Below, in pieces: positions 1-64,000 of a stretch of DNA of 64,000 nt. The DNA comes from an uncultured Caulobacteraceae bacterium. Its GTDB lineage: Bacteria > Pseudomonadota > Alphaproteobacteria > Caulobacterales > Caulobacteraceae. Made by a program: the position numbers and the translations under genes. Location: positions 1 to 64,000 of the forward strand of contig CAIQJF010000003.1 of the NCBI GenBank assembly GCA_903872075.1, given 5' to 3'. The stretch's first letter is position 1; the number at the start of each line of letters is the position of its first letter. Below the pieces are notes generated by a model, which was not told the DNA's origin, searched no databases, and saw only the letters and a list, made by a program, of their open reading frames with translations.

Positions 1-1614
1 GACCGCGGCCTCGCGACCACGGAAGCCCTGGTCCGTGCGCGGCTGGTGCGGAGCGAGACGGGCGAACCGCTGGACTCGGTGCTGACGCGGCTTGGCCTTG
101 TCTCCGAACAGGCCCTGGCGAGCGCCCTGGCCGAGGCGACCGGCCTGAAGATCGCCGCCGCCGCCGACTTTCCGGCCAAGGCCATTGCAACGGCCCCCTT
201 GTCGGCCGGTTTCCTGCGCGACGCCCGCGCGGTGCCGCTGCGGGAGACGGAGACGGGTGTCGAGGTGGCGTTCGTCGACCCCCTGTCCGTCGAGACCCGG
301 CAGTCTCTGGCCTTCGCCCTGGGCCGGGAGATCCGGCCGTTGGTGGCCCGGGCTGGGGATGTGGAGGTGGCGCTCGACCGCCTCTATCCCGACCCGCTGG
401 CGGACCCGGCCAAGGCCGGCGAAGCGGATGAGAGCGATGTCGAACGGCTCAAGGATCTCTCCAGCGACGCCCCGGTCGTCCGCGCGGTCAACGCCCTGAT
501 CAGCCGGGCGGTGGAGGCCAAGGCGTCGGATATCCACCTTGAGCCCACCGAGGATTCCCTCAAGATCCGGATTCGTATCGACGGTGTGCTGCGGGTGCTC
601 GATCCCCTGCCCCCGCAGATGAAGACGGCCTTCGTCTCGCGGATCAAGGTCATGGCCGGTCTCAACATCGCCGAACGGCGATTGCCGCAGGATGGCCGAC
701 TGCGTCTGGCCGTGCGCGGGCAGGAGATCGACCTGCGGGTGGCGACCTCGCCCACCATCTATGGCGAGAGCGTCGTGATGCGTATTCTCGACCGGTCGAA
801 CCTGCCGCTGAACTTTGAAGCCCTCGGCTTCGACGACGCCACCGAAGCGGCGTTCCTGAAGGTCCTGGCCGAGCCCTACGGCATCGTTCTGGTGACCGGG
901 CCCACCGGCAGCGGCAAGACGACCACCCTCTATGCGGCCCTGTCGCTGATGAACACCGCGGACCGCGCCATCCTCTCCATCGAGGATCCGATCGAATACC
1001 GCCTGGAGGGGATCAATCAGACGCAGGTCAATCCGCAGATCGGCCTGACGTTCGCGACCGCCCTGCGTTCGTTCCTGCGTCAGGATCCGGACGTGATGAT
1101 GGTCGGAGAGATCCGCGACCTGGAGACCGCCGAAGTCGCCGTGCAGGCCGCTCTGACCGGCCACACCATCCTCTCGACCCTGCACACCAACAACGCCGCG
1201 GCGGCGGTCACACGCCTCGTCGACATGGGCGTGGAGCCCTTCCTGATCACCGCGACGGTAACCGCCGTGCTCTCGCAGCGCCTGGTGCGCAAGCTCTGCC
1301 CCCACTGCCGCGAGGCCTATGCGACCACGCCCGAGACCTTCAAGGCCATGGGCGTCAATCCAGAGGGGCTGGGCCAGATGTGGCGCCCGGTGGGCTGCAA
1401 GGCGTGCGGCGGGGCCGGGTTCAAGGGGCGCCTCGCCCTGCTCGAACTGCTGGTGGCCAATGACGAGACCCGCCGCCTGGTGCTCTCCGGCGCCGAGTCC
1501 CGGGCCATTCAGGACGCCGCCCACATGCGCAGCATGCTTGAGGATGGCCTGATCAAGGCCAGCGCCGGCCTGACCACGTTGGAGCAGGTGCTCCGCGTGA
1601 CCCGGGAAGGCTGA
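1..1614 (+). CDS. gspE: Type II secretion ATPase GspE (5' partial)
   Basis: Cytoplasmic hexameric ATPase that powers pseudopilus assembly in type II secretion. The frame is open from base 1 and the residues before the first GTG (46) already look like the GspE N-terminal helical domain, so the gene very likely starts outside the window. Visible are the Walker A motif GPTGSGKTT (about 898-924), a Walker B/Asp-box region around DPDVMMVGEIRD, and the paired cysteines CPHC and CKAC of the zinc-binding C-terminal domain typical of GspE/PilB. It is the first visible gene of the gsp operon; gspF starts 4 bases after its stop. The family assignment is firm. GspE rather than PilB follows from the neighbours. 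Confidence 0.95.
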   Translation, partial: DRGLATTEALVRARLVRSETGEPLDSVLTRLGLVSEQALASALAEATGLKIAAAADFPAKAIATAPLSAGFLRDARAVPLRETETGVEVAFVDPLSVETRQSLAFALGREIRPLVARAGDVEVALDRLYPDPLADPAKAGEADESDVERLKDLSSDAPVVRAVNALISRAVEAKASDIHLEPTEDSLKIRIRIDGVLRVLDPLPPQMKTAFVSRIKVMAGLNIAERRLPQDGRLRLAVRGQEIDLRVATSPTIYGESVVMRILDRSNLPLNFEALGFDDATEAAFLKVLAEPYGIVLVTGPTGSGKTTTLYAALSLMNTADRAILSIEDPIEYRLEGINQTQVNPQIGLTFATALRSFLRQDPDVMMVGEIRDLETAEVAVQAALTGHTILSTLHTNNAAAAVTRLVDMGVEPFLITATVTAVLSQRLVRKLCPHCREAYATTPETFKAMGVNPEGLGQMWRPVGCKACGGAGFKGRLALLELLVANDETRRLVLSGAESRAIQDAAHMRSMLEDGLIKASAGLTTLEQVLRVTREG

Positions 1615-1617
1615 CCC

Positions 1618-2832
1618 ATGGCGATCTATCGCTATCGCGCCGCCACCCCGTCGGGATCGGTTCGCACCGGCGCTCTGGAAGGGACTTCCGCCGAGGATGT
1701 GGTCGCCCAACTCCGCCGCCTGGGCCTGCTGCCCATTGAGACCACGGCGACAACGGGAACCGTCCGGCCGGATGCAACGATTCGCGCCAATGGCCAGACC
1801 CGCCAGGCGGTGGTCAACGCGATCGGCGAGCTGGCGGTGCTGCTCGACGCGGGGCTGACGCTCGACCGGGCCATGGCGGTATGCGTCGACAATATCGAGA
1901 CCAAGAGCGTCAAGGGCGCCTTCGCGCGGATGCACGACAGGATCAAGGAAGGCGCGCCCCTGTCGCTGGCCATGACCGAGTCCCGCGGCCTGTTTCCGCC
2001 CATGGCGCCGGCGATGTGCGAAGCGGGCGAGGCGGACGGTCGTCTTGGCCCCGCCCTGACGCGTCTGGCCGAGAGCCTGGACCGCGCCGAGGCCCTGCGC
2101 CAGACCGTGATCTCGTCGTTGATCTATCCGGCCATCCTGATGCTGGTGGCCACCAGCGTGATCCTGCTGATGCTGCTGGTGGTGGTGCCGCAGTTCGAGA
2201 CCCTGTTCTCCGGGGCCAAGGGCAAGCTGCCCATGGCCACCCGCGTGGTGCTGGGGGCCAGCGAAGGCCTGCGCGCCTACGGCCTGATCGGTCTGGGGGG
2301 GCTCATCGCCGTCGGCTTCGTGCTCAGCCAGTGGCTGCGGCGTCCCTCGGTGCGCCTGGCCTTCGACACCGGCGTCCTGACCATGCCCCTGCTCGGCCCG
2401 CTGATCGTGAACGCCGAGATCGCCGGCTTTTCCCGGACGCTCGGCAGTCTGGTGGTCGGCGGCGTCGCCCTGCCCACCGCGCTGGGCATCGCCGCCCGAT
2501 CGGTGTCCAACGGGCACATGGCCGCGGCCATTGCCAAGGTGGCGGCCGGCGTCAAACAGGGCGGCGGACTGTCGGGGCCGATGGCGCAGAGCGGCGCCTT
2601 CCCGCCCATGGCGATAAGCTTCCTGCGCACCGGCGAGGAAACCGCTCAGCTGGGCCCGATGCTGCTGCGTCTGGCGGACGTGTTAGACCGCACGGTGCGT
2701 TCGACGATCGACCGGTCGATCGGCATACTGACACCGACTATCACGGTCCTTATGGGCGCCATCGTGGCTGGGGTTATCGGATCCATCATGACAGCTATAC
2801 TTGGCTTCAACGATCTGGCGCTCGCAACATGA
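1618..2832 (+). CDS. gspF: Type II secretion inner-membrane platform protein GspF
   Basis: Polytopic platform protein that couples the GspE ATPase to pseudopilin assembly. The 404-residue length is normal for GspF/PilC. Two repeated T2SSF domains are visible: an N-terminal half with GELAVLLDAGLTLDRAM and ESRGLFPPM, and a C-terminal half with RTLGSLVVGGVALPTAL and SGAFPPMAISFLRTGEE. Hydrophobic segments follow each half, including the one near residues 165-190 and one at the C-terminus. The ATG follows the gspE stop by 3 bases. Its stop overlaps the gspG start as ATGA, indicating translational coupling. Confidence 0.95.
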   Translation: MAIYRYRAATPSGSVRTGALEGTSAEDVVAQLRRLGLLPIETTATTGTVRPDATIRANGQTRQAVVNAIGELAVLLDAGLTLDRAMAVCVDNIETKSVKGAFARMHDRIKEGAPLSLAMTESRGLFPPMAPAMCEAGEADGRLGPALTRLAESLDRAEALRQTVISSLIYPAILMLVATSVILLMLLVVVPQFETLFSGAKGKLPMATRVVLGASEGLRAYGLIGLGGLIAVGFVLSQWLRRPSVRLAFDTGVLTMPLLGPLIVNAEIAGFSRTLGSLVVGGVALPTALGIAARSVSNGHMAAAIAKVAAGVKQGGGLSGPMAQSGAFPPMAISFLRTGEETAQLGPMLLRLADVLDRTVRSTIDRSIGILTPTITVLMGAIVAGVIGSIMTAILGFNDLALAT

Positions 2833-3287
2833 CCCCACAGCCTGAGCTCACGACATCCGCCCCCGAGGCCCGCCGCCGCCGCGGAGATGGCGGCTTCACC
2901 CTGCTGGAAATGCTGGTGGTTCTGGCGATCATGGGCCTTCTGGCGTCGATCATCGCCCCGCAGGTGCTGAAGTATCTGGGGACCTCGCGCACCCAGACGG
3001 CCAAGGTGCAGATCCAGAACGTCGACGCGGCCCTGCAACTGTTCCGCCTCGACGTGGGGAGGTTCCCGACCCAGGAGGAGGGCTTGACCTCCCTGGTGGC
3101 CGCGCCGCCGTCGGCGCCGGGCTGGAACGGCCCCTATCTGCAGAAGGCCGCCGCCCTGAACGATCCCTGGGGAACGACCTATCAGTACCGCAACCCCGGC
3201 AAGCATGGCGAAATCGATGTCTACAGCCTCGGCACGGACAAGGCCGAGGGCGGGACCGGCGAGGCGGCCGATGTCGGTAACTGGTGA
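2829..3287 (+). CDS. gspG: Major pseudopilin GspG
   Basis: Major subunit of the type II secretion pseudopilus. The protein has a short basic leader, the prepilin peptidase site G-FTLLEMLVV with Glu at position +5 of the mature chain, a hydrophobic N-terminal helix, and the GspG signatures FPTQEEGLTSLV, PYLQK and DPWGTTYQYRNPG. About 152 residues, as expected. The start was chosen at 2829 because ATGA overlaps the gspF stop and the leader has the right length; an open frame continues upstream inside gspF but is not pseudopilin-like. The prepilin peptidase that must process it is not in this window. Confidence 0.95.
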   Translation: MTPQPELTTSAPEARRRRGDGGFTLLEMLVVLAIMGLLASIIAPQVLKYLGTSRTQTAKVQIQNVDAALQLFRLDVGRFPTQEEGLTSLVAAPPSAPGWNGPYLQKAAALNDPWGTTYQYRNPGKHGEIDVYSLGTDKAEGGTGEAADVGNW

Positions 3288-3732
3288 GGCCCGACCTCGC
3301 TCGTCGTCCGATGGCGGAACCACCCTTGTCGAAGCTCTGGTGGTCGTAAGCCTCACCGTGATGGTGAGCGCGATCGTCCTGCCCGCCATGGGACAAGCTC
3401 TGGCGACGCTGTCGCGACGGGAAGCCGTAGCCGTCGTCGCCGCCCGGCTCCGCGAGGCCCGTGCGGGCGCCCTGCGGCGCGACAGGCCGGTGGCGTTCTC
3501 CGTCGCCGCCAACGGGGCCGCCTACGGCACGTCGGAAGGCGACGTCTCCCCCACGCCGCCGGGCGTCACCCTGACCATTCCCAAGGCCGACAACCGCGGC
3601 CGCGGCGGCGCGATCATCTTCTACGGAGACGGATCGTCCACAGGCGGGGCCGTGGCGATCAGCGGTGGTCAAAGGACCACGCGCGTCTTTGTGGCTCCGC
3701 TCGGCGGCGCGATCGCGGTGGAGGACTCATGA
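3271..3732 (+). CDS. gspH: Minor pseudopilin GspH
   Basis: Minor pseudopilin of the type II secretion system. After a hydrophilic leader comes GGTTLVEALVVVSLTVMVSAIVLPAM, the pseudopilin cleavage and hydrophobic helix region (shown here as the opening residues GGTTLVEALV), then a variable globular domain with the GspH/FimT-like pattern of basic residues REARAGALRRDRPVAF. Start ATG 3271 overlaps the end of gspG by 17 bases and places the cleavage site about 18 residues in. An upstream ATG at 3205 would give an over-long basic leader. About 153 residues. The subunit letter is assigned from order (between G and I) as well as sequence. Confidence 0.85.
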   Translation: MSVTGEARPRSSSDGGTTLVEALVVVSLTVMVSAIVLPAMGQALATLSRREAVAVVAARLREARAGALRRDRPVAFSVAANGAAYGTSEGDVSPTPPGVTLTIPKADNRGRGGAIIFYGDGSSTGGAVAISGGQRTTRVFVAPLGGAIAVEDS

Positions 3733-4112
3733 CCCGCCCGCCTGTGCCCACCGGACGCGGGGATGCGGGGTCGGCCTTCATCGAATCGATTCTGGCCGCG
3801 GCGATCGTGGCCACGGCGCTGGGTGGGATGTACCACGTCATCGGCGACGGAGCCGGGCGCAACCGCGGCGTTGAGGCGCGCCGCACGGCCCTTCTGATCG
3901 CCCAGTCGGAACTGGCGGCGGTCGGCGCCGACATCCCGCTGCAGCCTGGCACGTCCGCAGGTCTGGCCGGGGACATGCTCTGGCGCGTGGAAATCTCGCC
4001 CTACAGCGGCGGGGGGGTCGCACTTCTGAAGGTGGCGGTGTCCGTGGGGCCCCGCGTCGGGGGGGCGAGTCTGGTTACCCTGCAGAGTCTGCGGGTCGGG
4101 GCGGGGACCTGA
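3729..4112 (+). CDS. gspI: Minor pseudopilin GspI
   Basis: Minor pseudopilin that with GspJ and GspK forms the pseudopilus tip. It has a short leader, the cleavage region GSAFIESILAAAIVATALGG with Glu near mature position 5, then ALLIAQSELAAVG, the typical GspI helix continuation (LA.SELA). The length of 127 residues fits. The ATG overlaps the gspH stop as ATGA. Position between H and J supports the assignment. Confidence 0.88.
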   Translation: MTRPPVPTGRGDAGSAFIESILAAAIVATALGGMYHVIGDGAGRNRGVEARRTALLIAQSELAAVGADIPLQPGTSAGLAGDMLWRVEISPYSGGGVALLKVAVSVGPRVGGASLVTLQSLRVGAGT

Positions 4113-4778
4113 ATGGCCCCGGCCGGACATTCCCATCGCCACTCGGCCGGCTTCGCCCTGGTCGAGGCCCTGGCCAGCCTGGTGGTCGTGGGCATGATCG
4201 CCCTGATGATGAGCCAGGGTGTCATGACGGGCCGGCGAGCCTGGGAGCGGATCGACTCACGGGAAGCCAGCGGGGAGGTCACCGACAGCATCCAGAGTCT
4301 GTTGCGCAACCGAATCGAGCAGACTTTTCCGTCCATGCTCTACAATCAGGCCCCGCCCTATATCGACTTCGTGGGCGGGCCCGAATCCATGGTCTTCCTG
4401 GCCAATCCGCCTCGGTCGGAACGGCCTTCGCCGCTGCGGCGCTACACGCTCACCCTCGACAGATCCTCCAATCTGCTCCTCAACTCCATCAGCGACGTGG
4501 CGCAACCGGCCTTCGCGCCGGTGACCCGGCAGGTGCTGCTGACCGGGGTGCGACGGATCGATGTGGCCTATTTTGGCGCCGCACGCCCCGACATGATCCG
4601 CCGGTGGCGGTCGAACTGGCAGGGTGAGTCGACGCTGCCGGAACTTGTCAGAATAAGGCTGAGCTTCGGCCAGGGCGACGCGCGCGCCTGGCCGGATCTT
4701 CTGATTCACCCGCAGGCGAACGTCGACGCCGCCTGCCTGGCCACGATCGCCACGAGTCGGTGCAAGGGGCGCACGTGA
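4113..4778 (+). CDS. gspJ: Minor pseudopilin GspJ
   Basis: Larger minor pseudopilin of the tip complex, 221 residues. The leader is followed by AGFALVEALASLVVVGMIAL, matching a prepilin cleavage site and hydrophobic helix with Glu at mature position 5. A long globular part contains VLLTGVRRIDVAYFGA and WQGESTLPELVRIRLSF, a pattern common in GspJ. The gene begins immediately after the gspI stop (TGA then ATG), and its own stop overlaps the next gene. Confidence 0.87.
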   Translation: MAPAGHSHRHSAGFALVEALASLVVVGMIALMMSQGVMTGRRAWERIDSREASGEVTDSIQSLLRNRIEQTFPSMLYNQAPPYIDFVGGPESMVFLANPPRSERPSPLRRYTLTLDRSSNLLLNSISDVAQPAFAPVTRQVLLTGVRRIDVAYFGAARPDMIRRWRSNWQGESTLPELVRIRLSFGQGDARAWPDLLIHPQANVDAACLATIATSRCKGRT

Positions 4779-5827
4779 CCTTTCAGGAACTCCTCAACGC
4801 GGACATGGACCTTGCGACTCTGCGCGCTCTGGCGCGTCAGGGTCTGGCGTGGTGGCTGGACGAACTGTCGAGTTTGCTTCCGCCGGCGTGGCGGGATCGG
4901 CTGTCGACGCGGCCGCGGGCGTGGCTGGAGCCGGGGGCGAACGGCGGCTGGCGGCTATGGCGCAACGGAGCCGTCGCCGAAGGCGTTTCCGCCACCGCCG
5001 GCGGAGACCGCGTGGGGTTGCTGGCGCCGGCCGGCGCGGTGCTGGTGCGCGAGGTTCAGGCCCCGCGGCTCCCCGCCGCCGACGTCAGGCGCCTGCTCAG
5101 TCTGGACCTCGACCGCCTCTCGCCGCTGGCGCCGGATCTGATCCACTTCGACATCGAGATCCTCGATCGCGGCGAGGAGGGCGGCGCGCAGAAGGTGCTG
5201 CTGGGCCTCCTGCCCAAGGCCGAGGGGGCTCGGCTTGTGGCCCAGGCCCGGGCCGCGGGAGCCGCCCCGGTCGCATTGGCGGCGCGTGCGCCCGGCGGCG
5301 GCGACGCGCCGCACTTCGACTTCCTGCCGCAGGTCGTCGAGAGCGCCGGCGAGAACGCCATCGGCCGTCGCCGGACGATCGGCTGGGCGGTGGCCGGAGC
5401 GCTGATCCTGACCAATCTGGCGGTGCTGGTGGGACGGGACATGATCGATGTCTCGCGCCTGCGGGCGGCGGTGGAGGGACAGGCGCCGGTGGTGAGCGCG
5501 GTCAATCGCCTGCACCGGCGGGTGGAGACCGAGGAGACGCGCCGCCGCGCGTGGCTGGACCTCGGCCGCAGGAGCGATCCGCTGCGGGTTCTTGACCGGC
5601 TGAGCCAGGCCTTGCCGGCGGGGGCCTGGGTTCAGCATCTGGAGTGGAACGGCCAGAGCCTGCGGCTCATCGGCTTCACCCATCGCGACATCGACATGGC
5701 CGCGGCGATCCGGGGTTCGGGCGCCTTCGTCAATCCCCGCGTCCTGACCGCGCCGACGGCGGCGGGATCGGCGGCGTTCACGCCGTTCGACATCACCGCC
5801 GACGCCCGGCCGGAGCCGCGCCGATGA
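4775..5827 (+). CDS. gspL: Type II secretion assembly protein GspL
   Basis: Bitopic inner-membrane protein that links GspE to GspM. The N-terminal part is cytoplasmic, with LVREVQAPRLPAADVRRLL resembling the actin-like domain of GspL/PilM-N proteins. A single transmembrane stretch lies around IGWAVAGALILTNLAVLV, followed by a coiled/periplasmic part including LDRLSQALPAGAWVQHLEW, which is PilN/GspL-like. I chose GTG 4775 because GTGA overlaps the gspJ stop, in keeping with the rest of the operon; an in-frame GTG at 4760 is possible. About 350 residues. Confidence 0.85.
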   Translation: MTFQELLNADMDLATLRALARQGLAWWLDELSSLLPPAWRDRLSTRPRAWLEPGANGGWRLWRNGAVAEGVSATAGGDRVGLLAPAGAVLVREVQAPRLPAADVRRLLSLDLDRLSPLAPDLIHFDIEILDRGEEGGAQKVLLGLLPKAEGARLVAQARAAGAAPVALAARAPGGGDAPHFDFLPQVVESAGENAIGRRRTIGWAVAGALILTNLAVLVGRDMIDVSRLRAAVEGQAPVVSAVNRLHRRVETEETRRRAWLDLGRRSDPLRVLDRLSQALPAGAWVQHLEWNGQSLRLIGFTHRDIDMAAAIRGSGAFVNPRVLTAPTAAGSAAFTPFDITADARPEPRR

Positions 5828-6387
5828 AGCCCCTGACCGCGCGGGAACGCCGCCTTGTCGCCCTGGGCCTGTTGGTCCTGGCGATCGGGGCCCTCTGGCT
5901 GCTGGTGCTTGGCCCGCTGATCGGCGGCTTCATCGATCGCGCCCAGGAGCGCCGCGATCTGTGGGCGGCCTATCAGCGCAACGAACGGCTGATCAGTTCG
6001 CTGCCGGCGCTTCGCGCCACGGCCGAGGCCCAGGCGAAGCTGGCCCCCCGGTTCGTGATCGGCGCGCCCAATGACGCCCTGGCCGCCCAGGCCTTCACCG
6101 ACCGCCTGCGCAAGGTGCTGGAGGACGAAGGCCTGGCGGCGACGGCCATGGAGGAAATCCCGGGCGAGGGCGGCGCCGATTCCGTCAAACTCCGGGTGGA
6201 CCTCACCCTGACCCTGACACAGCTGTATGAGACGGTGCGCCGTCTGCAGAGCGAGGACGCCTATGTCGTTGTCGACTATCTCTCCATCGCCGCCGACCGG
6301 TCCCTCTCGGCCGGACGGCTCGCCCCCCTCGATGTTCGCCTTGAAATCTCCACGGCCTGGCGGGCCACGGTCCGGGCCAAGCCATGA
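5824..6387 (+). CDS. gspM: Type II secretion protein GspM
   Basis: Inner-membrane partner of GspL. It has a short cytoplasmic N-terminus (MKPLTARERRLVALG), one transmembrane helix (LLVLAIGALWLLVLGPLIGG), then a coiled-coil and a ferredoxin-like periplasmic domain ending in APLDVRLEISTAWRAT. The domain order and length of 187 residues fit GspM. ATG overlaps the gspL stop as ATGA. Upstream ATG codons in frame (from 5644) lie inside gspL and are not used. Confidence 0.87.
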   Translation: MKPLTARERRLVALGLLVLAIGALWLLVLGPLIGGFIDRAQERRDLWAAYQRNERLISSLPALRATAEAQAKLAPRFVIGAPNDALAAQAFTDRLRKVLEDEGLAATAMEEIPGEGGADSVKLRVDLTLTLTQLYETVRRLQSEDAYVVVDYLSIAADRSLSAGRLAPLDVRLEISTAWRATVRAKP

Positions 6388-6406
6388 CGATTTTCGCGCG
6401 CCTCTT

Positions 6407-6874
6407 GTGGCCTGCGGCGCCTTGGTGATGCTCCTTGGCCTGCAGCTTGTCCTCCCGGCCGGGACCCCGCCGGCCCAGGCGCCCGGTCTGGCGGCGCGTC
6501 GTCTGAGACCCGTGACGGTTGCGCCCCTGGCGGACTTCGCCGCCATCCTCGCCGCGCCGCTGTTCGCGCCGGACCGCCACCCCGGCGCGTCGGCGTCGCT
6601 CACCGACACCGGCGGGGGCTCGCTGGCGGGCTACGCCGCCCTGGGCGCGGCGTCGGGCCGCGCCGTGGCCACCGCGGTGATGGCCGTCCCGGGCGGCGGG
6701 GTTAAGACCGTCCGCCGGGGCGATGACCTGGAAGGCTGGCGGCTTGTGGCCATCGACCGCACCCGGGTGATCTTCGAACGCAAGGGCGCGCGCCACGCCC
6801 TGATCATCGGCGCTCCGCCCGAGAGCGGGCAGACGCCCGCCGGCGACGCAGAAACCCAGGGACCTGCTCAATGA
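6407..6874 (+). CDS. GspC/GspN-like inner-membrane protein; N-terminus uncertain
   Basis: Bitopic protein with an N-terminal hydrophobic helix (ALVMLLGLQLVLPAG), a proline-rich linker, the APLFAPDRHP segment and a homology-region domain (GGGVKTVRRGDDLEGWRLVA) as in GspC/PulC-type proteins that contact the secretin. Its place just before gspD supports that role. The 5' end is unclear. An ATGA overlap at 6384 opens a frame (MTIFARLL...) that dies after 14 codons, while the real frame has only GTG 6407, TTG 6422, GTG 6425 or ATG 6428, none with a clear ribosome site. One missing G near 6406-6410 would join MTIFARLL to VACGALVML. The stop overlaps gspD as ATGA. Confidence 0.7.
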   Translation: MACGALVMLLGLQLVLPAGTPPAQAPGLAARRLRPVTVAPLADFAAILAAPLFAPDRHPGASASLTDTGGGSLAGYAALGAASGRAVATAVMAVPGGGVKTVRRGDDLEGWRLVAIDRTRVIFERKGARHALIIGAPPESGQTPAGDAETQGPAQ

Positions 6875-8961
6875 CCCGTTCCGCCGCCGGCCCCTCTCTG
6901 GCCGTCCTGCTTATTGTCCTCGCCGCCGCGCCGGCGGCGCTCTCGGCCGTCCAGGCCCAAGGCCAAGGCCAGAGCGCGGCCGATCCGCCGGCGAACCTCG
7001 ACGCGCGCGAAGTGCGCACGACCATCCTGCGCGGCAAGCCGGCCCCGCCCCCGCCCCGCGCGGCGCCGGTGCGCACCTACGCCAATGGCGACATCAGCCT
7101 GAACTTTCCCCGGGTGGAGGTGCAGGCCCTGGCCAAGGCCATCCTCGGCGACACCTTGAACGTGACCTACACGGTGGACCCGAACCTGCACAATCTGGTG
7201 ACGGTCCAGACCCCGCATCCGATCAGCCGCGCCGATGTCCTGCCCTTCCTGGAACAGTCCCTGGCCGACGCCGGCCTGGTGATCAGCAACCGCGGCGGAT
7301 CCTACGCCATCGTCGCCTCCTCCCAGGCCCGCGGCCAGGCGCCGGTGGTGAGCGCGAACGACACCGGCTTCGGCAACGAGAATCTCAGCCTGAAGTTCGT
7401 CAACGCCGAGGAGATGCGCAAGCTGCTCGACCCCCTGGTGCCGGGGGCGATCTCCGTGGCCGATCCGGTCCGCAATGTCCTGGTGGTGTCGGGCAACTCC
7501 ACCCAGCGCAAGGCGCTGCGCGATCTGGTGGCGCAGTTCGACGTGGACTGGCTGCGCGGCATGTCCTTCGCCCTGTTCGTGCCGCAGCGCACTGACGCCC
7601 GGCTGATCGCGCCGGAACTGGAGAAGCTGATCAACGCCCCCGGCTCGCCCTCGGCCGGGCTGGTGCGCTTCATCGCCATGGACCGCCTCAACGGCATCCT
7701 GGCCATCACCAGCCAGCCGCAATACCTCGACGACGCGCGCCGCTTCATCGAGATCCTCGACCGCGAGGGCGAGGGCGCAGAGAAGCGGGTGTTCGTCTAT
7801 CACGTGCAGAACGGCCGGGCGGCGGATCTGGCCAAGGTGCTGAATTCCGCCTTCGGCTCGTCCGTCTCCGGCTCGGCCCAGACCGACACCGACGCCACGA
7901 GCCTTACCGATCACAGCGCCCCCTCGCCGGCCAGCCTGCCGCAGGCCCCCGCGCCCGGCTTCTATCCGGGCGGCATGAACCGCCCGGGCCCGGGCGGCGG
8001 CCAGCCGGTGGGAACCGACACCCCGGCGGGTTCGGCCCGGGCCGGCGGCGCCGGCAACGCCGCCAGCAGCATCACCGCGGACGAGACCAACAACGCCATC
8101 GTGGTCTTCGCCACACCCCGCGACTACGCCCTGATCTCCGACGCCCTGGCCAAGCTCGATGTCCTGCCATTGCAGGTGATGATCGACGCCTCGATCACCG
8201 AGGTCACCCTCAACCACAACCTGCAGTACGGCATCCAGTGGTCGTTCGCGACCGGGGCCCACAGCGGCGCCCTGACCCAGGGCAAGACCGCCGTTCCGGT
8301 CCAGAACTTCCCGGGTCTGTCCTATGTCTATCAAGGCGCCAATGTCAGCGCGACCCTGAACGCCCTGGCCACGGTCACCGACGTGACCGTGCTGTCGGCG
8401 CCCAAGCTGATGGTGCTGAACAACCACACCGCCACCATCGAGGTGGGCGATCAGGTGCCGATCTCCACCGGCTCGGCGGTGAGCACGATCTCCAACGGCG
8501 CGCCCATCGTCAACTCGATCGAATACCGCGACACCGGCATCATCCTGAAGGTGACGCCGCGGGTGAACGCCGGCGGCCTGGTGCTGCTGGATATCGCCCA
8601 GGAGGTGAGTAACGTCCTTCCCACCTCCAGTTCCAACATCAGTTCGCCCACCATCTCCCAGCGCAAGATCTCCACCTCGGTGGCGGTGCAGGACGGCGAG
8701 ACCATCGCGCTCGGCGGTCTGATGAAGAATCAGGTGACCAAGGGCCGCTCGACCATCCCGCTGCTGGGCAATATCCCCGTCCTCGGCCATCTCTTCGGCG
8801 ACACCACCGGGGGCCTGGTCCGCACCGAACTGGTGGTTGTCCTCACCCCCCACGTGGTTCGCACCCCCGTCGACGCTCGCGCCGTCACCGAAGAACTGCG
8901 CGAGAAGATCCATCTGGGCGCGCCCCCCCCGGCGCCCGTCCACCGTGCGCGCGCGAAGTAA
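6871..8961 (+). CDS. gspD: Type II secretion secretin GspD
   Basis: Outer-membrane secretin that forms the export channel. A signal peptide is visible (SLAVLLIVLAAAPAALSAVQA). Then come N0 (ISLNFPRVEVQALAKAILGD), the repeated N1-N3 modules with VLVVSGN and NAIVVFATPRDY, a Gly/Pro-rich linker inside N3 (about residues 345-400), and the secretin core with VLSAPKLMVLNN, VGDQVPISTGS, YRDTGIILKVTPRVN and PLLGNIPVLGHLF. 696 residues, normal for GspD. It overlaps the upstream gene by ATGA and gspK downstream by 17 bases. A long antisense ORF here is a shadow. Confidence 0.96.
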   Translation: MTRSAAGPSLAVLLIVLAAAPAALSAVQAQGQGQSAADPPANLDAREVRTTILRGKPAPPPPRAAPVRTYANGDISLNFPRVEVQALAKAILGDTLNVTYTVDPNLHNLVTVQTPHPISRADVLPFLEQSLADAGLVISNRGGSYAIVASSQARGQAPVVSANDTGFGNENLSLKFVNAEEMRKLLDPLVPGAISVADPVRNVLVVSGNSTQRKALRDLVAQFDVDWLRGMSFALFVPQRTDARLIAPELEKLINAPGSPSAGLVRFIAMDRLNGILAITSQPQYLDDARRFIEILDREGEGAEKRVFVYHVQNGRAADLAKVLNSAFGSSVSGSAQTDTDATSLTDHSAPSPASLPQAPAPGFYPGGMNRPGPGGGQPVGTDTPAGSARAGGAGNAASSITADETNNAIVVFATPRDYALISDALAKLDVLPLQVMIDASITEVTLNHNLQYGIQWSFATGAHSGALTQGKTAVPVQNFPGLSYVYQGANVSATLNALATVTDVTVLSAPKLMVLNNHTATIEVGDQVPISTGSAVSTISNGAPIVNSIEYRDTGIILKVTPRVNAGGLVLLDIAQEVSNVLPTSSSNISSPTISQRKISTSVAVQDGETIALGGLMKNQVTKGRSTIPLLGNIPVLGHLFGDTTGGLVRTELVVVLTPHVVRTPVDARAVTEELREKIHLGAPPPAPVHRARAK

Positions 8962-9805
8962 CACCCACCGGCGGGACGCGGGCTACGCCCTGGTGGCCGC
9001 GGTCACCTCCGTGGCGGTGTTCGCCTATGTGGCCCTCATGGTGCTGGCCGCCGACCGCGGCGCCCTGGCGACCGTGGCCGGGCGGATCGAACAGGCGAAG
9101 CTGGCGGCGGCGGCGGACGCGGGCGTCGCCATGGCGGCCGCCGGCCTCTCGGCCCCGGACCGGGGCGATCGTTGGCCCATCGACGGGCGGATTCGCCGGG
9201 CGGCCTTCGCGGGCATGGACCTGGCCATCGAGGTCGAGGACGAACGCGGCAAGGCCCCGCTCAACAGTCTCACAGACGATCAGATCCACGCTCTGTTAGC
9301 CGGCGCCGGGGCCTCCGGCGAAAGACTGGAAGCGTTGGTGGCGGAGTTCAAGGCCTGGCAGGTCGAGAATACCACCCCGGCCCTTGCGGCGATGGCGATG
9401 ATGGCCCCACCGCCCGGCCCACCGGTCCGGCATGGCAATTTCAAGACGGTCGAGGAACTCGCCGGACTGAAGGACATGACCCCCACGCTGCTGTCGCGGA
9501 TCGCGCCGGTGAGCACCGCCTTGACCGAACTGCATGGCCCCTTCGAGCCGGCCAACGCGAAGCCCCTGGCCATCGCCGCCATGCACGGCGATCAGGGCGC
9601 GGACTTTGCTCAGCTTAGCACCGAGACAATGGCCAGCACCCTGCGGCCCAATATCGAGATCGCCAGGGCCGACAAGATGGTGGGCCGCAACTTCACCGTG
9701 CGCGTCACGGCCCGCGACAAGGACGGATCGCGCGGCCATCGCACCGTGATGATCCAGCTGACCGGCGATCCCGCCCGGCCCTATTGGATCCGCTACGTCG
9801 ACTGA
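8945..9805 (+). CDS. gspK: Pseudopilin GspK
   Basis: Large minor pseudopilin thought to cap the pseudopilus. The N-terminus has a basic leader (RARSNTHRRDAG), then the hydrophobic helix YALVAAVTSVAVFAYVALMV, followed by ADAGVAMAAAGL and EDERGKAPLNSLTDDQIHALL. The latter is the conserved D-x-GK-x-NLN-like region of GspK. A helix-hairpin-helix-like stretch (FKTVEELAGLKDMTPTLLSR) follows, as in the family. GTG 8945 is chosen because it gives a normal leader; upstream in-frame ATG 8837 lies well inside gspD. It is the last gene of the operon. Confidence 0.9.
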   Translation: MRARSNTHRRDAGYALVAAVTSVAVFAYVALMVLAADRGALATVAGRIEQAKLAAAADAGVAMAAAGLSAPDRGDRWPIDGRIRRAAFAGMDLAIEVEDERGKAPLNSLTDDQIHALLAGAGASGERLEALVAEFKAWQVENTTPALAAMAMMAPPPGPPVRHGNFKTVEELAGLKDMTPTLLSRIAPVSTALTELHGPFEPANAKPLAIAAMHGDQGADFAQLSTETMASTLRPNIEIARADKMVGRNFTVRVTARDKDGSRGHRTVMIQLTGDPARPYWIRYVD

Positions 9806-9817
9806 GTCTGCGCAACG

Positions 9818-9867
9818 AGAGCCTGATCCGTTCGCACGGAACAGATGCGAGCGGTGAGTCAGGCTCT
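9818..9867. repeat. Imperfect palindrome after gspK
   Basis: Arms AGAGCCTGA (9818-9826) and TCAGGCTCT (9859-9867) are perfect reverse complements. Inner arms CCGTTCGCA (9828-9836) and TGCGAGCGG (9846-9854) pair at 8 of 9 positions. It lies 13 bases after the gspK stop, so it could act as a transcription end or RNA-stabilising hairpin, but it has no T-tract. Confidence 0.6.
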
Positions 9868-9879
9868 AAATATTTGATT

Positions 9880-9933
9880 CTAGAGCAAATGATCTCCGAC
9901 CAGATGATTTCATCTGATCGGCGTTTGCTCTAG
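9880..9933. repeat. Nested palindromic element overlapping the ligase 3' end
   Basis: A 54-bp element bounded by perfect arms CTAGAGCAAA (9880-9889) and TTTGCTCTAG (9924-9933), with an inner palindrome CAGATGA-TT-TCATCTG (9901-9916) flanked by a further CCGA/TCGG pair. The form resembles the short interspersed palindromes with CTAGAGC termini that I recall from many alphaproteobacteria. It contains the stop codon and the last residues of the convergent acyl-CoA ligase. Confidence 0.65.
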
Positions 9934-11577
9934 CGCCTCGCGCAGCTGGAACTTCTGGATCTTCGTCGCCGACATCGGCCAGGCGGTCACGAACCGCACC
10001 GCCCGCGGAATCTTGAAGCGGGCGATCTTGCCCTGACAGAAGGCGATCAGCTCGTCTTCCGACACCGTCATCCCGTCCTTCAGCTCGACGAAGGCGGCGG
10101 GAACCTCGGCGTAGCGGTCGTCCGGCATGCCCACCACCTGGGAGAGACGCACGGCCGGATGGGTGTCGAGCACCGCCTCGATCTCGGCGGCGGCGACGTT
10201 CTCGCCCCCGACCTTCAGCATGTCCTTCAGCCGCCCGTGGAACATGATGTGACCGGCGGCGTCGATGGAGCCGATGTCGCCGGTGCGCATCCAGCCATCG
10301 GCGCCGAGGGTCGCCGCCGTCTTCTCCGGGTCGCGGTAGTAGCCCTTCATGGCGTTGGGCCCGCGCGCCAGGATCTCGCCCTGTTCGCCGGGCGCGCGCT
10401 CGGCCCCCGTCTCCGGATCGACGATCTTCACCTCCCAGTCGTCGAGCGGGACGCCCAGCCGGCCGGTGCGCAGCTCATAGGGATCGCTCAGGCGACTGGT
10501 GCAGATCGTGCCCACGCCTTCGGTCAGGCCGTAGGTGCCCACCTGAACTGCCCCCGGCATGGCCTTGGCCATCGCCTCGGCGATCCATGGCGGCTGCACC
10601 GCCAGGTTGGAGTTCATCAGCCGCACCCGCGACAGGTCGGTGGCCGCGAAATCCGGATGGGCGATCAGATCCTGCATGATGGTGACGAAACAGGGATAGG
10701 CGTGGGTCGCGCGCTCGCCGCCCAGCATGGCCAGAGCCACCCCGGCGTCGAAGTTGGGCAGGGTCAGATAGGCCGCCCCGGCGTCGATCGCCGCCACCAG
10801 CGGCAGGATGCCGGCGATGTGGAACACCGGCAGGGGCGACCAGAACCGGTCCCCCGCTCCGATCTCATAGCGACGACCGAGATTGCGGCTGTTGGCGACC
10901 ATGCCGCGCTGGGCGATCAGACAGCCCTTGGGATTGGCCGTGGTGCCGGAGGTGTAGAGGATAAGGCCGATGTCGTCCGGCAAGGCGCCCTCGATGCGGG
11001 CGTCCACCGCAACCTCCGTCGTCCCCTCCCCCGCGGCCAGGAAGTCGGTATCGGCCTGGAAGCCCGGCGGCGACTCGCGGTCAAGGCCAGTGGCGACCAG
11101 TGTGCGCAGACGCGGCGCCTCCGGACAGGCGAGCCCTCCCGCCGCGCCATCCTGACCGGCGAGCGACGGCAGCGCCTCGGCCAGCCGCGCGGGAAAGCTG
11201 ACCACCGGATTGTCGGCCCCGTCGACGACGAGTGCGACCAGATCGGCGTTCTCGATCAGATAGGTCAGCTCGCGCGGCTGATAGCGGGCGTTGATCGGCA
11301 CGGCGACCGCCCCGGCCATGGCCACGCCCAGGAAGGCCTCGACGAATTCCGGGCAGGAGTTGAACAGCAGCCCCACATGCTCGCCCGGCGCGACGCCCGC
11401 GGCGATGAAGGCCCGGGCCCAGCGGCGCGCCGCCGCGTTCAGCCCAGCGTAGCTCAGCCGCCGGTCCGGAAACACCACCGCGTCCGCCGCGCCAAGCCCC
11501 GCCCGGGCGCGAAGAAGGGCGCCCAAAGTCAGAATTCCGGCCTCGACCGCCGTTCCCGGCGCCGCCCTCTGATCCAT
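9910..11577 (-). CDS. Fatty-acid/aryl-CoA ligase (ANL superfamily)
   Basis: ATP-dependent acyl-CoA synthetase that adenylates a carboxylate and transfers it to CoA. Motifs include the P-loop-like LYTSGTTANPKG, the A5 motif YGLTEGVG, the A7/A8 hinge region MRTGDIGSIDAAGHIMFHGR followed by KDMLKVGGENV, and the A10 lysine in SATKIQKFQLRE. Length 555 residues. Substrate cannot be told from sequence; the family includes FadD, cyclohexanecarboxylate and crotonobetaine ligases. The last residues (ALEQTPIR) are encoded inside a palindromic element, so the native C-terminus may have been replaced. The gene lies near the F420 and luciferase-like genes but is not in an operon with them. Confidence 0.88.
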   Translation of the reverse strand: MDQRAAPGTAVEAGILTLGALLRARAGLGAADAVVFPDRRLSYAGLNAAARRWARAFIAAGVAPGEHVGLLFNSCPEFVEAFLGVAMAGAVAVPINARYQPRELTYLIENADLVALVVDGADNPVVSFPARLAEALPSLAGQDGAAGGLACPEAPRLRTLVATGLDRESPPGFQADTDFLAAGEGTTEVAVDARIEGALPDDIGLILYTSGTTANPKGCLIAQRGMVANSRNLGRRYEIGAGDRFWSPLPVFHIAGILPLVAAIDAGAAYLTLPNFDAGVALAMLGGERATHAYPCFVTIMQDLIAHPDFAATDLSRVRLMNSNLAVQPPWIAEAMAKAMPGAVQVGTYGLTEGVGTICTSRLSDPYELRTGRLGVPLDDWEVKIVDPETGAERAPGEQGEILARGPNAMKGYYRDPEKTAATLGADGWMRTGDIGSIDAAGHIMFHGRLKDMLKVGGENVAAAEIEAVLDTHPAVRLSQVVGMPDDRYAEVPAAFVELKDGMTVSEDELIAFCQGKIARFKIPRAVRFVTAWPMSATKIQKFQLREALEQTPIR

Positions 11578-11794
11578 CCGCGCCCTCCCCAGGGCCGTGA
11601 GCCGGCGTCGTGACGCGCCGGGCTACGGGAAGAAGCTTAGGAGGCGCAAACCGGATTGAACAGGGCGGACCGTCTGCGCCTCTTCCAAGCCGCCGGAAAC
11701 CCGAATAACAGCCTCGGCTCCGGCGCTTGGCCGGGGAAAGTCGGCCGGGCGATTCGGAAAAAATACGTCCGGCGCAAAGTGGGGGAACTTCCTG

Positions 11795-12442
11795 GTGAAA
11801 CAGTTCATTTGCGCGACCGCGTTCGCATGTCTGGTCGCGACCGGGCCGGCCTTGGCCTCGACCATTACCTACACCGCCTCGGGCACGGCCACCGGCACGA
11901 TCGGCACAAACTTTTTCGCCGGCGATTCCTATTCGATCACCGCGACGGGCGACACCGCCACCGCGCAGCTGTGCCAGGGACCGGGCCCGATTCCGGGCTG
12001 CCACATCGTTCTGCTCAGCAACATGCAGATCGCGCTCGGCGGCCTTGGGACCTACACCGTGACGTCTCCCACCGTGTTCTTCGACAACACCAATGGCGGC
12101 CTGATCGGCTTCCTGGAGGCGGGCGGCCCGCTCAATTTCTTCTACTACGGCGTCGGCGCGCCGGCGTTCTCGACCTATGACGCCATTTCGTCCGTCGGGC
12201 CTCTGGGCTTCTACGCGCTGACACAAGGCATCGTCCCCGGCAATTCCGGCCCGGTCCACACCACCGGCGGACTGCTGACCTTCGCCCCGGGCTTCGCGCC
12301 CGCGACGTTCCAGGCCGTCCTGACGACCAGCGTCGTTCCCGAACCCGCCGCCTGGGCGACCATGACCCTGGGCTTCGGCCTCCTGGGCGCGGCCGTTCGC
12401 GGACGGACGTCCGCTCGTCGCCGGGCGATCGCCGCGGCCTGA
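11795..12442 (+). CDS. PEPxxWA-CTERM exported protein 1
   Basis: Exported, probably surface-associated protein of unknown role. GTG 11795 follows a strong purine-rich site (GGGGGAA at 11781-11787). A signal peptide is visible (FICATAFACLVATGPALA), then a Thr/Gly-rich beta-type body of about 165 residues containing one Cys pair (CQGPGPIPGC). The C-terminal sorting signal is VPEPAAWATMTLGFGLLG plus a basic tail RRRAIAAA. The PEPxxWA-CTERM form is common in Caulobacterales and sphingomonads. Unlike the two other PEP proteins in the window it is not rich in Tyr next to acidic residues and has no sulfotransferase neighbour. Confidence 0.85.
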   Translation: MKQFICATAFACLVATGPALASTITYTASGTATGTIGTNFFAGDSYSITATGDTATAQLCQGPGPIPGCHIVLLSNMQIALGGLGTYTVTSPTVFFDNTNGGLIGFLEAGGPLNFFYYGVGAPAFSTYDAISSVGPLGFYALTQGIVPGNSGPVHTTGGLLTFAPGFAPATFQAVLTTSVVPEPAAWATMTLGFGLLGAAVRGRTSARRRAIAAA

Positions 12443-12467
12443 CCCGCTGACTTGATTTGCTTCGGCG

Positions 12468-12493
12468 GGACTCGGCGCTCTGCGCCCGAGTCC
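12468..12493. terminator. Hairpin between PEP-CTERM 1 and the antitoxin gene
   Basis: GGACTCGGCGC, a short TCT loop, and GCGCCCGAGTCC form a strong GC-rich stem with one bulged C. It lies between the convergent ends of the PEP-CTERM gene and the antitoxin gene. No T-tract on either strand, so intrinsic termination is uncertain. Confidence 0.45.
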
Positions 12494-12543
12494 TGATCCG
12501 GCGGGGACGATGCGCCCAGGTCGATGCGGCCGGGACGCTGGCC

Positions 12544-12927
12544 CTACGACAGCCAATCCACCGGCACATCCAACGCCGTCGCGAGCTTAGCGATGGTCTC
12601 CGGCGCCCCGGTCCGGCGACCATTTTCGAGATCGGACAGATAACCCTGGCCGATCCCCGTCATGAAATTCAGGCGGAGCTGGGTCTCGCCGCGCCAGTTG
12701 CGAATGGCCTTGAGGCGGCTGTCCCCGCGGAGGACCGCCGCGCTGACCTCGGGCGGCAACACGCCGCCGCCGTTTGCCAATTCCGCCTTGCGCGCGTCGT
12801 AGATGGCGACATCATCGGCGTCCTCATCATCGCGACCGGCCTGCGCAATCAGAGCGTCGTACTCAGCCCGCGACAGCACCACCAACTCCTCGCCGCCGGG
12901 CGTGAGTATGATTTGTGGTCGGTTCAT
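12544..12927 (-). CDS. HTH (XRE-type) antitoxin of a type II TA pair
   Basis: DNA-binding antitoxin, 127 residues. The N-terminal part (IILTPGGEELVVLSRAEYDAL) resembles the small Phd-like start seen in RelB/HTH antitoxins. The C-terminal part is an XRE helix-turn-helix, LKAIRNWRGETQLRLNFMTG then GQGYLSDLENGRRTGAPETI, with the usual sequence YLSDLENG in the recognition helix. It starts 4 bases after the toxin stop, giving the toxin-first order of HigBA-like modules. Expected to neutralise the toxin and repress the shared promoter at 13184-13232. Confidence 0.85.
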   Translation of the reverse strand: MNRPQIILTPGGEELVVLSRAEYDALIAQAGRDDEDADDVAIYDARKAELANGGGVLPPEVSAAVLRGDSRLKAIRNWRGETQLRLNFMTGIGQGYLSDLENGRRTGAPETIAKLATALDVPVDWLS

Positions 12928-12931
12928 AGAC

Positions 12932-13183
12932 TCAACTCCGTCTGTAGGTCGTTGTGGCCCGGCGACCGATATAGATCGCCAGGATCGTCATGGCGTCTTC
13001 ATCGAAGATCACCCTGTAGCTGCCGATGCGGAGGCGGTAGCCCTGTCGGCCCTGAAGCGCCTTAACATCGCCTTGGCCCGTCATGGCGTAGCGGTGAAGC
13101 CCGCCCTCCACCTGCTCGCGCGCGTCCCGGGGAAGCGCGTCGAGATCTTTTGCGGCGCCGGGCGTGAGGATGATCGTTTTCAC
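12932..13183 (-). CDS. RelE/ParE-family toxin
   Basis: Small toxin of 83 residues, either an mRNA interferase (RelE/HigB-like) or a gyrase poison (ParE-like); sequence alone does not decide. The family pattern is clear: AAKDLDALPRDAREQV, then LQGRQGYRLRIGSYRVIF and a basic C-terminus GRRATTTYRR. Start codon is GTG. A predicted -10 hexamer ends only 5 bases before it, so the transcript may be leaderless. First gene of the two-gene operon with the HTH antitoxin. Confidence 0.85.
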   Translation of the reverse strand: MKTIILTPGAAKDLDALPRDAREQVEGGLHRYAMTGQGDVKALQGRQGYRLRIGSYRVIFDEDAMTILAIYIGRRATTTYRRS

Positions 13184-13232
13184 AAGCGATATTATCGCGA
13201 ATTCAAGCGATCATTCAAGCGATATTACCGCG
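13184..13232 (-). promoter_or_regulatory. TA promoter with operator repeats
   Basis: Three AAGCGAT motifs start at 13184, 13205 and 13217 on the plus strand. The first and third extend to AAGCGATATTATCGCG and AAGCGATATTACCGCG. GCGAT-ATT-ATCGC is itself an inverted repeat. On the minus strand a -35 TTGAAT (13218-13213) and -10 TAATAT (13194-13189) are 18 bases apart, and both overlap the repeats. This suits autorepression by the HTH antitoxin. Confidence 0.6.
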
Positions 13233-13246
13233 ACGGGGCATGCCTC

Positions 13247-13332
13247 TGGTAGGGACGGAGGGACTCGAACCCTCACGGCCTTGCGGCCAACGGATTTTAA
13301 GTCCGGTGCGTCTACCGTTCCGCCACGTCCCC
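13247..13332 (-). tRNA. tRNA-Leu (anticodon TAA)
   Basis: Read on the minus strand: acceptor GGGGACG pairs with CGTCCCT (with one G-U), the D arm begins GCGG, the anticodon loop is CTTAAAA with anticodon TAA, the long variable arm has GGCCGCAAGGCC typical of class II tRNA, and the T arm is GAGGG-TTCGAGT-CCCTC. The CCA end is encoded. Length 86, right for leucine. Reads UUA codons, which are rare in such a GC-rich genome. Confidence 0.95.
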
Positions 13333-13429
13333 TTGCGGGAGCGCCAACCTAGAGGCGGCGCGCTCCTCTGTCACGCGCGCAGTCGCGCCTAGCGAGAGCC
13401 GCGGGACGGCGGGAGACCCTCATTTCCGC

Positions 13430-13458
13430 TTGACTCAAATATTGCGTTATGCAACTAT
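13430..13458 (+). promoter_or_regulatory. Probable leaderless promoter of the 13465 gene
   Basis: TTGACT (13430-13435), a 17-base spacer and AACTAT (13453-13458). The ATG at 13465 lies 6 bases after the -10, so transcription should begin at or next to the start codon; no ribosome site is present. The spacer contains the inverted repeat TTGC-GTTAT-GCAA, a possible operator. Confidence 0.5.
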
Positions 13459-13464
13459 TCCGTC

Positions 13465-14292
13465 ATGTCCGCCGCCGAGCCCGAATTCGTCGATGCCCCA
13501 GACCCCGCCATCGCGGAGACCGAGGGGTGCCTTCAGGCGCTGAGAAACCTGACCGACATGGCCATGGAGATCGCCGACGCGGTCCGGATGGAAGTCCGGC
13601 TCGAACATCAGGTTTACGGTTTGCAGATGAACCGGGCGGCGACGCCCGCCGAGGTTCAGGCCGCCCGCACCACCATCCCCACCAAGGCGCGCGATGTCGC
13701 CGACGCCTTCGCCCGCATCTCCAAGGCGATCCGTTTCACCATCGGCCTGCGGCTACGCACCCAGAAGGACCTCAGCGCCCTGATCGCCGGCGAGCCCCTG
13801 GCCCGCGAAGAGCGTCGCAAGGTGGCCGCCGAGCGGTCGGAAGCCAAGGTCGAGGCCAAGCGCAAGGCTCAGGTCGACAAGGTTGGACGTCTGGTCATGG
13901 AAGCCGCCGACCGGCAGCGGGAATACATCCACGACATCGAGATCTATGACGAACTCGAGCGCGCCCTCGACGAGCGCCTCGAGGACGACGAGGCCTACGC
14001 CGATCTCGACAACGTCCCGATCGAACAGGTCGTCCGCCGCATCTGCAAGGATCTGTGCATCGAACCGGACTGGAGCCTCTGGGAAGGCGATCGCTGGCGC
14101 AAGGCGCCCTTCACCCGCCCGCCCCACTCTCAATACCATTCACCCAGCCGCCGGCGGGTGAAATGGGACAACGAACGGAGGAGATGGATCTACGATCCGC
14201 CCCAGCCGGAGCCGGCCAACGACACGGCCCCCGGCGCCATCCCAGGCCCCGATCCCGGAAGCTACGCCGCCTCCGCCATCTTCCACGACTGA
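13465..14292 (+). CDS. Conserved-looking protein of unknown function
   Basis: Not recognised. 275 residues, highly charged, no signal peptide or membrane segment, so probably cytoplasmic. The N-terminal 100 residues look helical (LQALRNLTDMAMEIADAV, DVADAFARISKAIRFTIGLR). A stretch of Glu/Lys/Arg around residues 110-145 (EERRKVAAERSEAK) should form a coiled coil. The C-terminal 80 residues are rich in Trp, Arg and Pro (WSLWEGDRWRKAPF, WDNERRRWIYDPP) and look disordered or DNA/RNA-contacting. The 3' end overlaps the convergent luciferase-like gene by 31 bases. A predicted promoter directly abuts the start codon. Confidence 0.7.
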   Translation: MSAAEPEFVDAPDPAIAETEGCLQALRNLTDMAMEIADAVRMEVRLEHQVYGLQMNRAATPAEVQAARTTIPTKARDVADAFARISKAIRFTIGLRLRTQKDLSALIAGEPLAREERRKVAAERSEAKVEAKRKAQVDKVGRLVMEAADRQREYIHDIEIYDELERALDERLEDDEAYADLDNVPIEQVVRRICKDLCIEPDWSLWEGDRWRKAPFTRPPHSQYHSPSRRRVKWDNERRRWIYDPPQPEPANDTAPGAIPGPDPGSYAASAIFHD

Positions 14293-15341
14293 AGTTCCGG
14301 CAGCACCTTGGTGGCGAAGAGACGCATGCTGCGCTCGGCGTTTTCCGGGGTCATGCCGCCGTAGCTGACCTGGATGGTCAGGTCGAAATCGCCCAGCACC
14401 TGGCGGCGTTTGTCGAGCTTCTCGAGGATCTGGGTGGGCGTACCCCAGGTGTTGATATCCACGAAGCTGTTGCCCGCCGCCTCCAGGCCCACGTCCTTGA
14501 GGATGTCGGCGTTGTCGGCATAGTCGCCATAGCCCTTCATGTTGCGGAAATGGGCCCCGGCCATCTCATAGTGCTCCATGACCGTGACGTAGTATTTGGC
14601 CATGTGATCGCGGGCCAGGGCCTCGGCGCGCTCGGCGCTCTCGTCGCAGGCCAGGAAGTCGACGCACACCGGCGGCGGGGCGGCGCGGCCGTGATGCTCC
14701 TTGAACAGGGTGCGGTAGCGCTCGAAATGCGGGACCATCTCCTCCCAGGGTTTCTGGGCGAAGCTCATCATCCGCGCGCCGAGCTCGGCGCAGATCGGCA
14801 CGGAGTCCGACGACATGGCCACGCAGTAGAAGCGGTCGTCGAAGCTGGCGTAGGGCCGCGGCCGGATCTCGGCCCGGGCCTGTTTGTAGAACTGCCCGGC
14901 GCCTTCCACGACGCCGGTCTCCAGGCCGCGGATGATCAGCTTGGCAGCCTCGTCGAAGCGGTCGCGGGACTCGCCCATCTCCACGCCGAAGCGGTCGTAT
15001 TCGCGCTTGGCCAGGCCCCGGCCGATGCCGAACATCGCCCGGCCGCGGCTGAGGTGATCGAGCACGATCATCTTCTCCACCACCCGCAGAGGATCGTTCC
15101 AGGGCAGGATCACGGCGCCGGTGAGCAGGCCGATACGGCTGGTCTTGGCGGCCATATAGGCCAGGAACTGCAGGTTGTCGGGGCTCATGGCGTAGTTGAA
15201 GAAGTGGTGCTCCACCGCACCCAGGGTGTCGAAGCCGAGCGGCTCGGCGAGGCCGGCCAGATGAATGTCCCGCTCCCACGCGGCCTGGTCGGTCGTCTGG
15301 TCCAGGAAGTTCTGGAACACCATCAGCAGGCCAATCTTCAC
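14262..15341 (-). CDS. Luciferase-like (LLM) flavin/F420-dependent oxidoreductase A
   Basis: TIM-barrel oxidoreductase of the bacterial luciferase-like family, 359 residues. Signs are MKIGLLMVFQNF, GFDTLGAVEHHF, the strand-helix region RIGLLTGAVILPWNDPLRV, LDHLSRGRAMFGIGRGL and the phosphate-binding region near SSDSVPICAELGARMM. Members use FMN or F420; the F420 genes 2.6 kb away make F420 possible but not proven. It is divergent from the alpha/beta hydrolase, and its 3' end overlaps the unknown gene. Substrate unknown; monooxygenases for alkanes or aromatic rings and F420-dependent dehydrogenases are all possible. Confidence 0.85.
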   Translation of the reverse strand: MKIGLLMVFQNFLDQTTDQAAWERDIHLAGLAEPLGFDTLGAVEHHFFNYAMSPDNLQFLAYMAAKTSRIGLLTGAVILPWNDPLRVVEKMIVLDHLSRGRAMFGIGRGLAKREYDRFGVEMGESRDRFDEAAKLIIRGLETGVVEGAGQFYKQARAEIRPRPYASFDDRFYCVAMSSDSVPICAELGARMMSFAQKPWEEMVPHFERYRTLFKEHHGRAAPPPVCVDFLACDESAERAEALARDHMAKYYVTVMEHYEMAGAHFRNMKGYGDYADNADILKDVGLEAAGNSFVDINTWGTPTQILEKLDKRRQVLGDFDLTIQVSYGGMTPENAERSMRLFATKVLPELQSWKMAEAA

Positions 15342-15508
15342 GGCGTCTTCCCTCTCAAGTTGCGTGGGGCGTCAAGGCGCGCCCCTTCGCGGGCAAAGTG
15401 GCCGAATTGATCGCGCCGGGCAAGCGAGGACGCGCCCGGTTGCAATCGGCGCGCGGGGGCCACAGTAAGGTTGAAAGCGTCCCGGCGAGGACGGGGAGAG
15501 GACAGGGC

Positions 15509-16312
15509 ATGGGCTGGCTTGAGCGCGAGGGCGGACGCCGCATCTATTTCGAGGATCACGGCGGCCCCGAACGGCCGGTGATGTTGATCCACGGCTGGGC
15601 CATGAGCGGACGAATCTGGGATGGGGTCACCGCCGCCCTGCGCGGCGCCGGCCACCGGGTCGTGACCTTCGATCAGCGCGGCTGCGGCCAGTCGGACAAG
15701 GACTTCGCGGACAACACGATCGCCGCTTCGGCAGGCGACGCCGTCGCCCTCTGCGAGCATCTGAAGCTGGGCGGCGTGGTCCTCAACGGCTGGTCGCTGG
15801 GCGGAGCGGTGGCCACGGCCGCGGCCTCGCGCCTGGGCGCAGGCTGCGGCGGCCTTGTCCTGACCTGCGGGGCCAGTCCGCGCTACACGCGCAGCGACGA
15901 CTTCCCGCACGGCGGAACCGTCGAGGATGTGGCCGGAACCATCGCCGCGGTGCGGGCCGACCGGGCGACGACATTCCGCGGGGTCTCCAAGGTGGTCTGC
16001 GCCAAACCGGTGGGCGCGGCGGTGGAGGACTGGATGTGGGCCATGTTCCTGCAGTCGGCCCCGACGGCGGACGACAGCCTGCTGGATCTGGCGATCGTCG
16101 ATCAGCGCCCGGAGCTCGCGGCGCTGGAGGTTCCGGTTCTGGCCATCGTCGGCTCTGACGACGCCTTTACCCCGCCCGGTATCGGCGAGGCGGCGGCGGC
16201 CCTGGCCCGCGAGGGCGCGGTCTGCCGGTTCGAGGGCTGCGGCCACGCGCCTTTCCTGGAAGACCTGAGCGGCTACATGACCGCCCTGACCACCTTCATC
16301 GGCAAGCCTTAG
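15509..16312 (+). CDS. Alpha/beta hydrolase
   Basis: Cytoplasmic hydrolase of the alpha/beta fold, 267 residues. The HG oxyanion motif is in LIHGWAMSGR. The nucleophile elbow is GWSLGG (Ser), the acid is the Asp in VGSDDAFTPP and the histidine is in GCGHAPF. ATG 15509 is chosen over upstream 15398 because GGAGAGGACAGGG gives a ribosome site just before it and the homologous region starts there (MGWLEREGGRRIYFED). It leads the plus-strand cluster running through the second luciferase-like gene into the F420 genes, only 13 bases before the former. May process an ester or lactone made by the oxidoreductases (inference). Confidence 0.88.
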   Translation: MGWLEREGGRRIYFEDHGGPERPVMLIHGWAMSGRIWDGVTAALRGAGHRVVTFDQRGCGQSDKDFADNTIAASAGDAVALCEHLKLGGVVLNGWSLGGAVATAAASRLGAGCGGLVLTCGASPRYTRSDDFPHGGTVEDVAGTIAAVRADRATTFRGVSKVVCAKPVGAAVEDWMWAMFLQSAPTADDSLLDLAIVDQRPELAALEVPVLAIVGSDDAFTPPGIGEAAAALAREGAVCRFEGCGHAPFLEDLSGYMTALTTFIGKP

Positions 16313-16325
16313 GGGACCGCCGCCC

Positions 16326-17327
16326 ATGACCCGCGATGTGACCTTCGGCCTCTGGTACGACTTCCGGAATCCCGAACCGTGGAAGCGGCCGTTCAGCCGC
16401 CTCTATGACGACTATCTGGACCAGATCGCCCAGGCCGAAAGCCAGGGCTTCGGCTCGGTGTGGCTGACCGAACATCACTTCTGCGACGACGGCTATACCC
16501 CGTCCCCGCTGGTGCTCGCCGCGGCCATCGGCGCGCGGACCAAGACGATGCGAATCGGCACCAATCTGATGATCCTGCCGCTGCACAATCCCATCCGCAT
16601 CGCCGAGGACGCGGCCACCCTGTCGCTGCTGACCGGCGGGCGGTTCGATCTGGGCGTGGGCATCGGCTATCGCGACGATGAGTTCCGCGCCTTCGGCCGG
16701 GAGCTGAAATTCCGGCCGAGCCTGATGGAAGAGGCCATCGAGATCATCCGCCGCGCCTGGGACGGACGGCCGATCGATTTCGAGGGCAAGCGGTTCTCGG
16801 TCGGCCATCAGAAGATCTCGCCCCAGCCGGAGACGGCGCCGCGCCTGCTGCTGGGCGGCATGTCGGAGCCGGCCATCGACCGCGCCGCCCGCATCGGCGA
16901 CGGCTTCCTCTCCACCGGCGGCATCGGCCAGGACATGTATGTCGCGGCCCTGGAGCGGCACGGCAAACAGGCTGACGGCGCGATCATCGCCGGCCACTGG
17001 GCGATCATCGCCCCGGACCCGGCGGCCGAGGCCGAGCGGGTGGGTCCGCACGTGCTCTACCAGGCCAATGAATATATCCGCTGGGGGGCGTTCGGCCCGC
17101 CGGAAACCACACCTTTGTTCCCCGACGCCAAGGCGGCGATCGAAAACGGCCTCTATGAGCTGTGGGACGCCGACATGGCGGTGGACAAACTCGGCGCCCT
17201 GCTGGACGCCTATCCGCAAATCCGCGACATCCACTTCTGGGCCCAGTTCCCCGGCGAGCCGCTGGAGCAGGGACAGCGGCGGCTGGACTATATCGCGGAG
17301 AAGGTGCTGCCGCGCCTTCGCGCCTGA
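16326..17327 (+). CDS. Luciferase-like (LLM) oxidoreductase B, probably F420-linked
   Basis: Second luciferase-like TIM-barrel enzyme, 333 residues, and a different subgroup from the 14262 gene. Motifs include GFGSVWLTEHHFCDDGYTP, TKTMRIGTNLMILPLHNP, LTGGRFDLGVGIGYRDDE and APRLLLGGMSEPAIDRAARI. Placed 17 bases before the NADPH:F420 reductase gene and in the same run as cofE-D-C, so use of reduced F420 is a reasonable inference; FMN remains possible. Substrate unknown. Confidence 0.88.
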   Translation: MTRDVTFGLWYDFRNPEPWKRPFSRLYDDYLDQIAQAESQGFGSVWLTEHHFCDDGYTPSPLVLAAAIGARTKTMRIGTNLMILPLHNPIRIAEDAATLSLLTGGRFDLGVGIGYRDDEFRAFGRELKFRPSLMEEAIEIIRRAWDGRPIDFEGKRFSVGHQKISPQPETAPRLLLGGMSEPAIDRAARIGDGFLSTGGIGQDMYVAALERHGKQADGAIIAGHWAIIAPDPAAEAERVGPHVLYQANEYIRWGAFGPPETTPLFPDAKAAIENGLYELWDADMAVDKLGALLDAYPQIRDIHFWAQFPGEPLEQGQRRLDYIAEKVLPRLRA

Positions 17328-17344
17328 CGGAGACTTCGCCGGCC

Positions 17345-17962
17345 ATGCTTTCGGACAAGACCATCGCCGTGATCGGCGGCAGCGGCAAACTGGGCGCCGC
17401 CCTGGCCGGACGCTGGCGGGCGGCGGGGCTGAACGTGAGCGTCGGCTCGCGATCGGGAACGCCCTATGCCGAGGCCGCGGCGGCGGCCGACATCATCGTG
17501 GTCACTGTCCCCTTCGCGGCCCAGGCCGAGGCCCTGACCCAGATCGCCCCGCACGCCGTGGGGAAGATCGTGCTCGACACCACCGTGCCCCTGGTTCCGC
17601 CCCGGGTGATGCGCGTGCAGCTGCCGGCCGAGGGCAGCGCGGCCCAGCGCGCCCGGACCCTGCTGGGCGAGGGCCCGCGGGTGATCTCCGGCTTCCACAA
17701 TGTGGCCGCGCACAAGCTGGCTGAGGCGGGCGAGGTGGACTGCGACTGCCTGGTGTTCGGCGACGACAAGGCCGACCGCGCGGTGGGCGTGGCCCTGGCC
17801 GAGGCGGCCGGGCTGCGCGGGATTCACGCGGGCGCCCTGGCCAATTCGGCGGCGGCCGAGGCCATGACCTCCCTGCTGATCTTCATCAACAAGACCTACG
17901 CCTCCGACGGCGCGGGCCTGCGGATCACCGCGCTCGAGGGCAAGACGGGCCCGGCGGCGTGA
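17345..17962 (+). CDS. npdG: NADPH-dependent F420 reductase
   Basis: Transfers hydride between NADP(H) and coenzyme F420, which would supply F420H2 to the neighbouring luciferase-like enzymes. 205 residues, the usual size. The N-terminal dinucleotide fold shows IAVIGGSGKLGAALAGRW and the SRSG segment that selects NADP phosphate. Then come ADIIVVTVPFAAQAEAL, VLDTTVPLVPP and the family signature FHNVAAHKL. ATG 17345 begins 17 bases after the previous stop. The stop overlaps cofE as GTGA. The archaeal name is fno. Confidence 0.92.
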   Translation: MLSDKTIAVIGGSGKLGAALAGRWRAAGLNVSVGSRSGTPYAEAAAAADIIVVTVPFAAQAEALTQIAPHAVGKIVLDTTVPLVPPRVMRVQLPAEGSAAQRARTLLGEGPRVISGFHNVAAHKLAEAGEVDCDCLVFGDDKADRAVGVALAEAAGLRGIHAGALANSAAAEAMTSLLIFINKTYASDGAGLRITALEGKTGPAA

Positions 17963-18717
17963 TCCAGGTTCTGCCCCTGACCGGCCTGCCGGAAGTCCGG
18001 CCGGGCGACGACCTGGCCGGTCTGCTGGCCTCTACCCTGAAGGCGATGCCCGGCGGCTCACAGGTCGGCGATGTGCTGGTGGTCACCCAGAAGATCGTCT
18101 CCAAGGCGCAGGATCTGTTCGTCGATCTGGCGACGGTGGAGCCGGACGACGAGGCGCGCGAGCTGGGCGCGCGGGTGCGCAAGGATCCGCGGCTGGTGGC
18201 CCTGATCCTGCGGGAGTCCACGGCCATCGTGCGGGCGGTCCCCGGCGTGCTGATCACCCGCCACCACAGCGGCTGCGTCATGGCCAACAGCGGCATCGAT
18301 CAGTCCAATATCGGCCCCGGCGGCGACAGCCGCGTCCTGCTGCTGCCCCGCGATCCGGACGCCGTGGCGGCGCGCCTGCGGGAAGATCTGGTCGCTCATC
18401 TGGGTCCGGGCCTCCCGGCGGTGATCATCTCCGACAGCTTCGGCCGCCCCTGGCGGGTGGGCGTGACCCATGTGGCGATCGGCGCGGCGGGCCTGCCGGC
18501 CCTGGTCGATCTGCGCGGCGATCCCGACCGCAACGGCCGGCCCATGGCCGTGACCCAGATCGCCCTGGCCGATCAGATCGCCAGCGCCGCCGGACTGATC
18601 ATGGGCGAGGCCGCCGAGGGCATCCCCGCCGCCGTGGTCCGGGGCCTCGCCTGGACCCATCCCGACAGGCCCGCCGCCGACCTGATCCGGCCCGAGGCCG
18701 AGGACCTGTTCCGATGA
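17959..18717 (+). CDS. cofE: F420-0:gamma-glutamyl ligase CofE
   Basis: GTP-dependent ligase that adds gamma-linked glutamates to F420-0. 252 residues, a stand-alone ligase without the nitroreductase-like domain fused to it in actinobacterial FbiB. Motifs: VLVVTQKIVSKAQ, ALILRESTAIVRA, the metal-binding region HHSGCVMANSGIDQSN, and SDSFGRPWRVGVTHVAIG. Start GTG overlaps the reductase stop, and its own stop overlaps cofD (ATGA), so the proteins should be made together. Confidence 0.95.
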   Translation: MIQVLPLTGLPEVRPGDDLAGLLASTLKAMPGGSQVGDVLVVTQKIVSKAQDLFVDLATVEPDDEARELGARVRKDPRLVALILRESTAIVRAVPGVLITRHHSGCVMANSGIDQSNIGPGGDSRVLLLPRDPDAVAARLREDLVAHLGPGLPAVIISDSFGRPWRVGVTHVAIGAAGLPALVDLRGDPDRNGRPMAVTQIALADQIASAAGLIMGEAAEGIPAAVVRGLAWTHPDRPAADLIRPEAEDLFR

Positions 18718-19637
18718 AGGTTACGGTCCTGACCGGCGGCGTCGGCGGCGCCAAGCTGGTGCTGGGCCTCACCGCCATCCTGCCACCCGAGACGATCACA
18801 GCCATCGTCAACACCGGCGACGATTTCGTGCATCTGGGCCTGCCCGTATCGCCCGACATCGACACCCTGCTCTACACCCTGGCCGGCAAGTCGGACCTGG
18901 AGCGCGGCTGGGGCCGGGGCGGCGAGACCTGGTCGTTCATGGCCGCCCTGAAGGAACTGGGCGGGCCGGCCTGGTTCAACCTGGGCGACGGGGATCTGGC
19001 CCTGCATGTGATGCGCCTGGCCGCGTTCGCGCGCGGCGAGCCCCTGTCGCAGGTCACTGCCGCCTTCGCGCGGGCCTGGGGGATCGGCGCCTCGATCCTG
19101 CCGATGAGCGACGATCCGGTCGCCACCCTGGTGGACACCGACGCCGGGCGGCTGACCTTCCAGGACTATTTCGTCGGCCGGCAGTGCGCGCCACGGCTTC
19201 AGGCCGTGACCTTCGACGGCGCCGCGGCGGCGCGGCCCGGCCCCGGCGTCCTGGCCAGTATCGCCGAGGCCGAAATCATCCTGATCGCCCCGTCCAATCC
19301 CTGGCTCAGCGTCGATCCGCTGCTGGCGGTGCCGGGTCTGCGCGAGGCGTTGATCGAAGCCACGGCCCCGGTGGTCGCCGTCTCGCCCCTGATCGCCGGT
19401 CAGGCGGTTAAGGGCCCGACGGCCAAGCTCATGGCCGAACTCGGCCTGCCCCTGACCAACGCCAGCATCGCCGCCCACTACACGGGGCTGATCGACGGCC
19501 TGCTGATTGATTCCGGCGACGGCGCCGAGGGTGTGGACGTTCCGGTGGCGCGGACCGCGACCCTGATGCGCACGCTGGACGACCGGGCGCGGGTCGCCCG
19601 GGCGGCCCTGGATTTCGCCGGCGCCCTGGCCTCTTGA
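18714..19637 (+). CDS. cofD: 2-phospho-L-lactate transferase CofD
   Basis: Joins the guanylylated three-carbon unit made by CofC to FO, giving F420-0 or a dehydro or 3PG form. 307 residues. Family signatures: VLTGGVGGAKLVLGL at the start, IVNTGDDFVHLGL, SPDIDTLLYTLAG, FNLGDGDLALH and APSNPWLSVDPLL. ATG overlaps the cofE stop; the stop TGA overlaps the TTG start of cofC (TTGA). It needs FO from a radical-SAM FO synthase that is not encoded in this window. Confidence 0.95.
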   Translation: MKVTVLTGGVGGAKLVLGLTAILPPETITAIVNTGDDFVHLGLPVSPDIDTLLYTLAGKSDLERGWGRGGETWSFMAALKELGGPAWFNLGDGDLALHVMRLAAFARGEPLSQVTAAFARAWGIGASILPMSDDPVATLVDTDAGRLTFQDYFVGRQCAPRLQAVTFDGAAAARPGPGVLASIAEAEIILIAPSNPWLSVDPLLAVPGLREALIEATAPVVAVSPLIAGQAVKGPTAKLMAELGLPLTNASIAAHYTGLIDGLLIDSGDGAEGVDVPVARTATLMRTLDDRARVARAALDFAGALAS

Positions 19638-20197
19638 GCTCCTGGACCGCGATCGTCCCGTTCAAGACGGCGGGCCTGCGCAAGACCCGGCTCGCCCCGG
19701 ACCTGTCGCCAGCCGCCCGCGACCGCCTGGCCCAGACGATGTTCGATCACGTCATCGACGTGCTGGACTCCTGCCCCAGAGTCGGCCGCATCGCGGTGCT
19801 GTCCGAGACAGCGCCGGATCGCGCGGCGCTGGACTGGCTGGTGGATCAGGGGCGCGGGTTGAACGCCGAGCTTCAGGCCTTAAGCGTCGCGGGCCCCCGC
19901 CTGATCCTGCACGCCGACCTGCCGCTGGTCACCGCCGCGGACGTGGCGGCGCTACTGACCGCGGCGACCGACGGTATAGCCATCGCCCCGGACCGGCATG
20001 GAACCGGCGTCAACGCCCTCGCCCTCGACTCAGGGATGACACTGACCCCCGCCTTCGGCCCCGACAGCTACGCCCGCCATCACGCCCTGGCGGTGACGCC
20101 GCTGATGACCGTCAGACGCGACGGCCTGGCCCTGGATGTGGATACGCCAGACGACCTCGCCGAGGCCGTCCGGCGAGGTTTTCGCCCAGAGAATTGA
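19634..20197 (+). CDS. cofC: Guanylyltransferase CofC
   Basis: Activates 2-phospholactate, phosphoenolpyruvate or 3-phosphoglycerate with GTP for CofD. 187 residues. The nucleotidyltransferase start WTAIVPFKTAGLRKTRLAP fits, with the HADLPLVTAADV metal-binding motif and the CofC region RHGTGVNALAL followed by FGPDSYARHH. TTG 19634 is preferred because it overlaps the cofD stop and no later ATG/GTG precedes the conserved start. Which three-carbon acid it uses cannot be read with confidence. Confidence 0.92.
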   Translation: MSSWTAIVPFKTAGLRKTRLAPDLSPAARDRLAQTMFDHVIDVLDSCPRVGRIAVLSETAPDRAALDWLVDQGRGLNAELQALSVAGPRLILHADLPLVTAADVAALLTAATDGIAIAPDRHGTGVNALALDSGMTLTPAFGPDSYARHHALAVTPLMTVRRDGLALDVDTPDDLAEAVRRGFRPEN

Positions 20198-20202
20198 GGC
20201 AA

Positions 20203-20315
20203 GCGCCCCCTCCGTCACCTTCGGTGACACCTCCCCCGTCGCACGGGGGAGGAGACATTTCCTCCTCCCTTGCGCGAAGCGCGGGGGAGGTGGCGCGAAG
20301 CGCCGGAGGGGGCGC
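20203..20315. repeat. 113-bp composite palindromic repeat
   Basis: Outer arms GCGCCCCCTCCG (20203-20214) and CGGAGGGGGCGC (20304-20315) are perfect. A second nested pair CACCTCCCCC (20228-20237) and GGGGGAGGTG (20283-20292) is also perfect. Inside are smaller hairpins TCACC-TTC-GGTGA, GCGCGAAGCGC and GAGGA...TCCTC. It fills the gap between cofC and the convergent NIPSNAP gene. It looks like a member of a dispersed intergenic repeat family and can act as a hairpin end for both genes. Confidence 0.75.
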
Positions 20316-20334
20316 GCGCCGTCGCGGGAAAGCC

Positions 20335-20676
20335 CTAGATCAACGCCTCGGCGAACTTCGATTCCAGCCGCAGATAGCTGGTCATGCCGCCGGGGACATT
20401 GGCGATGACCGACTCCCACTGCGGGCCCTTGATCGCGGCCGGCCAGTCGACCTGGCGCTGGGCGAGATCGCGCCACTTGATGATCCAGGTAACATTGGCG
20501 ACGCCCAGGGCGTCCTGCGGCGCGCCGCCCACTTCGGGGGCGTCGGCGGTGTTCACCCAGAAGCCGATGACGTCCATCTTCGAGCCCAGATAAGGGATCG
20601 CGTGGTTCTTGGCCCAGGCCTTGTACTCCTCGATGAGCTCGGGCTTGAAGTGGTAGTTCCTGATTTCATATAGCAT
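20335..20676 (-). CDS. NIPSNAP-family protein
   Basis: Small dimeric alpha/beta-barrel (ferredoxin-like) protein of the NIPSNAP family, 113 residues, function unclear. Signature start [21 protein letters not shown], the middle segment [14 protein letters not shown], and the Trp-rich part [14 protein letters not shown] are typical. Such proteins often lie in catabolic loci next to acyl-CoA and luciferase-like genes, as here. Convergent with cofC across a palindromic repeat; 39 bases downstream of the molybdopterin-binding-like gene on the same strand. Confidence 0.85.
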
Positions 20677-20715
20677 TTTCGTTTCCTGCTGTTTGTTGTT
20701 CTGATCTGGCCGAAC

Positions 20716-21474
20716 CTAAGGCTCGACCCGCGTGATGGCCTTCGCGCCCAACCCCTCAAGGGCGCCGACAAGTTCCTCGACCGTCGACAGGACCTCGTCC
20801 TCCACCCGGCCGCGCACCACCAGGTTCGAGCCGAAGCCGTCCTGGCCAAAGAAGGGATAGCTGCCCAGCGACAGGTCCGGATGGGCCTTGGCCACGGTCT
20901 CCAGCGGCAGGGCCATGACGCTCTCGCCGATGCCTTCCACCCGCACGGTGCGGGCGATGACCACCGCGCCCGGACGCATGCGCGGACCGACATCCTCCAT
21001 CATGCCGCGCATGATCATCGGCACGCCGGCGAGGACGAAAACATTGCCGATCTGGAAGCCGGGCGGGCCCTGCACCGGGTTGCGCACCAGGGAGCCGCCC
21101 TCGGGGATCCGCGCCATGCGCCGGCGGGCGGCGTTGATCTCGCCCTGCCAGCGGGCGGTCATCATCTCGATGATCTCGGGGTGTTCATAGAGCTCTACGC
21201 CGAACGCCTCCGCCACGCAGTCGGCGGTGATGTCGTCGTGGGTCGGGCCGATGCCGCCGGTGGTGATCACATAGTCGTAGCGCGAACGCAGGGCGTTGAG
21301 CGCGGCGATGATCTCGTCTTTCAGGTCGCCCACCACTCGTACCTCGGCGACGTCGATGCCGAAGGTTCCGAGGTATTTGGCGATGAAATTAAGATTGGTG
21401 TCCTGGGTGCGGCCGGACAGGATCTCGTCGCCGATGATCAGCACGGCCACCGCGACGCGTTCGATTTCCGCCAT
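20716..21474 (-). CDS. Molybdopterin-binding (MoaB/CinA-N-like) protein
   Basis: Single-domain protein of the MoCF-biosynthesis fold, 252 residues, like the N-terminal half of CinA without its amidase domain. Visible motifs: [18 protein letters not shown], the loop [24 protein letters not shown] and the C-terminal [20 protein letters not shown] 21474 is chosen because the fold begins within a few residues ([10 protein letters not shown]); the frame stays open 81 codons further upstream into divergent sfsA and is discarded. Proteins of this kind have no clear substrate. Confidence 0.87.
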
Positions 21475-21615
21475 GACCCTTGCTCCATCCCCGCCCGCAT
21501 GGCTGGTTCCGGACGGATAGGACGCCCGCGGGTTCGTCGCAACCGCGCCCTGGCCCGGAACGCGGAATCGCGGTCCAGACCTGACGTTCGCCGCCTGCTC
21601 CGAGGATCGCGCCCC

Positions 21616-22332
21616 ATGCGTTTCACCGCCCCCCTCGCCCATGGCGCCCTGGTCAGCCGCTACAAGCGCTTCTTCGCCGACGTGCGGCTGGATGACGGCA
21701 CGGAGATCACAGCCCACTGTCCCAACCCCGGCGCCATGCTGGGCCTGAACACGCCGGGCTTCGGAGCCTGGGTCTCGCGCTCCGACGATCCCAATCGCAA
21801 GCTGGCCTGGACCCTGGAACTGGTGGAGGCCGACGGGGGCCTGGTGGGGATCAATACCCTCCTCCCCAACCGCCTTGTCGCCGAGGCGCTAGCGGCGGAT
21901 GTGATCCCGGAACTCACCGGCTACGCGGTCCATCGCCGCGAGGTGAAGATGGGCGCGGCCAGCCGGGTGGATTTCGTGCTGGAGGATCCTGGCCGCCCGC
22001 GCTGCTGGCTGGAGGTGAAGAACTGCCATCTGCGCCGGGAGGGGACCCTGGCGGAATTCCCCGACTGCGTGGCGGCGCGCTCGGCGAAACACCTTCGGGA
22101 ACTGGCCGAGCGCGTGGCCGAGGGTGACCGGGCGGTGCAGCTGTTCGTGATCCAACGCACCGACTGCGACCGCTTCGCCGCCTGCGCCGATCTCGATCCG
22201 GTCTATGCCGCCGAACTGACCCGCGCGGCGGGCGCGGGTGTTGAAGTTCTGTGCTATGGTTGCGACATCAGCGAGACTGACATCCATATTGCCCGCCGCC
22301 TGCCGTGGATTCACGCGCCGGCCGCGACCTGA
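21616..22332 (+). CDS. sfsA: SfsA family DNA-binding/nuclease-like protein
   Basis: 238 residues with the full SfsA pattern: N-terminal OB-like part [14 protein letters not shown] and [11 protein letters not shown], then the nuclease-like core [41 protein letters not shown] and the C-terminal AVQLFVIQR. The acidic and lysine residues (D, E-x-K) resemble a PD-(D/E)XK site. In Escherichia coli the gene affects maltose metabolism genes; the biochemical role is not settled. ATG 21616 is preceded by GAGGA. Divergent from the MoaB-like gene and 15 bases before map. Confidence 0.92.
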
Positions 22333-22347
22333 GAGAGACCTTTGTCC

Positions 22348-23160
22348 ATGTCCCTGGCCGACGAATATGTTGCCGAGAGCCGCACCGACCGGATCAAGAT
22401 CCACGGGCCCGAGGGCTTCGAAGGCATGCGGGCCGCCGGCCTTCTGGCGGCCGAGGCCATGGACGCCCTGACCCCGTTCGTGAAGCCGGGCGTGACCACG
22501 GCCGAGATCGACCGCCTGGCGCGGGAATATATCATGGACCACGGCGCCCAGCCGGCCTGCATCTATTATCGCGGCTACAGCCACACCCTGTGCATCTCGC
22601 CCAACCATGTGGTCTGCCATGGCATTCCCAGCGAACGGGCGCTGCGCGAGGGCGACATCGCCAATGTCGACATCACCGTGGTGCTCGACGGCTGGTATGG
22701 CGACACCTCGCGCATGTACGCCATCGGCGAGGTGGCCCCGCGGGCCAAGCGGCTGATCGACGTCACCTATGAGGCCCTGGCCCGGGGCATCGCCGCGGTG
22801 AAGCCCGGCGCGCGGTTCGGCGACATTGGCCACGCGATCCAGTCCTATGTGGAGGCGCAGCGCTGCGGCGTTGTGCGCGATTTCTGCGGCCACGGCCTGG
22901 GCAAGGTGTTCCACGACTCGCCCAACGTCCTGCACTTCGGCCGGCCGAACACGGGCGCGGAACTGAAGCCCGGCATGTTCTTCACCATCGAGCCCATGGT
23001 AAATCTGGGCAAGCCGCAGGTGAAACTGCTCAACGACGGCTGGACCGCGGTGACCCGCGACAAGTCGCTGTCGGCCCAGTGCGAGCACTCCATCGGCGTC
23101 ACCGAGACCGGCTGCGAGGTGTTCACCGCCTCGCCCGTGGGGCTGTTCCGCCCCAACTGA
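22348..23160 (+). CDS. map: Type I methionine aminopeptidase
   Basis: Removes the initiator methionine from nascent proteins. The pita-bread fold metal ligands are visible: the two Asp in NVDITVVLDGWYGDTSRMY, the His in FCGHGLGKVFHDSPN, and Glu in FFTIEPMV and QCEHSIGV. Substrate-pocket residues lie in YYRGYSHTLCISPNHVVCHG. 270 residues. ATG 22348 follows GAGAGA; a TTG at 22342 would add only two residues. Normal housekeeping gene. Confidence 0.96.
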   Translation: MSLADEYVAESRTDRIKIHGPEGFEGMRAAGLLAAEAMDALTPFVKPGVTTAEIDRLAREYIMDHGAQPACIYYRGYSHTLCISPNHVVCHGIPSERALREGDIANVDITVVLDGWYGDTSRMYAIGEVAPRAKRLIDVTYEALARGIAAVKPGARFGDIGHAIQSYVEAQRCGVVRDFCGHGLGKVFHDSPNVLHFGRPNTGAELKPGMFFTIEPMVNLGKPQVKLLNDGWTAVTRDKSLSAQCEHSIGVTETGCEVFTASPVGLFRPN

Positions 23161-23164
23161 CCAG

Positions 23165-23186
23165 ACTTTGCAAAAACTTTGCAAAA
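23165..23186. repeat. Tandem 11-bp repeat with TTTGCAAA palindromes
   Basis: ACTTTGCAAAA occurs twice in a row (23165-23175 and 23176-23186). Each copy holds the perfect 8-bp palindrome TTTGCAAA, so two such sites are one helical turn apart. It lies just after map and about 70 bases before the radC start, suggesting an operator or simply a local duplication. Confidence 0.6.
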
Positions 23187-23253
23187 ACGCTGGCCCGCAA
23201 ATTGAAAAGACCCTAGACTCCCTCCTGACAATCGCCGGACGCGGAGCTGGGCA

Positions 23254-24003
23254 GTGGTGCGGGAGCAAGGCGCGTTCGCCTTCGACATCGGACTTGAGCC
23301 GTCCCAACCGGCGGCCCGGGCGGCGCGGCGGCCGGCCAGCCATTACACGGGCCATCGCCAGAGACTTCGCACACGCGCGGCGATAAGTTTCGCCGCCCTG
23401 CCCGACTATGAACTGCTGGAATTGCTGCTCGCCCGCAGCCTGCCGCGCGGCGATATCAAGCCCATCGCCAAGGCGCTGCTGATCCGGTTCGGGGGCCTCG
23501 CCGGGGTGCTGGGCGCGACTCCCGAGGAGCTGAAGACGATTCCCGGGGTCGGGCCAGCCGTGGCCCTGGACCTGAAGCTGGTGCACGAGGCCACGGTGCG
23601 CATGAGCCGCGGCGAGGTGAAGAAGCGCACGGTGATCTCCTCCTGGACCGCCCTGCTCTCCTATGCCCGCGTCGCCATGGCCGGGGCGCCGCGCGAGCAG
23701 TTCCGGGTGCTGTTCCTGGACAAGAAGAACCAGCTGATCGCCGACGAGGTGATGAACGACGGTACGGTGGACCATGCGCCGGTCTATCCGCGCGAGGTCA
23801 TGCGCCGGGCGCTGGAGATGTCGGCCAGCGCGGTGATCCTCGCCCACAACCATCCCTCCGGCGATCCGACACCCTCCACCGCCGATGTGGAGATGACCCG
23901 CCAGGTGGTCGAGGCGGGCCGGCCGCTGCGAATCGCCGTCCACGATCACATCGTCGTCGGGCGCGACGGGGTGGCCAGTCTGCGGGCCCTCGGCCTCATT
24001 TGA
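23254..24003 (+). CDS. radC: RadC-like JAB-domain protein
   Basis: 249 residues. N-terminal UPF0758/helix-hairpin-helix part ([35 protein letters not shown]) followed by the RadC metalloprotease-like JAB domain with [33 protein letters not shown] and the metal site [14 protein letters not shown]. Despite its old name, a direct role in repair is doubted; the family is often near mobile DNA or in competence regulons. Start is GTG 23254 (GTG 23257 also possible) after GGAG. A tandem palindrome lies upstream. Confidence 0.9.
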
Positions 24004-24089
24004 GGCAAAAGGAGCCGCCGGCGCCACGCGCGGCGCGAAAAAGTCGGTTTCACGTCACTTTTCGATTGCGCGACGGGAATGCGGCCGAT

Positions 24090-24130
24090 AATGGCAACTT
24101 TGACGGAAGCGTGTCTACATGTTTGCCATT
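24090..24130 (+). promoter_or_regulatory. Inverted repeat upstream of PEP-CTERM protein 2
   Basis: AATGGCAA (24090-24097) and TTGCCATT (24123-24130) are perfect reverse complements 25 bases apart and enclose a -35-like TTGACG. The site is 40-80 bases before the ATG at 24171. It could be a two-half-site operator; no convincing -10 is seen. Confidence 0.35.
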
Positions 24131-24170
24131 GCTGCAACATTTCGAATTTTCACATTCTAAGGGGCCTACC

Positions 24171-24638
24171 ATGAAACTCTCCACGGCGATCATCGCCGGC
24201 TTCGCCCTGCTGGGCGCCGCTTCGGCCGCTTCCGCGGCCATCATCACCGTCTCGGAAGCCTATGACTACGGCACGTACGGCGGCTACGACCAAGTCACGT
24301 TCGAAATCTCGACGCCCGTCGCGCTCACTGACCTGAACGTCAGCGGCTATGACTTCGGCGCGGTTGGACCGGGCGCCTACTACTGGCACGGCGGCGACCC
24401 CTACGAGTACGGCTACACGACCGCGGACGTCTATGCCGCCATCGGCGCCAACACCGCCTCGGGCAGTTTCGCCGACATCTATGGCGACGCCGACTATCAG
24501 ACCGGCATGACGCAAGTCGGCACCCTGACCATCAACTCGGGCGTGCCTGAGCCGACCACCTGGGCGCTGATGCTCCTGGGCGTTGGCGGCGTCGGCTTCG
24601 CCATGCGCTCCTCGCGCAAGGCCGTGCTCGCGGCCTAA
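24171..24638 (+). CDS. Tyrosine/acid-rich PEPxxWA-CTERM exported protein 2
   Basis: 155 residues. Signal peptide STAIIAGFALLGAASAASA, then a body in which about 13 tyrosines sit mostly beside Asp, Glu or Gly, as in SEAYDYGTYGGYD, GDPYEYGYTTAD and ADIYGDADYQ. The C-terminus is the sorting signal VPEPTTWALMLLGVGGVG with tail SSRKAVLAA. ATG 24171 follows AAGGGGC. A TPR-sulfotransferase gene follows after a terminator. Acidic tyrosine contexts are what protein-tyrosine sulfotransferases prefer, which suggests (but does not prove) that this protein is sulfated. Confidence 0.85.
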   Translation: MKLSTAIIAGFALLGAASAASAAIITVSEAYDYGTYGGYDQVTFEISTPVALTDLNVSGYDFGAVGPGAYYWHGGDPYEYGYTTADVYAAIGANTASGSFADIYGDADYQTGMTQVGTLTINSGVPEPTTWALMLLGVGGVGFAMRSSRKAVLAA

Positions 24639-24659
24639 GACCCCTTCGGGTTTTAAGAG

Positions 24660-24694
24660 AACCGGCGGCGCCTTGCGGCGCCGCCGGTTTTTCT
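24660..24694 (+). terminator. Intrinsic terminator after PEP-CTERM protein 2
   Basis: Perfect 13-bp stem AACCGGCGGCGCC (24660-24672) and GGCGCCGCCGGTT (24677-24689) with a TTGC loop, followed by TTTCT. It lies 20 bases after the stop codon and should end the message before the sulfotransferase gene. Confidence 0.85.
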
Positions 24695-24745
24695 TTGCGC
24701 GCCGCGTCCCTTGAGTCCGGCCCAATCCGCGGCGAAAAGGCTCCG

Positions 24746-26659
24746 ATGAGCTACAAGGTTAAGCACTCCCCCGCCCCCGCCCCCGCGCCGGTCAATGTCG
24801 ACGCCCTGATCCTCGATGGCCTCACGGCCCATCAGGCCGGCCGTCTGACCGAAGCCGCCGATCTCTACGCCCGGGCGCTGAAAGCGCGGCCAGATCACGC
24901 CGACGCCCTGAACCTGGCCGGCGCCTGCGCCTTCGCCCAAGGGCAGACCGAGACGGCGATTCGTCTGATTTCCCGGGCCGTGGCGGTCCTGCCGACCCAT
25001 TTCGACGCCTATCTGAATCTCGCCGAGGCGCAGCGCAGCGCCGGACGCGCCCGCGACGCCATAGAGACCTGCCGCAAGGCCCTAGTGGGCAAACCCGATT
25101 TCGTGGACGCCCACGCCCGGCTGGCGACCCTGCTGGGCGAGAACGGCGCCTTCGACCAGGCGCTGGCCCACGCCAGTGTCGCGCTCGCGCTCGCCCCGGA
25201 CACCCTCGAGGCATTGTGCGGCAAGGCCCTGGCGCTACGACGCCTACAGCGAAACGTGGAGGCGGGAGCCGCCTATGCGCGCGCGGTGGACGTGGGGCCC
25301 GAAAACCTCGCCGCCCTGACCGGATGGGCCGCGATGCTGGCGCAGAACGACCAGATCGAGGAGGCCACGGCTCTCTACCGCCGCGCGGCGGCAGTCGCAC
25401 CGGGCGACGTATCGATCATCGGGGCCCTGGGCAGCGCGGTGGAACGCGGCGGCGACACAGCCGGTGCGATCGCCATCTTCGACAGCACGCTCGCGCAGGC
25501 GCCGGGATCGGCCGACATCGAACACCGCCGCGCGGCGGCGCTTCGCGACTCCGGCGATTTTGCCGGGGCGGAAGCCGGCTTCCGGCGTAGCATCGCTGCC
25601 GATCCGAACTTCGCACCGGCCATTCTCGCGCTGACGCGCATGAAACGCTTCGATTTCGACGCCGCCGAAGGCAAGCGACTGGGCCGGCTCATCGTCGATC
25701 AGGCACAGCCGCTTACGCACAAAGTCCAGGCCGCCTTCGCTCTCGCCGAACTGACCGACCGCGCCGGCGATCCGGACGGCGCCTTCCGGCGCTACGCCGA
25801 GGCGAACAAGCTACAGACCAGGTTCCACGCCGAGCGCGGCGAGCGGTTCGACGCACCAGGCCTTCGCGCCATGGTCGAGCGGACCGAAGCGCGCGTCGCG
25901 CAGGACTATCGCGAACACACAGCCGGCTGGGGCGATCCAACCGAGCAGCCCGTCTTCGTCGTCGGCCTGCCGCGGTCCGGCACAAGCCTGGTGGAGCAGA
26001 TCTGCGCCAGCCATTCGGAGGTCGTGGGCGCCGGCGAACTGACCGCGGTGCTGAATGCGGCGCGCCGGATCGCGGCCGCGAATGAGGGCCGCGAGTCCCT
26101 GGCGGACTGGACCCCGGAGGTCGCGCGGACAGAGGCTCAGCGACATGCACAGGCACTCCGAACACTCGGTCAGGGCGCCTCGCGGGTCGTGGACAAGACG
26201 CCGCTGAACGTCATGCGCCTGGGCCTCATCGGGGCGCTGTTCCCAAACGCCCGCATCATCTGGTGTCACCGCGATCCCCGGGACGTGGTCATCTCCAACC
26301 ACACCCTCTTTTTCGCACGCGGCAATACCTATTCCACGGACCTGGGCAACTGCGCCTATGCCGTGCGCCAGATCGAGCGCATGGGCGCGGCCTGGGAAAA
26401 ACATAGCCGCCTGCCGATCCTGCACGTAGCCTACGAGGACCTCGTCGCCGACCTCGATAGCCAGGTGCCGCGGATCATCGACTTTCTGGGCCTTCCGTGG
26501 GAGCCGGCCTGCCTGGACTTCCACATGACCGAGCGGCGGGTGGACACCCCCAGCAGCTGGCAGGTCCGCCAGCCGATCTATTCCAGCTCGATCGGCCGCT
26601 GGACCCGCTACGAAAAGCACCTCGGCCCGATGTTCGAGGCCCTCGCGGCGCCTCTGTAA
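24746..26659 (+). CDS. TPR-sulfotransferase 1
   Basis: 637 residues. About 380 N-terminal residues are tetratricopeptide repeats (for example HQAGRLTEAADLYARALKAR and AHASVALALAPDTLEALCGK). Then comes a PAPS-dependent sulfotransferase domain with the 5'-phosphosulfate loop VVGLPRSGTSLVEQI (Arg410) and the 3'-phosphate motif CHRDPRDVVISN (near 506-517). Glu431 in AGEL lies 21 residues after Arg410, the spacing I recall for the catalytic Glu of animal tyrosylprotein sulfotransferases. No signal peptide, so cytosolic unless recruited. ATG 24746 begins at MSYKVKH. Next to a tyrosine-rich PEP-CTERM gene. The acceptor (protein or polysaccharide) is unknown. Confidence 0.88.
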   Translation: MSYKVKHSPAPAPAPVNVDALILDGLTAHQAGRLTEAADLYARALKARPDHADALNLAGACAFAQGQTETAIRLISRAVAVLPTHFDAYLNLAEAQRSAGRARDAIETCRKALVGKPDFVDAHARLATLLGENGAFDQALAHASVALALAPDTLEALCGKALALRRLQRNVEAGAAYARAVDVGPENLAALTGWAAMLAQNDQIEEATALYRRAAAVAPGDVSIIGALGSAVERGGDTAGAIAIFDSTLAQAPGSADIEHRRAAALRDSGDFAGAEAGFRRSIAADPNFAPAILALTRMKRFDFDAAEGKRLGRLIVDQAQPLTHKVQAAFALAELTDRAGDPDGAFRRYAEANKLQTRFHAERGERFDAPGLRAMVERTEARVAQDYREHTAGWGDPTEQPVFVVGLPRSGTSLVEQICASHSEVVGAGELTAVLNAARRIAAANEGRESLADWTPEVARTEAQRHAQALRTLGQGASRVVDKTPLNVMRLGLIGALFPNARIIWCHRDPRDVVISNHTLFFARGNTYSTDLGNCAYAVRQIERMGAAWEKHSRLPILHVAYEDLVADLDSQVPRIIDFLGLPWEPACLDFHMTERRVDTPSSWQVRQPIYSSSIGRWTRYEKHLGPMFEALAAPL

Positions 26660-26671
26660 GGCCTGTGCCGG

Positions 26672-27334
26672 TCAGAGTTGGCCCGTAAGCACCCGCTCGT
26701 CGTTGAGCGCCCCGTCCTCCCACGCCAGGTATTCCGGCGTCTCCAGCAGGCGGTTGGCGTAGGCGCCGGCGGAGCCGTCGTCGCCGTGATCGGAGAGGTG
26801 GACGTGGTAGCTGCGGAAGCGCGAGGCGACTGGCGTGTAGAAGCCGTCGGCGATCGACCAGGCCTCGCCCAGCAGGAACGGCCCGCCGAAGCGCTTCAGC
26901 AGGTCGCGCCAGAGGGCGACGATACGGCGCACATTGTCTTCCGTCGCCGGCGTCAGGGTCGCGGCCTCAGAGCGGGTGAGATCCATGGGGCATTCCCCGC
27001 GCAGTGATGCGAAGCCGGAATGCATCTCCGCCGCCGCGGCCCGACCGGCGGCGCGGGCCGCGGGATCCGCGGGCCAGAGACCGGCGGCCGGGAATCGTTC
27101 GGCCAGATATTCGCTGATCGCCAGGCTGTCCCAGACCGTCACCGCGCCGTCTTTGAGCACGGGGACCATGCCCGTGGGCGAGCCCGCGGCCGTGGCGGCG
27201 ATCCGCACCTCCTCGCTGGTCTCGCGGCGCAGGCGGATCAGGGTTTCGGTGAACGGCGCGCCGGTGTGCTTCAAAACCAGCCACGGCCGCATCGACCAGC
27301 TCGACCAGACCTTGTCCCCGATGAGCAATTCCAT
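26672..27334 (-). CDS. Glutathione S-transferase family protein
   Basis: 220 residues. N-terminal thioredoxin-like domain with WSSWSMRPWLVLKHTG and the cis-Pro/SNAIL-like region GMVPVLKDGAVTVWDSLAISEYL, where D-S contacts the gamma-glutamyl group. The C-terminal helical domain has LLGEAWSIADGFYTPVASR. The SSWS motif at the start suggests a serine-type enzyme. Substrate unknown. Convergent with the sulfotransferase gene 12 bases away and divergent from the MFS gene. Confidence 0.9.
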   Translation of the reverse strand: MELLIGDKVWSSWSMRPWLVLKHTGAPFTETLIRLRRETSEEVRIAATAAGSPTGMVPVLKDGAVTVWDSLAISEYLAERFPAAGLWPADPAARAAGRAAAAEMHSGFASLRGECPMDLTRSEAATLTPATEDNVRRIVALWRDLLKRFGGPFLLGEAWSIADGFYTPVASRFRSYHVHLSDHGDDGSAGAYANRLLETPEYLAWEDGALNDERVLTGQL

Positions 27335-27432
27335 GATGGTCTGTCTCCAAGAGCAAAAGGGCGCGACCGCTACCCGGCCGACGCTCTAATATCGTGTTAA
27401 GCGTGTCAGTGCGCGTTCGGGGAGGCGTTTCG

Positions 27433-28962
27433 ATGACAGACATGACCGCGGCGGAGTCCGCTCCGGCGGCCAAGGCGCCTCTGTTCAGTAACGGCTACAA
27501 GAGTCTCGTGCTGAGCTTCCTGCTGGCGGCCTATACCTTCAACTTCATCGACCGGACGATCATCGCCACCATCGGCCAGGCCATCAAGGTCGACCTGAAG
27601 ATCACGGACACCCAGCTCGGCCTGCTCGGCGGCCTGTCGTTCGCCGTGCTCTACACTCTGCTGGGGATTCCGATCGCGCGCTTCGCCGAGCGCTGGAACC
27701 GCGTCTCGATCATATCCATGGCTCTGGTGGTGTGGTCCGGCTTCACCGTCGCCTGCGGTTTCGCCGGCAACTTCATGTCGCTGCTGATCATGCGCGTCGG
27801 CGTGGGGATCGGCGAGGCCGGCTGCTCGCCGCCCTCACACTCCCTGATCTCCGACTATTTCGAACCCAAGCGCCGGGCGACGGCCCTGTCGATCTACGCC
27901 TTCGGAATCCCGCTCGGGAGCATGATCGGCGCCGTAGCCGGGGGCTGGCTGGCCAAGACCTTCGGCTGGCGGGTCGCCTTCATGGCCGTGGGCGCGCCGG
28001 GGCTGATCCTGGCCCTGCTCGTTCGCCTGCTGATCAAGGAGCCGCCCCGCGGCCACTCCGACCCCGCCCAGCGCGCCGCGCCGGTCCCGGCCGCCACTGA
28101 CGCGGCGCCCGCGGGCCCGACCTTGCTGGGGGAACTCAAGGAGCTTTGGGCTGTCACCGGCAATCTGTTCAGTCACTGGCCGGTCGCGAACATGATCCTT
28201 GGCCTGACCATGACCTCCTTCGCCGGCTATGGCATCGGCCAGTTCTCCTCGGCCTATTTCATCCGCGACTTCGGCCTCGACTACGCCACCGTGGGTCTCG
28301 TGTTCGGCCTGATCGGCGGATTCTCCTCCGGTCTTGGGACTCTGGCCGGGGGCCTGGTGAGCGACTGGGCGAGCAAGCATCACGAGCGCTGGTACGCCCT
28401 GACTCCCGCCATCGGCCTGGTCATCGCCGCGCCGATCTATGTGCTGGCCTATCGGGCGCCCGACTGGAAGGTCGCGGCCATGATCCTGCTGATCCCGGGG
28501 CTGTTCCACTACACCTACCTGGGCCCCACCTTCGCCGTGGTGCAGAACGTGGTGGAGACCCGGCGGCGGGCGACCGCCTCGGCGGTGATGCTGCTCTGCG
28601 CCAACCTGATCGCCCTGGGCGGCGGACCTCTGTTCACAGGCTGGATCATCGATCTGTTCGCCCAGTTCAACTTCACCCACGCGGGCGAGCGCCACATCCT
28701 GCCGGCTCTGCAAGGCATGTTCGGCCAGCCGCAGGCCAGCGAGCACTTCGCGGCGATCTGCCCCGGCGGGGCGGCCCCCAAGGGCGCGGCGGCGGGCCTG
28801 GCGGCGCGATGCCACGGAGCCCTGGTCTCGGCGACGCGCCAGGGCATCCTGGTGACCATGGTCTTCTACGTCTGGGGGGCCTTCCACTATCTGCTGGCGG
28901 CCTTCGGTCTGGCCGAACGGCTGACGGCGGTGGCGGCGGAACGAAAGGCGCAGGAGGCCTGA
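27433..28962 (+). CDS. MFS transporter (spinster-like)
   Basis: 509-residue inner-membrane transporter with about 12 hydrophobic segments. Major-facilitator motifs: FNFIDRTIIATIGQ in TM1, GIPIARFAERWNRV after TM2, RVGVGIGEAGCSPPSHSLI in TM4, FEPKRRATALSIYAFGIPLGS and EPPRGHSDPAQR in the central loop. This subgroup (spinster-like) is frequent in Caulobacterales and sphingomonads; substrates are mostly unknown. ATG 27433 replaces an upstream candidate at 27394. A GC-rich hairpin follows the gene. Confidence 0.9.
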   Translation: MTDMTAAESAPAAKAPLFSNGYKSLVLSFLLAAYTFNFIDRTIIATIGQAIKVDLKITDTQLGLLGGLSFAVLYTLLGIPIARFAERWNRVSIISMALVVWSGFTVACGFAGNFMSLLIMRVGVGIGEAGCSPPSHSLISDYFEPKRRATALSIYAFGIPLGSMIGAVAGGWLAKTFGWRVAFMAVGAPGLILALLVRLLIKEPPRGHSDPAQRAAPVPAATDAAPAGPTLLGELKELWAVTGNLFSHWPVANMILGLTMTSFAGYGIGQFSSAYFIRDFGLDYATVGLVFGLIGGFSSGLGTLAGGLVSDWASKHHERWYALTPAIGLVIAAPIYVLAYRAPDWKVAAMILLIPGLFHYTYLGPTFAVVQNVVETRRRATASAVMLLCANLIALGGGPLFTGWIIDLFAQFNFTHAGERHILPALQGMFGQPQASEHFAAICPGGAAPKGAAAGLAARCHGALVSATRQGILVTMVFYVWGAFHYLLAAFGLAERLTAVAAERKAQEA

Positions 28963-28982
28963 ACCCGGGCTAACACATCGTG

Positions 28983-29005
28983 CGCCTCCCCTTCTGCGGG
29001 AGGCG
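28983..29005 (+). terminator. GC-rich hairpin after the MFS gene
   Basis: CGCCTCCC (28983-28990) and GGGAGGCG (28998-29005) are perfect arms around CTTCTGC, 20 bases after the stop. No T-tract. A second small hairpin CCCGGCTTCGCCGGG follows near 29063. The same CCTCCC/GGGAGG style occurs at 20203, 42790 and 45514. Confidence 0.45.
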
Positions 29006-29144
29006 TAACCTAAGGTGACGCAGGGGGCGGCGCAGCGGAGATTTAGCCCTACGAGCCCCATCCCCGGCTTCGCCGGGACTTCCCCCAAATGGCTGAAGAG
29101 AGGCGTCGGGACCGGATTCGTGGCTCTGAAGCCTGAACGCCGGC

Positions 29145-29462
29145 CTAGTTGCCGGCTTCGATCTGGCCGCGGGCGATGGCCAGGAATTCGTCCATCTTGG
29201 CGCGAATCTCGCTCTGGGAGACGGTCAGGCCGGCGCCGATGAGATCCTGGGTGATCTTGCGCAGCACGTCCTCGTCACCGGGCTGCTCGATATCGGACTT
29301 CACCACCGCGCGCGCATAATCGTCGACATTTTCCAGACCCATTTTGCGGGCCGCCCATTCGCCGAGCATGCGATTGCGGCGGGCGGCGGCGCGGAACTCC
29401 TGCTCCTGATCGTGGGCGAACTTGCCCTCGAACCCCTGCTCACGATCGCTGAAACTACTCAT
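29145..29462 (-). CDS. DUF1476 protein: ATPase inhibitor subunit zeta
   Basis: 105-residue four-helix protein of the DUF1476 family, known in Paracoccus as the zeta subunit that inhibits the F1 ATPase. Recognisable by the start SSFSDREQGFEGKFAHDQEQ, the core RRNRMLGEWAARKMGL, then VVKSDIEQPGDEDVLRKITQD and SQSEIRAKMDEFLAIA. ATG 29462 begins the conserved region; the frame runs upstream without homology. It lies near purC, as in many alphaproteobacteria, here separated by the channel gene. Confidence 0.92.
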   Translation of the reverse strand: MSSFSDREQGFEGKFAHDQEQEFRAAARRNRMLGEWAARKMGLENVDDYARAVVKSDIEQPGDEDVLRKITQDLIGAGLTVSQSEIRAKMDEFLAIARGQIEAGN

Positions 29463-29541
29463 GCACATCCTACTCCCAGTCCGGCGCGGGTCATAACGCG
29501 CCTTCATCATGGCGGCAATCGCCACGGCGGGCGGTGGCCTT

Positions 29542-30420
29542 TCACACCGTGTCGTGAAAGCGTCTGAAATCAATCGTTCTCGCGCCATCTGGTTCCTGGG
29601 AAAAGATGTCGGCAAGGCGCCGGTCCCAGGCGATGTCATCAGGCATGTAGGACGTGCGGGCATGGATCGTCGTCACGAAGGTCTCGTCCAGCCCTTTCAT
29701 CACGACCAGAATTTCGGCCTTTCGCGTCAGAAGGGTTTCGCGGGTCTGGCCGTATAGCGGGCTGGTGTCGTCGATGGCGTGCATGACCTGCCATGTCAGA
29801 AAGAACAGAGGTGACTTCGATCGCAGCACTGGGAGTTCCTCGAATCGTCTGAGAACCACCCCCTCTTCCGTCACCACGTCCTGCACCAGGGTCAGGCTGA
29901 CCTCAGCCTCCACAACGACGTTCCGGCGCCGGTTAGCGGCCCGGAACATCAGGGTCGGCAGGCCGTTCATCGGCGTGACCACGGCCTGGCGCGAGAACAT
30001 GATCCGTGCGGTCGGCCGCGAGATGCGCGCGAATAACAGGCCGGTGGCCACGCCCAGGTTGAACAGTCCGATGAAGCTCTCCGCCGTGGCGATGCTGTTG
30101 GCCCAAAGGCTTCGCGGGAACATGGCGCCGTAGCCGAGCGACGCCAGGGTCTGAACCGAGAAGAAGAAGTCATCGAGAAACACGCCCGGCCGGGCATTGG
30201 CCACGCCAGTCGGGTCGAGCATGTAGAGAGCCGCAAACAGCGCGTTCACCGCCAGGAAGGCCGCGGCCATCACCGCGATGAACGCCCACAACGGCATGGT
30301 CAGGAGCCAATGGTAGGCGTCCCGCCAGCCGTCACGCGGCAGGCCGACGTAGGTCGCCGACCGCTCTCCCAGGCGTGGGTAGGGAACCACGGGCGCCGGC
30401 GGTTCAGTCTGTTCGCTCAT
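29542..30420 (-). CDS. KirBac-type inward-rectifier potassium channel
   Basis: 292 residues. Two transmembrane helices (LWAFIAVMAAAFLAVNALFA and a second near residues 112-132) flank a pore loop FFFSVQTLASLGYGAMFP. The cytoplasmic IRK immunoglobulin-like domain follows (NGLPTLMFRAANRRRNVVVE, SKSPLFFLTWQVMHAID, GLDETFVTTIHARTSY). The selectivity filter is SLGYG (94-98) rather than the usual TVGYG. Otherwise the length and order are typical. Divergent from purC and downstream neighbour of the ATPase inhibitor gene. Confidence 0.92.
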   Translation of the reverse strand: MSEQTEPPAPVVPYPRLGERSATYVGLPRDGWRDAYHWLLTMPLWAFIAVMAAAFLAVNALFAALYMLDPTGVANARPGVFLDDFFFSVQTLASLGYGAMFPRSLWANSIATAESFIGLFNLGVATGLLFARISRPTARIMFSRQAVVTPMNGLPTLMFRAANRRRNVVVEAEVSLTLVQDVVTEEGVVLRRFEELPVLRSKSPLFFLTWQVMHAIDDTSPLYGQTRETLLTRKAEILVVMKGLDETFVTTIHARTSYMPDDIAWDRRLADIFSQEPDGARTIDFRRFHDTV

Positions 30421-30463
30421 GAGCTGAACCTCTCTGTTGCGCCGGCGAAGGGCAAGGCCGTGT

Positions 30464-30492
30464 TTGCGCCGAGGGCCGCCATCGGCTAATCT
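30464..30492 (+). promoter_or_regulatory. Predicted purC promoter
   Basis: TTGCGC (30464-30469), a 17-base spacer and TAATCT (30487-30492), giving a leader of about 110 bases before purC. The -35 form TTGCGC is plausible for the alphaproteobacterial main sigma factor. No PurR-like site was recognised. Confidence 0.5.
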
Positions 30493-30609
30493 GCCCCAGG
30501 CCCTGACGATGTCAGACGCGATCCAGGACAGATGCGCGCGCGGCGCCCACGCCCGCGCGCGTTTTGCATTTGGCGACCGCCCCTGGCCAGAGGAAGGCTT
30601 AAGACGACC

Positions 30610-31365
30610 ATGACCCGCCGCAAGAAGATCTACGAGGGCAAGGCCAAGATTCTCTATGAGGGCCCAGAGCCCGGCACCCTGATTCAGTATTTCAAGGACG
30701 ACGCCACCGCTTTCGACGGTACCAAAAAGGCCGTTCTTGAGGGCAAGGGCGTCATCAACAATCGCATCAGCGAATATGTGATGACCCGCCTCAACACGAT
30801 CGGCGTCCAGAACCACTTCATCCGCCGCCTGAACCTGCGCGAGCAGCTCATCAAGGAAGTGGAGATCATTCCGCTCGAAGTGGTGTGCCGCAACATCGCC
30901 GCGGGGTCGCTGACCCGCCGATTCGGCCTGCCCGAGGGCCAGGCCCTGCCGCGCTCGATCATCGAATTCTACCTCAAGGACGACAAGCTGGGCGACCCGA
31001 TGGTGGCCGAGGAGCACATCACCGCGTTCAACTGGGCCGCGACCCAGGAGATCGACGACATGATGGCCACCACCCTGCGGGTGAACGATTTCCTGACCGG
31101 CCTGTTCGGCGCGGTCGGCATCACCCTGGTGGACTTCAAGATCGAGTACGGCCGGATCTGGGAGAACGATTTCTCCCGGGTGATTCTCGCCGATGAGATC
31201 AGCCCGGACAGCTGCCGCCTGTGGGATTCGACCACCAACGAGAAGCTCGACAAGGACCGCTTCCGGCGGGACCTGGGCAATGTGATCGAGAGCTACACCG
31301 AGGTCGCCCGCCGTCTGGGGGTGATGAAGGAAATGCCGACCGTCATCCAGGGCGGGATTCAGTAG
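30610..31365 (+). CDS. purC: SAICAR synthase
   Basis: Phosphoribosylaminoimidazole-succinocarboxamide synthase, step 8 of purine synthesis (CAIR plus aspartate plus ATP). 251 residues. Motifs: [41 protein letters not shown] and [10 protein letters not shown] followed by [17 protein letters not shown] 30610 starts the conserved region; the longer frame from 30532 is discarded. First gene of the purC-S-Q-L cluster. Confidence 0.97.
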
Positions 31366-31373
31366 AGGGCCCG

Positions 31374-31616
31374 ATGAAAGCCGTCGTCCATGTGTTCCTG
31401 AAACCGGGCGTCCTCGACGTCCAGGGCAAGGCCGTTCAGTCGGCTCTGCATGGCCTCGGCTGGGGCGACGTCGATCACGTCCGCGTAGGCCGGGTCATCG
31501 AGTTCGACCTGGCCGGCGAGGATGCGGCCGATGGCAAGGCGCGGGTCGAGGCCATGTGCCAGCGGCTACTGGCCAATCCGGTGATCGAGGGCTACCGCGT
31601 GGAGATCGCTCCGTGA
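31374..31616 (+). CDS. purS: FGAM synthase subunit PurS
   Basis: Small structural subunit that bridges PurQ and PurL in the three-part formylglycinamidine synthase. 80 residues with the standard [20 protein letters not shown] start and GRVIEFDL in the middle. ATG 31374 is 8 bases after the purC stop. Its stop overlaps purQ as GTGA, so the two are coupled. Confidence 0.95.
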
Positions 31617-32275
31617 GAGCGGCGGTCGTCGTCTTCCCCGGCTCAAACTGCGATCGCGATTGCAAGGTCGCGCTCGAACGCTCCACCGGGGCGGACGTCA
31701 CCATGGTCTGGCACCAGGACACCGCCCTGCCCGCCGGTCTCGACCTGATCGTGCTGCCCGGCGGCTTCTCCTACGGCGACTATCTGCGCTGCGGCGCCAT
31801 GGCGGCCCTCTCGCCGGTGATGACCGAAGTGAAGGCGGCCGCCGAACGCGGCGTGGCCGTGGCCGGCATCTGCAATGGTTTCCAGATTCTGTGCGAGGTG
31901 GGTCTGCTGCCCGGCGCCCTGCTGCGCAACGCCGCCCTCCGCTATGTCTGCAAGCCCGTCGATCTGGATATCGTCAACACCCAGACCCGCTTCACCGCCG
32001 CGTTCGGCGGACGCCGCGAGGCGACGATGACGGTCGGCAATGGCGAGGGCAATTTCTTCGCCGACGAGGCCACCCTCGACCGGCTGGAGGGCGAGGGCCA
32101 GGTGGTGTTCCGGTACAAGCACAATCCCAACGGCTCATCGCGCGCCATCGCCGGCATCGTCAATCCGGCCGGCAACGTGCTGGGCCTCATGCCCCATCCC
32201 GACCGGGCCTTCGAACCGGCCCTCGGCTCGGCCGACGGCGCCCTGGTGTTCCAGAGCGTCATGGCCAGCGTCTGA
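31613..32275 (+). CDS. purQ: FGAM synthase glutaminase subunit PurQ
   Basis: Class I glutamine amidotransferase that feeds ammonia to PurL. 220 residues. It has [15 protein letters not shown] at the N-terminus, the oxyanion region [14 protein letters not shown], the nucleophile Cys in [10 protein letters not shown] and the His/Glu pair in [12 protein letters not shown]. Start GTG overlaps the purS stop, giving N-terminus [11 protein letters not shown]; an upstream ATG at 31556 lies inside purS and is not used. Confidence 0.96.
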
Positions 32276-32324
32276 TCGCTCGTTCCGAAACCGCACCCCT
32301 CAGAAACGCCCTCAGAAATCGTCC

Positions 32325-34529
32325 ATGACCCAGTCCAGTTCCGCCGGTCTAGACGCCGCCCTCGCGAGCGGCCTGGCGGCCGATGAATACGCCCTGATCG
32401 TCAAGCGTCTGAACCGTGAACCCAACGCCGTGGAATTGGGCGTGTTCTCGGTGATGTGGTCGGAGCACTGCTCCTACAAATCCTCACGCCGCCACCTGGC
32501 GAAGTTTCCGACCTCCGGTCCGCGGGTCATCCAGGGCCCGGGTGAAAACGCCGGCGTCGTCGACATCGGCGACGGCCAAGCCGTGGTCTTCAAGATGGAG
32601 TCGCACAATCACCCGTCGTTCATCGAGCCCTATCAGGGCGCGGCGACGGGCGTTGGCGGGATCATGCGCGACGTGTTCACCATGGGCGCCAGGCCCGTGG
32701 CCCTGCTCAACGCCCTGCGATTCGGCGATCCGTCCCATCCCGGCACCCGCCGGCTGGTGGCGGGCGTCGTGGCCGGCATCGGCGGCTACGGCAACTGCGT
32801 GGGCGTGCCCACCGTGGCCGGCGAGACCAATTTCCACCGCGGCTATGACGGCAACATCCTGGTCAACGCCATGTGCGTGGGCCTCGCCGACAGCGACAAG
32901 ATCTTTTATTCGGCCGCCCCCGCGGCTGGCCTGCCCGTCGTCTATTTCGGCTCGAAGACCGGTCGCGACGGTATCCATGGCGCCACCATGGCCTCGGCGG
33001 AGTTCGATACGGACTCCGAGGCCAAGCGCCCCACCGTGCAGGTGGGCGATCCCTTCGCCGAGAAGCTGCTCATCGAGGCCACACTTGAACTGATGGCCTC
33101 CGGCGCCGTGGCGGCGATCCAGGACATGGGCGCCGCGGGCCTCACCTCCTCCTGCGTGGAAATGGCCGGCAAGGGCGCGGTCGGTGTCGAGCTCGATCTC
33201 GACGCCGTGCCCCAGCGCGAAGAGAACATGACCGCCTATGAGATGATGCTCTCCGAGAGCCAGGAGCGCATGCTAGCCATCCTCAAGCCGGGCCGTGAGG
33301 CCGACGGCCAGCGGATCTTCCAGAAGTGGGGACTCGACGCCGCCACCATCGGCCGGACGACCGACACCGGCCGGATTGTCCTGCGCCACCATGGTGAGAT
33401 CGTCTGCGACCTCCCCTTGGCTCCGCTCACCGAGGACGCACCCAACTACGACCGGCCCTGGACCGAGCCCGTACGCCAGCCGCATCTGGATCCCGCCCAC
33501 ATCCCTGCGCCCACCGACTGGGAAGCAGCGGTGCTGACGGTGATGTCCTGCCCGGACGTCGCCTCCAAGCGCTGGATCTGGGAACAATACGACCGCCACG
33601 TCATGGCCGACACGGTGGAGGATTCGGCCACCGGCGCCGACGCCGGAGTCGTACGCGTGCACGGCTCGGCGAAGGGCCTGGCCGTCACCAGCGACTGCAC
33701 GCCGAGGTATGTCTCCGCCGATCCTTATGAGGGCGGCAAACAGGCGGTGGCGGAAGCCTGGCGGAATCTGACGGCCGTGGGCGCCCTGCCGATCGCGATC
33801 ACGGACAATCTGAACTTCGGCAATCCCGAGCGCCCCGAGATCATGGGCCAGATCGTCAAGGCCATCGAGGGCATGGCCGAGGCCTGCCGCGCGCTGGATT
33901 TCCCGGTCGTGAGCGGCAATGTCAGCCTCTACAATGAGACCAATGGTGCGGCGATCCCGCCGACCCCGACCGTGGGCGCCGTGGGCCTGCTCGCCGACTA
34001 CGACAGGCGCGCCGGTTTCGGCACGGCGAAGACGGGCGACACCCTGCTGCTTCTCGGTGTCAGCCGCGGCGAACTGGGCTCAAGCCTCTATCTGCGCGAG
34101 TGCCTCGGCCGCGAGGACGGCGCTCCGCCGCCGGTCGATCTGACCGCCGAGCGCCGCAACGGTGATTTGGTGCGCAACCTGATCAGCGAAGGCGCAATTC
34201 AGGTGGTGCATGACCTTTCGGACGGCGGCCTGATCGCGGCCGCCGCCGAACTGGCCCTGGCCTCGGACGTCGGCGTGACCCTGGACGCCACCAGCGCCGC
34301 CCATGCCCACGCCTTCCTGTTCGGGGAGGACCAGGGCCGCTACCTCATCGCCACCGCCGCCCCTGACGCGATCATCGACCGGGCGCAGGCGTTCGGTGTG
34401 CCGGTGGCGACCGTGGGACACGCCGGCGGCGAAGCCTTCGTGTCGGGACCACTCTTCTCCATCCCGCTGGCGCGCCTGCGGGATGCGCACGAGGGTTGGA
34501 TGCCGGGCTACATGGACCGACCAGCCTAG
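32325..34529 (+). CDS. purL: FGAM synthase large subunit PurL (small form)
   Basis: ATP-dependent formylglycinamide ribonucleotide amidotransferase, step 4 of purine synthesis. 734 residues, the short PurL that needs PurS and PurQ. Motifs: [18 protein letters not shown], the substrate/ATP site [25 protein letters not shown] (opening residues), [29 protein letters not shown] and, in the second half, [14 protein letters not shown] and [13 protein letters not shown] 32325 begins [17 protein letters not shown]. Usually followed by bolA and grxD in relatives; here a large extra gene intervenes. Confidence 0.97.
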
Positions 34530-34644
34530 AGACCACGCGAATAAATCGATCCCAGGCTGGAACCCGGCGGCGCGTCCGGCGTTTTGGCATTTCGGGGCCC
34601 ATTTGGATGACCCGGATTCAACATCCGGCGTCATGGGGGGACCC

Positions 34645-37600
34645 ATGTCTGACATCATCGTCGCCGGCGGCAACAACGACCCCGTCTTCGCGGTCATAGA
34701 TTTTACCAATCCGGCCTCGCCGACAAAGGTCGACGCCAACCCGAGTTTCTCGGGCAGTTGCATGGTGGACAGCTCCGGAAAGCTCGTGGCCGCGGCCAAC
34801 TTTCTTGGCGGTCAGGTCGACATTTTCGATATCTCCGCACCGGCCGCGCCGGTCCTCAAGGGGACGGTCGTTACGACCCTGGGCGGCATCGGCGCCGTGT
34901 CGTTCGACGGTTCCCGGATTCTGATCGGCGAACTGAACGGCCAGCGGCTGGTGCTGATCGACGCCAGCAATCCCGCGGCGCCGACGGTGATCTCGACCTT
35001 TACAAGCGCCATCGCCAGCATTTCGGCCGTGTCGCTCAAGGGCAATCTGGCCGTGGCGTCGGGCCCCAACGATCCCATCTTCGTCGTGTTGAACTATACG
35101 AACCCGGCCAGCCCCACCCAGGTGAAATTCGTCCCGGGGACAGGCGGGGTGTTCTTCGGCGGATCGGTAACCTGCGACCTCGACGGGACCCGCGCGGCGG
35201 TCGCGGACCTGAGCGGCGGCAATGTCGTCCTGTTCAGCGTGGCCGGCGGATCGCCGACCCTTCTCGGCCAGGCGACCACAACTCAACCGGGGGTGACGTC
35301 GATCTCCCTCAGTGGAACGACCGTGGCGGTCTCATCGACCAACGGCTTCAACTTCACCCTGATCGATTTCTCCAATCCGGCCAGCCCGACCCAGCACGAC
35401 GCCAACGCCAACCTTGGCGGCGGCTGTGTCGTCAAGCTTTCCGGCGGGACGCTCATCGCCGGCGCCGTGAATGGCCTCCAAGCCCGCCTCTTCAGCGTGG
35501 CGGGCACAACCGCCACATCCCTGGGCGTGGACAACGCCAACATCGCCTCCATCGCCAGCCTCGGGTTCAGTTCCTTCGTGCCCGTGAACCCGGCGCCCGT
35601 GCTGCTGGTCGACACCACGCCGCACAGTTTCGGGACCGTGCATGTGGGCCAGGCCTCGGCGCCGTTCACCGTCTCGCTCAAGAACACCGGGACCGCGGCG
35701 CTGCACGTCACCCAGGTCAAGACATCGGCGGCCCCGTTCGTCGTTGCGCCCGCGGGGAGCCTTGCCGCCATCAACCCGGGGCAAACGAGCGACCTGCACG
35801 TCACCTTCACGCCGACGGCGGTTCAGGCATTCTCCGCCCAGTTGACCCTAAACAGCGACGATACCGGTCACCCCTCGGTGTCGATCGCGCTCTCAGGGTC
35901 CGGCGGCCTGCCCCATATCGTCGTCCCCCCGGGCCCGCTCGATCTGGGCAATGTGGCCGTGTGCTTGAGCCACCCCCAGTCCCTCGTGGTGCAGAACACA
36001 GGCGCGGTGGACCTGCATCTGACCAATATCGCCGTCTCGGGCGCGGGCTTCTCCACCTCGATTTCAAGCCTGACAGTGGCCCCAGGCGCACCCGGATCCA
36101 TTCCTGTGACGCTCAAGCCGACGGTCACCGGTCCGCTGAGCGGCACGCTGTCTTTCTCAACCGACGACCCGTCGCAACCTCATGTCTCGGTCACTCTGCA
36201 AGGCGTCGGGACACCTGAGCCGCCGCCGGCGGTGAGCATTTCGCCCACTACGATCGATTTCGGCGCGGTCCCCCTGCAGTACTTCGTAGGCGTGGGGGTT
36301 ACGGTGGCGAATACCGGGCCGTGCGAGGATCTCCACGTCAATCTGAGCGTGTCCGGCGCGGCCTATCTGCTGACCACGGGCGATCCGAGCACCCTTCCCG
36401 TCACCAACCCGCCGATCACGGATACGATCGCGGCCGGCGCGGCCCACAGCTACACCGTGGTGTTCGCCCCGACGGTCACCGGCCCCGGTCAGACCGGGAC
36501 CTTGACCGTCGCCAGCGACGACCCGGCCCATCCCTCGGTCACGGTTCCCTTGACGGGAGCGGGCGTGACTGTGTCGCCGGCGGCCATTTCCCTGGTGCTC
36601 GACCACTCAGGCAGCATGGCGACCCCGACCGCCGCCGGGACCCGGATGGATGACCTGCACAACGCGGTGAACATGTTCGCCGATCTCGTGCATCCGGGCA
36701 CCGGCTTCGCCATTGGCTCCGTGAAGTTCGACACCACGGCATCTACCCTGACGCCGATCGCCGACTTCGACACCACGCAGCAAGGCAAGGTCAAGCAGGA
36801 CGCCAGCGCGCTCGCCCCCGCGGGCCTGACGTCGATCGGCGACGGCCTGAAGCAGGCTCAGACCGATCTCGCCGCCGCTGGCATGAGCCGGAACGTGGCG
36901 ATCGTCTTCACGGATGGCTTCCAGAACGCGGGACAGACGATCACGGCGGTGGAACCAGGCCTGCTCGCGGCGGGTATCGAGGTCTATGCGGTCGGATTGG
37001 GCGATCCCGCTCTTCTGTCGACCAAGGACCTCAATGACCTCGCCGCCAATTCGAACGGCAAGTTCTTCCAGACCGTTGAGCCGTTGGTGATGCGCAAACA
37101 GTTCGTCGAGGTGCTGGCGGACGCCTTCCGGCAGCAGATGGCCGCCGACCCCCTGATCACCCTGCAACAGGGCGTGCCGCAGTCGATCCCGGTCAACATC
37201 ACCGACTGCGAGTCCCGTATCAGCTTCGTGGTGCTGTGGGAGGATCCATCGGCGCAGGTCCAGTTCACGGTGCAGGCGCCGGACGGAACCCTGTTCGGGC
37301 CGAACTCAGGACTGAAGAACCGTCTGGTTCGCTATATTCAGCGCCCCGGCTACCGCCTGCTGCAGATCACTCTGCCGCCGGGCCCGCACAGGAACATCGG
37401 CCCGAAGCAGCTGGGCGTCTGGCGCATGCACATCGATCCGGTGTTTGTCGCCGGTGGGAGCACGCGCGCCGCGACGAACGTCCTGGTGGAAAGCGAACTT
37501 GAGATCGCGGCGCGGATCCAGGCGACGTTTACCGGCGCGCCGGTGCTCGTGCGAACCCATCTGACCCACGCCGGATCGGTCGTTCCCAACGCCAGGGTCC

Positions 37601-37914
37601 GGGTGGCGGTGACATCGCCAACGACGTCGTTGGCGGCAACCAGCACGCCTCTGGTGCGTCACCGAGCGGCGGCGGCCGACACGCACCTCATCCCGAAGGC
37701 CGATCAGATCCTGACCAAGACCGTGACGCAACACTACGACGCGCGCTTCAATGAGAGGGAGTACCTTCTTCCCCTGCCTGCGCCGAAGATCGACGGCGTC
37801 TACCACTTCGAGATCACCGCGACAGGGAAGGCCTGTGGGGGCGTGTTCGAGCGCTACTGGTCATCGTCCTACTATATCGGTCCACGAGGCGGGAAGATCG
37901 TCGGCAGAGGCTAG
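34645..37914 (+). CDS. Large propeller-ASH-VWA protein
   Basis: 1089 residues, not assigned to a known system. Residues 1-313 hold seven repeats of about 45 residues, each with a pattern like IVAGGN..VFAVIDFTNPASPT (LVIVD-like), predicting a seven-bladed beta-propeller. Residues 316-645 hold three immunoglobulin-like ASH/choice-of-anchor-D domains, each with HSFGTVHVG- or DFGAVPL-type starts and SDD.GHPSVS ends. Residues 648-825 are a VWA domain with MIDAS motif DHSGS (Asp653), GLTSIGDGL and FTDG. A beta-rich C-terminus ends in VYHFEITATG. No signal peptide or membrane helix is seen. ATG 34645 follows a run of six G. Likely a multivalent binding protein (inference). Confidence 0.8.
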   Translation: MSDIIVAGGNNDPVFAVIDFTNPASPTKVDANPSFSGSCMVDSSGKLVAAANFLGGQVDIFDISAPAAPVLKGTVVTTLGGIGAVSFDGSRILIGELNGQRLVLIDASNPAAPTVISTFTSAIASISAVSLKGNLAVASGPNDPIFVVLNYTNPASPTQVKFVPGTGGVFFGGSVTCDLDGTRAAVADLSGGNVVLFSVAGGSPTLLGQATTTQPGVTSISLSGTTVAVSSTNGFNFTLIDFSNPASPTQHDANANLGGGCVVKLSGGTLIAGAVNGLQARLFSVAGTTATSLGVDNANIASIASLGFSSFVPVNPAPVLLVDTTPHSFGTVHVGQASAPFTVSLKNTGTAALHVTQVKTSAAPFVVAPAGSLAAINPGQTSDLHVTFTPTAVQAFSAQLTLNSDDTGHPSVSIALSGSGGLPHIVVPPGPLDLGNVAVCLSHPQSLVVQNTGAVDLHLTNIAVSGAGFSTSISSLTVAPGAPGSIPVTLKPTVTGPLSGTLSFSTDDPSQPHVSVTLQGVGTPEPPPAVSISPTTIDFGAVPLQYFVGVGVTVANTGPCEDLHVNLSVSGAAYLLTTGDPSTLPVTNPPITDTIAAGAAHSYTVVFAPTVTGPGQTGTLTVASDDPAHPSVTVPLTGAGVTVSPAAISLVLDHSGSMATPTAAGTRMDDLHNAVNMFADLVHPGTGFAIGSVKFDTTASTLTPIADFDTTQQGKVKQDASALAPAGLTSIGDGLKQAQTDLAAAGMSRNVAIVFTDGFQNAGQTITAVEPGLLAAGIEVYAVGLGDPALLSTKDLNDLAANSNGKFFQTVEPLVMRKQFVEVLADAFRQQMAADPLITLQQGVPQSIPVNITDCESRISFVVLWEDPSAQVQFTVQAPDGTLFGPNSGLKNRLVRYIQRPGYRLLQITLPPGPHRNIGPKQLGVWRMHIDPVFVAGGSTRAATNVLVESELEIAARIQATFTGAPVLVRTHLTHAGSVVPNARVRVAVTSPTTSLAATSTPLVRHRAAAADTHLIPKADQILTKTVTQHYDARFNEREYLLPLPAPKIDGVYHFEITATGKACGGVFERYWSSSYYIGPRGGKIVGRG

Positions 37915-37969
37915 GTCGGCGGCCGCCATCGTCTGCGTGCTTGCGGCGGCGGCGGGTTTGGGCGAGTAA

Positions 37970-38212
37970 ATGCGCATGCCCATGTCCGTCGCCGATCTCG
38001 AATCCCACCTGCGCGAGGCGTTTCCGGATGCCCTCATCGAGATCGAGGATCTGGCCGGAGACGGCGATCACTATAAGGCGAAGGTGGTCACGGCGGCCTT
38101 CGCCGGGTTGAGCCGGGTGAAGCAGCATCAGCTGGTCTATGCGGCGCTTAAAGGAAAAATGGGCGGCGAACTGCACGCCCTGGCCCTGGAAACCGGCGCC
38201 AAGCCCGCCTAA
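37970..38212 (+). CDS. bolA: BolA family protein
   Basis: 80-residue BolA-like protein, partner of CGFS glutaredoxins in iron-sulfur cluster handling. Motifs: VADLESHLREAFPDALIEIED, then GDHYKAKVVTAAFAGLSRVKQHQLVY, whose His residues are cluster ligands in the family. Starts at 37976 and 37982 are also possible, since the N-terminus reads MRMPMSVADLE. The CGFS glutaredoxin gene follows 74 bases later, the usual pairing. Confidence 0.93.
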   Translation: MRMPMSVADLESHLREAFPDALIEIEDLAGDGDHYKAKVVTAAFAGLSRVKQHQLVYAALKGKMGGELHALALETGAKPA

Positions 38213-38286
38213 TCTTGACCTGGGCGCTCGGACTTCCTAGCTCTGGGCCTCGCAACCGTCTCGACCGCCGAACCGCCAGGACCGAA

Positions 38287-38628
38287 ATGACCGACTCCAT
38301 CGAAGATCAAGCCAACGCCTTCATCGCGACCACCGTGTCGGAGCATCCGGTCGTGCTGTTCATGAAAGGCGTACCCGATCAGCCGCAATGCGGCTTCTCC
38401 TCCACCGTGGTGCAGATCCTCGATCATCTGGGCGTGGACTTCGCCGGCGTAAACGTTCTTCAGAGCGACGCCCTGCGCCAGGGCATCAAGCGCTTTTCCG
38501 ACTGGCCGACCATTCCCCAGCTCTATGTGAAGGGCGAATTCGTCGGCGGCTGCGACATCATCAAGGAGATGTACGCCTCGGGCGAGCTGAAGACCCTTCT
38601 GGATGAACAAGGCTTGCTGGCGGCCTGA
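38287..38628 (+). CDS. grxD: Monothiol glutaredoxin (Grx4 type)
   Basis: 113 residues. Carries a [2Fe-2S] cluster between two subunits or with BolA. The active motif is CGFS with Cys35 in PDQPQCGFSSTVV, and glutathione-binding residues lie in WPTIPQLYVKGEFVGGCDI. ATG 38287 starts the conserved region (MTDSIEDQ); the frame runs upstream without similarity. Last gene before a bidirectional terminator. Confidence 0.96.
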   Translation: MTDSIEDQANAFIATTVSEHPVVLFMKGVPDQPQCGFSSTVVQILDHLGVDFAGVNVLQSDALRQGIKRFSDWPTIPQLYVKGEFVGGCDIIKEMYASGELKTLLDEQGLLAA

Positions 38629-38674
38629 CCGTAGCGGGCGCCACGCGCGCCCGCCCCTTCGCTTCCGGCAAAGA

Positions 38675-38706
38675 AAAAGGCCAGGGCGTCGCCGCCCTGG
38701 CCTTTT
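38675..38706. terminator. Bidirectional intrinsic terminator between grxD and rpsD
   Basis: Stem AAAAGGCCAGGGCG (38675-38688) and CGCCCTGGCCTTTT (38693-38706) with loop TCGC. T-runs are present on both strands, so it can end transcription of grxD on the plus strand and rpsD on the minus strand. Confidence 0.9.
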
Positions 38707-38730
38707 CCGTGTTCGCTGATGGAGACGCCC

Positions 38731-39348
38731 TTAGGAGGCGTAGAATTCCACAACGAGGTTCGGTTCCATCTTCACCGGATAGGGCACTTCGGCCAGTTCC
38801 GGGGTGCGGATGAATTTGGCGGTCATGGCCTTGGGATCGACCTCGATATAGTCCGGCACGTCCCGTTCGGTGAGTTGCAGGGCCTCAAGCACGAGGGCCA
38901 TGTTGCGCGAGCGCTCGCGGACCTGGACGACGTCTCCAGCCTTCACGCGGTAGGAGGCGATGTTGACGCGGCTGCCGTTCACCAGGACGTGGCCGTGGTT
39001 CACGAACTGACGGGCGGAGAACACCGTGGGGGTGAACTTGGCGCGATAGACGATGGCGTCCAGGCGCGATTCCAGCAGGGCGATGAGGTTCTCGGAGCTG
39101 TTGCCCTTGCGGCGAGCCGCTTCCTCATAGGTGCGGGAGAACTGCTTTTCGGTCAGGTTGCCGTAGTAGCCCTTCAGCTTCTGCTTGGCGCGCAGCTGCA
39201 GGCCGAAATCCGACACCTTGTTCTTGCGGCGCTGGCCGTGCTGGCCCGGGCCATAGGCCCGCTGGTTGATCGGCGACTTCGGCCGGCCCCAGATATTTTC
39301 GCCCATGCGGCGGTCGAGTTTGTACTTCGCCGAATGACGCTTCGACAT
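38731..39348 (-). CDS. rpsD: 30S ribosomal protein S4
   Basis: 205 residues. Small-subunit primary binding protein. It starts [20 protein letters not shown], with [18 protein letters not shown] and the S4 RNA-binding domain [20 protein letters not shown] then [11 protein letters not shown]. The N-terminal zinc-binding cysteines of some S4 proteins are absent, as in other alphaproteobacteria. A strong promoter lies about 135-165 bases upstream, leaving a long leader with a hairpin. Confidence 0.97.
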
Positions 39349-39382
39349 GGTTGGTCTCTTTCATACTCGATACGGTCCGGCC

Positions 39383-39400
39383 CCCTCCGCAGATGGAGGG
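39383..39400 (-). other. Hairpin in the rpsD leader
   Basis: CCCTCC (39383-39388) and GGAGGG (39395-39400) pair perfectly in the untranslated leader of rpsD, about 35 bases before its start codon. In other bacteria S4 represses its own mRNA through leader structure; whether this hairpin takes part is a guess. Confidence 0.35.
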
Positions 39401-39483
39401 CGCAATCGCAACGGCGGCGCGCGTATCACCCGTCATAGATTCTCTCGCCCGTCGGACAGGGCCCGCAGGTGAGGAAGGGGCGG

Positions 39484-39512
39484 CATATGACGGCCAGGCG
39501 CGGCCTTGTCAA
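39484..39512 (-). promoter_or_regulatory. Predicted rpsD promoter
   Basis: On the minus strand TTGACA (39512-39507) is followed after 17 bases by CATATG (39489-39484), or after 16 by TCATAT. The -35 is consensus. Placed just downstream of the trmJ 3' end, it would give rpsD a leader of about 130 bases. Confidence 0.6.
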
Positions 39513-39520
39513 GGAAACGG

Positions 39521-40321
39521 TCAGACCTCGCCGACCTCGGGAGACGCCTTGGCCTTGGCGGCAGCGAGCTTGGCCAGCACCCGGCCGCGGCCGCGCGACA
39601 GGGCGGTGACCACGCCGCGCAGCGTGCGAACCTCTTGATCGGAGAGCTGGGCCCGGCCAAAGGCCACCCGCAGATTGCGCACCATGGACGCGCGCTTCTC
39701 CGGCGGATGGAAGAATCCGGCGGCCTCAAGCTCGCTCTCCAGCTGATCGTAGAAGCCCTGGACCGTGGCCTGTTCCGCAGGCTCGGGCGCCGCGGTGAAC
39801 TTCGGCGGCGGGCCGTCCGCCTGGGTCAGCCGCCACTCATAGGCCGTGATGGCCACCGCCTGGGCGAGGTTCAGCGAATGGAACCTCGGATCGATCGGTA
39901 TCGTCACGATCGCATGGCACAAGGCGATGTCGGCGGTCTCCAGGCCGGCGCGCTCGCCGCCATAGAGCAGGCCGACGGGCCAGCCGTTGGCATGGCCCTC
40001 GGCCAGACGACCTGCGGCCTCGCGCGGTGTCACCACCGGCAGCAGGGCCTCGCGCGGACGGGCCGTGGTCGCCAGAACGAGCCTGAGGTCGGCCATCGCT
40101 TCGGCCAGCGTCTCGAACACACGCGCCTCGTCCAGGGGCCAGCTGGCGCCCGAGGCGCTGGCCCAGGCCCGCTCCTGCGGCCAGCCATCGCGGGGCCGGA
40201 CCAGCCGAAGGTCCGACAGGCCGAAGTTGGCCATGACGCGCGCCACCGCCCCGATATTTTCCGCCAGTTGCGGCTCGTTAAGGATCACGCAGGGTCCGGG
40301 GGCGTTCATGGGGTCCGCCAT
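39521..40321 (-). CDS. trmJ: tRNA/rRNA 2'-O-methyltransferase (TrmJ-like)
   Basis: SPOUT-class, AdoMet-dependent methyltransferase, 266 residues. Knotted-fold motifs: CVILNEPQLAENIGAVARVMANFG, LRLVRPRDGWPQERA, the knot GLLYGGERAGL, and IPIDPRFHSLNLAQAVAITAYEW. The C-terminal extension of about 90 residues with helices (FYDQLESELEAAGFF) is typical of TrmJ, which modifies position 32 of tRNA. Start is ATG 40321; a second Met four codons later is equally usable. Confidence 0.9.
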   Translation of the reverse strand: MADPMNAPGPCVILNEPQLAENIGAVARVMANFGLSDLRLVRPRDGWPQERAWASASGASWPLDEARVFETLAEAMADLRLVLATTARPREALLPVVTPREAAGRLAEGHANGWPVGLLYGGERAGLETADIALCHAIVTIPIDPRFHSLNLAQAVAITAYEWRLTQADGPPPKFTAAPEPAEQATVQGFYDQLESELEAAGFFHPPEKRASMVRNLRVAFGRAQLSDQEVRTLRGVVTALSRGRGRVLAKLAAAKAKASPEVGEV

Positions 40322-40383
40322 AGATCATCTGCCCCCCGGACGGATAGTCTGGCGGCGGATTCACTCAGGACCCCTTACGACTC

Positions 40384-41427
40384 ATGCCCGCCAGCCGACG
40401 CGACCTGCTGACCAGCCTGTTCTCCGCCGCGACCCTCAGCGTGGCGGGTTGCGCCGCGCCGCCGGCTCGCGGCCCGAAGGCCTTGCATATCGAGCCCGAC
40501 GCTCTGGCGCGGGCTTTCGCGCCTGTGGCGGCGCGCGCGCGTCCTGGAAAACTGAATGTCGGCGTCGCTGTCCTGGATGGACAGGGGCAGTGGTGCGCGG
40601 ACGAGACCGGCCTCTACCCGCTTCAAAGCGTGTTCAAGGCGCCCCTGGCCGCCGCGGTCCTGGCCCTGGTCGACGCGGGACAACTTCGGCTGAACGACAG
40701 AGTGCGCATCGCGGACGAAGATCGCGAGCCCTGGACCAGCCGGCTCAGCGACGCTGTCGCAGCGGCGCCGGGCCGAATTCTCGACCTTCCGGTCGCCGAC
40801 CTGATCGCTCTGGCCGTGCAGGAGAGCGACAACGTCGCCGCCGATGTGCTCATGCGACGGATCGGCGGCCCCGGGGCCCTGACCGCATGGCTCGTCGCCC
40901 ACGGTGTGAACGGCATGCGGATCGATCGCTACGAGCGCGAGGCCCAGCCCGAGATCGCCGGGTTGGGCGCCTTCCGGCCTGAATGGCGTGACCGGGCGGC
41001 GTGGATCGCCGCACGCGATTCGCTTCCGCCGGCCCCGCGGGAGGCAGCGGCGGCGGCCTATCTGGACGATTCGCGCGACACCTCCACCGCCCCCGCGGCT
41101 CTGGCGTTCCTGAAGGCGCTGGCGCTGGGTCAACTGCTCAAGCCCGAATCAACGGCCCTGATGCTCAGACTGATGACTGCCACATCTCTGGGTCCCCATC
41201 GGCTGCTGGCGGGCCTGCCGCCCGGCACGGTCCTGGCCCACAAGACCGGTACATCCGCCACCGTGCTCGGCATCACCCCGGCCACCAACGATGTCGGGCT
41301 CGTCACCCTGCCGGACGGCCGCCGATTTGCCGTTGTCGCCCTCCTGAAGGGCTCGACAGGCACGGAGGCGCAACGTGAGGCGCTGATCGCCGAAGGCGCG
41401 CGCACGATCGTTTCGACGTTAGGTTAA
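40384..41427 (+). CDS. Class A beta-lactamase, predicted Tat lipoprotein
   Basis: 347 residues. N-terminus SRRDLL plus a hydrophobic stretch ending in SVAGC (Cys23) looks like a Tat signal with a lipobox, so the enzyme is probably anchored to a membrane. Serine beta-lactamase motifs: SVFK (Ser82-Lys85), SDN (148-150), the omega-loop DRYEREAQ where Glu184 matches Ambler Glu166 but Gln188 replaces Asn170, RDT (231-233) and HKTGTS (Lys287). An insertion of about 40 residues lies between the omega loop and RDT. Hydrolysis spectrum cannot be predicted. No mobile element nearby; it looks chromosomal. Confidence 0.9.
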   Translation: MPASRRDLLTSLFSAATLSVAGCAAPPARGPKALHIEPDALARAFAPVAARARPGKLNVGVAVLDGQGQWCADETGLYPLQSVFKAPLAAAVLALVDAGQLRLNDRVRIADEDREPWTSRLSDAVAAAPGRILDLPVADLIALAVQESDNVAADVLMRRIGGPGALTAWLVAHGVNGMRIDRYEREAQPEIAGLGAFRPEWRDRAAWIAARDSLPPAPREAAAAAYLDDSRDTSTAPAALAFLKALALGQLLKPESTALMLRLMTATSLGPHRLLAGLPPGTVLAHKTGTSATVLGITPATNDVGLVTLPDGRRFAVVALLKGSTGTEAQREALIAEGARTIVSTLG

Positions 41428-41442
41428 CGCTACGGCCCGTCT

Positions 41443-41470
41443 TTGCGCGCCACACTTAAGGCTCTATAGC
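41443..41470 (+). promoter_or_regulatory. Possible icd promoter
   Basis: TTGCGC (41443-41448), a 16-base spacer and TATAGC (41465-41470), about 70 bases before the icd ATG. The -35 is like the predicted purC one. Confidence 0.35.
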
Positions 41471-41541
41471 CTGCGTCGACGCCGCCCACGGTCATTCCGG
41501 CCCGGGCGGACCCCACTTTGCCGAAGCTGAGATCCCTGCCC

Positions 41542-42762
41542 ATGGTCAAGATCAAGGTCGCCAATCCGGTCGTCGATCTCGACGGCGACGAGATGACCCG
41601 CATCATCTGGCAGATGATCAAGGACAAGCTGGTCCTGCCGTTCCTCGACCTCAAGATCGAGTACTACGATCTCGGCATGGAGAACCGTGACGCCACCGAC
41701 GACAAGGTGACCGTCGACGCCGCCCACGCCATCCTGCGCCACGGGGTCGGCATCAAATGCGCCACCATCACGCCGGACGAAGCGCGGGTGGAGGAGTTCA
41801 AGCTCAAGAAGATGTGGAAGTCGCCCAACGGCACGATCCGCAACATCCTCGGCGGCGTGGTGTTCCGGGAACCGATCCTGTGCCGCAACGTACCGCGGCT
41901 GATTCCCTCCTGGACCCAGCCGATCATCATCGGCCGTCACGCCTTCGGCGATCAGTACAAGGCCACCGATTTCGTCGTGCCCGGCAAGGGCAAGCTGATG
42001 ATGAAGTGGACCGGCGAAGATGGTCAGGAGCTTGAATACGAGGTGTTCGACTTCCCCGGCGGCGGCGTCGCCATGGGCATGTACAACCTCGATGACTCGA
42101 TCGAGGAATTTGCCCGGGCCAGCCTGACCTACGGTCTGGCGCGGCACTACCCGGTCTATCTGTCCACCAAGAACACCATCCTCAAGGCCTACGACGGGCG
42201 CTTCAAGGACATCTTCCAGCGCGTCTATGAGACCGAGTTCAAGGACCGCTACAAGACCGAGGGGCTGGTCTACGAACACCGCCTGATCGACGACATGGTG
42301 GCCTCGGCCCTGAAATGGCCGGGCGGCTTCGTCTGGGCCTGCAAGAACTATGACGGCGACGTGCAGTCCGACCAGGTGGCCCAGGGTTTCGGCTCGCTCG
42401 GCCTGATGACGTCGGTTCTGATGACGCCCGACGGCAAGATCGTGGAGGCCGAGGCCGCCCACGGCACAGTCACCCGTCACTATCGCCAGCATCAGCGCGG
42501 CGAGAGCACCTCGACCAACTCCATCGCCTCGATCTTCGCCTGGACCCGGGGCCTCAAACACCGCGCCGCGCTGGACGACAATCCGGCCCTCGATCGCTTC
42601 GCCTCGACCCTGGAAGCAGTCTGCGTCTCCACCGTGGAAGACGGTTTCATGACCAAGGATTTGGCCCTGCTGGTCGGCGATCACCAGGGCTGGCTGACCA
42701 CCGAGGGCTTCCTCGACAAGGTCGCCGAGAACCTCGCCGCGGCGCTCGAGGCGGAAGCTTAA
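41542..42762 (+). CDS. icd: NADP-dependent isocitrate dehydrogenase
   Basis: TCA-cycle enzyme converting isocitrate to 2-oxoglutarate, 406 residues, of the eukaryote-like subfamily found in alphaproteobacteria. Motifs: [33 protein letters not shown] (substrate-binding Ser/Asn/Arg), [13 protein letters not shown], the metal-binding [16 protein letters not shown], and the nucleotide site [20 protein letters not shown] 41542 is used; the TTG at 41518 would add eight unconserved residues. Confidence 0.97.
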
Positions 42763-42789
42763 GGCGCCTCCTCCAACCCTTCGGGGGGC

Positions 42790-42806
42790 CTCCCCCGCTG
42801 GGGGAG
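42790..42806. terminator. Hairpin between icd and alaS
   Basis: CTCCCCC (42790-42796), loop GCT, GGGGGAG (42800-42806), between the convergent icd and alaS stops. No T-tract. Similar in style to the other CCTCCC/GGGAGG hairpins in the window. Confidence 0.45.
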
Positions 42807-42817
42807 CGGAGAGTATC

Positions 42818-45466
<2,649 letters not shown>

Positions 45467-45513
45467 GGTCGCCCTCTATCATTTTGCGGAGGGCCGACAA
45501 AGGGAAAGGCTCT

Positions 45514-45538
45514 CTCCCTCCCCGAGTCGAGGAGGGAG
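45514..45538 (-). terminator. Hairpin between recA and alaS
   Basis: CTCCCTCC (45514-45521) and GGAGGGAG (45531-45538) pair perfectly around a 9-base loop, 10 bases after the recA stop on the minus strand. May attenuate read-through from recA into alaS or stabilise the recA message. No T-tract. Confidence 0.45.
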
Positions 45539-45547
45539 GCGCAAAAA

Positions 45548-46630
45548 CTATTCGTCGCCGGGTTCGGGGGCGCCGATGAGGAGTTCTTCCTCGATCTTCG
45601 TAGAGTTGCCGCGCACCTGGGCCTCGATCTGATCGGCGATGTCCGGGTTGGCCTTGAGGAATTCCCGGGCGTTGTCGCGGCCCTGGCCGATGCGGGTGCT
45701 GTTCCATGAGAACCAAGCGCCGGACTTGTCGATCACCCCGGCCTTGACGCCCAGGTCGATGATCTCGCCGAGCTTGGAGATGCCCTGGCCGTACATGATG
45801 TCGAACTCGACCTCGCGGAACGGCGGGGCGACCTTGTTCTTGACCACCTTCACCCGGACATTGTTGCCGATGATCTCGTCGCGAACCTTCACCGAGCCGG
45901 TGCGGCGGATGTCGAGGCGGACCGAGGCGTAGAACTTCAGGGCGTTGCCGCCCGTGGTGGTCTCCGGGCTGCCGTACATCACCCCAATCTTCATGCGGAT
46001 CTGGTTGATGAAGATCACCAGGGTGTGGGTCTTGGAGATCGAGGCCGTCAGCTTGCGCAGGGCCTGGCTCATCAGGCGCGCCTGGAGGCCCGGCAGGCTG
46101 TCGCCCATCTCGCCTTCGATTTCGGCCCGGGGGGTCAGGGCCGCCACGGAGTCGATGACCACGATGTCGACCGCGCCGGAGCGCACCAGGGTATCGGTGA
46201 TCTCCAGGGCCTGTTCGCCGGTGTCGGGCTGGGCCACCAGAAGATCGTCGAGATTGACGCCGAGCTTGTGGGCGTAGGACGGGTCGAGCGCGTGTTCGGC
46301 GTCGACGAAGGCGGCGGTGCCGCCGGCCTTCTGGACCTCGGCCACCACGTGCAGGGCCAGGGTGGTTTTGCCGGAGCTCTCAGGGCCGTAAATCTCCACG
46401 ACCCGGCCCTTGGGCAGGCCGCCGATGCCCAGGGCGATATCGAGACCGAGGGAGCCGGTGTGCACCGACTCGATCTCCACGATCTTGCCCTTGTCGCCCA
46501 GTTTCATCACCGAGCCCTTGCCGAAGGCCCGGTCGATCTGCGTCAGCGCCGCTTCCAGAGCCCGCTGCTTGTCGCCTTCTTCTTTTCCCACCAGCCTCAA
46601 CGCCATGTTGCTCATTTTCGATCCCGCCAT
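45548..46630 (-). CDS. recA: Recombinase RecA
   Basis: DNA strand-exchange protein and SOS co-protease, 360 residues. Motifs: [18 protein letters not shown], Walker [26 protein letters not shown], Walker [15 protein letters not shown], the L2/loop region [20 protein letters not shown] (part) and acidic C-terminus APEPGDE. ATG 46630 (MAGSKM) is chosen; ATG 46648 and 46615 are alternatives, and the longer frame to 46738 would run over the SOS box. Regulated by the SOS box at 46722-46736. Confidence 0.97.
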
Positions 46631-46721
46631 CTTATCCCACGATTCCATCGCCGAGGCCGGGCCGCAGTGAATTTGGTGGAGGGGCCGGCCGGTTGAGTCT
46701 TGCGTACCCCGTTTGTTCCAG

Positions 46722-46736
46722 GTTCGCAAGATGTTC
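46722..46736 (-). promoter_or_regulatory. Alphaproteobacterial SOS (LexA) box before recA
   Basis: GTTCGCAAGATGTTC matches the alphaproteobacterial LexA consensus GTTC-N7-GTTC exactly. It lies about 92 bases upstream of the recA start codon and overlaps a -35-like TTGCGA on the recA strand. A further GTTC occurs at 46715. Confidence 0.85.
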
Positions 46737-46765
46737 ACGGCGACAAATTGAAAAGATGGAAGGAC

Positions 46766-47737
46766 CTAAACCGCCGCTTCGAAGATCGGCGGCACCCTGC
46801 AAGCGTCAGCGTATTCGGTCCGCAGCCGGGCCACGAGTTCGGCCACCGTCGGGATGTCATGGATCAGATCGATCCCCTGCCCCGCGCTCCACAGGTTGCG
46901 CCAGGGTGCGACGCCCTCGGGCAGGTGGTCGTGGCGCATGCCCCGGCCCAGCGGCTCGGGTAGATCGTTGGGATCGAGACCGGCCATGCGCAGGGATTCC
47001 ACCAGCCAGTTAGCGGCCACACCGGCGACCTTGGGCGTGTACATCAGGTCGCTGGAGGTCTGGCTGACCAACAGATCCTTGTAGGCGGCCGGCGCATCCG
47101 ATTCGCGGGTGGCTATGAAGCGGGTGCCCAGATAGGCGAGGTCGGCGCCCAGGACCTCCGCGGCGCGGATGGTGGCGCCGTCGGAGACGGCGCCCGCCAG
47201 GACGATGACGCCGTCGAAGATGGCGCGGATCTGCCGGATCAGGGCCAGATGACTGATGGTTCCCGAATGGCCCCCGCCGCCGGCGCCGATGCAGATCAGG
47301 CCGTCGACCCCGGCCGAGATGGCCTTTTCGGCGAAACGGATGGAGGTGACGTCGTGGAGCACCGTCAGGCCCGCATCATGGGCGTGGCGGGCCATGTCGG
47401 TGGGATCGCCGCCGACGGTGATCAGCATCTGCACGCCGTAGCGATCGAACACCTCGAAGTGCGCCTTCAGTTCCGCCTCGGGGAAGCGGGTGGGCAGGTT
47501 GACGGCGATGGGCGCGGCGGCGCGGCCCGTGGTCTGTTCGTGGGCATCAAGGTCGGCGCGAATCTCCTTCAGCCAGGCCTCAAAGGTGTCGAAATCCCGG
47601 GCGTTCTGGCGTGGCAGGGCGCCGATCACCCCGGCCTTGCAAGCCTCGCGGATCAGGTCCGGCCCGGTGACCAGGAACATCGGCGCGCAGATCGCCGGCA
47701 ACGTCAGCGAGGCGCGCAAGGTCGGATCGAGGGCCAT
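46766..47737 (-). CDS. Nitronate monooxygenase / NPD-family flavoprotein
   Basis: FMN-dependent TIM-barrel enzyme of the 2-nitropropane dioxygenase/enoyl reductase II family, 323 residues. Signs: LTLPAICAPMFLVTGPDL (substrate side), VGGDPTDMARHAHDAG, the catalytic-His motif CIGAGGGGHSGT, LAGAVSDGATIRAAEVLGAD and YLGTRFIATRES. True substrate may not be nitronates; many members are of unknown function. Sits upstream of recA on the same strand but recA has its own promoter region. Confidence 0.88.
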   Translation of the reverse strand: MALDPTLRASLTLPAICAPMFLVTGPDLIREACKAGVIGALPRQNARDFDTFEAWLKEIRADLDAHEQTTGRAAAPIAVNLPTRFPEAELKAHFEVFDRYGVQMLITVGGDPTDMARHAHDAGLTVLHDVTSIRFAEKAISAGVDGLICIGAGGGGHSGTISHLALIRQIRAIFDGVIVLAGAVSDGATIRAAEVLGADLAYLGTRFIATRESDAPAAYKDLLVSQTSSDLMYTPKVAGVAANWLVESLRMAGLDPNDLPEPLGRGMRHDHLPEGVAPWRNLWSAGQGIDLIHDIPTVAELVARLRTEYADACRVPPIFEAAV

Positions 47738-47808
47738 GGCCGCTCCTTTGGTCGAGGGTGAGTCGGTCGCGCGGCGCGCCGTGAGAATCGCCGCGTCACC
47801 TCCCGCTC

Positions 47809-49814
47809 TTAGGCCGCCGCCTTCGCCGCCGCCACCACGTCGTCCGCCGCCCGGCCGGTCAGTTCGGCCAGATGATCGAAGACATATTCAAAGGAACCCA
47901 GGCCCTGGGTCAGGGACCGAAGCTCGGCGATCAGATCCTGCCGCTCGCTGGAGGGCAGATAGGCCTCGATCACATCCCAGCCAGGCCAGCCGTCCCGCGG
48001 CTCAAAGCCGAGGATCTGGCCGCGACGTGCGGAGAGCGCGGCGTTGACGTGGGCGATGGCGCCCGAGGGCGCGAACACCCTCAGTTTTTCGACAGGCTCA
48101 AGCAGACGTGAGCCGCAGGCTTTGAGGCCCTCGTCGATCGCCAGCTTGCCGGCGATGCGGAAGGCCATTTCCGAGGAATCGACGGCATGGAATGCACCGT
48201 CCGTCAGGGTCACCTCCACGTCGACGACCGGAAAGCCGAGCGGCCCCCTGACCAGACCGTCGCGCACGCCCTGCTCGACAGCTGGAATCCACTGCTTCGG
48301 CACAACGCCGCCGGTGATCTTGCTGACGAAAGCGAAGCCCTCGCCCCGCTCGCGCGGCCGGATCTCGATAGCGACGTCCGCGAACTGTCCATGGCCGCCG
48401 GTCTGTTTCTTGTGACGCGCCTTCTGAGTCGCGCCGGTCAGAATCGTTTCGCGATACGCGGTGGCGGGCGTGGCGACGGCGAGATCCAGGGCCCAGCGCC
48501 GCTGCAGCCGCTCCAGCGCCAGCCGCACATGGCCTTCACCGAGCCCCGAGAGAAGGGTCTGGCCACTCTCGGGATCCTGGGTGAGCTGAGGCCGGGATCT
48601 TCTTCGAGCAGTCGCGTGAGGGCGCCCGACAGCCGCACGTCGTCCTTGCGGTTGGCCGCCGCGATCGCCAGGGCGTAGAGGGGCGCTCGCGGAGGCGGCT
48701 GCAGCAGCGACTGCGCCGCGCCGCCGAAGGAAAGGATGTCTCCGGGCTTGGCCGCATCGATCTTGCCGATGGCGACGAGGTCGCCGACCGCCGCCGTCGC
48801 CAGCTTCTTCAGCGCCGCGCCCTGGACCGCCGACAGCCCCCCTGCCCGGCCGTGCGAGCCGTCCGGCAGCACGAGGTCGGCGCCGTCGGTCAGGGTCGCG
48901 CCGAACACGCGGGCATAGGCCAGCTTTCCCGCCTGACCGGCCCATGCGGTCCGGATCACCGCGGCGGCCGGGCGCTCGAGGCCAAGCCGCGCCGCTGCGC
49001 GGCCGGCCGGCGGGGTTTCGTGCCGCAGCGCCTTCAGCAGGCGACGGACGCCGAAGCCGTTGGCCGCCGAACCGAAGAAAACGGGCGCGATCAGCCCCTC
49101 GTTCATATCCTCGACGAGGTCGGCGAAGACCATGTCCCGGGCCGGATTGGCGTCAGAGAGCAGCTGTTCCATCAGCTCGTCGTCGAAGTCGGCGAGTTGC
49201 TCAAGCATGTGGAAGCGGGCGTCCGCCTCGAGCGCCGCGAGATCGGGCGTGAGGGCCTCGACCTTCGACGCCTGGCCCGGACGCCAGATATAGGCGCGCT
49301 CCAGGGCCAGATCGACGGCGCCGACGACGTGCTCGTTCTCCACGATGGGCAACTGACGCGCCACCAAGGGGACCGCGCTCACCGGTCCGAGCGCGGCCAG
49401 GAGGTCGTCCAGCGGGCCGCGGGCCTGATCCATCTTGTTGATGAAGAAGGCCCGGGGAACCCCGAGCGTCTCGAGCTGCTTGAGGATGGGCTGAAGCAGG
49501 ATCGCCTTGGCGGGATCTGGATCGGCCACGATCACGGCAAGGTCCACGGCCGGCAGGGCGGCGTCGGCTTCGGCGGCAAGTTCCAGCGAGCCGGGACAGT
49601 CGACCACGGCGTAGCGTTCGCCCATGAAATTGAAGCCGGCGAGATTGAGTTCGACCGAGTGGCCGCGGGCCTTGGCCTCGGGGCTCTGATCGCCGACGCG
49701 GCGGTCGGTCTCGCCGGCCGCGGCCAGCATGGCTTCCATCAGGGTGGTTTTGCCGGAGCCCGTCGGCCCCACCAGGGCCAGGACACGGACTTCGCCTGAG
49801 GGACGGTTCGGCAT
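47809..49814 (-). pseudogene. EF-G-like translational GTPase with a frameshift
   Basis: A second-type elongation factor G-like protein of about 668 residues, split over two frames. The 5' part has G1 GPTGSGKTTL, G3 DCPGSLE and G4 NKMD, then domain II. The 3' part in another frame has LTQDPESGQTLLSGLGEGHV, the domain IV region ARHKKQTGGHGQFADVAIEI and domain V. The switch lies at about 48584-48590: LLEEDPGLS then LTQDPE would be continuous if one base (a C on the coding strand) were added. Start ATG 49814 follows GGGAGAG. Either a fresh null mutation or an assembly error; no slippery site is obvious. Not the main fusA, which is normally next to tuf/rps genes. Confidence 0.78.
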
Positions 49815-49969
49815 GCGACGCTCTCCCTTTGTCATCCGGCCCAGGGCCGGTATTTCCTAAGCCTATCAGAGGCGATCGGACGTGGGCTACATGAGCTGAT
49901 CCCTTAAGGGTGATCTCGTCGTCCGACCGCAGCAACCGGCGGGCGGACAGATTCCATGGAGCCGCGCGC

Positions 49970-51661
49970 ATGCCGACGCACCCCGCAAAGCCCTCAGCCA
50001 TTCACATGCAAGCTCGCGCGCTACAGGCTCAGGCCGAAAGCCTGCGCGCCCAGGGGCGGATCGTGGAGGCTCTTGAGCCGACGCGCCGCGTCGCGCTCCT
50101 GCTGCCGGACGATGCCCGGGTGATGTTCAATCTCGGTCTGAACTGCTTCGAAGCGGGACGCGTGCCCGACTCAGTCTCGGCCTTCCGGCGCGCCCTGACA
50201 CTCCAGCCACGGTTCGCCGAGGCGGCCTGGCGGCTCGGACTCGGCCTCGGCGCCCTGGGCGACATGGAGGGTTCGATTGCCGCCCTGCTGCAGGCGGTCG
50301 ACTTCAAGCCATCGCATGTCGAAGCCCGGCTGTGGCTGGCGCGCCTGCTCCTGGGCGCGGGCCGGGTGGACGACGCTAAGGCGCACCTCAAGCGGGCGCG
50401 CTCCTCGGGGGGTAACACCGGGCTGGGCTGGCTCGCGGAGGCGCGGCTGATGGAGATCGCGGACGATCGTCCCGGCGTGGAGCGCGCCGCGCGCCGGGCC
50501 ATGGCCGTGGATCCGAAGAATCCCCTGACGCAGGAACTCATGGGACACGTTCACGCCGAGGCCGGACGCTTCGCGGAGGCCGAACAATGCTTCCTCGCGG
50601 CTCTGGCGCTCAATCCGAAGTCCGTCGGCGCGTGGTACGACGTGGCGCGGGGTCGCCGGTTCAGCGCCGCGGACGCACCGCTGGTCGAGAGGATGCGCGC
50701 GGCCACCACCCTGCCGGGTATCGACCCCCCCACGCGCGCGATGCTGTTTCTGGGACTGGCCAAAGTTCTCGACGATCTCGACGATCCAGGCGGCGCCTCG
50801 GAGGTCCTCGACACCGCCGCCAGGCTGCGCGCGGGCTGGCTGAAGTTCGATCTCGCGGCCTGGCGTCGCCACATCGAGGCGATCATGGCCCGCTTCACCC
50901 CAGAGGTCCTGTGCCGAGCCGCGGATATGGGCAGCCCGGATGAGACGCCCCTGTTGATCCTCGGCATGCCGCGATCCGGCACGACCCTTGTGGAGCAGAT
51001 CCTCTCAAGCCATCCGCAGGTGACCGGCGCCGGCGAATTGACGTTCTGGCGCCAGCGAACCGAGATGATGGCGCAGGCCGGCGAGGCGGGGCTGGAGGTT
51101 CCGTTCGTCTCGGAGGCCGCGGAGGCCTATCTCGCCGAGCTGCGCGGCCTCGGACCTGGATCGGCCCGTGTCATCGACAAGCTGCCGTGGAACTACCTCC
51201 ACATCGGCCTGATTCATCTGACTTTTCCGCGCGCGACGATCATCCACTGCCGCCGACGGCCGATCGATACGGCGCTGTCAGTGCGCCAGACCTGGTTCGC
51301 GCAGCACATGGTCATACCGACCGGCGGCGAAGATCTGGTCGGCTACTACCGGGCCTATGAAACCCTGATGGACCACTGGCGGCGCGTGCTCCCCGCGGGC
51401 CGATTGATCGAGGTCGACTACGAAGCGCTGACGGCCGCCCCTGAACCCGAGATTCGCCGCCTTGTGGCCGCCGCGGGTCTGCCCTGGGACGACGCTTGCC
51501 TGCATCCGGAGATGAACGACCGTGTCGTCAAGACGGCAAGCAAGTGGCAGGTCCGTCAGCCGGTCAACACGGACTCGATCGACCGGTGGCGGCGATTCGA
51601 ACCGTGGCTGGGGCCGCTCGCGGCCCTGTTGGACGAGTCGCCGGCCGGCGGCAAAGCCTAG
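49970..51661 (+). CDS. TPR-sulfotransferase 2
   Basis: 563 residues with the same build as the 24746 protein. The N-terminal 310 residues are TPR-type (NLGLNCFEAGRVPDSVSAFRR, AEAGRFAEAEQCFLAALALN). The C-terminal PAPS-dependent sulfotransferase has ILGMPRSGTTLVEQIL (Arg335), HPQVTGAGELT with Glu356 21 residues after Arg335, and the 3'-phosphate region CRRRPIDTALS near 427. The end WQVRQPVNTDSIDRWRRFEPWL is nearly the same as in the other copy. Convergent with a tyrosine-rich PEP-CTERM gene across a shared terminator. Acceptor unknown; ATG 50006 is a possible later start. Confidence 0.88.
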   Translation: MPTHPAKPSAIHMQARALQAQAESLRAQGRIVEALEPTRRVALLLPDDARVMFNLGLNCFEAGRVPDSVSAFRRALTLQPRFAEAAWRLGLGLGALGDMEGSIAALLQAVDFKPSHVEARLWLARLLLGAGRVDDAKAHLKRARSSGGNTGLGWLAEARLMEIADDRPGVERAARRAMAVDPKNPLTQELMGHVHAEAGRFAEAEQCFLAALALNPKSVGAWYDVARGRRFSAADAPLVERMRAATTLPGIDPPTRAMLFLGLAKVLDDLDDPGGASEVLDTAARLRAGWLKFDLAAWRRHIEAIMARFTPEVLCRAADMGSPDETPLLILGMPRSGTTLVEQILSSHPQVTGAGELTFWRQRTEMMAQAGEAGLEVPFVSEAAEAYLAELRGLGPGSARVIDKLPWNYLHIGLIHLTFPRATIIHCRRRPIDTALSVRQTWFAQHMVIPTGGEDLVGYYRAYETLMDHWRRVLPAGRLIEVDYEALTAAPEPEIRRLVAAAGLPWDDACLHPEMNDRVVKTASKWQVRQPVNTDSIDRWRRFEPWLGPLAALLDESPAGGKA

Positions 51662-51681
51662 CCGGCTGGCCTCCCGTGCAA

Positions 51682-51713
51682 AGAAAAAGGGCCGCCTTGC
51701 GGCGGCCCTTTCC
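51682..51713. terminator. Bidirectional terminator between sulfotransferase 2 and PEP-CTERM 3
   Basis: AAGGGCCGCC (51687-51696), loop TTGC, GGCGGCCCTT (51701-51710), with an A-run before and T-run after, so usable on both strands for the convergent genes. Confidence 0.85.
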
Positions 51714-51736
51714 CAATCGTATCGGTTCGCTGCGGT

Positions 51737-52276
51737 TTAGGCGACCGCGGCGGCAACCTTGCGACGACGGGCGGCGAAGCCGACCGCGCCGAAGCCGACG
51801 AGCATCAGAGCCCAGGTGGTGGGTTCCGGCACCGAGAAGGTGCTGATGTTCACCGGATATTCCAGCGAGAAGTAGGTCGTCGCGCCCGGCGCCACGCCGC
51901 CCACGAAGTTGATCGTGCCATGATAGGCGTCGACCAGGTTGGTGAAGTAGCCCTGCGGGCCGCCGTAGCCGTAGCCGTCATAGGGGGTCGGCGCGCCGTA
52001 GGCGGCGAGGCCGTGACCGTCGAAGCCGGTGATCGGCTGGTTGGTGGAGCTCAGGTTGATCGAATAGATCGTGTTGGAGGAGTTGTTGACCACGCCGACA
52101 TAGGTGTCTTCAACGCCGTCGTACGGGCCTTGGCCGGTGTTCGAGCTCTGGACGCCGCTGTTGGTGAAGGTGAGGATGACGGCCGGGCCGCTGTCGTTGC
52201 CGTACGCCGGAAACGCGTGCGCGGCGCCGGCCAAAGCCGTGGCGGCGAGAGCCGTGCTGATGAGAAGAGTCTTCAT
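51737..52276 (-). CDS. Tyrosine-rich PEPxxWA-CTERM exported protein 3
   Basis: 179 residues. Signal peptide TLLISTALAATALAGAAHA. The body has Tyr beside acidic or Gly residues (GPYDGVEDTYVG, TPYDGYGYGG, LVDAYHG). The sorting signal is VPEPTTWALMLVGFGAVG with a basic tail ARRRKVAAAVA. ATG 52276 is used since the signal peptide starts there; an upstream start at 52306 would add ten residues. Convergent with TPR-sulfotransferase 2. Role unknown; candidate sulfation target by analogy with the 24171 protein. Confidence 0.85.
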   Translation of the reverse strand: MKTLLISTALAATALAGAAHAFPAYGNDSGPAVILTFTNSGVQSSNTGQGPYDGVEDTYVGVVNNSSNTIYSINLSSTNQPITGFDGHGLAAYGAPTPYDGYGYGGPQGYFTNLVDAYHGTINFVGGVAPGATTYFSLEYPVNISTFSVPEPTTWALMLVGFGAVGFAARRRKVAAAVA

Positions 52277-52327
52277 GAGGTTGATCCTGTTGGACAAATG
52301 ACACAAAGCCTCCCCCGGCGAGGCTGG

Positions 52328-52345
52328 CCTAGTCTTTGGACTAGG
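52328..52345 (-). other. Perfect small hairpin in the PEP-CTERM 3 leader
   Basis: CCTAGTC (52328-52334), TTTG, GACTAGG (52339-52345). It lies about 10 bases after the predicted -10, so near the transcript 5' end. Could protect the mRNA or bind a regulator. Confidence 0.4.
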
Positions 52346-52354
52346 ATGAATCTC

Positions 52355-52382
52355 TTTTTAGCCGCATTTGGGCCCAGGTCAA
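52355..52382 (-). promoter_or_regulatory. Predicted promoter of PEP-CTERM 3
   Basis: On the minus strand TTGACC (52382-52377), 16 bases, TAAAAA (52360-52355). The leader to the ATG at 52276 would be about 70 bases and contains the 52328 hairpin. Confidence 0.5.
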
Positions 52383-52427
52383 GGCCGGCCCGTACCAAAA
52401 AGGTGCGGCAATCTATCCCGATGGGTG

Positions 52428-53273
52428 TCAGCCGAGCAGGAATGACCTCGCCGCCGACAGGAAGCCCTCGGGCGCATCTAGCGGGACACTATGGCCCGAT
52501 GTCCCAACGAGCACGAACCGCGCGTCGGGGATTGTGTCGATCATTTTCGCCGCAATTTCCGCGGAGAGTATGTCCGAGCGGTCGCCGCGAATCAGGAGGG
52601 TGGGAACGTCGATGTTGGCGCACGACGCCCAGCCTGTGGCCGGATCGCGGACCCGAAGCGCCCCGACCGATCTCAGCGCCCGGTCGTAGCGCCAGGTCCA
52701 ACGTCCGTCAGCCAGGCGCATCAGGCTGTAGTCGACCCTGTGCCGGTGATGATCCTCCGGCGGTAGGTTGTTCTCCGCCCGCGCGGCGGCAAAGGCCGCC
52801 TCGCGGCTGTCGAACAAATCGACGGATGCCGTACCCGCCTGAATTCGCGCCCCGCCCGAACGCACGATTTCCGGCCCGATATCGACGATAACCGCCGCGG
52901 CCAGCGCCGCCGGGCGCCGGCCGGCGTACTCCATGGTCACCATGCCGCCCATGGACAGACCGAGCAGGGTGAAACCGGTGAGCCCCAACGCCGAGACAAA
53001 GGCCGCGAGATCGTCGGCCATGTCGTCCACGCCATATTTGTCGGCCGGCGCCCAGCCTGTCTCGCCGTGACCGCGCTGGTCCAGGGCGATGACGCGGTAG
53101 CGGTCCGTCATGCCCTCGGCGAAGGCATCCCAGGACCGGGCATGACCCGTGTAGCCGTGCAGCAGCACAAGATCGGGCGCATCAGGCCGGGTTGAGGGCC
53201 AGTCGCGATAGTGAAAGCGCAGGCCGCGCAGCTCGATAAGCTCGTCCGCCACCGGCGCCGATGTGAATTGCAT
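52428..53273 (-). CDS. Alpha/beta hydrolase
   Basis: 281 residues. Oxyanion motif LLHGYTGHARSW, nucleophile elbow GLSMGGM, acid Asp in RGDRSDILS and His in GTSGHSVPLDAP. The overall pattern, including ALDQRGHGETGWAP, is like haloperoxidase/enol-lactonase-type hydrolases. ATG 53273 is preferred because GGAGGAAAG lies just upstream; a start at 53297 is possible. Substrate unknown. Confidence 0.88.
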   Translation of the reverse strand: MQFTSAPVADELIELRGLRFHYRDWPSTRPDAPDLVLLHGYTGHARSWDAFAEGMTDRYRVIALDQRGHGETGWAPADKYGVDDMADDLAAFVSALGLTGFTLLGLSMGGMVTMEYAGRRPAALAAAVIVDIGPEIVRSGGARIQAGTASVDLFDSREAAFAAARAENNLPPEDHHRHRVDYSLMRLADGRWTWRYDRALRSVGALRVRDPATGWASCANIDVPTLLIRGDRSDILSAEIAAKMIDTIPDARFVLVGTSGHSVPLDAPEGFLSAARSFLLG

Positions 53274-53342
53274 GATCTTTCCTCCCCGATGGCTCATGAC
53301 GCACGGGCGCCGGACGAATCAAGCACCCCGGCGCAAGGTCGG

Positions 53343-53891
53343 TCAGCCTGCGTCGAGAGCCTGCGGCGGCAACATGCGGCCCAACAGGCCGTCGCGTCGC
53401 ACGATCAGATGATAGCTCACACCCGCCAGGTGCAGGCCGATGAGCCCATAGACGACCCACTGGCTCGTCTGGTGGACGGTCTTGGCGAGGTCGCCCAGCG
53501 CACGATCCTTCCAGAACAGGCGCGGCAAACGCATCAGACCGAACGGCTCGACATCGTAGCCGTGTCCCGTCGTCCAGACGTAGCCGGTCACCGGCATCAC
53601 GATCATGGCCAGCAGCAGGCCCGTGACCACACCGGCGGCGAGCGCCACATTCCATCGGGACATGCCCCAGGGATGCCGCGGCGGACGGTCGACCAGACGC
53701 CAGGCGATCCGGACCAGGGTCAGAGCCAGAATGGCCAGACCCAGCGTCTTGTGGATATCGAGGAAAAAGTAGAACGGCGCGGTGTCCTCCTTCACGGAGA
53801 CGACGACCCAGGCCACCGGTAGGATCGCGACCATCAGAAGCACCGTGACCCAATGGAGGGTCTGCTGGACAGGCGAATAGCGGATGGTCAT
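53343..53891 (-). CDS. Cytochrome b561
   Basis: Inner-membrane di-heme electron carrier, 182 residues with four hydrophobic helices. Heme-ligand histidines are seen in YSPVQQTLHWVTVLLM, DIHKTLGLAILALTLVR, VHQTSQWVVYGLIGLHLAG (two His). It probably moves electrons between quinol and a periplasmic partner. ATG 53891 is used; the frame extends upstream but without homology. Confidence 0.9.
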   Translation of the reverse strand: MTIRYSPVQQTLHWVTVLLMVAILPVAWVVVSVKEDTAPFYFFLDIHKTLGLAILALTLVRIAWRLVDRPPRHPWGMSRWNVALAAGVVTGLLLAMIVMPVTGYVWTTGHGYDVEPFGLMRLPRLFWKDRALGDLAKTVHQTSQWVVYGLIGLHLAGVSYHLIVRRDGLLGRMLPPQALDAG

Positions 53892-53977
53892 GGCCGAGAG
53901 CTCCGAAGTCGCACGCCGGGTGGCCACAACACTGCGCCCGACGTCCCTACCGCTCAAGCGGGAACGCCGGGCGGTTG

Positions 53978-54646
53978 TCAGTACCGGCGCGGCTCGCGGT
54001 AGGACACGCGCTGTTCGCCCACGTCTTCGGCAACCCGATCGAGCCGCGCCAGGACGTCGCGCCGCTGGTCCTCGTTCAGCCAGCCGTCATCGCCGCGATA
54101 GTCGGCGTCGATCCGGCGGATGTCGCGCAACTCTCGAAGGGCGTGGCGGCCGCGCCATTCGTCGAGAGCGCCATCGGCCATGCGCTCCTGAATGCGCCGT
54201 TCGAGCCGGTCCGCACGGGCCCGTGGGTCCCAACCCGCCTGAGGTCCGTAGGCCGGCGGCGGGCCGTAGGCATAGCGGCCGTCGTTGGCGCCCGGGTCGC
54301 TCCAGCGCCCATCGGGGCCATAATATCCTTGGACGCGCGCGCCAGGGATCCGGCGCGGGTCATCATAGCCGTAGGCCCTGGCCCCACAGTCCACGGAGGA
54401 GGCGCCGATGGCGTCACCAGCCAGGGCTCCACCCACGCCGCCGATGATGGTTCCGCCCGGCTTGCCGCCGTGCTCGCCGATGGCGTTGCCCAACAGGGCG
54501 CCGAGTCCGGCCCCGAGGATCGTACCAACGACCCGGTTGTCGTGACGTTGCGCCTGGCACTGGGTCTGCGCCTGGGCCACGGCCGGCACGAAGCCGGCGG
54601 CCAGCGACGCCGCGGCCAGACCGGCCATGAGAGTGGTCCTGAACAT
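53978..54646 (-). CDS. Glycine-zipper 2TM envelope protein
   Basis: 222 residues. Signal peptide TLMAGLAAASLAAGFVPAVAQA, then a glycine-zipper region VVGTILGAGLGALLGNAIGE followed by GGTIIGGVGGALAGDAIG, as in the Rickettsia 17-kDa/OsmB type lipoprotein-like family. A Tyr/Pro/Arg-rich section (GYYGPDGRWSDPG) and charged helical C-terminus (RRIQERMADGALDEW) follow. ATG 54646 after AGGAGACC; 54649 is an adjacent alternative. Likely periplasmic or outer-membrane; role unknown. Confidence 0.85.
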   Translation of the reverse strand: MFRTTLMAGLAAASLAAGFVPAVAQAQTQCQAQRHDNRVVGTILGAGLGALLGNAIGEHGGKPGGTIIGGVGGALAGDAIGASSVDCGARAYGYDDPRRIPGARVQGYYGPDGRWSDPGANDGRYAYGPPPAYGPQAGWDPRARADRLERRIQERMADGALDEWRGRHALRELRDIRRIDADYRGDDGWLNEDQRRDVLARLDRVAEDVGEQRVSYREPRRY

Positions 54647-54714
54647 CATCGGTCTCCTTCTCGCCGCCGGCAGCCCCAGGTGTGTTTTCCCCGGCGCCGG
54701 TCGATGCGGGAAAC

Positions 54715-55215
54715 CTACGACCCCGTCGATGAACCGCCGGTGAACCCGAATTGAACCTCGCCTGAACGTCTCTGGTTGAGGATTTCGGCCATCCGCAGGG
54801 CAAGATCGGCAGGGAACATCGGCTCCGCGCAAGCGCGGAGTTCGGGGAGCGTCCACCACCGGATGTCATCGACAAATTCATGTTCCAGCGCCTGCCAGCC
54901 CTCGCGGGACGGCTCCCCCCCGGCGCACCAGGCGGCCATGAAGCGCTCAAGCACCCGCACCGGCCTACCCTTGCGATCATGATGAATCTGCTCGCCATCC
55001 CAAAGGACCGGTCCCAGCCGGACATCCCGAAAACCGGTCTCCTCGCCAATCTCGCGCAACGCCGCCTGGACAAGGGATTCCCCGGGCTCGACGCCCCCCC
55101 CCACCGTGAACCAGGCGCCTGGGGCGCTCGGATTACTGGGCAACCGCCCCTTGAGCAGCAGAATGCGTCCCGCCGGATCGAAAAGCAGGACCCGAGCGGT
55201 CAGGCGTTCGCGCAT
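54715..55215 (-). CDS. Nudix hydrolase
   Basis: 166 residues. A full Nudix box is present: GGGVEPGESLVQAALREIGE then ETGF, with the metal-binding REIGEE. The N-terminus has RVLLFDPAGRILLLKG. Hydrolyses a nucleoside diphosphate-linked compound; the exact one is not clear. 26 bases downstream of the hybrid kinase gene on the same strand, so possibly cotranscribed. Confidence 0.9.
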   Translation of the reverse strand: MRERLTARVLLFDPAGRILLLKGRLPSNPSAPGAWFTVGGGVEPGESLVQAALREIGEETGFRDVRLGPVLWDGEQIHHDRKGRPVRVLERFMAAWCAGGEPSREGWQALEHEFVDDIRWWTLPELRACAEPMFPADLALRMAEILNQRRSGEVQFGFTGGSSTGS

Positions 55216-55241
55216 GGACCATTCTCTCCAACCGACATCGA

Positions 55242-57101
55242 TCAGCGTCCGCCCAGACGTTCTTTGACGGATTGCGCGAGCGTCTGCAGGTGCAACGGCT
55301 TGGGCAGGAAAGAGATACCCGCTTCCCCCTCAAGCAAGTCGGAGAATTCCGATTCCGCATAGCCCGAGATGAACATCACCGGCGCATCGCCGAGGAAGGG
55401 GCGGGCGGCTTTGAGGAGTGCGGGTCCATCCATGCCCGGCATGGAAACATCGGAGATCATCAGGTCGATCCGTCCGGCCTCTGCCTGCGCGATCTCCAGG
55501 GCCTCCTCGCCGTCGCGGGCCTCGATCACCTCATAGCCCCGCCCGCGAAGGAGCCGCGCGGCTATATCCCGCACGCGATCTTCGTCTTCGACGAACAGGA
55601 TACGGCCCGCGCCGGAAAGATCCCGGGGCGGACGCGGCGCGGCGGCAACGCTGGTGGCGGCGACGGCGGGGCCCAGCACGAGCCGGGGGGCGTGCGCCGG
55701 CAGGAAAACCCGGAACGCCGCTCCGCCGCCAGGGGGCGACGCGGCCACGATCCAGCCGTCGGATTGCTGCACGATGCCATAGACGGTCGCCAGGCCAAGT
55801 CCGGTTCCATCTCCGGCCGCCTTGGTGGTGAAGAACGGTTCGAAGATGCTTCCGATAACGCCCGGAGCGATGCCCGGCCCATCGTCGGAGACCTCGATAA
55901 GCGCCAGGTTTCCACTGGCCTCCGCAGGCGCCCCCAGGGCGCGCGCGCCGACGGAATCGAGGCGCGCCGTCCGCAGGCGGATCGTCCCGCCCCCCTTCTC
56001 CCGCAGCGCGTCCCGGGCGTTGACGACCAGATTCATGATCGCGGTCTCCAGCTGCGCCTTGTCGACCCGCACCAGGGGCGCGTTCTCGGCGTAGGCGGTT
56101 TCCAGCCGCATGTTCTCCCGCAGGAGGCGGCGGAGCAGGATTTCGAAACCGATCAGCGCTTCGCTAAGATCGACCACCTCACGTCGCACGGTCGCCTTGC
56201 GCGAGAAGGTGAGTAGCTGGAGGACCAGCGCCGCGGCCCGGTTGACCCCTTCCCGCACCTCGCTGAGGTTGTCATAGGCCGGGTCGCCGAGCGGGTGGCG
56301 CAACAGCAGCTCATCGATCCGCATGCCGATCGCGCTGAGCAGGTTGTTGAAATCGTGGGCGACGCCCCCAGCCAGTTGGCCGATGGCCTCCATTTTGTGG
56401 CGCTGCGCGAGTTGGACCTCCAGCTTCCGTTGCGCGGTCACATCGAGCAGATAGACTGCGCACCGGCCGGCGGCGGCGATCAGATAGAGCTGGGCCGAGC
56501 GGTCAGGCGAGGTCGCGAACGCGACCGGGAACGGCCCCTCGCGCCCTGCCGTCAGTTGCGCGGCCACATCGCCGCGAGAGGATTCGGCGATCAGATCGCC
56601 GAGGGTCGCCACCTCAGCCGCGGGGCCAGTCCGCCCGGCGATCGCCCAGAAGGCTGCGTTGGCGCCGTGGATCGGGCCGGCGAACGGATCGGCGCCATCG
56701 ACCAGGGCCGCGCCGAACGGCGCGAGGTCCGCCAGATCGCGCGCCGTGTGCGACCCATCCGCCGGGTAAAGGCGGCCGTTAGCTGTCAGCCGGACGAGAT
56801 ATCGCCCTGCGTCTGTAAGCCGGATCGTCAGCGGCAGGCTTACGCCGGCGCGAACCAGGACCGCCACGCCGCATCCGCGGTCACGCGCCGACGTGAACGC
56901 CTGGAAAAGGTGTTCGCTTCCCGCCAGCGGTCGAACGGCTGCCCCGAGCAGTCCGCGCCACGCCGCGTTGGCCGCAATGACGCGTCCATCGACCGCGCAA
57001 AGCGCCGCGGGCTCCTCAAGAGCGTCAACCGCCGTGTCGGGAAAAGCGAAAGCCCGCCGCCAGGGCCAGAGGCCCTCCCGGCGCGCGGTTGGCCGTGTCA
57101 G
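55242..57101 (-). CDS. Soluble CckA-like hybrid histidine kinase, CTG start proposed
   Basis: Hybrid sensor kinase of 619 residues if translation starts at CTG 57101, which overlaps the dxs stop as CTGA. Order: PAS-like domain ([20 protein letters not shown], about 30-110), second PAS-like domain (about 118-222), HisKA with His249 in [11 protein letters not shown], ATPase [16 protein letters not shown] and [13 protein letters not shown], and a receiver with Asp551 in [10 protein letters not shown] and Lys in LPKPLHL. The end resembles CckA ([13 protein letters not shown]), but no membrane helix is present. The first standard start is GTG 56867, which would cut the first PAS domain. A lost ATG through an indel is the alternative. 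Confidence 0.82.
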
Positions 57102-59014
57102 GCGCGACGACCCTGGGCGACCCGTTCGGCGCCAAGAGCGGCGAGGGTGGCGCGCACGATACCCTCCGCGTCGAGGCCGGCGGACGCGTACATGGCTTCC
57201 GGCTTGTCCTGGTCCTGGAATGTGTCCGGCAGGGTCAGGGTCCGCACCTTCAGACCCCGGTCCAGCGCGCCATGTTCCGCCAGGGCGTGAAGCACGAAGG
57301 CGCCGAAGCCGCCGACCGCCCCCTCCTCGACCGTGATCAGCGCCTCGTGTTCACGCGCCAGCCGCAGGATCAGGTCGACGTCGAGGGGCTTCGCAAAGCG
57401 CGCGTCGGCCACGGTGGCGGAAAACCCGCGGGCGGCCAGCATGTCGGCGGCCTTGAGGCTCTCGGCCAGCCGCGTGCCAAACGACAGGATCGCCACCGCC
57501 GTGCCTTCGCGGATGATGCGGCCGCGACCGATTTCCAGGGGCTCGGCCAGATCCGGTATCTGCACGCCAACGCCGTCGCCGCGCGGGAAACGGAAGGCGC
57601 TCGGGCGATCGTCGATGGCGGTGGCCGTGGCGATCATGTGGGCCAGTTCGGCCTCGTCGGCCGCGCCCATGATCACGAAGCTGGGCAGCTGGCCCAGATA
57701 GCCGATGTCAAAGCTGCCGGCGTGTGTGGGGCCGTCGGCGCCCACGAGGCCGGCGCGGTCGATGGCGAACCGGACTGGCAGGCTTTGCAGGGCGACGTCG
57801 TGAACGACCTGATCGTAACCGCGCTGAAGGAAGGTCGAATAGATGGCGCAGAACGGCTTCATGCCGTCGGCGGCAAGGCCGGCGGCGAAGGTGACGGCGT
57901 GCTGCTCGGCAATGCCCACGTCAAAGGTCCGTGTGGGGAATCGCTTGGCGAACAGGTCGAGGCCGGTGCCGGACGGCATGGCCGCGGTGATGCCGATGAT
58001 GGTGTCGTCGCGCTCGGCCCGCTTGATCAGCTCCTGGGCGAAAACGCGGGTGTAGGTGGGCGCGTTGGACGGCGCGGGCTTGGCCTGCTGGCCGGTCACC
58101 ACGTCGAACTTGGCGACCGCGTGATGCTTGTCGGCGGCGTTCTCGGCCGGCGCGTAGCCCTTGCCCTTCTGGGTGACGACGTGGATCAGCACCGGGCGGT
58201 CTTGAATCTGCTGCACGTTCTTCAACACCGGCACGAGGTGCTCGAGATTGTGCCCGTCGATCGGGCCCACATAGTAGAAGCCGAGTTCCTCGAAGAAGGT
58301 GCCGCCGGTGGCCATGCCCCGGGCGTATTCCTCGGCCTTCCGCGCCATGTCCTTGAACGGCCGCGGCAGGTGGCTGGCCACTTCCTTGCCGATCGAACGG
58401 AGGCGTTGATAGGTGTGGCCCGAGACCAGGCCGGCCAGGTAAGCGCTCATACCGCCCACCGGCGGAGCGATCGACATGTCGTTGTCGTTCAGGATGACGA
58501 TCAGCCGCTTGGTGGCCTCGGCGGCGTTGTTCATGGCCTCATAGGCCATGCCGGCGCTCATGGAGCCGTCGCCGATCACCGCGATCACGGCATTGTCCTC
58601 GCCGCGCATGTCACGGGCGACGCAGAAACCGAGCGCGGCGGAGATCGAGGTCGAGGCGTGAGCGGTGCCGAAGGGGTCGTAGGGACTTTCGGCGCGCTTG
58701 GTGAAGCCCGAAAGGCCACCGCCCTGACGCAGGGTGCGAATCCGCTCGCGCCGGCCGGTCAGAATTTTGTGAGGATAGGCCTGGTGGCCGACGTCCCAGA
58801 TCACGATGTCGCGCGGAGTCTCGAACACATGGTGCAGGGCGACCGTGAGCTCCACGACCCCCAGACCGGCGCCGAGGTGGCCGCCGGTGACCGAAACCGC
58901 GTCGATGGTCTCGGCGCGCAGTTCATCGGCCAGCCGCCGCAACTCGGGAATCGAGAAGCCACGGGTGTCGGCGGGCTCGCTGACGGTGTCGAGAAGAGGA
59001 GTGGATAAAACCAT
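57098..59014 (-). CDS. dxs: 1-deoxy-D-xylulose-5-phosphate synthase
   Basis: Thiamine-diphosphate enzyme that starts the MEP isoprenoid pathway from pyruvate and glyceraldehyde 3-phosphate. 638 residues. Motifs: [36 protein letters not shown] (part), the cofactor motif [17 protein letters not shown], and the transketolase-type second half [20 protein letters not shown] 59014. 102 bases after ispA in the conserved xseB-ispA-dxs order. Confidence 0.97.
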
Positions 59015-59116
59015 TATAAGACCTGTCAGGCGCCCCCGCCTTGTACAGCGCGGGTTCGTCGCGCCACCCGTGATTGGATTTTACGAATCGGGCCAGCGAG
59101 CGGCCCTGTAGGAAAC

Positions 59117-60004
59117 TTAAGTCTTTCGCTCTAGCACGAAATCGACTGCGGACCGCAAAAATTGGCCGCGATCGCCGAACAGATCCAGATGCGCCTTGGT
59201 TTGTGTCACGAGATGGGCGATCCGGTCCTTTGCAGCGTCAACGCCCAGCAGGGTGACGAAATTCGTCTTGCCAAGCGCCGCGTCCTTGCCTCCGGCCGCC
59301 TTGCCAAGCGACTCGACGTCGCCTTCCGCGTCGAGCACGTCGTCGACGATCTGATAGGCCAGGCCGATGTCGCGGCCGAAGGCGAGCAGAGCGTGGCGCT
59401 CCGCATCCTTGGGTCGCGCCATGGCCAGAGGCAGTTCGAAAGCACAGGCGATCAAGGCTCCGGTCTTCATCCGCTGCATCCGCGCCACGGCGCCGAGATC
59501 GTCGCGAACACCGAGCAGGTCGATCATCTGGCCGCCGACCATACCCCGCGCGCCGGAGGCGACGGCGAGCAGGCGCACCAGATCGGCGCGAATATCGCCG
59601 CTGTGGTGGGTGTCGTGATCGGCCATGATCTCGAAGGCGACGGTCAGCAGCGCGTCGCCTGCCAGGACGGCCGTCGCCTCGTCATAGGCTTTGTGGACCG
59701 TCGGACGGCCGCGGCGCAGGTCGTCATCGTCCATGCACGGCAGGTCATCGTGAACCAGGCTGTAGGCATGCACGCACTCCAGCGCGCAGGCCGCACGGAG
59801 GACCGAACGTTCCGGCAGGTCGAACAGTCGTCCGGTCTCGAGCGCGAAGAACGGCCGCAGCCGCTTTCCAGGGCCAAGCGCCGCGTAGCGCATGGCTTCG
59901 GTCAACCGGGCTTCCGGTCCATCGGCGCGTGGCAGGAGCTCGTCGAGCGCGACGGTGACGAGATCGGCGGCTTGCGCGATGCGCTGAGCGAGGGCGGCGG
60001 CCAC
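59117..60004 (-). CDS. ispA: Farnesyl/geranyl diphosphate synthase
   Basis: Trans-prenyl transferase, 295 residues. First Asp-rich motif in [20 protein letters not shown], second in YQIVDDVLD, plus GPGKRLRP at the substrate end and KTGALIACA. Makes C15 prenyl diphosphate for quinone, hopanoid or carotenoid synthesis. Start codon GTG 60004, 2 bases after the xseB stop. Confidence 0.95.
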
Positions 60005-60006
60005 GA

Positions 60007-60249
60007 TCAGGCGAACTCAGCCGGTTCGGACGTCACGGCGCCAGCCGGGCCGAGGATGATCTTCTCGACCTGCAGCTGCGCGGCTTTGAGTTTCGCCTCG
60101 CAATGGGCCTTGAGCTGAGCGCCGCGCCGATAGACATCGACGGACCGTTCCAGTTCCGCTTTCCCGGATTCGAGCTCAGCGACGATCTTTTCCAGTTCGG
60201 CAAGCGCCTGTTCGAAAGACAAGGAAGCGACGTCGATGGGTTCGGTCAT
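60007..60249 (-). CDS. xseB: Exodeoxyribonuclease VII small subunit
   Basis: 80 residues. Family pattern [20 protein letters not shown] then [22 protein letters not shown]. Forms exonuclease VII with XseA, encoded elsewhere. ATG 60249 (MTEPIDVAS) is used, not the longer frame at 60288. First gene of the xseB-ispA-dxs set. Confidence 0.95.
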
Positions 60250-60363
60250 GGGGTCGGGAAAGGCTCTTGGAGGGCGTAACAGCCGCACCCTAGCCGAGAC
60301 CCGCCGTGCGCCGCAACGTCAGGGCGGCGGGGCCATGTGTCACGCGGCCTGGATTGGCGCCTG

Positions 60364-60939
60364 CTAACGCGGCGGTTCGAACCGTCGCGCCGACCAGTAT
60401 CGATAGCCCTGATCAAGCGTTCGCCGCCACCCGCGCGCGGCGAGGGCGCGGCCGATCATGTAGTTGAAATAGCCGTGCGCGATCAGCACGACATCCTCTC
60501 CGGCCGCGGCGCTTTCCATGAGCCGGGCGGCCGCTTGGGCGGCGCGCACTTTGGCCTCCCCATGCGATTCCTGGCCGTCGTGATAGTCGAACGCGCGCCA
60601 GCACAGCCGCGACACCACGCCCCACCAGCGGGGACTGAGCCGCAGCCAGTCCGGCAGCGGCGGAGACGGCAACGGAGCCTCGATATAGAGATCGTCGCTT
60701 TCGAACGTCCGGTCGCCGGCGACAGCCCGCGCGCTCTGTATGGCGCGTTCGCGGCTCGAGGAGAACAGCACCCCCGCCGCGGCGGCCATGCTCCGGAGCG
60801 ACGCCGGCGGGGTCTGTCCCGGCTTGAGGCCGCCGGCCTCATAACGGCCCCACCAGTCGCGATAGCCGGCCGCCGTCAGACGGACCCGGCGCGACAGGGC
60901 CGGCTCGCCGTGGCGAGCCAGAATCACGGCGCCGGCCAT
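60364..60939 (-). CDS. Histidine phosphatase family protein
   Basis: 191 residues. Phosphohistidine motif ILARHGEPALS near the N-terminus, FSSSRERAIQSA, and the second catalytic His in VVLIAHGYFNYMIGRAL. Family members include phosphoglycerate mutase-like, SixA-like and broad phosphatases; function not known here. ATG 60939 gives the motif at residue 9; the frame upstream lies in the HDAC-like gene. Starts 4 bases after the HDAC-like stop, so cotranscription is likely. Confidence 0.87.
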   Translation of the reverse strand: MAGAVILARHGEPALSRRVRLTAAGYRDWWGRYEAGGLKPGQTPPASLRSMAAAAGVLFSSSRERAIQSARAVAGDRTFESDDLYIEAPLPSPPLPDWLRLSPRWWGVVSRLCWRAFDYHDGQESHGEAKVRAAQAAARLMESAAAGEDVVLIAHGYFNYMIGRALAARGWRRTLDQGYRYWSARRFEPPR

Positions 60940-60943
60940 GGAC

Positions 60944-61864
60944 TCATTCCCCTTGCAGCGCCCGGACATGGGCCACGGCCGACTCCGCCAGCCCGCGCAG
61001 GTCGTAGCCACCCTCGAGCGTGGATACAAGTTTGCCGCCGCACCGTCGGCGCGCGACGTCGAGGGCGGCCCGGGTGGCCCAGGCAAAGTCGTCGGCTTCA
61101 AGCGACTGATCCGCCAGCGGGTCGCGTACATGCGCATCGAATCCGGCCGAAATCAGAATGAGGTCCGGCGCGAAGGCGTCCACGCGGTCCAGCAAGCTCT
61201 CGAACGCGGTTCGCCAGACCTGACGCGACGCATGCGGGGGCACCGGCGCATTGACGACGTTGCCGACGCCGGTCTCTTCGGCCCCGCCCGTGCCCGGATA
61301 GCCGGGGCTCTCATGCGCCGAGGCGAAGAACAGGTTCGGATCGGTCTCGACCACGGCCTGGGTGCCGTTGCCGTGATGAACGTCGAAATCCACAATCGCG
61401 ACGCGGGCCAGACCGGCCGCCTGGGCGGCTCGCGCCGCGATGGCGATGTTCGACAACAGGCAGAAGCCCATGGCGAATTCCGGACCGGCATGATGCCCCG
61501 GGGGGCGAACCGCGCAGAACGCGCGGCGAACCTCGCCCGCGGCGACGGCCTGAACCGCCGCGACCACAGCGCCGGCCGCCAGACGGGCCGCGCGCCAGGA
61601 CCCGGGAGACATCTCGGTGTCGGAGTCGATCATCGCCACACCATGTTCCGGCGCAAAGGCCTCAAGGCGGCGAAGAAACAAGGGGTCGTGCACCCGCGCG
61701 AGATCGCCGGCCGTTACGAGCGGCGCTTCGAGGGTCTGCAGATGCAGATCGGACGCCTCCGAGAGCGCCGCGGTGACAGCCGCCAGACGCGCCGGCCGCT
61801 CGACATGGCCTTCTCGCGGCCTGTGGTCCAACATGTCGGGGTGGGTGTAGAGGGCGACCGTCAT
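60944..61864 (-). CDS. Histone deacetylase-like amidohydrolase
   Basis: Zinc-dependent deacetylase of the arginase-deacetylase fold, 306 residues. Motifs: RPREGHVERPARLAAV, CAVRPPGHHAGP (charge-relay His pair), IVDFDVHHGNGTQAV with zinc ligands Asp and His, ISAGFDAHVRDPL with the third Asp, and LEGGYDLRGLA. Bacterial members act on acetylpolyamines, acetoin-linked targets or lysines; the substrate here is unknown. Divergent from the GNAT gene by 34 bases, which is an attractive pairing of acetylation and deacetylation but only an inference. Confidence 0.92.
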   Translation of the reverse strand: MTVALYTHPDMLDHRPREGHVERPARLAAVTAALSEASDLHLQTLEAPLVTAGDLARVHDPLFLRRLEAFAPEHGVAMIDSDTEMSPGSWRAARLAAGAVVAAVQAVAAGEVRRAFCAVRPPGHHAGPEFAMGFCLLSNIAIAARAAQAAGLARVAIVDFDVHHGNGTQAVVETDPNLFFASAHESPGYPGTGGAEETGVGNVVNAPVPPHASRQVWRTAFESLLDRVDAFAPDLILISAGFDAHVRDPLADQSLEADDFAWATRAALDVARRRCGGKLVSTLEGGYDLRGLAESAVAHVRALQGE

Positions 61865-61898
61865 CGCTGAAGACTAGACCGGGAACGAGCACGAAACC

Positions 61899-62414
61899 AT
61901 GACAGAACCGACCATAAGGCGCGCAACGCTCGCCGACGCCGCAACCCTCTCCCGCCTGGGCGCCGAGACGTTCACGGACACCTTCAGTCACCTCTATCCG
62001 CCTGAAGACCTCGCGGTTTTCCTGGCCGAGTCGCACTCCGTCGCTGCCTATCGCGGCTATCTGTCCGATCCCGCATACGGCGTCTGGCTTATGGAGGCCG
62101 AGGGCGAACCGATCGGCTACGGCCTCGCCGGCCCGTCATCCCTGCCCCACCCGGACGTCACCCCGGCGTGCGGCGAACTGAAGCGCGTCTATATGCGGAA
62201 GGCCTGGCAGGGCGGCGGTCGCGGCGGGCGGTTGCTGGACGTCGCACTGCAGTGGCTTGAGGCTGAAAAGACCGGATCCCTGTGGATCGGTGTCTGGTCA
62301 GGCAACGAGGGCGCGCAAAAGCTCTATGCCAAGAAGGGGTTCGAAAAGGCCGGGGAATACCGCTTCAAGGTCGGCGGAACGCTCGACCACGAGTTCATCA
62401 TGCGGCGCGCCTAA
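61899..62414 (+). CDS. GNAT-family N-acetyltransferase
   Basis: 171 residues. Start TIRRATLADAATLSRLGAET, acetyl-CoA-binding motif A around LKRVYMRKAWQGGGRGGRLLD (Q/R-x-x-G-x-G/A form), and motif B LWIGVWSGNEGAQKLYAKKGF. Substrate unknown. Divergent from the HDAC-like gene; 136 bases before the VWA gene. Confidence 0.9.
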   Translation: MTEPTIRRATLADAATLSRLGAETFTDTFSHLYPPEDLAVFLAESHSVAAYRGYLSDPAYGVWLMEAEGEPIGYGLAGPSSLPHPDVTPACGELKRVYMRKAWQGGGRGGRLLDVALQWLEAEKTGSLWIGVWSGNEGAQKLYAKKGFEKAGEYRFKVGGTLDHEFIMRRA

Positions 62415-62550
62415 GTCCGGCTGCGCTGTTCGGACTGCGCTGTTCGGACTGGACAGAAAACCCCGCGGCCGCCATCTTCCGTCAAACGATTGTTCGACCG
62501 CCCCCAAGGTCCGGGATCGCGACGTCCGGACCGTGAGAGAGCCAAAGCCC

Positions 62551-63738
62551 ATGTTCATGAAATTCTTCACCGAACTGCGTTCCGCCAAGATACCGGTGAC
62601 CCTCAAGGAATACCTCATGCTCATGGAGGGCATGGACAAGGGCGTCATCGAGAAACGCGTCGAGGACTTCTACTACCTCTCCCGCTCGGCCCTGGTGAAG
62701 GACGAGAAGTTCCTGGACCGGTTCGACGTGGTGTTCGGCCATGTCTTCAAGGGCCTGGACCTGGTCTCGCTGGAGAAGGCCACCGACATTCCGGCCGAGT
62801 GGCTCAAGCGCCTGACAGAGAGCTTCCTCACCGAAGAGGAAAAGAAGCAGATTGAGGCCATGGGCGGCTTCGACAAGCTCATGGAAATGCTCCAGGAGCG
62901 GATGAAGGAAGCCCAGGGCGAAGGCGACGGGGACGAGGAGGGCGACGAGAACGGCCGCGGCCGGGGCCGCAACTTCCCCATCGGCGCCGACGGCTATCAC
63001 CCCGAGGGCATCCGCATCGGCCAGGACAAAGGCCGCCACGGCAAGGCGATCAAGGTCTGGGACAAGCGCGAGTACAAGAACCTCGACGACACCGTCGAGC
63101 TCGGCACCCGCAACATCAAGATCGCCCTGCGCCGCCTGCGCAAGTTCGCCCGCCAGGGCGCGCCCGACGAACTGGACATCAAGGGCACGATCAAGGAGAC
63201 GGCCAACAAGGGCTATCTCGACCTGATCATGCAGCCCGAGCGGCGCAACACCATCAAGGTGCTGATCTTCTTCGATATCGGCGGCTCGATGGACAGCCAC
63301 ATCCGGGTCTGTGAGGAGCTGTTCAGCGCCGCGCGCACCGAGTTCAAGACCATGGAGTTCTTCTACTTCCACAACTGCCTTTACGAGGGCGTGTGGAAGG
63401 ACAACCGGCGCCGTCATGCCGAGAAGCTCGACACCTGGGACATCCTCAACAAGTACGGCCGGGACTATAAGATCATCTTCGTCGGCGACGCGACCATGAG
63501 CCCCTATGAGATCACCTATCCGGGCGGCTCGGTGGAGCACTGGAACGAGGAGCCGGGCGCGGTGTGGATGGACCGGGTGACCAACACCTGGGAAAGCGTG
63601 GCTTGGCTCAACCCCACGCCCGCCCGCCACTGGGAGCACACCCCCTCGATCGGCGTGATGCGCCAGATCATCGGCGAGCGGATGTTCCCCCTGACCATCC
63701 AGGGCCTGGATCAGGCGATGCGGGAGCTGGTGCGCTAG
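62551..63738 (+). CDS. CoxE-like VWA-domain protein
   Basis: 395 residues, probably cytoplasmic. N-terminal helical part FFTELRSAKIPVTLKEYLML and SRSALVKDEKFLDRFD, an acidic linker (EGDGDEEGDENGRGR), then a VWA domain. Its MIDAS is DIGGS in VLIFFDIGGSMDSHI (Gly replacing the first Ser of DxSxS, seen in this subfamily as far as I recall), with FVGDATMSPYEI as the later Asp. Proteins of this type work with MoxR-type AAA ATPases, but no such gene is in the window. ATG 62551 or 62557. Confidence 0.88.
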   Translation: MFMKFFTELRSAKIPVTLKEYLMLMEGMDKGVIEKRVEDFYYLSRSALVKDEKFLDRFDVVFGHVFKGLDLVSLEKATDIPAEWLKRLTESFLTEEEKKQIEAMGGFDKLMEMLQERMKEAQGEGDGDEEGDENGRGRGRNFPIGADGYHPEGIRIGQDKGRHGKAIKVWDKREYKNLDDTVELGTRNIKIALRRLRKFARQGAPDELDIKGTIKETANKGYLDLIMQPERRNTIKVLIFFDIGGSMDSHIRVCEELFSAARTEFKTMEFFYFHNCLYEGVWKDNRRRHAEKLDTWDILNKYGRDYKIIFVGDATMSPYEITYPGGSVEHWNEEPGAVWMDRVTNTWESVAWLNPTPARHWEHTPSIGVMRQIIGERMFPLTIQGLDQAMRELVR

Positions 63739-63808
63739 GTTCCCTGGCGTTTCGGGAGCAGTGGGCGGCCGTCGCCCGTCCCGATCCGAAACAAACTAGA
63801 TCAGGCGC

Positions 63809-64000
63809 ATGACCGACACCGGGATTCCCTCCGCCGAACCCGCGCCCGCTCCGCGGGCGGACGGAGACGCCGCGACCAAGGCCGCTGTGTTCACGACGGC
63901 CGAACGGCTGTTCGCGCTGAAGGGCTTCCGGAACGTCTCCGTGCGCGACATCACGGCCGAGGCCGGGGTCAATCTCGCCAGCGTGAACTACCACTTCGGG
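63809..64000 (+). CDS. TetR/AcrR-family regulator (3' partial)
   Basis: Runs off the right edge after 64 codons. An Ala/Pro-rich lead of about 20 residues is followed by the TetR DNA-binding domain: TKAAVFTTAERLFALKGFRN, VSVRDITAEAGVNLASVNYHF. The HTH matches the family well. Ligand domain not visible. ATG 63809. Confidence 0.88.
   Translation, partial: MTDTGIPSAEPAPAPRADGDAATKAAVFTTAERLFALKGFRNVSVRDITAEAGVNLASVNYHFG

Follow-up and report, generated by a model that had tools for sequence, protein, structure and literature searches.

A TPR-fused sulfotransferase adjoining a tyrosine-rich PEPxxWA-CTERM protein: a candidate bacterial tyrosine-sulfation pair

The window considered here is a stretch of 64,000 nucleotides from the genome of an uncultured member of the Caulobacteraceae, in which the gene for a small, exported and tyrosine-rich protein (PEP1) is directly followed by a gene for a TPR-sulfotransferase (ST1). 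Does this enzyme sulfate the tyrosines of the protein encoded next to it, as the first-pass annotation proposed? To our knowledge, protein-tyrosine sulfation in bacteria is established essentially for RaxX alone, and we found no description in the literature of a dedicated sulfotransferase adjoining a PEP-CTERM gene. The features of the locus (pair 1) are as follows:

24171 to 24638, + strand: PEP1, exported PEPxxWA-CTERM protein of 155 amino acids, rich in Tyr and acidic residues
24255 to 24290, + strand: N-terminal Tyr/acid cluster of PEP1, EAYDYGTYGGYD, residues 29-40 (sequence and orthologue comparison)
24543 to 24608, + strand: PEPxxWA-CTERM sorting signal of PEP1, residues 125-146 (NF035944)
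24657 to 24692, + strand: PEP1-ST1 intergenic hairpin, GC-rich and of 16 pairs, leading into a T tract (a consensus terminator scan reports none)
24746 to 26659, + strand: ST1, TPR-sulfotransferase of 637 amino acids, ATG at 24746 (Pfam and model)
24797 to 25639, + strand: TPR superhelix of ST1, OGT/SPY-like, about residues 18-298 (predicted model)
25934 to 26656, + strand: catalytic domain of ST1, residues 397-637, predicted TPST-like fold (Pfam and model)
25973 to 25975, + strand: PAPS-loop Arg410 of ST1
26036 to 26038, + strand: Glu431 of ST1

PEP1 possesses a signal peptide that is evident by eye, and its sorting signal scores 43.3 bits against NF035944 (cut-off 35). One exosortase was detected in the genome (PF09721, 5.6e-59), along with about 59 PEPxxWA matches at E<=1e-4; by its signal and the presence of this enzyme PEP1 is classed as an exosortase substrate of the PEP-CTERM type (NF035944, PF07589, PF09721), to which pair 1 adds the adjoining sulfotransferase. 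The PEP1 sequence and the 13 Tyr quoted in the first-pass annotation proved exact on re-reading; the mature part (about 103 residues) also contains 12 Asp/Glu, and neither Lys nor Arg. Nine of the 13 Tyr have an acid at most two residues away, but the flanking acids exceed composition only modestly: 20,000 shuffles gave a mean of 5.1 for this measure (P=0.028), a wider acid score is passed by eight Tyr (P=0.054), and an acid at -1 is found for three (P=0.17). The E-x-Y-x-Y motif inside the N-terminal cluster is invariant across the three PEP1 orthologues. Among the 57 PEP-type ORFs that a relaxed tail filter recovers from the genome (18 with a strict one), some of which are fragments or spurious (L046, L009), PEP1 ranks first in Tyr fraction.

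The following gene encodes a TPR-sulfotransferase, as had been claimed: ST1 matches PF13469 at 6.9e-43 behind an N-terminal array recognized by TPR models, which places it among the TPR-fused Sulfotransfer_3 enzymes. Neither a signal peptide, judged by eye, nor a membrane anchor was seen in ST1. The enzyme therefore looks cytosolic, and its partner is exported, so that any sulfate transfer to PEP1 must precede Sec export. When the full ST1 model was searched with Foldseek, the top matches were O-GlcNAc transferase and SPINDLY, TPR-fused enzymes that modify intracellular proteins; they have a long N-terminal TPR superhelix in common with ST1 but carry a glycosyltransferase domain where ST1 has a sulfotransferase domain. 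Since TPR chains dominate such full-length comparisons, the catalytic domain was modeled alone. Its predicted fold and its profile both place it nearest to the metazoan tyrosylprotein sulfotransferases (TPSTs; human TPST1/TPST2 and tick TPST; PDB 5wrj, 3ap1, 8w5z), with Z scores of 22.0-22.8 over 235-241 residues among 988 aligned chains, followed by polyketide sulfotransferases at Z 18.2; the profile search gave E values of 3e-24 to 7e-21 for TPSTs and 5e-12 for the next family.

ST1 has the PAPS-loop Arg, a Glu at +21 and an aligned Lys in common with the TPSTs, from which it differs by its TPR fusion and the apparent lack of a membrane anchor; its tyrosine activity is putative. The distance of 21 residues between Arg410 and Glu431 was confirmed, but its reading as a pointer to TPSTs had to be abandoned: Glu occurs at +21 in 59 of the 66 recognized sulfotransferases of the genus, and the spacing hence marks the superfamily rather than Tyr specificity. 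Both residues are invariant in the 65 rows of the genus alignment, although these rows were picked by their PAPS-loop motif, and only the invariance of the Glu is therefore an unforced result. The proposed equivalence of Glu431 with Glu99 of TPST2, which we take to be the second Glu of the GEET motif, is borne out by the family profile, whose alignment with TPST1 and tick TPST is gap-free, and not by the single-sequence alignment of ST1 with TPST2, in which a one-residue gap pairs Glu431 with the first Glu of GEET. The Arg residues that follow the catalytic Glu of TPSTs at +2 and +6, presumably R101 and R105 of TPST2 with a role in substrate binding, are not kept in ST1 (Thr433, Asn437) and are found in only nine and 11 of the 65 rows, respectively.

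Linkage in relatives, the absence of which would have spoken against a functional pair, was found in both congeners that possess an ST1 orthologue (2/2: G007, G015). ST1 orthologues (E<=1e-100) were detected in 3 of 299 genomes of the family, with the best 3-13 candidates scored per genome, and a PEP1 orthologue lies directly upstream on the same strand in all three. The intergenic hairpin has a similar counterpart in the G015 pair and a weaker one in that of G007. A profile built from the three PEP1s, whose own high scores are given by construction, revealed nothing comparable to PEP1 in the remaining 296 genomes (best 3-13 candidates per genome); the best outside match (G095, 8.9e-14) covers most of the model.

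The window contains a second pair:

49970 to 51661, + strand: ST2, the TPR-sulfotransferase of the second pair, placed in clade B by the genus tree (ATG from the ORF at 49910; searches from 49976)
51737 to 52276, - strand: PEP2, PEPxxWA-CTERM protein encoded convergently to ST2; ranks second among the 57 by Tyr fraction

Besides pair 1, one direct pair type and one sulfotransferase-spacer-PEPxxWA triple each occur in two genomes. The PEP-linked sulfotransferases fall into three clades, which requires at least four changes on a genus tree that dropped one of 66 rows and carries a long-branch warning. Four of the 10 full sulfotransferases of the window's own genome, the partial PF13469 matches C83 and C85 being left out, touch a PEPxxWA gene, where 0.279 would be expected (P=2e-4). 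Across the eight PEPxxWA-containing genomes of the genus, eight of 58 recognized sulfotransferases are linked, against 1.16 expected for a conservative number of 63 under a Poisson model with an assumed gene density of one in 1,030 bases (P=3e-5; P=0.007 when five independent linked types are counted), and other genes in the same stretches adjoin a PEPxxWA gene in 20 of 436 cases (Fisher P=0.01). Besides the 10 full sulfotransferases of the own genome, the survey covered regions for 52 sulfotransferases from the other seven PEPxxWA-containing genomes, among the matches listed, and for some sulfotransferases of four genomes without PEPxxWA; the finder recognized 66 ORFs, 58 of them in PEPxxWA-containing genomes, and missed those in L105, L124, L126, L128, L142 and L143. 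Near pairs with one gene between (L050, L140, L141, L100) were counted as not linked.

The linkage is restricted in scope. It occurs in three of the eight PEPxxWA-containing genomes, and among the sulfotransferases examined in the other five there was none; PF13469 matches are present in all 16 genus genomes, including the eight without PEPxxWA matches, and TPR-sulfotransferase relatives extend to other proteobacteria and to planctomycetes. No PEPxxWA neighbor was seen at 30 best-scoring sulfotransferase loci of a sister genus or at 29 class-wide ones (both with 1.5-kb flanks), and only one of 79 wider loci was linked (L161, flanks of up to 6 kb; canonical PEP-CTERM tail, Tyr 0.015); the class-wide and wider sets are weak controls. 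Relatives of ST2 have a PEPxxWA neighbor at two of seven loci. We therefore rejected the linkage as a general property of TPR-sulfotransferases.

One may ask, then, whether the substrate of ST1 lies elsewhere (another protein, a polysaccharide, a lipid or a small molecule), its PEPxxWA neighbor being a co-regulated envelope gene or there by chance. We regard this as rather doubtful, even though PEPxxWA genes are abundant in the genome, 50 of the 58 sulfotransferases of PEPxxWA-containing genomes lack a PEP neighbor, and ST1 weakly matches the NodProtNoeE model of a nodulation protein. Furthermore, 28 of the 66 sulfotransferases lie near a long Tyr-rich ORF, a crude rule for TonB receptors that Pfam confirmed for the three ORFs tested (3/3). 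Against this stand the own-genome statistics, by which chance is improbable, and the persistence of pair 1 through rearrangement: it is inverted between radC and a GST gene in G015 and located elsewhere in G007. In addition, the two genes converge in pair 2 and in C62 and diverge in C35, so that an inherited operon does not explain these pairs and was rejected as the sole cause of linkage.

The tyrosine content of the partners bears on the acceptor. Among 59 PEP proteins (eight linked, two near, 49 unlinked; ORFs whose mature part is below 60 residues, whose signal scores weakly or which lack a PEP start were dropped), the density of acidic Tyr is higher in linked than in unlinked proteins (P=0.0002). 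It remains so when the two near pairs are added to the linked set (P=0.003), in the own genome alone (P=0.003; four partners without mutual BLAST similarity) and when the window pairs are omitted (P=0.002). Since the Tyr content was one reason for picking pair 1, the comparison is subject to a selection bias, which such leave-out tests remove only in part. Once clade A and PEP2 are omitted, the density still differs (P=0.02; P=0.045 against unlinked proteins of <200 residues), and the plain Tyr fraction no longer does (P=0.17 and P=0.23, respectively); for the linked PEPs as a whole, a raised Tyr fraction is thus weakly supported. Tyr-richness also fails as a rule for every linked partner, since L132 (0.038) and L135 (0.032), like the near-pair L140 (0.040), are ordinary beside an unlinked median of 0.042, and some Tyr-rich PEPs (L059, L060, L058) have no sulfotransferase neighbor.

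This variation in Tyr content despite firm linkage could mean that ST1 modifies PEP1 at Ser, Thr or Asn side chains, or on a glycan of the exported protein, instead of at Tyr. The missing Arg residues at +2 and +6 fit such a modification, and so does the fold that carbohydrate sulfotransferases share with ST1 (heparan sulfate 3-O-sulfotransferases, HS 3-OST, Z 14.1). We nevertheless consider it unlikely: Ser, Thr and Asn contents do not separate linked from unlinked PEPs at the 5% level (nor do Trp and Phe, and for Asp/Glu P=0.60), TPSTs are about 8 Z units nearer than the listed carbohydrate enzymes, and the nine proteins scanned on the flanks of the two window pairs include neither a glycosyltransferase nor any other glycan-synthesis protein. 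That the two genes are not enzyme and substrate but merely travel in one accessory cassette, mobile or lineage-specific, is very unlikely, although pair 1 is patchy (3/299 genomes) and found at different locations. The sulfotransferase clades differ, their PEP partners are largely unrelated and the orientations vary, none of which would be expected of a single hitch-hiking cassette, and no integrase occurs among the nine scanned neighbors.

We tentatively favor the sulfation of PEP1 tyrosines by ST1 prior to export. The proposal of a bacterial tyrosine-sulfation system thereby survives in its linkage, its TPST-nearest fold and profile and its acidic-Tyr enrichment, stripped of the Arg/Glu spacing and the Tyr-richness rule. 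In the mechanism that we infer, with PEP1 as substrate and Tyr as acceptor, ST1 would be a cytosolic, TPR-docked sulfotransferase dedicated to PEP1, whose superhelix may hold the unfolded precursor while the catalytic domain moves sulfate from PAPS onto acid-flanked Tyr, chiefly those of the conserved E-x-Y-x-Y just past the signal peptide. By analogy with TPSTs, Arg410 of the PAPS loop, Glu431 as base, Lys484 and Ser517 would be the residues at work. An APS kinase gene is present in the genome. The sulfated precursor would then be exported via Sec and sorted by the one detected exosortase, yielding a strongly anionic surface protein.

A precedent for tyrosine sulfation in bacteria is RaxST/RaxX of Xanthomonas (PMC6637879; PMC9372746), and both systems combine a bacterial enzyme, cytosolic in the case of RaxST and apparently so in that of ST1, with an adjoining gene for an exported Tyr-bearing substrate, a candidate one in the case of PEP1. 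Pair 1 differs in that PEP1 has a signal peptide as well as the PEPxxWA sorting signal. Neither type I secretion genes (RaxA/RaxB) nor other secretion genes were found among the nine scanned neighbors of pairs 1 and 2. RaxST is, we presume, a short enzyme without TPR, and the rax locus carries RaxAB type I secretion genes.

A wider proposal, which we judge improbable, is that TPR-fused Sulfotransfer_3 enzymes constitute a large unrecognized class of bacterial protein-tyrosine sulfotransferases, whose OGT-like TPR would grip unfolded precursors and whose clades would each serve exported clients of their own from neighboring genes, PEPxxWA surface proteins in some and TonB-dependent receptors in others. 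Pair 1, as a conserved enzyme-client gene pair outside the RaxX setting, opens the question to testing, since its client is small and specific. It would also hint at what a widespread family of bacterial enzymes does, for whose substrates we found no description in the literature.

Pair 1 of the window consists of the gene for an exported PEPxxWA-CTERM protein (PEP1) and that for a sulfotransferase (ST1); in the second pair, ST2 and PEP2 are the corresponding proteins. The features are as follows.

24171-24638, plus strand: PEP1, 155-residue exported PEPxxWA-CTERM protein (NF035944, 43.3 bits; cut-off 35)
24657-24692: strong GC hairpin in the PEP1-ST1 intergenic region, 16-pair stem, then a T tract
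24746 (ATG) to 26659, plus strand: ST1, TPR array and PF13469 domain
49970-51661, plus strand: ST2, convergent with PEP2
51737-52276, minus strand: PEP2, convergent with ST2; second pair of the window

The search for ST1 relatives covered 299 family genomes, sampled from a larger group, and scored four candidates per genome. Relatives at E ≤ 1e-100 were present in three, namely the window's own genome (G000) and two others of the genus (G007 and G015). In all three, the PEP1 gene lies directly upstream on the same strand, so that the linkage in relatives by which the first-pass annotation proposed to judge the pair is found in G007 and G015 as well. In G015 the pair is inverted with respect to radC and the GST gene, and in G007 it adjoins other genes. 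The two orthologues share 47 and 40% identity with PEP1 over the full length, and a profile built from the three proteins scores its own members, high by construction, at 2.8e-77 to 9.9e-70; among the matches listed, no comparable PEP1 occurs in the other 296 genomes, the next being a G095 protein (8.9e-14, model positions 24-149), and many weaker matches lie mainly over the C-terminal part. Next in the genus comes an ST1 relative in G003 (38% over residues 203-635); it lacks a PEPxxWA neighbour, and the G003 genome gave no PEPxxWA match. The intergenic hairpin has a similar counterpart in G015 and a weaker one in G007; a consensus terminator scan called no terminator between PEP1 and ST1, and the hairpin would be compatible with a client made in excess of its enzyme. 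A strong GC hairpin is also present at 51655-51740, between ST2 and PEP2. The nine proteins scanned in the flanks of both pairs belong to the SfsA, M24 peptidase, RadC, GST, MFS, nitronate monooxygenase, EF-Tu-type GTPase, alpha/beta hydrolase and cytochrome b561 families, with no glycan-synthesis or secretion gene among them. Exosortase and APS kinase are each represented in the genome by a single match.

Adjacency extends beyond pair 1. PEPxxWA genes adjoin four of the ten full sulfotransferase genes of the window's genome, against 0.279 contacts expected from gene counts at an assumed one gene per 1,030 bases (P = 2e-4); at a fifth, an exported gene of about 430 residues intervenes. Across the eight PEPxxWA-containing genus genomes, 8 of 58 recognised sulfotransferases are linked versus 1.16 expected (P = 3e-5; four in G000, three in G015, one in G007; none seen among those examined in G001, G002, G010, G011 and G013). 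With each orthologous set counted once, five types remain (P = 0.007), and comparison with other genes of the same stretches gives a Fisher P of 0.01. In a 65-row tree, linked enzymes are all three members of clade A, four of six in clade B and one clade C row, which requires at least four changes of state. From pair to pair, most of the PEP partners show no similarity by BLAST, but those at C35 (G000) and C149 (G015) are related (30% identity, 1e-10) and share a divergent arrangement. ST2 relatives have a PEPxxWA neighbour at two of seven loci. The triple of sulfotransferase, 430-residue protein and PEPxxWA gene is common to G000 and G015 (PEP proteins 64% identical). Outside the genus, linkage is rare (1/79, 0/30 and 0/29 loci in three samples). 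The single case, L161:1248-1805 in an unrelated proteobacterial MAG, is a canonical PEP-CTERM-like gene with a PEPASAVLF tail, convergent with a TPR-sulfotransferase. Proteins of about 430 residues, alike by eye, directly follow clade C sulfotransferases (L050:4616-6010, L140:5453-6787, L119:3279-4622); that of L050 has a signal-like start and a HELGE motif, neither it nor that of L140 has a Pfam match, and the PEPxxWA gene that comes next in G000 and G015 is absent there in G011.

The mature part of PEP1 contains 13 tyrosines, as initially counted, along with 12 acids and no Lys or Arg; by Tyr fraction PEP1 ranks first and PEP2 second among 57 PEP-type ORFs collected from the genome. The tyrosines had also been described as mostly flanked by Asp, Glu or Gly; compared with shuffled sequences, acids are in excess within two residues (P = 0.028), a wider acid score gives P = 0.054, and an acid at position -1 gives P = 0.17. 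All three orthologues share, unchanged, an E-x-Y-x-Y motif that follows the signal peptide. A third PEPxxWA-type gene of the window (11795-12442), without a sulfotransferase neighbour, has an ordinary Tyr fraction of 0.044.

In one-sided tests of 8 linked against 49 unlinked PEP proteins, linked proteins had a higher Tyr fraction (0.073 versus 0.042, P = 0.003) and a higher density of acidic tyrosines (P = 0.0002), at indistinguishable Asp/Glu content (P = 0.60). For Tyr fraction and acidic-Tyr density, respectively, P was 0.004 and 0.003 with two near pairs (one gene between) added, 0.002 and 0.003 for the genome's four mutually dissimilar (by BLAST) partners alone, 0.025 and 0.002 without PEP1 and PEP2, from which the finding originated, and 0.17 and 0.02 without clade A partners and PEP2 (four left). 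Against unlinked proteins below 200 residues only, the values were 0.006 and 0.0007 with all linked proteins, 0.045 and 0.005 without the window's proteins, and 0.23 and 0.045 without clade A and PEP2. Tyrosine-richness is thus pronounced in the partners of pairs 1 and 2, whereas the other pairs show a trend only.

The AlphaFold model of ST1 (mean pLDDT 94.3) has a TPR part resembling OGT and SPINDLY. Its catalytic domain, modelled alone (pLDDT 90.0), finds tyrosylprotein sulfotransferases (TPSTs) as the nearest solved folds (seven entries listed, Z 22.0-22.8), followed by the olefin-synthase (18.2) and curacin (17.8) sulfotransferases and, farther off, heparan 3-O-sulfotransferases (14.1), NDST (13.0) and SULTs (about 12). 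The family profile likewise scores TPSTs at E values of 3e-24 to 7e-21, the next at 5e-12. All 65 alignment rows, picked by their PAPS-loop motif, share Arg410, Glu431, Lys484, Arg509 and Tyr563, and 63 of them have Ser517; the two Arg that TPSTs carry at +2 and +6 from the Glu are not kept in the family. Because the alignments behind the models include TPR-sulfotransferases at large, the modelled TPST-like fold is a property of the whole TPR-sulfotransferase family and cannot alone prove tyrosine as the acceptor. ST1 is classed here as a TPR-fused Sulfotransfer_3 enzyme whose mode of action is probably TPST-like, and not as a proven TPST.

TonB-dependent receptors, confirmed by Pfam at three loci, are a second kind of exported neighbour, adjoining or near other sulfotransferases of the genome (L043:5342-10080, L046:5655-10787, L047:15-7102); the L043 and L046 enzymes belong to the P-R-S-G-S-T-L clade. 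By a crude size-and-Tyr rule, a receptor-like ORF lies near 28 of 66 genus sulfotransferases. At L047:5477-8814, downstream of the receptor, the gene immediately after a TPR-sulfotransferase encodes a TPR-2OG-Fe(II) oxygenase (PF13759), which makes a predicted cluster of TPR-docked modifying enzymes.

The open-licence literature yielded nothing joining PEP-CTERM, sulfotransferase and tyrosine, no TPR-sulfotransferase under its name forms, and no pairing among tetratricopeptide repeat, sulfotransferase family protein and PEPxxWA-CTERM; a 2022 sulfotyrosine review cites unpublished observations by V. Stewart and P.C.

The weakest step in a tyrosine-sulfation reading is the acceptor residue. PAPS synthesis is cytosolic and no signal peptide is apparent by eye in ST1, so sulfate transfer would precede Sec export of PEP1. 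In OGT, a TPR superhelix grips unfolded protein, and that of ST1 might plausibly grip the unfolded PEP1 precursor in this way. The proposed timing is that of RaxST, which modifies RaxX prior to secretion (PMC9372746; PMC6637879). Given the dedicated adjacency, the tyrosine enrichment and the TPST-like fold, we suggest that tyrosine sulfation of the neighbouring PEP protein is the most economical reading.
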